A stretch of 20,213 nt of DNA from a bacterium (lineage in GTDB: Bacteria > SM23-81 > DAOVCL01), in the NCBI GenBank assembly GCA_029932675.1, contig JAOZPP010000060.1:1-20213 (forward strand). Direction: 5' to 3'. The position numbers were made by a program, and so were the translations under genes. Shown one piece after another: positions 1 through 20,213 of the stretch. The notes below the pieces were generated by a model. That model did not search any database and had not been told where the DNA came from. It worked only from the letters and a program-made list of their open reading frames with translations. Each line of letters starts with the position of its first letter. Within the stretch, counting starts at the first letter, position 1.

Positions 1-35
1 AAGTGAAAAACTCCGTTTTTTCTTTTTTGGGCAAG

Positions 36-190
36 TTACTTGCCGATTTCAGGTTCAAACCAATTGAGGGGGCACAGCTCAGGGAAACCACAGTTGCGAC
101 AAGAAGGAACAACAAAGCAGTTTTTCTTCCCACAGGTATGGTTGACCACTGCAATTGCTTTTTAAGCACATTGATGGAAAGGTTATCCAT
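36..190 (-). CDS. Possible small Cys-rich protein, readable only with a one-base shift
   Basis: An ATG at 190-188 follows a strong ribosome binding site (AGAAGGAGGG, 7 bases upstream). Read straight through, the frame gives MDNLSINVLKK, then a hydrophobic stretch (TALLFLLVATVVSLSCA, residues 24-40), and stays open to the window edge. That would be a lipoprotein- or signal-peptide-like N terminus, cut off by the window. If the frame slips back one base at AAA AAG (codons 10-11), the product is about 51 residues and ends at TAA (38-36). It would then carry six cysteines, including CGKKNC and PSCRNCGFPELCP, which resembles a small metal-binding or Cys-rich peptide. I cannot decide between a secreted protein in the zero frame and an interrupted or shifted Cys-rich protein. 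The start is well supported, the product is not. Confidence 0.4.
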
Positions 191-284
191 TTTAAACCCT
201 CCTTCTCAAATATCAAAAGGATCGAGCCAGGGGCTTCAGGGGAATTTACCGCCGATTTTCCCCGCACTAAACCTTGTGATGCAA

Positions 285-328
285 CCAAAAAGCCGGACTG
301 CTTTAACTCAAACCCTCAACAGTCCGGC
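285..328 (-). terminator. Rho-independent terminator
   Basis: On the minus strand a 9-bp perfect stem (GCCGGACTG at 328-320, CAGTCCGGC at 300-292) closes a 19-base loop and is followed directly by TTTTTGG. It lies downstream of the toxin-antitoxin remnant and upstream of the small gene starting at 190. It probably ends transcripts of the large minus-strand cluster. Attenuation of the small gene is an alternative. Confidence 0.7.
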
Positions 329-463
329 CATATTTAGCTATTAAAATCTGCCCAATGGTTCCGCTTTGTGTCCGGCGGTCTTCTCCCCCCTCACCGCGCT
401 CCACTACATCTCGTTGGGTGAAAAAGGTGTTGGATTTCATAATGGGGATGTCAATTGAGGATA

Positions 464-770
464 CTAAATCCCACCCCCCTTTGTCAAGTATTTTCTACCA
501 TTTTTAAAGGCTGAAAATCCCACCGGTTTACTAACCTCCTGAAGCTTCTGTGGGAAATTTCTACCCAGATTAATCACCAGAAAACCACGATACTTTCCTA
601 TGACCCTCGCTTCCCAAAGCCCTCTGGGGTCCTTCATCTTTTTGCACCCTAAGGAGGGATAAGAGGGATCTTTTAACAAAAACCCCAACTGTTTATCCAC
701 TCGTTTTTGGATCTGTTGGGGCAGCTTTTGGTAATCCCTTTTTAAAAGATTCAGTAAAATATAGTCTCAT
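464..770 (-). pseudogene. RelE/ParE-type toxin, frameshifted
   Basis: Two reading frames together spell a RelE-like toxin. An ATG at 770-768, two bases after the antitoxin stop, reads MRLYFTESFKK, typical of the family N terminus. The continuation DYQKLPQQIQKRV, then LLKDPSYPSL and GLWEARVIGKYRG, lies in another frame. The join is at an AAAAAGGG run (743-736): removing one G restores a single frame of about 101 residues. The LxxDPxxPSL and WEARxxxxYR motifs are those of the RelE/ParE fold. The last 35 or so residues do not show the usual final strand, so there may be further decay. The toxin is either inactive, or the indel is a homopolymer sequencing error. Confidence 0.6.
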
Positions 771-772
771 CC

Positions 773-1012
773 TCAACTCTTCAGATCTTTCAGTAAATCC
801 TTGATATTATCATAGGGACCACTTAATCGCCCTTCTCTAATATCCTCATCTGCTTCCCTCTCCCTTGCTTGCCATTCCTTAGAGAAAAACCATGCTTGAT
901 CCCTGGGAATCAGTTTTTGTGGAACCAAAAAGATACCGTCTCCTTTTTCTTCTACTTGCAGAATGTCACCCGGTTTTAATTTAAGCCTACGGTAAATCTC
1001 TAATGGCATCAC
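773..1012 (-). CDS. AbrB/MazE-type antitoxin
   Basis: This 79-residue protein has the core of the swapped-hairpin AbrB/SpoVT DNA-binding domain (MPLEIYRRLKLKPGDILQVEE, where PxEIxxxLxLKPGD is diagnostic). A charged C-terminal tail follows, of the kind that wraps a RelE-family toxin (QAWFFSKEWQAREREADEDI). The start is GTG, or ATG one codon later, preceded by AAGAGGG. Domain similarity appears to extend upstream into GESRCTKRV, but that frame has an in-frame TGA and no start codon, so the first beta strand may be lost or degenerate. Its stop is two bases from the toxin ATG, the usual antitoxin-toxin order. Such antitoxins normally autoregulate their operon. No operator was identified here. Confidence 0.6.
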   Translation of the reverse strand: MMPLEIYRRLKLKPGDILQVEEKGDGIFLVPQKLIPRDQAWFFSKEWQAREREADEDIREGRLSGPYDNIKDLLKDLKS

Positions 1013-1083
1013 CCTCTTAGTGCATCGGGACTCACCAAGGACTACTTGTCAGTCAGGCCCTTAATTTCTTTCTAATTTACCCC

Positions 1084-2100
1084 CTAAAGGTGTAGTAGAT
1101 ACAACCCACCTCCTAAGATCAGGCCGAATCCTAAATTGAATAGCTTGATGAGGATAGAATCCTTAACTGTATAGGAGAGTAGGGGAAGCATCCCATGTCC
1201 ATCCTGCACTAAGGAACTTACCAGGAGAACGGAGAAAGGGATAAGCCCTTGGGCAAACATCATTACGAACACCAAATGGGGACCAGACTCAGGGATCACC
1301 CCCACTATAGCGGCAAGGAGAAGGATCCACATCTGGTGGTTACGGATGAAACCAGCCAAATCCCAGTATTTCAACCCTAACTTCACCAGCAAGAGGGCAA
1401 AAAACGTCCAGAGGAAGACCTTCCAGATGTGCTCAGCCACGAGATGGTCCCAGATATGGCCTTTAAGATAGTGCGAAGATGAGGTAACCATACCTAACAG
1501 ACCCAAAAGAAGAATGAGAGCAAATAACCACCCTTTCCATCCCCCAGGTCCCACAATCCCCAGGAGAACTCCAATGAGAACCAAGAGGAAAAAGCCAAGG
1601 AGGATAAACCTGTGCAGGGAAAAACTCCTTAGGTTGGCCCAGCCCCTCCTCAAACTCAGAGGTTCATTCGCTTCCTCGGTGTGGACAACCTGAAGTTTAC
1701 ACTCCTCACAGGGGGTTATCTTAACCAGGCCGGCAACCCGGTCGCTTATCCAAGCCAGGAGGATGCCCAAACCAAAGAGGATGAGAAAGAGCAAAATCGC
1801 CTTCTTGGGGAAGAGGGCCAACATAACGAATGCCTCGTCCCCGGATGTGGCCACCATCCCACCCACCAGGGCGCCAAAGGTTAGTAGGCCGTGGACATAG
1901 AAGGAAACGTTCATAAAGGCTCCCAAGCAGCCAGGGGTAGCGCCTAAGAAGGAGGAGGTTAGATATTGCCTCCATACCCCTCCCCTGATTAGGCTACTCA
2001 TCTTCCCCCTCGTGGAGACATTAACATAGTCCACGAGGATCATCATAGCGAAGACCAGGATGGTGATAATCAGGGAGTGCCTGAAGACCGTCCAGAGCAT
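1084..2100 (-). CDS. 10-TM putative heavy-metal/manganese transporter (ArsP_2-like)
   Basis: This is an integral membrane protein of about 338 residues with roughly ten hydrophobic helices. It has two conserved glycine/acid-rich motifs related by position: ATPGCLGAF followed by TSGDEAFVM in the first half, and GVIPESGPHLVFV followed by VQDGHGMLPLL in the second. That pattern matches the family annotated as putative 10-TM heavy-metal exporter or putative manganese transporter. The central cytosolic loop carries a CEEC motif (TPCEECKLQ) that could bind a soft metal or metalloid, which is inference. The ATG overlaps the osmC stop by one base, with GGAGGGG just upstream. A GTG one codon earlier is an alternative start. 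It is the last gene of the nifS-selD/osmC unit, so a selenium- or metal-related substrate is conceivable but unproven. Confidence 0.75.
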   Translation of the reverse strand: MLWTVFRHSLIITILVFAMMILVDYVNVSTRGKMSSLIRGGVWRQYLTSSFLGATPGCLGAFMNVSFYVHGLLTFGALVGGMVATSGDEAFVMLALFPKKAILLFLILFGLGILLAWISDRVAGLVKITPCEECKLQVVHTEEANEPLSLRRGWANLRSFSLHRFILLGFFLLVLIGVLLGIVGPGGWKGWLFALILLLGLLGMVTSSSHYLKGHIWDHLVAEHIWKVFLWTFFALLLVKLGLKYWDLAGFIRNHQMWILLLAAIVGVIPESGPHLVFVMMFAQGLIPFSVLLVSSLVQDGHGMLPLLSYTVKDSILIKLFNLGFGLILGGGLYLLHL

Positions 2101-2522
2101 CACCCCTCCGGGTTGATCCTATAGGTATGGCTTAACTGGGCACTCTTGCCCAACATAACCGAGGCCGAACAGTACCTCTCCTGAGAGAGGTTAATTGCCT
2201 TTTGAAACATCTGTTCAGGTATATCCTTCCCCCAGATGAGATATTCGAGTTCTATTTTGGTATATACCTTGGGATGTTGGGGAGCCTTTTCCGCCTTTAC
2301 CCTGACCTCGAATCGGTCAAATTTAACCCTCATCTTCCTCAAAATGGAGACCACATCCATCCCGGTGCAGCCGGCCAAACCTACAAGGAGAAGCTCCATA
2401 GGGCGGATGGCGGTATTCGTCCCCCCCACTTGGGGAGCCGTATCCATCACCACCGCGTGTCCGGAGTTGGCCCAGGCCACAAACTGCATATCCCCAGTCC
2501 ATTTTGCCCTAACCTCTGTCAT
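2100..2522 (-). CDS. OsmC family protein
   Basis: This 140-residue protein is of normal length for the YhfA/OsmC branch. The two conserved redox cysteines are present: Cys52 in GLAGCTGMDV, at the start of the central helix, and Cys118 in ERYCSASVML. Family members reduce organic hydroperoxides or act on other thiol-reactive compounds in the cytoplasm, as dimers with both cysteines at the interface. The GTNTAIRPMELLL segment before Cys52 is also typical. The start ATG lies inside the last codons of the nifS-selD fusion (14-base overlap) with AGGAAGG as ribosome binding site. The stop overlaps the downstream transporter start. This tight coupling suggests joint function with sulfur or selenium chemistry. 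The actual substrate is unknown. Confidence 0.88.
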   Translation of the reverse strand: MTEVRAKWTGDMQFVAWANSGHAVVMDTAPQVGGTNTAIRPMELLLVGLAGCTGMDVVSILRKMRVKFDRFEVRVKAEKAPQHPKVYTKIELEYLIWGKDIPEQMFQKAINLSQERYCSASVMLGKSAQLSHTYRINPEG

Positions 2523-4722
2523 CCTTCCTCCTTTTCACTTTAATCTTCCCCTCACCTTTCCCCTTGATCTGACCGATCTCCACCGCCCCCTCCACCCCTT
2601 TCTTCCGAAGAAGTTCCAACAGCTCCCCCTTTTGGGCCGAAGGCAAGGAGATGATCAACCCTCCGGAGGTCTGAGCATCGCAGAGAAGCAACCTACCAGA
2701 ATCAGGGATCCCCTCATCCCACTCCACCCAGTCCGCCAAAAAACTCAAGTTGGCCTTCGTGCCACCGGGGATTGCCCCGGCAGCCACCAGATCCCAGACC
2801 CCAGGCAGAACGGGCACTTCCTCCAACCATACCTCAGCCTCCACCCCACTGGCTTGGGTGAGCTCCTTTAGATGCCCTAAAAGGCCAAACCCCGTTACAT
2901 CAGTACAGGCATTTACCCCGGCCTCTACCATAGCCTCTGAGGCGGCCCGGTTCAACACCCCCATCAAGGAGATCGCCCTTTCGGCTAGGTCCTTCCCCAC
3001 AATCCCCCTTTTCATCCCAGTGGTTATCACCCCCAGTCCCAATGGTTTGGTGAGGATAAGGGAATCTCCCACCTGCGCTTCGGCATTAGTCACTATCTTC
3101 CCAGAGGTGAGGGTTCCCGTGACCACCAGTCCAAATTTGGGCTCTGGATCTTCAATGGTATGTCCCCCCAGGATGGCTATCCCTGCCTCCTGGGTCTTAT
3201 CCTTAGCCCCGCGGAGGATCTCCTCTAAGACAGTGAGGGGCAATCTACCCTCAGGAAATGCCACTATAGAGAGGGCGAAGAGGGGCTTAGCCCCCATCGC
3301 ATATATATCGCTTAAGGAGTTGGCAGCAGCTATAGATCCAAACTGATAAGGGTCATCAACAACAGGGGTAAAGAAATCTACGGATTCCACCAAAAGCTCA
3401 CCTGCAGGGGATTTATAGACACAGGCATCGTCCAATGTCTCCCTCCCCACCACCACCCTGGGATCAGAGGGAAGGGAAAGATTTCTTAAGAGGGCCTGAA
3501 GGTTCTGGGGCCTCAGCTTGCAGGCGCATCCCAGACCATGGGTGAGGTGGGTGAGCTTAACTTCCTTCGTCCTTGGTTCCTCCTCTCCCCCAGATCTAAT
3601 GCTCCGGTAGACCTGGAGGATGTAGCCAATGGCCCTCTCTATCTCCTCCTCTGTGTTCTCCCTTCCCACGGAGAACCGCACTGTCCCCAAGGCCAGTGGG
3701 GCGGGAACCTTCATCGCCACTAAAACAGCCGATGGTTCAGCTACATCCGTGTGACAAGCCGCCCCAGCAGAGGCAGCTACCTGATCAAGCCCAGAGAGGA
3801 GGGTTTGGGCATCGATTCCTGGGAAGCCCACGCTTAGGGTATTGGGTAACCTCCGTAGGGGATGTCCATTGAGCCTAAGATCTGGGATCTCCTGGTTCAG
3901 GCCCTGCCAAAGCATATCTCGCAACTTCCTCATATGGGCCATATTTCCCTCCAGTCCCTGGGCAGCGATCTCACAGGCCTGGCCAAATCCCACGATAAGG
4001 GGGACGTTTTCCGTCCCCGCCCTTAGCCCTCTCTCCTGATCTGCCCCCCGGATGAGCGGCTCAACCCTCACCCCACGGCGGATATATAAGGCACCTATCC
4101 CTTTAGGGCCATAGAACTTGTGACCAGCAAGGCTGAGGAGGTCAACGCCGAGATCGCCGACCTTGGTGGGTATCTTCCCCACAGATTGGGCGGCATCCGT
4201 ATGAAAAATGATCCCTCTTCTGTGGACTATCTTCCCTATCTCCTCAATGGGTTGGATAGTCCCCACCTCATTCTGGGCATGCATAATGGTCACCAAGATA
4301 GTCTCTGAAGTCAAGGCCCCCTCCACTGAGGCTGGATCGACCATCCCATATTCGTCAACAGGAAGATAGGTTACCCTAAACCCCCTTTCCTCCAAGTACT
4401 TGCATACATTCAGAACAGCAGGATGCTCCACCTGGGAGGTGATGATGTGGTCTCCCTTTCCCTGGTTGGAGAAGGCAACCCCGCGGATGGCCAAATTGTT
4501 CGACTCACTTCCCCCACTGGTGAAGACTATCTCATCGGGATGACATCCCAAAAGATGAGCCACTTGCTCCCTGGCCCGCATCACCCCCTTCTTCGCCTCT
4601 GCCCCCCAAGGATGGGAGCTGGAGGGGTTGCCAAACTTTCCCTTAAACCAGGGGAGCATTGCCTCCAAGACCTGGGGGTGCAAAGGGGTAGTGGCATTGT
4701 AGTCAAGGTAGATCGGTTTCAT
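2509..4722 (-). CDS. Cysteine desulfurase (NifS-type) fused to selenophosphate synthetase (SelD)
   Basis: This 737-residue protein has two enzymes in one chain. Residues 1 to about 375 are a class V aminotransferase-fold cysteine desulfurase: HTDAAQSVGK, the PLP lysine K202 in SLAGHKFYGP, and the catalytic Cys323 in SAGAACHTD. Residues about 388-737 are SelD: active-site HGLGCACKL with Cys399 and Lys402, then GGHTIEDPEPKFG, TDVTGFGLLGH and AQTSGGLI. The SelD position that is selenocysteine in some bacteria is a plain TGC codon here. Inferred role: NifS releases Se (or S) from (seleno)cysteine and hands it directly to SelD, which makes selenophosphate from ATP for Sec, selenouridine or Se-cofactor synthesis. 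NifS-SelD fusions have been noted before but are uncommon. It heads the unit with osmC and the transporter. It has no clear Shine-Dalgarno, and a 15-bp palindrome occupies the leader. Confidence 0.95.
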   Translation of the reverse strand: MKPIYLDYNATTPLHPQVLEAMLPWFKGKFGNPSSSHPWGAEAKKGVMRAREQVAHLLGCHPDEIVFTSGGSESNNLAIRGVAFSNQGKGDHIITSQVEHPAVLNVCKYLEERGFRVTYLPVDEYGMVDPASVEGALTSETILVTIMHAQNEVGTIQPIEEIGKIVHRRGIIFHTDAAQSVGKIPTKVGDLGVDLLSLAGHKFYGPKGIGALYIRRGVRVEPLIRGADQERGLRAGTENVPLIVGFGQACEIAAQGLEGNMAHMRKLRDMLWQGLNQEIPDLRLNGHPLRRLPNTLSVGFPGIDAQTLLSGLDQVAASAGAACHTDVAEPSAVLVAMKVPAPLALGTVRFSVGRENTEEEIERAIGYILQVYRSIRSGGEEEPRTKEVKLTHLTHGLGCACKLRPQNLQALLRNLSLPSDPRVVVGRETLDDACVYKSPAGELLVESVDFFTPVVDDPYQFGSIAAANSLSDIYAMGAKPLFALSIVAFPEGRLPLTVLEEILRGAKDKTQEAGIAILGGHTIEDPEPKFGLVVTGTLTSGKIVTNAEAQVGDSLILTKPLGLGVITTGMKRGIVGKDLAERAISLMGVLNRAASEAMVEAGVNACTDVTGFGLLGHLKELTQASGVEAEVWLEEVPVLPGVWDLVAAGAIPGGTKANLSFLADWVEWDEGIPDSGRLLLCDAQTSGGLIISLPSAQKGELLELLRKKGVEGAVEIGQIKGKGEGKIKVKRRKDDRG

Positions 4723-4723
4723 G

Positions 4724-4738
4724 GTAATAAGTTATTAC
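4724..4738. promoter_or_regulatory. 15-bp palindrome at the nifS-selD start (possible operator or leader hairpin)
   Basis: GTAATAA-G-TTATTAC is perfectly symmetric and ends two bases before the ATG (4722-4720), where a ribosome binding site would be expected. With the start site predicted at about 4741, it makes up nearly the whole leader. It could be a repressor operator or limit translation. This rests on symmetry and position only. Confidence 0.35.
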
Positions 4739-4747
4739 TCAGGTCAC

Positions 4748-4777
4748 ATTATAGTTTGCATATTGCTACCATTTTAA
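4748..4777 (-). promoter_or_regulatory. Sigma-70 type promoter for the nifS-selD unit
   Basis: A perfect -10 (TATAAT, 4753-4748) is preceded at 18 bases by TTAAAA (4777-4772), a 4/6 match to -35. The predicted start near 4741 leaves a leader of about 18 bases. The -35 abuts the edge of the GTCATTGCGAG element at 4780, so the element may have shaped this promoter. Confidence 0.5.
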
Positions 4778-4779
4778 GT

Positions 4780-4866
4780 GTCATTGCGAGGAGCATAGCG
4801 ACGAAGCAATCCACAGTTCTAAGCAGGTATTCGGTATTTTGAGATTCTCGTTGCGCTCGCAATGAC
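4780..4866. repeat. MITE-like palindromic element (GTCATTGCGAG type)
   Basis: An 87-bp element has perfect 11-bp terminal inverted repeats (GTCATTGCGAG at 4780-4790, CTCGCAATGAC at 4856-4866). Its inner sequence (GAGCATAGCGACGAAGCAATC) belongs to a short dispersed repeat found in many bacterial genomes. It has no coding capacity of its own. It overlaps the 3' end of the barrel gene and supplies that gene's stop codon. Confidence 0.75.
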
Positions 4867-5998
4867 ATGTAATCTCCTTAGTGGCCTGAGTAATAAGGTT
4901 CAGGGTATATTGGGAGAACTTTCCCTCCGTTGTTCCCGTTTTGACATAACTTGGTTGAGGCAATCGGACCATATCAAACCTAAGGTCAAGTGGAATCTTG
5001 GATCCACTCAGTTGGCTTAGAGGTATCCGCACCCCAAAACCGTATGTATTTCCACTCAATAGGCTTTTATTGGCCTGCGGGTGCCCTAAATCATCAATTC
5101 TCCGCCTATAATAACCATAACGAACTATCAGTAGTTCCAAGAGAGTGAACTCCCCACCCATTTTAATACCCTTTTCGTATTTAGAATTTAACAACTTCTG
5201 ATATTCTATGTGGCACAAAGCATCAAAGGTCTCTAAATTCTCTAAGACAGAACACCCAAACAAAGAGATTCGGTAGGAACCACCCAAACGGAAGATAACC
5301 GGTAGTTCATCTTCATTACCTGAGGGACCAATGCTTGAATAGGTAAAATTAAAGAGGCTGACCCCCACCGTTGCTACCTGTTGTATCTTTCCCCCTTCCT
5401 GAAGTGAAAAGTTCCTCAAAATCCCTAAGTCCATTAGACCAGTGTTTGTGTTGTCATCAAATCCATACCTTCGGTGGATTAGCTTGAGGTTCACCCCGAA
5501 AAGAAAAGATTCCAAGTCCGTAGCCATAGTCAAAGCATACATGGATACACCAGGTGTAAATTCCTCAATCCGTTGGTGGTCAAAATTCCAAAGTAACCTC
5601 CTTCCAAAACTGAGGTGACACCTACTCAGAGCGACAACCCCATAATCCCCTATTTGAAAGCCACCACCAATAAAGCTGAGGGAAGATTTCTTCAACAGTA
5701 AAAGAGGGCTAGGTAGGTAAGAACCGGTAACCAAGGCTCCCCTTGCCGAGGCAAGGCCGGCAGGATTATAAAAATTGGCAAAGAGATCCCCGTCAATAGC
5801 CACATAACCCCTTCCCATCGCCTCTGCCCTGGCACTTGGAAGGTGGTGAAAGAAAAGTTCCCCCAATACCCCATTGTATCCTCCCAAAGCAGGATAAGCT
5901 ACGAGAAGAAAACCCAAAAGAACCAAACCAAATAAGACCTCTTTCCTTAACACCTTTCTGATATCCCCTAAAAAGAAGAACCAAGGGGAATCTAACAT
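4781..5998 (-). CDS. PorV/UPF0164-like outer-membrane beta-barrel protein
   Basis: The sequence after the signal region, SARAEAMGRGYVAI then FANFYNPAGLA, is the hallmark of the PorV/PorQ/UPF0164 family of FadL-like barrels. Alternating aromatic and hydrophobic strands follow to YTLNLI near the end. A hydrophobic core (LFGLVLLGFLLVAYPALGG) forms the signal peptide. I chose ATG 5998 because of GAGGGG just upstream. A GTG at 5953 would give a more normal signal peptide, and an in-frame start at 6052 is less likely. The last 28 or so residues (from CHCERNENLKI) and the stop codon come from the MITE at 4780-4866, so the native C terminus probably ended shortly after LITQATKEIT. The ligand is unknown. 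It precedes the selenium unit but has a separate promoter between. Confidence 0.75.
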   Translation of the reverse strand: MLDSPWFFFLGDIRKVLRKEVLFGLVLLGFLLVAYPALGGYNGVLGELFFHHLPSARAEAMGRGYVAIDGDLFANFYNPAGLASARGALVTGSYLPSPLLLLKKSSLSFIGGGFQIGDYGVVALSRCHLSFGRRLLWNFDHQRIEEFTPGVSMYALTMATDLESFLFGVNLKLIHRRYGFDDNTNTGLMDLGILRNFSLQEGGKIQQVATVGVSLFNFTYSSIGPSGNEDELPVIFRLGGSYRISLFGCSVLENLETFDALCHIEYQKLLNSKYEKGIKMGGEFTLLELLIVRYGYYRRRIDDLGHPQANKSLLSGNTYGFGVRIPLSQLSGSKIPLDLRFDMVRLPQPSYVKTGTTEGKFSQYTLNLITQATKEITCHCERNENLKIPNTCLELWIASSLCSSQ

Positions 5999-6134
5999 TA
6001 TCCCCTCGATCCAGCTTATTCTGTGCCCAAATACCTTAGTGAGATGGGTCACATCCTTCCGATTCTAAGGAATCCCCTGCTTACCCACAAAAGCCGTCAC
6101 CTTCCAACGATTGCAGCCGAGAGGGCAGAAGGGC

Positions 6135-7031
6135 TTAAAGAAGGGCGGTGCTAAAATATCGCTCTGCACGGTCGGGCAGTAGGGTTACCACTCTGTTTTG
6201 TCCATTATCCATATTGAGGGCCGCGAAAACATTGGCCCCGGAGGAGGTTCCCACAAGCAGTCCCTCTTCACGGGAAAGTCTCCGCGTGGTTTCAATTGCC
6301 TCCTCATCTGAGACGGTAATCACCATATCTACAAGGTTAACATCGAGGACATCGGGGACGAAGCCATCACCAATCCCTTGAATTTGGTGAAGCCCCGGTT
6401 CTCTCCCTAAGAGGGCGGCGCTGTTCTTGGGCTCCACAGCCACAACCTTTATGCTAGCCCTCTTCTCCTTTAAGAATTTTCCTATTCCCTGGAGGGATCC
6501 GCCACTGCCGACTCCAGCCACGAAGATATCTATCTCCCCCTTTGTATCCTTCCAGATATCAGGGCCGGTCTGTTGATAATGGACCTCCGGATTGTGAGGG
6601 TTGACAAATTGGTTAACCGCGAAGTACCTTTGGGGCTCTGATCGAGTGATCTCCTCCATCCTCTTCAAACTGCCCAAGAGGCTCTCCTCAGCAGGGGTAA
6701 AGATGATCTCCCCTCCAAAGGCCCGAATGATCTTCTTCCGCTCCTCACTAACATTCTCAGGCATCACGCAGACCACCCGATAGCCCTTCTGCCTACCAAC
6801 CAGGGTCAACCCGATCCCTGTATTCCCAGAGGTGGCCTCAATAATGGTCATCCCAGACTGAAGTTTACCCTCCTCCTCTGCTGATTCAATGATATGTTTG
6901 GCCACCCGATCTTTGATGCTCCCCCCTGGGTTGAGGAACTCCGCCTTAGCAAAGACATTCCCAGAGGAGATCCTGCTTAATCGGATAAGTGGAGTCTTCC
7001 CCACCGCTTCCAGGACGGAATCCAATAGCAT
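6135..7031 (-). CDS. cysK: Cysteine synthase (O-acetylserine sulfhydrylase)
   Basis: This 298-residue fold type II PLP enzyme makes cysteine from O-acetylserine (or O-phosphoserine) and sulfide in the cytoplasm. The PLP lysine is K40 in NPGGSIKDR. The substrate loop TSGNTG and the phosphate-binding GVGSGGSLQG and GTSSGAN segments are all present and in order. Length is normal, slightly shorter than E. coli CysK. CysM or cystathionine beta-synthase-like activity cannot be excluded on motifs alone. It starts 30 bases after the mrp stop, so both are probably cotranscribed. It supplies cysteine, the substrate of the desulfurase encoded further downstream on the same strand. Confidence 0.92.
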   Translation of the reverse strand: MLLDSVLEAVGKTPLIRLSRISSGNVFAKAEFLNPGGSIKDRVAKHIIESAEEEGKLQSGMTIIEATSGNTGIGLTLVGRQKGYRVVCVMPENVSEERKKIIRAFGGEIIFTPAEESLLGSLKRMEEITRSEPQRYFAVNQFVNPHNPEVHYQQTGPDIWKDTKGEIDIFVAGVGSGGSLQGIGKFLKEKRASIKVVAVEPKNSAALLGREPGLHQIQGIGDGFVPDVLDVNLVDMVITVSDEEAIETTRRLSREEGLLVGTSSGANVFAALNMDNGQNRVVTLLPDRAERYFSTALL

Positions 7032-7061
7032 AGAACCTCCTTACCTAACCGGGGAGGGGTT

Positions 7062-7889
7062 TCATCCCTTTTTGGGGTTCCCTCTTGAGCCCACGAATTC
7101 CACGCACCTCTTCACTATCTCAGCAAATGCCCTGGCCGCTTCCGAATCCTTGTATGACTCTACAAATGGTTTGCCTGAATCCCCCGATTCCACGATCTTT
7201 GGCTCAATTGGAATCCTCCCCAGGAAAGGAACCCCCAGCTCAAGCGCTGCCCGCTCTCCTCCCCCCACCTTAAAGAGCTCAATCCTCTTTCCACAGTGGG
7301 GACAGATGAGGCCACTCATATTCTCTAAGATCCCCATAATAGGCATCCCCAGCGCGCGGGCGAAGTTTACCGCCTTGCGGGAATCGAGAAGGGAAACCTC
7401 CTGAGGGGTAGTTACCACTATCGCCCCATCAATCCCACCAATAAGCTGGCCGATGCTCAAGGGTTCATCCCCTGTACCTGGGGGGAGGTCGATCACCAAG
7501 TAATTAAGTTTTCCCCAGTTGGTATCTTCTAAGAATTGCCTAATTGCCTTCATCTTTAGCGGCCCTCGCCAGATCACCGGAGAATTGGCATCGGGAAGGA
7601 GAAAGGCCATAGAGATCACCAAGAGATTGGGCAAAAGGCTCACCGGTTGAATCCTCTCTCCTACCATATTCAACCTTCTCCCCTCTAATCCCAGGAGCTT
7701 GGGGATATTTGGCCCGTGAATGTCTACATCTAAAAGTCCTACCCTCGTCCCCTGCTCTTGAGCAAAGGAGTAGGCCAGATTGGCTGCTACCGTGCTCTTG
7801 CCCACCCCTCCCTTACCGCTTATGATCACAATCTTGTGCTCGATTCCGCTGGTGTCTACTTGTGAGATCTGCCCCTTTTGCTCCATCAT
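7062..7889 (-). CDS. mrp: Mrp/ApbC family P-loop ATPase (Fe-S cluster carrier)
   Basis: This 275-residue protein has the deviant Walker A of the MinD/Mrp class (GKGGVGKS, residues 25-32), [16 protein letters not shown] (switch I region) and [17 protein letters not shown]. The two cysteines of the bridging Fe-S site are in ICPHCG (Cys196, Cys199). Members bind a [4Fe-4S] cluster between two subunits and hand it to apoproteins. It lacks the N-terminal DUF59 domain of some homologues. Start ATG follows AAAGGGAGAG, nine bases after the lpd stop. Grouping with lpd and cysK fits general cofactor and sulfur housekeeping. Confidence 0.92.
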
Positions 7890-7898
7890 CTCTCCCTT

Positions 7899-9281
7899 TT
7901 ATAAAATATGCAGAGGACGGCCTAACGCCGCCAACGATGCCTCCCTTAGGGGCTCAGAAAGGGTGGGATGGGGATGAAATGTACGCACAAAATCTGAGCC
8001 TTTAGCTTCCATCTGGAGGGCTAATGCTGCCTCAGCAATCAGGTCTGTTGCCCTTGGACCTAAGATGTGGATACCTAAGATCTTCTCGGTCTTCCTCTCC
8101 ATCACTACCTTAACTGACCCTTCCACCTCCCCTTCCGCTATAGCCTTCCCATTAGCGGCAAAAGGGAATCTGCCTATGCTTACCTCATAGCCAAGCTTGG
8201 CAGCTTCCTCCGCCGTAACTCCCACCGAAGCCAGCTCTGGCCGAGAGAAGACACATCTGGGAACGAACCTATGATCTACCTCTACCCTTCCCCCCAGAGC
8301 ATTTTCAGCAGCGATCTCTCCCTCGCGGGAGGCCACATAGGCTAAAAGGTAGCCGCCGATAACATCCCCCGCCGCATAGATGTGGGGGACGCTTGTCTGT
8401 AAAAGCCTATTGACCCCGATGGCTCCATCAGCAATTTTTATCCCCATCTCCTCCAGGCCAAATCCCTCAAAATAGGGCTTTCTTCCGGGAGCTAAGAGTA
8501 TCTTCTCCACAGTGACCTTAGATCCCCCTGTAGGCGTTTGGAGGGAAGCAGAATACAACCCATCTTTATACGACACCTCCTCTACCTGAGTTCCTGTATA
8601 TACCTTTACCCCTTCCTTCCGTAAAACCCTCTCCAATTGGAGACAGAGCTCCTCATCCTCCCGCGGGAGGATGTGATCCATAAGTTCAACCAGAAAGACC
8701 TCACATCCGAAAAAGCGAAAGATAAAACTAAACTCCACCCCAATTCCCCCCCCACCTATGATAAGAAGGCTATCAGGGAGTTGCTCCAAGCTTAGGGCAG
8801 AGTCGCTATTCAAAACCCCGGGGCCTTCCAGCCCGGCAATGGGGAGCTGGGCGGGAGAGGAGCCCGTGGCCACAACTATCTTTTTAGCCTTGAACTTACC
8901 TTTACCTTCTACTTCTATAAGATGAGGCTGCAAAAATCGGGCCACCCCCTCTACCAACCTCACCCGACGAGCTCGCAGAAGGTGCTTTACCCCCCCTACC
9001 AATCTCTTTACCGCCCAATCTTTCCTCTTTAAAACCCCATCCCAATCGAGGCTAATACCTTCTGCTCTCAGGCCAAAGGAGGAAAGGCTCTGCAATCTAT
9101 GGTACAGTTCGGCAATCGAGAGGAGGGCCTTGGTGGGAATACAGCCCTGATTGAGGCAAACTCCCCCCACCTCCCCTTTCTCCACTAACGTTACCTTAGC
9201 CCCCAATTGGGCACCCCTTATGGCCCCTACATATCCAGCGGGACCGCCTCCAATTATTAGGAGATCCGTCTCCTCGACCAT
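7899..9281 (-). CDS. lpdA: Dihydrolipoyl dehydrogenase
   Basis: This 460-residue protein is the FAD flavoenzyme that reoxidises dihydrolipoamide of 2-oxoacid dehydrogenases or the glycine cleavage system. The FAD Rossmann motif is GGGPAGY (11-17), the redox disulfide is GGVCLNQGCIPTK (Cys42, Cys47), the NAD motif is IGGGGIGVEF, and the second FAD motif is IYAAGDVIGG. The C-terminal catalytic His-Glu pair is in HPHPTLSE. A mercuric or other reductase is unlikely given the HPHPTLSE end. The E1/E2 partners are not nearby. The ATG is preceded by AAGGAG at seven bases. It lies between accA and mrp, with gaps of 54 and 9 bases. Confidence 0.95.
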   Translation of the reverse strand: MVEETDLLIIGGGPAGYVGAIRGAQLGAKVTLVEKGEVGGVCLNQGCIPTKALLSIAELYHRLQSLSSFGLRAEGISLDWDGVLKRKDWAVKRLVGGVKHLLRARRVRLVEGVARFLQPHLIEVEGKGKFKAKKIVVATGSSPAQLPIAGLEGPGVLNSDSALSLEQLPDSLLIIGGGGIGVEFSFIFRFFGCEVFLVELMDHILPREDEELCLQLERVLRKEGVKVYTGTQVEEVSYKDGLYSASLQTPTGGSKVTVEKILLAPGRKPYFEGFGLEEMGIKIADGAIGVNRLLQTSVPHIYAAGDVIGGYLLAYVASREGEIAAENALGGRVEVDHRFVPRCVFSRPELASVGVTAEEAAKLGYEVSIGRFPFAANGKAIAEGEVEGSVKVVMERKTEKILGIHILGPRATDLIAEAALALQMEAKGSDFVRTFHPHPTLSEPLREASLAALGRPLHIL

Positions 9282-9335
9282 ACCTCAACTCCTTTCAGTC
9301 CCTTCCATTAACCCTCACCATCCTTATGGAATCCC

Positions 9336-10292
9336 TTATTCGGAAAAGACCCCCATTGCGCGAAGTTTCTCCAACCTCCTTTTGATGAGCACCTCCGGTG
9401 AGAGCTTCACTAATTTGTTCAACTCCCTGGAAATTTCTGCCTTTAATATCCTCGCCGCTTGAGGCGGATCCCGATGAGCTCCGCCAAGAGGCTCAGGAAC
9501 GATCTTATCTATCACCCCTAAGTCCCTTAGGTCCGCGGAGGCCACCTTTAAAGCCTCGGCCGCCTGAGGAGCTTGCGCCCTATCCCTCCAGAGGATGGCC
9601 GCACAGCCCTCTGGGGAGATAACCGAATACCAAGAGTTTTCCATCATCAGCACCACATCCCCCACCCCGATCCCCAGAGCCCCCCCACTTGCCCCCTCTC
9701 CCACAATAGAGATAATCACTGGAACTGGCAACTTAGACATCTCCCTTAGGTTCCTGGCTATGGCCTCAGCCTGTCCCCTCTCCTCAGCACCTATCCCTGG
9801 ATAGGCCCCTGGAGTATCTACAAGAATGATAATCGGCTTCTTGAATTTGGCGGCCATCTGCATCAACCTCAAAGCTTTTCTATAACCTTCTGGATGAGGC
9901 ATCCCAAAATTTCGGAAAAGGTTCTCCTTTGTTCCCCTTCCCTTTTGATGACCAATGAACATACAGGAACGGCCGCTAAATCTGGCTAAGCCGCCGATGA
10001 TTGCCTTGTCATCACCAAAAAGTCTATCTCCATGGAGTTCAACGAAATCTTCGGCCATAAGCTTTATGTAATCCAATGAATAGGGACGATCCGGATGACG
10101 GGCCAACTGCACCCTCTGCCAACGGGTGAGGCGGGAGTATATCTCCTTTTGAAGTTTCCCCAACTTCTTTTCCAGGATAGCAATCTCTGAGGAGAGCTCG
10201 ATATTTGAGCTTGAGCTAAACTCCTTCATATCCTCAATCTTTTTCTCCAACTCCACGATAGGCTTTTCAAAGTCTAAGACGAACTTAGCCAT
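9336..10292 (-). CDS. accA: Acetyl-CoA carboxylase carboxyltransferase subunit alpha
   Basis: This 318-residue protein matches the family length. An N-terminal coiled coil (residues 10-55) leads into the signature [19 protein letters not shown], followed by [30 protein letters not shown], the oxyanion-hole glycines in [15 protein letters not shown], and [11 protein letters not shown]. It forms the alpha half of the cytoplasmic carboxyltransferase that makes malonyl-CoA. The beta subunit (accD), which pairs with it, is not in this window. The start overlaps the end of the preceding transferase gene by eight bases, with GAAGGAAA as ribosome binding site, so translational coupling is likely. Confidence 0.97.
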
Positions 10293-11340
10293 TTTCCTTC
10301 TTTCTCCCGTTATTTATATTATGAAGCCCCAAAACCGCTATCAGACTGGCCATAGTTAAGGCAACGAAAAGAATAACCATAAGCCTGGGGTTAGCTGTGA
10401 CAAAGCCTATACAGACCAGCCCAAAAAGGCCGGAGATAAGGTAAAGGGTGATAACGGTAACTCTTGGAGTAAATCCAAGATCTAAAAGGACATAATGAAT
10501 ATGGCCTCGGTCTGGGGCTAAGATGCTTCTCCTCCTCCAGAAGCGTCTTATTATCGTGGTAAATGACTCCACAATTGGCACCCCTAAAGCCACAATAGGA
10601 ACGAATAGAGCCACAGCAGCTACAGTCTTCAGTGGCCTGATCAAGGAGATTGAGGCAAGCAGGAAACCCAAGAGCATACTGCCTGCATCCCCCATAAAGA
10701 TGCGTGCCGGGGGGAAATTGTACCTCAAAAACCCGAGACACCCTCCTGCTATTCCAGCACAGAGAAACGGAGTGAGATACCCCTCCCTCATCAATCCTAC
10801 GGTCAGCAGAACTAAAGCAACGATTATAGAGGTTCCCGCAGCCAGTCCATCTAAGCCATCGATTAGGTTGATTGCATTGGTTATGAAGACAACCCACAAT
10901 AGGGTAAAAGGTATCCCCCACGCACCTAAATAAAGAGGGTGACGGAATGGATTGCTGAGAAAGGTTACCCCCAGGCCAAAATTGACCAGCACAAGGCCCG
11001 CAATTATCTGAACCCCTATCTTCAAGACTGGTGATGCACGCTTGAGGTCATCGTACAGCCCTAAAAAGAAGATAAGGGTCGAACCGATGATTATCCCTTC
11101 CAGATATCTCTCCCCGTGAGAGAAGAACCCCCTCCAGAAGATAAACGGAATAACCAAAATCACCAAAAAAGTAAAGTAAAGTGCCACTCCGCCGAGAAGA
11201 GGGATGGGGGAATGGTGGATCTTCCTCCCCCCAGGTCGATCCACCATCCCCTTTCTCAACGCCCATCCCTTGATCCAACTGGTAAGGAGAAAGGCAATGG
11301 TGGCCGAAAGACAGAAGGAGAAACCAAGGGCTAAGCCCAA
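10285..11340 (-). CDS. WecA/TagO-type undecaprenyl-phosphate sugar-1-phosphate transferase
   Basis: This 351-residue polytopic membrane protein of the MraY/WecA superfamily starts polysaccharide synthesis by moving a HexNAc-1-phosphate, usually GlcNAc, from UDP-sugar to undecaprenyl phosphate. Motifs in order are [19 protein letters not shown], the Asp-rich [41 protein letters not shown], and the cytosolic [21 protein letters not shown], whose HIH pattern separates WecA-like from MraY enzymes. The start is TTG with AGGA five bases upstream. The first helix begins immediately, which supports this start. It lies six bases after the aminopeptidase gene and overlaps accA. Product use (O-antigen, common antigen or other) is not clear from neighbours. 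Confidence 0.93.
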
Positions 11341-11346
11341 TTTTTC

Positions 11347-12417
11347 CTATCCCTTGATAAGCATCTTGCCATCTTTCTGCACCAGCTTCCCATCGATATA
11401 GATCTCTCCTCCTTGGCGCATATCCTTAATGAGATCCCAATGAATTGCCGATCGGTCATCACCACCGCATTCCTTTATTCCTGCCCCTAAGGCAAGATGA
11501 ATTGTTCCCCCCATCTTCTCGTCGAAGAGGGTATTATCAACGAACTTGTTTATTCCGTAGTTCGTCCCTATCCCTATCTCTCCCAGGGAATTGCTCAACT
11601 TATCGGTCTTCAAAACCTGGTGAAGGTAATCCTCGTTAGAACTGGCTGTAGCCTTGATCACTTTCCCCTTCCTGAACCATAACCTTATATCCTTAACCTG
11701 TTTCACCTGTCTGGCTGGAAAGTCAAAATAGACATATCCCTCCACCGTTTCCCTTACCGGCGAGGTAAATACCTCCCCCCCCGGCATATTCTTTGTGCCA
11801 TCCGATTTGAGCCCTTTTCTTCCCTCAATTCCCATGGTAATGTCGGTCTCCCTCCCTACCAGCCTCACCTCCTTCCCCTCGGTTAAGAGGGTAACCAAGG
11901 GGTCCATCTCCTTGGAAAGCTTCTCCCAATCGAGGAGCGTCGCTCCGAAGATGAAATCTTCAAACTCCTCAAAGGACATAAAGGCGTTCTGAGCCATTCC
12001 AGTAGAGGGATAACAACAGAGGTTCCATCGCGTGTTTCTCACCCTCTCCTTATAAACCTTCATCGCCGCCTTGCGAGAGATGACCACCTTCTCGCTGTCC
12101 ACATTGTTTAAAGCGTTAGTATTTCGATTCCCCATAAGGCCTATCCAGACATCGGTATGTTTCATCTCATAGAGGTCAATCACCGGCTCCTTGGACAGGG
12201 CCTCCTTAGATGAATATTTGTATCTCAAATAGGTTAAGCTCTCGTCACCCCAATGGAACCTGGGGTAAGCATCCCTTTGCCAACATAGCTTGGCTATCTC
12301 TTTAACTAAAGGGATGCCGTCAAAACCTGAAGAGATAACTACTGTCTCCCCCTCTTTTACCTTGGTAGAGTAGTTAACCAATATTTCAGCAAGTTTTTTA
12401 TATCGTGGGTCCTCCAT
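11347..12417 (-). CDS. M29 family aminopeptidase
   Basis: This 356-residue protein is a cytoplasmic metallo-aminopeptidase of the AmpS/AmpT (thermophilic) family. The N-terminal domain begins with YKKLAEILVNYSTKVKEGETVVI. The C-terminal metal-binding region shows LGEIGIGTNYGIN, DNTLFDEKMGGTIHLALG and RSAIHWDLI, which carry the Glu, His and Asp metal ligands of the family, and ends in a GEIYIDGKLVQKDGKML strand pair. Length is slightly short compared with about 400-410 for typical members. ATG follows AGGGAGGGAAAG. It is the first gene after the 175-base gap below the lipoprotein gene and is tightly followed by the WecA-like gene. Preferred substrates cannot be read from sequence. Confidence 0.9.
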   Translation of the reverse strand: MEDPRYKKLAEILVNYSTKVKEGETVVISSGFDGIPLVKEIAKLCWQRDAYPRFHWGDESLTYLRYKYSSKEALSKEPVIDLYEMKHTDVWIGLMGNRNTNALNNVDSEKVVISRKAAMKVYKERVRNTRWNLCCYPSTGMAQNAFMSFEEFEDFIFGATLLDWEKLSKEMDPLVTLLTEGKEVRLVGRETDITMGIEGRKGLKSDGTKNMPGGEVFTSPVRETVEGYVYFDFPARQVKQVKDIRLWFRKGKVIKATASSNEDYLHQVLKTDKLSNSLGEIGIGTNYGINKFVDNTLFDEKMGGTIHLALGAGIKECGGDDRSAIHWDLIKDMRQGGEIYIDGKLVQKDGKMLIKG

Positions 12418-12592
12418 CTTTCCCTCCCTTTCTCCGCTTTGAATTTAACTCCCTGGGACACAGATTTGCGCAGACCTTCGGGACCTGGGGTGCCATCAGG
12501 ATTCCTGCCTTGACCGAGTGCTGTGGGTAAAGATCCTTAAGACCTCTCTACTTTGTTGTTTGGAATTTGAAATCTTCACAATATCACCCCAT
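12418..12592. other. Intergenic gap without a recognised gene
   Basis: These 175 bases lie between the lipoprotein and aminopeptidase genes. No open frame with a start signal, tRNA or terminator is evident. A stretch near 12455-12475 (GGACACAGATTTGCGCAGAC) resembles dispersed degenerate repeat sequence. Confidence 0.4.
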
Positions 12593-13354
12593 CTATTCCC
12601 CTGTGGTTACCCAGATAGTATCAGTAACGGCTATCACCCCTGCGCCAAAAGTCCCCTGGCCTTTCTCGACGTTTCCCTCAGGAAGGCCAGCGGGTAGCTG
12701 AAAGGGGATGTCGTAATAGCCCACAAAGCTTCGGTTGTAGGCGACCACCCAGACCACATAGGGGCCAGGGAGGGGCTCGGTTGTGCCCTTTTTCTGAAAA
12801 GTTTCTTTAATTATGGAGATTGATCTCTCATTATGAGGGGAAATCTGAGTAAACCCCTTGGCACTATCAGCTTCTCCCACTCCTACCACCGAGATGAAAT
12901 ATCCCCGGGCACTATCTGAAATGCTCCACTCTGTATGAGGGATTGGTGTCGTGCCATATCTATAGGTCTGTGGGGGAGATGGATATAGTGAGGTAATTCC
13001 AAAATCCCCCGGCATAACCGCCACCGCCTGAACCGTGTAGCTATCCGGTTCGCTGAAGACGAAGAGCGAGCAGGGAGAAAGGGGAGGGAAAAGGTTTGGA
13101 CCCATCAGATAGTAAGTCCCCGTAGCATCTATCCGACCCAACTTGTGGCCATTCACCTTAACCTGGGCCTCCAAGAATGGAATGCTGTCCTTCTCCACCG
13201 ATACCGAGGCTATATCCATCCCGCTGTTTAGATCCCGCACCACCACACCCTCAACCTGATAGGTATGCTCCTCAGGTGGGGTTATCTTCTTCCCCTTTTC
13301 GCATCCCCCAAATACCAGCACAAAAATTCCGAACAAAACAAGTAGATATTTCAT
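12593..13354 (-). CDS. Lipoprotein of unknown function
   Basis: The N terminus MKYLLVLFGIFVLVFGGC is a textbook lipoprotein signal with the lipidated Cys at residue 18. After a short linker (EKGKKITPPEEHTYQ) come beta-rich segments: VEGVVVRDLNSGMDIASVSVEKD resembles the start of a carboxypeptidase-regulatory-like or transthyretin-like fold, and VQAVAVMPGDF and GPYVVWVVAYNRSFVGYYDI look like further strands. The protein is about 253 residues and has no catalytic motif I recognise. The ATG is preceded by AGGAAGG, and a good promoter lies about 115 bases upstream of the start site of translation. It sits between dapB and housekeeping genes with gaps on both sides, so it is probably an independent unit. 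Confidence 0.75.
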   Translation of the reverse strand: MKYLLVLFGIFVLVFGGCEKGKKITPPEEHTYQVEGVVVRDLNSGMDIASVSVEKDSIPFLEAQVKVNGHKLGRIDATGTYYLMGPNLFPPLSPCSLFVFSEPDSYTVQAVAVMPGDFGITSLYPSPPQTYRYGTTPIPHTEWSISDSARGYFISVVGVGEADSAKGFTQISPHNERSISIIKETFQKKGTTEPLPGPYVVWVVAYNRSFVGYYDIPFQLPAGLPEGNVEKGQGTFGAGVIAVTDTIWVTTGE

Positions 13355-13399
13355 CCTTCCTACCTCTTTCTAACTTAACCGCCTACGGGGGGCTTTTTT

Positions 13400-13449
13400 G
13401 ACAGGATAACAAGATTCACAAAGTTTCTGGTCATCCCCTCAATCCTGTC
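13400..13449. repeat. Dispersed inverted repeat (GACAGGAT...ATCCTGTC)
   Basis: The left arm GACAGGAT (13400-13407) and right arm ATCCTGTC (13442-13449) flank a spacer with degenerate repeats of the same word (AACAAGATTCACAAAG). The layout is that of a short dispersed element common in bacterial genomes. It lies in the leader of the lipoprotein gene and could fold in the transcript. Confidence 0.5.
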
Positions 13450-13475
13450 TAAAAATCGATTTTTTACACTATGAA

Positions 13476-13504
13476 CTTATAATCCGCCCCCTAACCTCTG
13501 TGAA
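13476..13504 (-). promoter_or_regulatory. Sigma-70 type promoter for the lipoprotein gene
   Basis: On the minus strand, TTCACA (13504-13499, 5/6 of the -35 consensus) is spaced 17 bases from TATAAG (13481-13476, 5/6 of the -10). It lies just beyond the dapB stop and faces the lipoprotein gene. The predicted start is near 13469, just ahead of an AAAAATCGATTTTT palindrome at 13451-13464. Confidence 0.5.
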
Positions 13505-13507
13505 CTG

Positions 13508-14278
13508 TTATAACTTCAACACATCGGCCATAGTGTAAAGGCCATTGGGTGCCTTGGCGACAAATTTGGCAGCCAAGAGGGCTCCCCGGGCAAAGCAGTC
13601 CCTGGAATGGGCCCGGTGGGTAAACTCCAACCTCTCCCCTAACCCCCCAAAGATGACCGTATGCTCCCCTACGATGTCACCAGCCCTAATAGAATGGACA
13701 CCGATCTCCCCCTCCCCTCTCCTCCCCTTCCTTCCCTGGATGGGCCTGCCCCCAGTATGTTGGGCCAGGATCTCGGCCAGCCTCTTGGCCGTGCCACTGG
13801 GGGAGTCACCCTTAAACCTATGATGGGCCTCCACTATCTCTATATCCCAATCGGAGCCCAGAAGTTGAGACACCCTCTCCATCAACCCAAACAGAACATT
13901 CACCCCCACGCTCATATTGGGGGAAACCAGACAGGGAATCTGAGGCCCAAGCTCTTTAATCCTCCGCTCCTCCTTGGGCGAAAAGCCGGTTGTCCCAATG
14001 ACTATGGGCAACCCTTTCCCTACACAGTATTGGAGGTGATCAAGGGCGGCGTTAGGGGTAGTAAAATCAATCAACAATCCCTTGGAGGCCTGCAAGGAAT
14101 CGGTGATCGGGACCCCTAAAGGCCCTATCCCAGCCACCTCCCCTACATCCTTTCCCAAGAGATGGTTCCCGGGGGCTTCAACCGCCCCGCAGAGCTTTAA
14201 CCCCTTGTCCTTAGAGAGAAGGCCCACTACCTTCCTTCCCATCCTCCCTGCTGCGCCACAAACCGTTACCTCGATCAT
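13508..14278 (-). CDS. dapB: 4-hydroxy-tetrahydrodipicolinate reductase
   Basis: This 256-residue protein catalyses the NAD(P)H-dependent second step after DapA in diaminopimelate/lysine synthesis. The N-terminal nucleotide-binding motif is VCGAAGRMGRKV (residues 6-17). IDFTTPNAALDHL, GTTGFSPKE, SPNMSVGVNVLF and the substrate/catalytic motif EAHHRFKGDSPSGTAKRLAE are all in order, and FARGALLAAKFV lies near the end. Length is normal. The ATG overlaps the dapA stop by four bases (ATGA) with TTGAGGG as ribosome binding site, a clear translationally coupled pair. Confidence 0.97.
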   Translation of the reverse strand: MIEVTVCGAAGRMGRKVVGLLSKDKGLKLCGAVEAPGNHLLGKDVGEVAGIGPLGVPITDSLQASKGLLIDFTTPNAALDHLQYCVGKGLPIVIGTTGFSPKEERRIKELGPQIPCLVSPNMSVGVNVLFGLMERVSQLLGSDWDIEIVEAHHRFKGDSPSGTAKRLAEILAQHTGGRPIQGRKGRRGEGEIGVHSIRAGDIVGEHTVIFGGLGERLEFTHRAHSRDCFARGALLAAKFVAKAPNGLYTMADVLKL

Positions 14279-15147
14279 CCCTCAATCAAACCGTAGTCCG
14301 CCATCGCTCTCTTCAGGAAATCGAGATTTCCCACAGAAAGGGGGGCTAAAGGAGGCCTTAGCTCCCCGTTGAGTAAACCGGCAAGTTTCATCGCTCCTTT
14401 CAAAGGGATAGGATTGCCTTCCAGAAAGAGGGCTTTAATCAAAGGGAATAACTTAAAATGCAATTCCCTAGCCCTCTCTAAATCCCCTTGAAAGAAGGCA
14501 TCAACCAAACCGGCCATGTCCTGGGGAACAAGGTTGGCCACTGTAGAGATAACCCCCTGTGCGCCAATGGAAAGCATAGGCAAGGTCAAACTGTCATCAC
14601 CAGAGAGAACGGTAATTTCACAACTACTTAGAATATGGGAAACCTGATCTAAGGAACCACTGGCCTCCTTTATTCCCACAATGTTGGAGATCTTGGATAG
14701 CTTAGTCACTACCTCTGGAGGGATACCCTTCCCGGTGCGGGAGGGAACATTGTATAGGACGATTGGAATCTGCACCTCCTTCGCTATGTGCGCATAATGG
14801 TTATATATTCCCTCCGGATTTGGTTTGTTGCCAAAAGGAGAGATGACCAAAACCCCATCAGCCCCTCTCCTCTTGGCCTCTCTGGTGAGCTCTATAGCTA
14901 CCTGGGTGCTGGATGAGCCTGTTCCCGGAATAACCGGAATTCGCCCCCTAACCTCCTCCACCACAGCCTTAATTATCTCCCCCCGCTCCTCAAAACTAAG
15001 GGTAAAAGCTTCCCCAGTGCATCCACAGGGAACAAGTCCGTCTGTTCCTCTCTCCAGATGGAAGTTTACCAACTCCCTAAGCTTTTCTTGATCAACCTGG
15101 CCGTTCTGAAAGGGGGTTACTAAGGCCACGAGAGATCCTTTGAACAT
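14275..15147 (-). CDS. dapA: 4-hydroxy-tetrahydrodipicolinate synthase (altered proton-relay residues)
   Basis: This 290-residue protein condenses pyruvate with aspartate semialdehyde. I chose ATG 15147 (MFKGSLVALVTPF) because AAGGAGG sits seven bases upstream and the family begins here. An in-frame start at 15213 would add 22 unrelated residues. The Schiff-base lysine is K160 (VGIKEASG), the catalytic Tyr is Y132 (LYNVPSRTG) and the carboxylate-binding Arg is R137. Two family residues differ: the GTTGE loop is GCTGE, placing Cys43 where E. coli has Thr44, and PYYN is PFGN, so Gly106 replaces Tyr107 of the E. coli relay. Coupling to dapB still argues for this function, though a related aldolase is possible. 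Confidence 0.92.
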   Translation of the reverse strand: MFKGSLVALVTPFQNGQVDQEKLRELVNFHLERGTDGLVPCGCTGEAFTLSFEERGEIIKAVVEEVRGRIPVIPGTGSSSTQVAIELTREAKRRGADGVLVISPFGNKPNPEGIYNHYAHIAKEVQIPIVLYNVPSRTGKGIPPEVVTKLSKISNIVGIKEASGSLDQVSHILSSCEITVLSGDDSLTLPMLSIGAQGVISTVANLVPQDMAGLVDAFFQGDLERARELHFKLFPLIKALFLEGNPIPLKGAMKLAGLLNGELRPPLAPLSVGNLDFLKRAMADYGLIEG

Positions 15148-15168
15148 CAATTCCTCCTTGACACAGGG

Positions 15169-15197
15169 AAAATAACTCATCGGCCCGAATAAGTCAA
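15169..15197 (-). promoter_or_regulatory. Sigma-70 type promoter for dapAB
   Basis: TTGACT (15197-15192, 5/6) and TATTTT (15174-15169, 4/6) are separated by 17 bases. The predicted start near 15162 gives a leader of about 15 bases containing the AAGGAGG site. A 6-bp inverted repeat (TGCCAT...ATGGCA) lies just upstream. Confidence 0.4.
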
Positions 15198-15396
15198 ACA
15201 AAAAAGATGCCATGCAATATATATGGCACTGGGAAGGTAGAAGGAAAACAGGGCGTGGGGTAAAGGAGATTCCGCCGCTAAAACCGTCCTTCCTTTTCGG
15301 CCCAGGATTGTAATTAGCCTGAGCTATATGAAGAAGGAATTGGTCCCGATCTATTCATAAATTAGCACCAAGCCCCAAATTGTTATATGCCTTGGC

Positions 15397-15459
15397 TGTG
15401 GGGACAGGTCTTTAGACCTGTCCGCAGAAAGCGGACAGACCTGAAGGTCTGTCCCTACA
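15397..15459. repeat. 63-bp compound palindrome
   Basis: The outer arms TGTGGGGACAG and CTGTCCCTACA pair with one mismatch. Inside are two further perfect palindromes (GGACAGGTCT-TT-AGACCTGTCC and GGACAGACCT-GA-AGGTCTGTCC) and a central TCCGC-AGAAA-GCGGA. It can fold as one long cruciform or as two tandem hairpins. The build is that of a REP/MITE-like dispersed element. No flanking target duplication is evident. Confidence 0.65.
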
Positions 15460-15790
15460 TCTTAAAACTGAAAAGGTTATGTCAATTGGCCATCAGTTTA
15501 TGAATGAATGAGCCGGGCTAAGAGTCTATCTTACCTCAAAAAACCTACATCGCAAATAAGCTCAGCTCAAAAAATCCTTGACTTTCTGCAAGGGATTTGT
15601 GATGGTACGGCAAAAAGTCCGATTGAGAGCTATAACTGGCTAGACTCCAAAATATAACATATTTATATTTCAATAAGTTGCATTTCGCACCTGGAACGTG
15701 TTAAAACAAATTTTAACTTTTTGCCTAACCATCATTTGTTATTTTTTACAATAAGATTCCCACGGGGGATTTTCTTCTGTGAGGTGATAG

Positions 15791-16147
15791 ATGATGAAAA
15801 AGCTTGGGATTATCTTATTGAGCATAGCCTTTCTTTTATCTGCTTTTAGCTTCTTGCCGGTGAAGAGGGCATCCGCAAACACAGGGCCAGAGAGATGTAT
15901 GCTTATGGCCGCCGAGCCGTGGCATTGGTGGTATCATTCAGGCAAGGGTGGTTCAGGCTCATCGGGAGGAGATAACCAGGGGATATCTGATTCTACCAAT
16001 TATTCTGTAACAAAACATTTTCCTATTAGTTCGGCTCAGAGACCATCTTATCAGAAAGGGCATAGAAACCCTATTAAGCAAAGGAATCAATCCCTCAACT
16101 GGTGGACGAGGTTCTACCTATTCTGGCAGATGATATTCAACAGATAG
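15791..16147 (+). CDS. Small secreted protein of unknown function
   Basis: This 118-residue protein has a clear signal peptide: MMKKLGIILLSIAFLLSAFSF, then a cleavage site after VKRASA (about residue 29). The mature part is short, glycine/serine-rich in the middle (GKGGSGSSGGDNQG, about 51-64), basic and polar afterwards, and ends in an aromatic segment (NWWTRFYLFWQMIF) that could sit on or in a membrane. It has one cysteine (residue 36). The ribosome binding site is GAGGTGAT ahead of ATGATG. I recognise no family. It is 24 bases upstream of the TPR/sigma-54 activator and probably cotranscribed, which raises the possibility that it is a signal or a target of that regulator. Confidence 0.7.
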   Translation: MMKKLGIILLSIAFLLSAFSFLPVKRASANTGPERCMLMAAEPWHWWYHSGKGGSGSSGGDNQGISDSTNYSVTKHFPISSAQRPSYQKGHRNPIKQRNQSLNWWTRFYLFWQMIFNR

Positions 16148-16171
16148 CTTTTTCCATTGAGAGGGAGATAG

Positions 16172-19084
16172 ATGGAAAAACTTGCAGAGCTAATTAAATC
16201 GGCCAGGGATTATCAGGGCCGTGGGAAGTTCTCCCAGGCGATAGGGCTTTACCAAAGGGCTCTGAAGAAGGCAAGGTCCAAAGAGAAGGCAAAAATTAAG
16301 AAGGATTTAGCCTTCTGTTATCTGCGGAGTGGAGAACTTGATTTAGCCCTCAAGGAGGCAAGGGAAGCAGAGGACAGTTTCGCTCAGTTGGGGGATGAGA
16401 TAGAATTGGCCGAAGCACAGTTACTTGTGGCCAATGTGCTGTTGGAGATGGGGAGGAGTGAAGAGGCCAGAGACCTTAGTATGAAGGTGTATGAGTCCTA
16501 CCGGCAAACTGGACAACATAGGATAATAGGACTCTCTCAAAGGATGTTAGGCCGAGCGCTTGCTCAGTTAGGTGACTATAGAGGGGGAGAAGACTTCTTC
16601 CAGGATAGTCTTTCCTCATTTCGGCTTTTAGGCGATGAAGGGGAGATATTGATCTGCTATAACTGCATTGCGAATCTAAATTTCGCTTATTCTGATTATA
16701 AACAGGCCCTTATAAATCTTGAGAAGGGTCTAACTATTGCCCAAAAGAGTGGAAGAAAACGGGAGGAAGCCCTTATTTTGGGTAATATCGGTACACTTTA
16801 CCGGAAGATAGGCAAGTGGGCAAAGTCAGAAGAATATTTATACTCAAGTTTGAAGCTATACGAGAAGATAAATGATATTTTGGAAGCTGTCAAAGGGCTC
16901 ATCTCGATGGCGCGCCTAAGAGTTCTGCAAAGAGATTTTAATCGTTCAAAGAAACTGCTGAATAGGGCTTTAACCTTGGCTCAAGAACACGGCTACAGAA
17001 GGGAAGAAGCGATGTCCCTTGAGTCCCTGGGAGATGTGGCTAAGGAAAACGGAGATCTCGACCTTGCCAGGGACTATTACCAGAGGACATTGGATATAGG
17101 GAGAAAGCTGGGGCAAAAGGACATCATCAATCAGGTGCAGAGGAGGAGGGCAGACTTGCTCATAGCTGAGGGGAAGGACCTTGATGAGGCTTCAAGATGT
17201 ATCCAGGAGGCTCTGAGGGTTTCCCAGTCCTTGGGAGACAGGTTTGAAGAGGGATGCTGTTACCGCACGATAGGCAGACTCGCCCAGGCCAAAGGCGACT
17301 CTAAGGCTGCAGAGGCCAATTTTGAAAAGGCCGTTTACATCCTCCGCTCCCTGGAGGACAGGTTTGAGTTAGCACACACTCTTTTAGCTCAGGGGGAACT
17401 TACCGGGAGGGATGACCTCTTGCGGGAAGCCCAGAGGCTCTTTGCTCAAATTCAGGGGGCGGAGTTCTATCAGGCCCTGGCTTTGCTCCAGATTGCTAAG
17501 GCGGAGTCATCCTGCAAGGTAGCCGTTGAATATCTAAGGGAAGCGGAAAAGCTACTGCAGGCTAAGGGAGAAGCTGAGAAGCTCAAGGAGGTCCAGGCCC
17601 TCAAGCTTGAGCTCAACCAGAAGCTAAGGAACTTCCCGGCCAGGAAGTATGAGTTCCTGCAGGGGTTGTCCGCAGGGGATTTGGGGGAGGTTTTTGGCCA
17701 AGTGATTGAGGTTTTGGGAGCCGACAGGGGGTTTGTGGCCTACACCGGGGATGGGAGCAAGGGGATGGAAGTGGGGGCAAGCCATAACCTTGGGGAGGGG
17801 GAGGTAAAGGGGCTTCTCTCCCTGTTGGCGGATGGAGATGGCTTTGAGGTGGGCCAGCCTTCCATTCTCTATGATAGCTCCCTTGATGAGCGGTTCTCCG
17901 CTGTGGGGGCTGGTAGCCTGATGTTGATCCCCTATGGGAATAGGGAGAGGATAGACGGTTACCTCTATGTGGATCGGGGGAAGGGGAAGGAACCTTTCTT
18001 GGATAAGGAGCTTGACCTCTTCTATCTTCTCTCCGAGAGGGTAGCCAAGGCGATAGCCGAGCAGAGGCAGAGGGAGTTGGAGAGGGCGAACCTGGGCTTA
18101 AGACAGAGGCTGGCCGTGCAGGGGGTAGTTCCTGAGGAGATAATCACCCAGAATGAGGGGATGCTGGAGGTATTGAGGAAAGTGGATAAGGTCAAGGACT
18201 ACAAGACAACTGTGCTCATCAAAGGTGAATCCGGGACGGGGAAAGAATTGGTAGCCGAGAGGATTCACTTTGCCAGTCCAAGGGGCCTCTACAAACTCAT
18301 CCCCGTAAATTGTGGGGCCATACCGGATGATCTGTTGGAGGCGGAGCTCTTCGGCTGTGAGAGGGGGGCATATACCGGGGCTGTGCCCAGGAAGGGGCTA
18401 ATTGAGGAGGCCAATGGGAGCACGCTTTTCTTAGATGAGGTGGGTAATTTGAACCTCAGCCATCAGGCCAAGCTTCTGCGGGTGCTGGAGGATGGGAAGG
18501 TTCGCCGACTGGGGGGAAACAGGGAGAGGGATGTGGATGTGCGGGTGATAGCAGCTACCAACAAAGATCTGGAGGCGGAGATAAGGAAGGGGAGGTTTAG
18601 GGAAGATCTCTACTATAGGCTCAACACGGTAGTGTTAGATCTACCTCCCCTGAGGGAGAGGAGGGATGACATCAGACTTCTGGCCCAGCATTTCCTGGAA
18701 GTTTACTCCCGGCAATTCAGGAAGAACCTGCGGGGCATTAGTGAGGGGGCCCTGCGGCTTTTAGAGGGATACTCCTGGCCAGGGAATGTGCGGGAACTGA
18801 AGAACGAGATGGAAAGGGCGGTGCTTATGGCTGAGGAAGGGGACCAGATCACCCCCGAGCACCTGTCAGAAGGGATGAAGCTAAGGGGACATTTGGAAGA
18901 GGGAAGTCTTCAAGCTCTTGATGGGATTTCACTGGAAGAGGCTGAAAGGGTGCATATACTGCGGGTATTGGAACAGACAGGTTGGAAGAAGGTAGAAGCC
19001 TGTTCTGTTTTAGGGATTTCAAGGCCGACCTTGAACAGGAAAATGGAAAAGTATCATATTGAGGGAAGGAGATCAGCGCGTTAA
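16172..19084 (+). CDS. TPR-GAF-AAA+ sigma-54-dependent transcriptional activator
   Basis: This 970-residue protein starts with a long tetratricopeptide array (residues about 5-480; repeats such as GDYRGGEDFFQDSLSSFRLL and GDLDLARDYYQRTLDIGRKL). A GAF-like domain follows (about 490-625), then a short coiled linker, the sigma-54 interaction AAA+ domain (about 650-890) and a C-terminal Fis-type HTH (about 930-963). In the AAA+ part are Walker A GESGTGKE (685-692), the sigma-54 loop as GAYTGA (732-737) and Walker B LFLDE (752-756). The sensor region FREDLYYRLN and the WPGNVREL motif are also present. There is no receiver domain, so the input is probably a ligand or protein bound by the TPR or GAF part. 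The ATG follows AGAGGGAG. A sigma-54 promoter lies about 225 bases past its end, which suggests a local target. Confidence 0.93.
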   Translation: MEKLAELIKSARDYQGRGKFSQAIGLYQRALKKARSKEKAKIKKDLAFCYLRSGELDLALKEAREAEDSFAQLGDEIELAEAQLLVANVLLEMGRSEEARDLSMKVYESYRQTGQHRIIGLSQRMLGRALAQLGDYRGGEDFFQDSLSSFRLLGDEGEILICYNCIANLNFAYSDYKQALINLEKGLTIAQKSGRKREEALILGNIGTLYRKIGKWAKSEEYLYSSLKLYEKINDILEAVKGLISMARLRVLQRDFNRSKKLLNRALTLAQEHGYRREEAMSLESLGDVAKENGDLDLARDYYQRTLDIGRKLGQKDIINQVQRRRADLLIAEGKDLDEASRCIQEALRVSQSLGDRFEEGCCYRTIGRLAQAKGDSKAAEANFEKAVYILRSLEDRFELAHTLLAQGELTGRDDLLREAQRLFAQIQGAEFYQALALLQIAKAESSCKVAVEYLREAEKLLQAKGEAEKLKEVQALKLELNQKLRNFPARKYEFLQGLSAGDLGEVFGQVIEVLGADRGFVAYTGDGSKGMEVGASHNLGEGEVKGLLSLLADGDGFEVGQPSILYDSSLDERFSAVGAGSLMLIPYGNRERIDGYLYVDRGKGKEPFLDKELDLFYLLSERVAKAIAEQRQRELERANLGLRQRLAVQGVVPEEIITQNEGMLEVLRKVDKVKDYKTTVLIKGESGTGKELVAERIHFASPRGLYKLIPVNCGAIPDDLLEAELFGCERGAYTGAVPRKGLIEEANGSTLFLDEVGNLNLSHQAKLLRVLEDGKVRRLGGNRERDVDVRVIAATNKDLEAEIRKGRFREDLYYRLNTVVLDLPPLRERRDDIRLLAQHFLEVYSRQFRKNLRGISEGALRLLEGYSWPGNVRELKNEMERAVLMAEEGDQITPEHLSEGMKLRGHLEEGSLQALDGISLEEAERVHILRVLEQTGWKKVEACSVLGISRPTLNRKMEKYHIEGRRSAR

Positions 19085-19263
19085 AAAATGCTACTTAGAC
19101 CTTAAATTTTTACATTTTGTTCATCTCTCTGTGGATTATAGAGTTACAGTCGACTGATGGAGAAATGATGTAACAGAAAATTACCTAATAGGTGGATAGG
19201 GGGTTTCACTGGTTCTTGCCAAAGGTGAGAAAAGGGATTTTTCCGCCAATAACTTATTGCGAT
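19085..19263. other. 3' region of the activator gene; possible enhancer site
   Basis: No gene is seen. A 10-bp perfect palindrome CAGTCGACTG (19147-19156) lies about 155 bases upstream of the sigma-54 promoter, a normal distance for an activator binding site recognised by a Fis-type HTH. Only one copy is evident, so this is a suggestion. Confidence 0.3.
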
Positions 19264-19302
19264 AAAGCCACTTAAGAAATTAAGTGGTTTTATTATTTTT
19301 TG
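19264..19302 (+). terminator. Rho-independent terminator of the activator operon
   Basis: A 12-bp stem (AAAGCCACTTAA, GAAA loop, TTAAGTGGTTTT, with one G-T pair) runs into TTTTATTATTTTTT. It lies 180 bases after the activator stop and insulates it from the sigma-54 promoter that follows. Confidence 0.85.
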
Positions 19303-19309
19303 GCCTATT

Positions 19310-19326
19310 CTGGCATGGTTTTTGCC
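19310..19326 (+). promoter_or_regulatory. Sigma-54 (-24/-12) promoter
   Basis: CTGGCATGGTTTTTGCC matches the consensus YTGGCAYG-N4-TTGC. The invariant GG (19312-19313) and GC (19324-19325) are separated by exactly ten bases. The predicted start is near 19337. It directly follows the activator operon's terminator and reads into the hairpin array and the 59-codon gene. Confidence 0.75.
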
Positions 19327-19420
19327 CTATGTCTGAGTGTTTCCGCTTGTCCGTGGCTTGGGTGGGCAGGGGAAGCCGATGCTGTCTTCTTTGGTGGTTG
19401 GAGGCAGCATTAGGGAACAA

Positions 19421-19450
19421 TGAGGTGGCAGAACCCTTGATTCTCCCACC
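19421..19450. repeat. GGTGGCAGAA palindrome, copy 1 (degenerate)
   Basis: TGAGGTGGCAGAACCC then TTGATTCTCCCACC. It differs from copy 2 by one inserted T and one substitution (C for G) in the right arm. Its left flank (ATGAGGTGGCAG-like) matches the other copies. Confidence 0.7.
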
Positions 19451-19504
19451 AAACATAGCGGAGACGCCCGTAGGTTCACCCCTGCCTGCCCCTCCGAGCA
19501 TATA

Positions 19505-19533
19505 TGAGGTGGCAGAACCCTGATTCTGCCACC
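19505..19533. repeat. GGTGGCAGAA palindrome, copy 2
   Basis: A perfect 10-bp stem GGTGGCAGAA / TTCTGCCACC surrounds the loop CCCTGA, preceded by ATATGA. The 26-bp core is the exact reverse complement of copy 3. Confidence 0.8.
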
Positions 19534-19612
19534 AGAACCAACATTGTGCCCTCAGGGCTCCTGTCCTGACGGAAGACGGTAAAGAGGCAAGCGAGGGCCG
19601 GTAGAGTGTGGT

Positions 19613-19649
19613 CCGATAATCTCCTTATGGTCCCCCGGGAGATTATCGG
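19613..19649. repeat. 12-bp stem hairpin
   Basis: CCGATAATCTCC (19613-19624) pairs perfectly with GGAGATTATCGG (19638-19649) around a 13-base loop containing GGTCCCCC. It is part of the hairpin cluster after the sigma-54 promoter and has no T run, so it is not a terminator. Confidence 0.75.
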
Positions 19650-19712
19650 TGATGTCATGCCGTAGGATGGGTGGCCACTACAGAATTCCTGTCGTCCTTG
19701 TTTGCCGAGTGG

Positions 19713-19750
19713 CCTGGTGGGTCCCATTGAGGGGTAAGGGACCCGCCAGG
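19713..19750. repeat. 13-bp stem hairpin
   Basis: CCTGGTGGGTCCC (19713-19725) pairs with GGGACCCGCCAGG (19738-19750), including one G-T pair, around the loop ATTGAGGGGTAA. No T run follows. Confidence 0.75.
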
Positions 19751-19789
19751 ACTCCGTGCTGGTAGGGTTTCTGCCCTGATGGAGGGAGA

Positions 19790-19818
19790 TGAGGTGGCAG
19801 AATCAGGGTTCTGCCACC
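19790..19818. repeat. GGTGGCAGAA palindrome, copy 3 (inverted core)
   Basis: It has the same stem arms as copy 2 but the loop reads TCAGGG instead of CCCTGA, so the 26-bp core is copy 2 flipped. The left flank GATGA is shared in direct orientation. Confidence 0.8.
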
Positions 19819-19824
19819 TGGTTG

Positions 19825-19848
19825 CCGTCAGATTCGGGGATCTGACGG
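19825..19848. repeat. 9-bp stem hairpin
   Basis: CCGTCAGAT (19825-19833) and ATCTGACGG (19840-19848) pair perfectly around the six-base loop TCGGGG. It is the last hairpin before the ribosome binding site of the 59-codon gene. Confidence 0.75.
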
Positions 19849-19875
19849 CTCAGTGAAGGGGGAGGAGTTAGCCTT

Positions 19876-20055
19876 ATGGAACCCGATGATGATAAAAAGC
19901 CAAAGCCAGAATTAAGGCTGGAGCTTAAGCTGATTAAGCCACCAAAGAAGGAGAAAAAGAAGAAGGGGGTGTGGCAGAGGATACTGGAGGTCTTAGAGGA
20001 GCAGGTGAGAAAGGGGAGGGAAGAGGGCGAAAGCAGGCACCCCAGTGACTGGTAG
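19876..20055 (+). CDS. 59-residue charged small protein
   Basis: The ATG at 19876 follows a strong GGGGGAGGAG site at eight bases and runs 59 codons to TAG. The N-terminal half is Lys/Glu/Pro-rich (MEPDDDKKPKPELRLELKLI, then KPPKKEKKKKG). The second half could form an amphipathic helix (VWQRILEVLEEQVRKGREE), ending HPSDW. There is no signal peptide, membrane segment or cysteine. I recognise no family. It is the first gene with a convincing start after the sigma-54 promoter at 19310, behind a hairpin-rich leader of about 540 bases. It may be the true target of the upstream activator, or the start of a longer operon that leaves the window. Confidence 0.6.
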   Translation: MEPDDDKKPKPELRLELKLIKPPKKEKKKKGVWQRILEVLEEQVRKGREEGESRHPSDW

Positions 20056-20213
20056 AAACCACTTGACTTGAGAACAGGGGAAGGAGTAGGATTTTAGAGA
20101 GAGGGGGATCGTTGTTCGTGGATCGTGCTCGTAGATCGGGGCGTCTGTCAGGGCGGAACCTTCCGCCAGGAATCCCGTCGGAACGGGGCTGAGAGCACAA
20201 AGAGGTCATTAAA
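20056..20213. other. Non-coding end region with short repeats and hairpins
   Basis: It contains tandem GATCGT words (20107-20138: GATCGTTGTTCGTG, GATCGTGCTCGTA, GATCG), a perfect hairpin GGCGGAA-CC-TTCCGCC (20152-20167) and CCCGT-CGGA-ACGGG (20174-20187). No gene is seen before the window ends. Confidence 0.5.

Follow-up and report, generated by a model that had tools for sequence, protein, structure and literature searches.

The plus-strand segment at positions 15,791 to 20,055 of the window, the term used here for the whole 20,213-nucleotide stretch of DNA that was analysed, raises the question of whether its adjacent genes, signals and RNA structures constitute a single regulatory unit, and what such a unit would express. 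Six parts follow one another on this strand, namely a small secreted protein gene (SEC), a sigma-54 activator gene, a terminator, a -24/-12 site, a leader, and a gene for a small charged protein (SMALL), and the other main genes of the window lie on the minus strand (Table 1).

Table 1. Coordinates of the cassette features in the window and the basis of each assignment
Feature	Coordinates	Strand	Basis
SEC, small secreted protein	15791..16147	+	loci counts, alignment A2, structure model
Sigma-54 enhancer-binding activator	16172..19084	+	Pfam domains, motifs, paralogs
Candidate upstream activator site GTTACA-N20-TGTAAC	19143..19174	+	predicted; interval shared with C9a and L029
Intrinsic terminator of the SEC-activator operon	19261..19303 (stem 19261-19294)	+	sequence
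Putative sigma-54 -24/-12 promoter TGGCATGGTTTTTGCC	19311..19326	+	GG-N10-GC; matching sites in paralogs
Leader core domain, type A	19337..19499	+	alignment A3, covariance model R1
Leader domain 2, branched	19582..19757	+	compensatory changes
Two strong palindromic hairpins, GGTGGCAGAAT.. and CCGTCAGATTC..	19790..19857	+	located before SMALL
SMALL, 59-aa charged protein	19876..20055	+	loci counts, dN/dS, structure model

Recurrence and output of the cassette

Pfam, ORF, promoter, and folding checks placed every part where the preliminary description had located it, including the 24-nt gap between SEC, which ends at 16147, and the activator gene, which starts at 16172. Query searches of genome contigs, from which all whole-genome statements here derive, revealed 13 SEC loci, about 14 long TPR activators, and 11 SMALL loci in the same genome, that of an uncultured bacterium and relative of Ca. 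Zixiibacteriota, as well as 5-6 SEC and 4 SMALL loci in a sister species. Searches with DNA, activator, SMALL, and SEC all lead to identical loci, and the order of parts is common to the paralogs and to the sister-species contigs L029, L030, and L124. Paralogs and a second species repeat this order, so the layout exceeds chance, and the earlier proposal that the six parts form one unit, for which conservation of the order had been set as a test, is strongly supported. Judged at the level of sequence, the window holds a single copy of an expression cassette that is multi-copy and recombining, and in which the part order and the arrangement of operon, terminator, and promoter are evident.

Activators lacking the promoter, hairpins, or SMALL, which the preliminary description had listed as evidence against a unit, occur only as outliers (C30, its sister-species ortholog, and C35). 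C30 comprises a weak SEC, an activator, a promoter, and a different leader, followed by housekeeping genes in place of SMALL and T9SS cargo; its ortholog likewise has a promoter and a different leader, without SMALL or T9SS cargo. Conversely, SMALL and cargo are present at C11, but neither an activator nor a -24/-12 site was seen in the vicinity. As far as found, the cassette families occur only in one genus, and SEC gave no reliable match in 96 genomes other than those of the host and the sister species. An origin of the cassette as a mobile element was considered and rejected: no cassette was noticed to contain a transposase, and a comparison of the SEC protein with phages gave no match.

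SMALL is preceded by a GGAGGAG ribosome site and consists of a Lys-rich linker, an amphipathic helix (GVWQRILEVLEEQVRKG), and a C-terminal DW. Its copies are 53-59 aa long, and dN of 0.04-0.26 against dS of 0.24-1.7 indicates that SMALL is under purifying selection, with one frameshifted copy (C9a); the structure model places a helix at residues 32-50 with low confidence (pLDDT 65). The contig ends at 20213, only 158 nt beyond SMALL, where the main downstream gene is cut off, and the output of the window was therefore inferred from paralogs. Wherever a copy has enough contig, one or more large secreted proteins follow SMALL, so the earlier suggestion that the output is the RNA and/or the small protein is incomplete. 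The TIGR04183 T9SS sorting domain was above its cut-off in eight of the nine downstream proteins scanned in paralogs and the sister species, whereas the remaining one, a C25 peptidase, lacks this domain; the genome encodes the T9SS translocon SprA together with about 144 sorting-domain proteins. Since eight of nine scanned cargos carry the domain, the unseen output of the window is probably an exported protein as well.

Activator, promoter and proposed switch

The activator has the attributes of sigma-54 enhancer-binding proteins, that is, an AAA+ interaction domain with a Walker A motif (GESGTGKE) and a GAFTGA-type loop (GAYTGA), combined with a Fis-type HTH; the loop reads GAFTDA or GSFTNA in some paralogs. 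A TPR array (about residues 1-480, TPR_12) is followed by GAF (510-628), AAA+ (657-903; Sigma54_activat PF00158, E 1.8e-64), and HTH (920-961; HTH_8 PF02954, E 1.1e-13), and no membrane segment was seen. Two copies are broken, the activator of C98 by a frameshift and that of L029 by a stop. An AimR match of the activator was sub-threshold (E 0.047).

The site TGGCATGGTTTTTGCC appears to be a sigma-54 promoter driving the leader and SMALL. Within the window, 0.10 occurrences of its 15-base consensus would be expected and one is observed, and the genome encodes RpoN. For the terminator, a CACTTAA/TTAAGTG-type stem just 5' of the promoter recurs in many paralogs. Upstream, the candidate activator site lies within a 246-bp interval that is nearly identical in C9a and 77% identical in L029, the loci whose HTH shares 100% and 84% identity, respectively, with that of the window; GTTACA-N20-TGTAAC is proposed as the binding site of the activator HTH.

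These observations are best explained by an insulated sigma-54 switch that, within a multi-copy and recombining cassette, serves one set of secreted proteins, a reading regarded as likely. The SEC-activator operon ends at the terminator and is directly followed by the -24/-12 promoter, whose transcript, starting near 19337, would comprise the structured leader, SMALL, and, in longer copies, the large secreted protein or proteins. According to established sigma-54 biology, the Fis domain would bind a site of its own about 80-250 bp upstream, and the GAFTGA-type AAA+ ring would act on the adjacent promoter by opening the RNA polymerase-sigma-54 complex there, each cassette thereby functioning as an insulated on-switch for one exported set.

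NtrC/NifA-family activators share with the cassette the AAA+ domain with Walker A and GAFTGA-type loop, the Fis HTH, and a -24/-12 promoter adjoining the activator gene, whereas the cassette differs in its long TPR sensor with a secreted ORF, structured leader, dedicated SMALL, T9SS cargo, and a dozen mosaic copies per genome. That sigma-54 governs the cell exterior is a described theme (PMC3162934), and a TPR gene, prsT, adjoining an RpoN-dependent PEP-CTERM gene has been reported (PMC9850573). RpoN/PrsR PEP-CTERM systems also involve sigma-54-dependent exported proteins, and PEP_resp_reg (TIGR02915) is the best NCBIfam match of the activator; however, this match covers only C-terminal residues 633-963 and, at 327 bits against a cut-off of 502.6, fails the threshold for a PEP-CTERM response regulator (PrsR), no receiver domain was found, and the outputs carry T9SS sorting domains. 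The cassettes also suggest that sigma-54 controls proteins secreted by the type IX system; a full-text search of a collection of papers retrieved none that describes such control in its title or abstract. In the same genome, the kinase-TPR-GAF-sigma-54 activators C16 and C35 share the TPR-GAF-AAA+-Fis core but differ in a Ser/Thr kinase that, by eye, is fused or adjacent; no SEC, structured leader, or SMALL family was found at these loci, and at C16 the gene of a large secreted protein is likewise preceded by a -24/-12 site.

Module exchange and the possible input signal

Comparison of the copies reveals sharp breaks that separate SEC with the N-terminal TPRs, GAF/AAA+, HTH with the upstream DNA, and SMALL with the cargo. 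C7 and C9b, for example, are 100% identical in AAA+ and 27% identical in HTH, and C46 and C18a share 78-88% identity over TPR-GAF, then 50% and 31%. The identity steps of eight pairs within the genome and one cross-species pair were reached by none of 200 shuffles, as against 18 of 200 for the ortholog control C30/L175, whose identity is nearly uniform. In the sister-species cassette L029, the nearest relative changes from C33 (SEC and TPR) to C76/C46 (GAF/AAA+), C46/C9a (HTH and upstream DNA), and C109 (SMALL and cargo). From these sequence comparisons, the cassettes have swapped sensor, address, and output parts by recombination. Module linkage suggests that SEC with the N-terminal TPRs would form the input, HTH with the upstream DNA the address, and SMALL with the cargo the output, which recombination among cassettes would have re-paired. 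If true, this constitutes a natural modular library of sigma-54 switches, with sensor, engine, address, and output swapped at recognisable breakpoints, and pairs of cassettes provide ready-made material for studying how activators find promoters and what TPR domains read.

SEC consists of a signal helix, a conserved ANTGxExxMLMAAEPW segment, a disordered linker, and a C-terminal amphipathic helix (alignment A2), its signal peptide being judged from sequence and helix only. The low-confidence model (pLDDT 59) contains helices at 3-20 and 98-116 joined by the disordered linker, and no Pfam family was matched. A Phr match at the N-terminus, spanning the signal peptide only, was sub-threshold (E 0.057) and, like the AimR match, was excluded from the membership evidence. 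The divergence of SEC follows that of TPR residues 1-200 (rho 0.83) and not that of AAA+ (rho 0.06), a co-variation that may arise from physical linkage alone. Within the input module as proposed, the activator TPRs would read SEC itself, one of its fragments, or the precursor before export, and the self-contained signalling named in the preliminary description is in this respect putative.

The TPR and GAF domains may instead sense something unrelated, SEC being no more than a co-expressed envelope protein with a structural or accessory role. Small ligands are commonly bound by GAF domains and activators often have unrelated neighbours, yet almost every cassette has a SEC, the subtype of which goes with that of the N-terminal TPRs. 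This explanation is given somewhat less than an even chance. A more tentative proposal, somewhat unlikely on balance, is that SEC acts as a secreted pro-signal, that the TPRs read the product of its processing, and that each cassette is thereby a quorum or self-sensing circuit of its own. As in RRNPP systems (Rap-Phr, NprR, PlcR, AimR), a small secreted ORF with a predicted signal peptide, here also bearing a disordered linker and conserved terminal segments, adjoins the gene of a soluble TPR receptor 24 nt downstream, and its divergence tracks the first 200 TPR residues; the Phr and AimR matches are hints only, the former confined to the signal peptide. RRNPP receptors have an N-terminal HTH or Rap-type domain followed by TPRs, whereas the activator has N-terminal TPRs, AAA+ in between, and a C-terminal Fis HTH; no importer or protease is linked to the cassette, linkage could account for the co-variation, and peptide sensing is putative here. 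The broadest version, a recombining repertoire of sigma-54 receptors, would provide every T9SS cargo set with its own private secreted signal, TPR receptor, HTH, and DNA address, together with an RNA-regulated leader and a dedicated helper protein, and new signal-output pairings would be created by module exchange; it is considered rather unlikely. Still less probable is that SEC precursor, left unexported once the secretion machinery is saturated, builds up and acts through the TPRs to inhibit or release the activator, coupling cargo expression to export capacity: the signal helix of SEC, its predicted co-transcription with an activator without membrane segment, and the exported nature of most outputs tested are compatible with this, but precursor half-lives are usually short.

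Leader RNA

For the insulated switch, the leader would probably control the stability or translation of the long mRNA. The region 19337-19875 folds at -272 kcal/mol (z = -7.3), and none of 100 shuffles was equally stable. It contains two structured RNA domains that are not represented in Rfam: no covariance model of Rfam 15 reached its gathering score, and relaxed thresholds gave nothing credible, the best matches being far below family cut-offs. An HDV-like ribozyme, a group II intron, a T-box, and a c-di-GMP riboswitch were rejected as candidates, as they have no Rfam support and their layouts do not fit. The two domains are accompanied by two likewise uncatalogued small-protein families.

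The core domain comprises a long-range stem P2, a hairpin P3, a possible crossing helix P1, and an inserted palindromic repeat; its covariation is weak, and in L029 the 5' strand of P1 is missing. Among 41 genomes, model R1 matched 11 loci, all cassettes (8 in the same genome and 3 in the sister species), and none in the 39 other genomes. In domain 2, 99.4% of cells are paired, 6 pairs show changes on both sides, and the covariation score was matched by none of 500 shuffles. That the leader is a functionless pile-up of palindromic repeats of the dispersed kind is improbable, since neither the core nor domain 2 is made of the palindromes, R1 matched the core at cassettes only, and domain 2 co-varies, although the GGTGGCAGA..TCTGCCACC palindromes lie at many other places as well as inside the leader and several copies lack the inserted hairpin. 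The hairpin-rich leader of the preliminary description is confirmed in its strong folding, but its GGTGGCAGA..TCTGCCACC hairpins are dispersed genomic palindromes that have been inserted and do not constitute the conserved core. The GGTGGCAGAAT../CCGTCAGATTC.. hairpin family is also dispersed elsewhere in the genome.

A multicopy cassette shared by two species

All the elements that the preliminary description had combined into one regulatory unit, namely a gene for a small secreted protein (SEC), a TPR-GAF-AAA+(sigma-54)-Fis activator, a terminator, a -24/-12 promoter, a structured leader and a gene for a charged 59-aa protein (SMALL), were found in the window, the whole of contig C46, which ends 158 nt past the SMALL ORF. 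A single match to the -24/-12 consensus is present in the window, where 0.10 would be expected, and the leader fold is much more stable than those of shuffled sequences (z = -7.3).

The cassette is multicopy in its own genome (3.03 Mb, 116 contigs), where four queries, the leader DNA, the activator, SMALL and SEC, recovered overlapping sets of loci, and annotation revealed a shared layout that runs from SEC through the activator, the -24/-12 site, the structured leader and SMALL to large secreted proteins (cargo). Conservation of the order in relatives, proposed earlier as a check, was borne out by the sister-species contigs L029 and L030 (titled Ca. Zixiibacteriota CSMAG_1030) and by the partial contig L124, the comparison base being two species represented by draft MAGs. 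Alignment searches located SEC at 13 own-genome and 5-6 sister-species loci and SMALL at 11 and 4, respectively, with only weak hits and no reliable match for SEC in 96 other genomes or for SMALL in 58. Two genomes from another family of the phylum (G002, G003) lack SEC and SMALL, but their activator frames are long, at about 1720 aa.

Some copies are decaying, since the activator is broken in C98 and interrupted by an in-frame stop in L029, and a frameshift affects the small ORF of C9a. At C11, SMALL and cargo occur with no activator or promoter seen; the downstream genes of C30 are housekeeping genes, and the cassettes of C33 and C7 reach contig ends. Several contigs terminate within or close to cassette sequence.

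Coordinates of cassette features and other loci
Locus	Feature	Position (strand)
Window	SEC ORF	15791-16147
Window	Activator	16172-19084
Window	-24/-12 site TGGCATGGTTTTTGCC	19311-19326
Window	Leader	19337-19875
Window	Leader core	19337-19499
Window	Leader domain 2	19582-19757
Window	SMALL ORF	19876-20055
Window	REP-like palindromic repeats	15413-15466
Window	Two adjoining small ORFs	464-1012 (-)
Window	Aminotransferase/AIR-synthase ORF	2509-4722 (-)
L049 (C76)	Tandem secreted ORFs	7068-7939
L109 (C35)	Sigma-54 fusion region	5441-6014

Mosaic activators

Among activator paralogs, identity is uneven from domain to domain, with breaks near residues 180-265, 639 and 905. In step tests of 60 residues on each side of a break, eight own-genome pairs and one cross-species pair (C109/L030) displayed identity jumps equaled in 0/200 column shuffles, with weaker steps for C108/L030 (2/200) and C46/C104 (9/200). 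Identity between the orthologs C30 and L175 is nearly even along the protein (18/200), and this pair serves as the better control, because a shuffle of columns takes no account of true differences in rate from one domain to another. The largest break, in C7/C9b, separates an AAA+ domain of 100% identity from an HTH of 27%, and the 2.15 kb ahead of it are 96% identical in DNA. SEC divergence tracks that of TPR residues 1-200 (rho 0.83), the value falling to 0.06 for AAA+. Palindromes upstream of the promoters vary by copy, but C46 and C9a agree in their HTH as well as in the DNA ahead of the promoter. L029 is nearest to C33 in SEC and TPR, to C76/C46 in GAF/AAA+, to C46/C9a in HTH plus upstream DNA, and to C109 in SMALL plus cargo.

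Alongside the observed gene order, conservation and mosaicism, we take each cassette to be an insulated sigma-54 switch, in which the activator would bind its own upstream site and, as its family suggests, fire the adjacent promoter, yielding a transcript that would hold leader, SMALL and cargo. SEC may act as the input, as its linkage suggests, this being the weakest step of the mechanism. Sigma-54 control has been described for the cell exterior (PMC3162934) and for PEP-CTERM proteins next to a TPR gene (PMC9850573); among open-licence full texts on sigma-54 or enhancer-binding proteins in connection with TPR, RRNPP, type IX secretion (T9SS) or domain shuffling, judged by title and abstract, no system resembling the cassette was found.

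Leader RNA, SMALL and cargo

Three leader types were distinguished: type A, with the core, at C46, C18, C9a, C104, C109, C108, C9b, L029, L030 and L124; type B, folded as successive hairpins around TTTCCTCCAAAGGAAGG, at C98, C111, C7 and C76; and a third (CCCGTGGCTTTGTGCGGAAGCCGAAAACTCGCC) common to C30 and its sister locus L175. By eye, the first type B stem varies in sequence between C76, C111 and the others with pairing kept. In domain 2, the 39 predicted pairs have 99.4% of cells paired (37-50% in slid controls), and covariation higher than in all 500 shuffles is strong evidence, not proof, because related sequences can beat shuffles without structure. The core is 96.3% paired with weak covariation (31/500 shuffles equally high); a crossing helix in it, P1, is tentative, and its 5' strand is absent in L029. 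Under strict filters, the core model R1, a custom RNA model whose E-values are rough, matched 8 own-genome and 3 sister-species loci, every one at a cassette, and none in 39 other genomes. Some leaders carry insertions of the GGTGGCAGA..TCTGCCACC hairpins, which are dispersed palindromes. REP-like repeats (GGACAGGTCT.. and GGTGGCAGA..TCTGCCACC) also lie at many genome sites.

SMALL is a real protein: dN is well under dS in all pairs computed, a ribosome site precedes it, a helix is predicted at 32-50 with low confidence, and most copies have DW at the C-terminus. Members of a second subtype (C104, C109, L029) start with MVDF, and their last two residues are DW, GL or GW. From its linkage, SMALL may help with cargo production or export. 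Of nine downstream proteins scanned, eight exceed the cut-off for the T9SS sorting domain TIGR04183, including beta-propellers, BNR proteins, M4-type and C25 peptidases and a beta-helix; the remaining one, a C25 peptidase, lacks the domain. At C104 two other ORFs lie between SMALL and the sorting-domain protein; at C18, whose small ORF matches that of the window base for base, a secreted repeat protein follows, cut by the contig end. The genome encodes SprA, RpoN and about 144 sorting domains.

Other loci

The two tandem ORFs of L049 encode related small secreted proteins, with HGWGFTC-type motifs near the C-terminus and a run of N in the first, and are located between the activator and the distant promoter. 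At L109, a kinase-TPR-GAF-sigma-54 fusion precedes two TGTAAA-N6-TTTACA-like palindromes, after which come a -24/-12 site and an ORF for a secreted protein of 80 aa. L115 (C77), by eye a region of PEP-CTERM type, contains a PrsK-like histidine kinase and a PrsR-like activator, with several -24/-12 sites ahead of small secreted proteins. Elsewhere in the window, the adjoining small ORFs resemble, by eye only, an AbrB/MazE-like antitoxin and a RelE/ParE-like toxin, and a single ORF joining class-V aminotransferase (cysteine desulfurase-like) and AIR-synthase domains looks like a desulfurase-SelD fusion.
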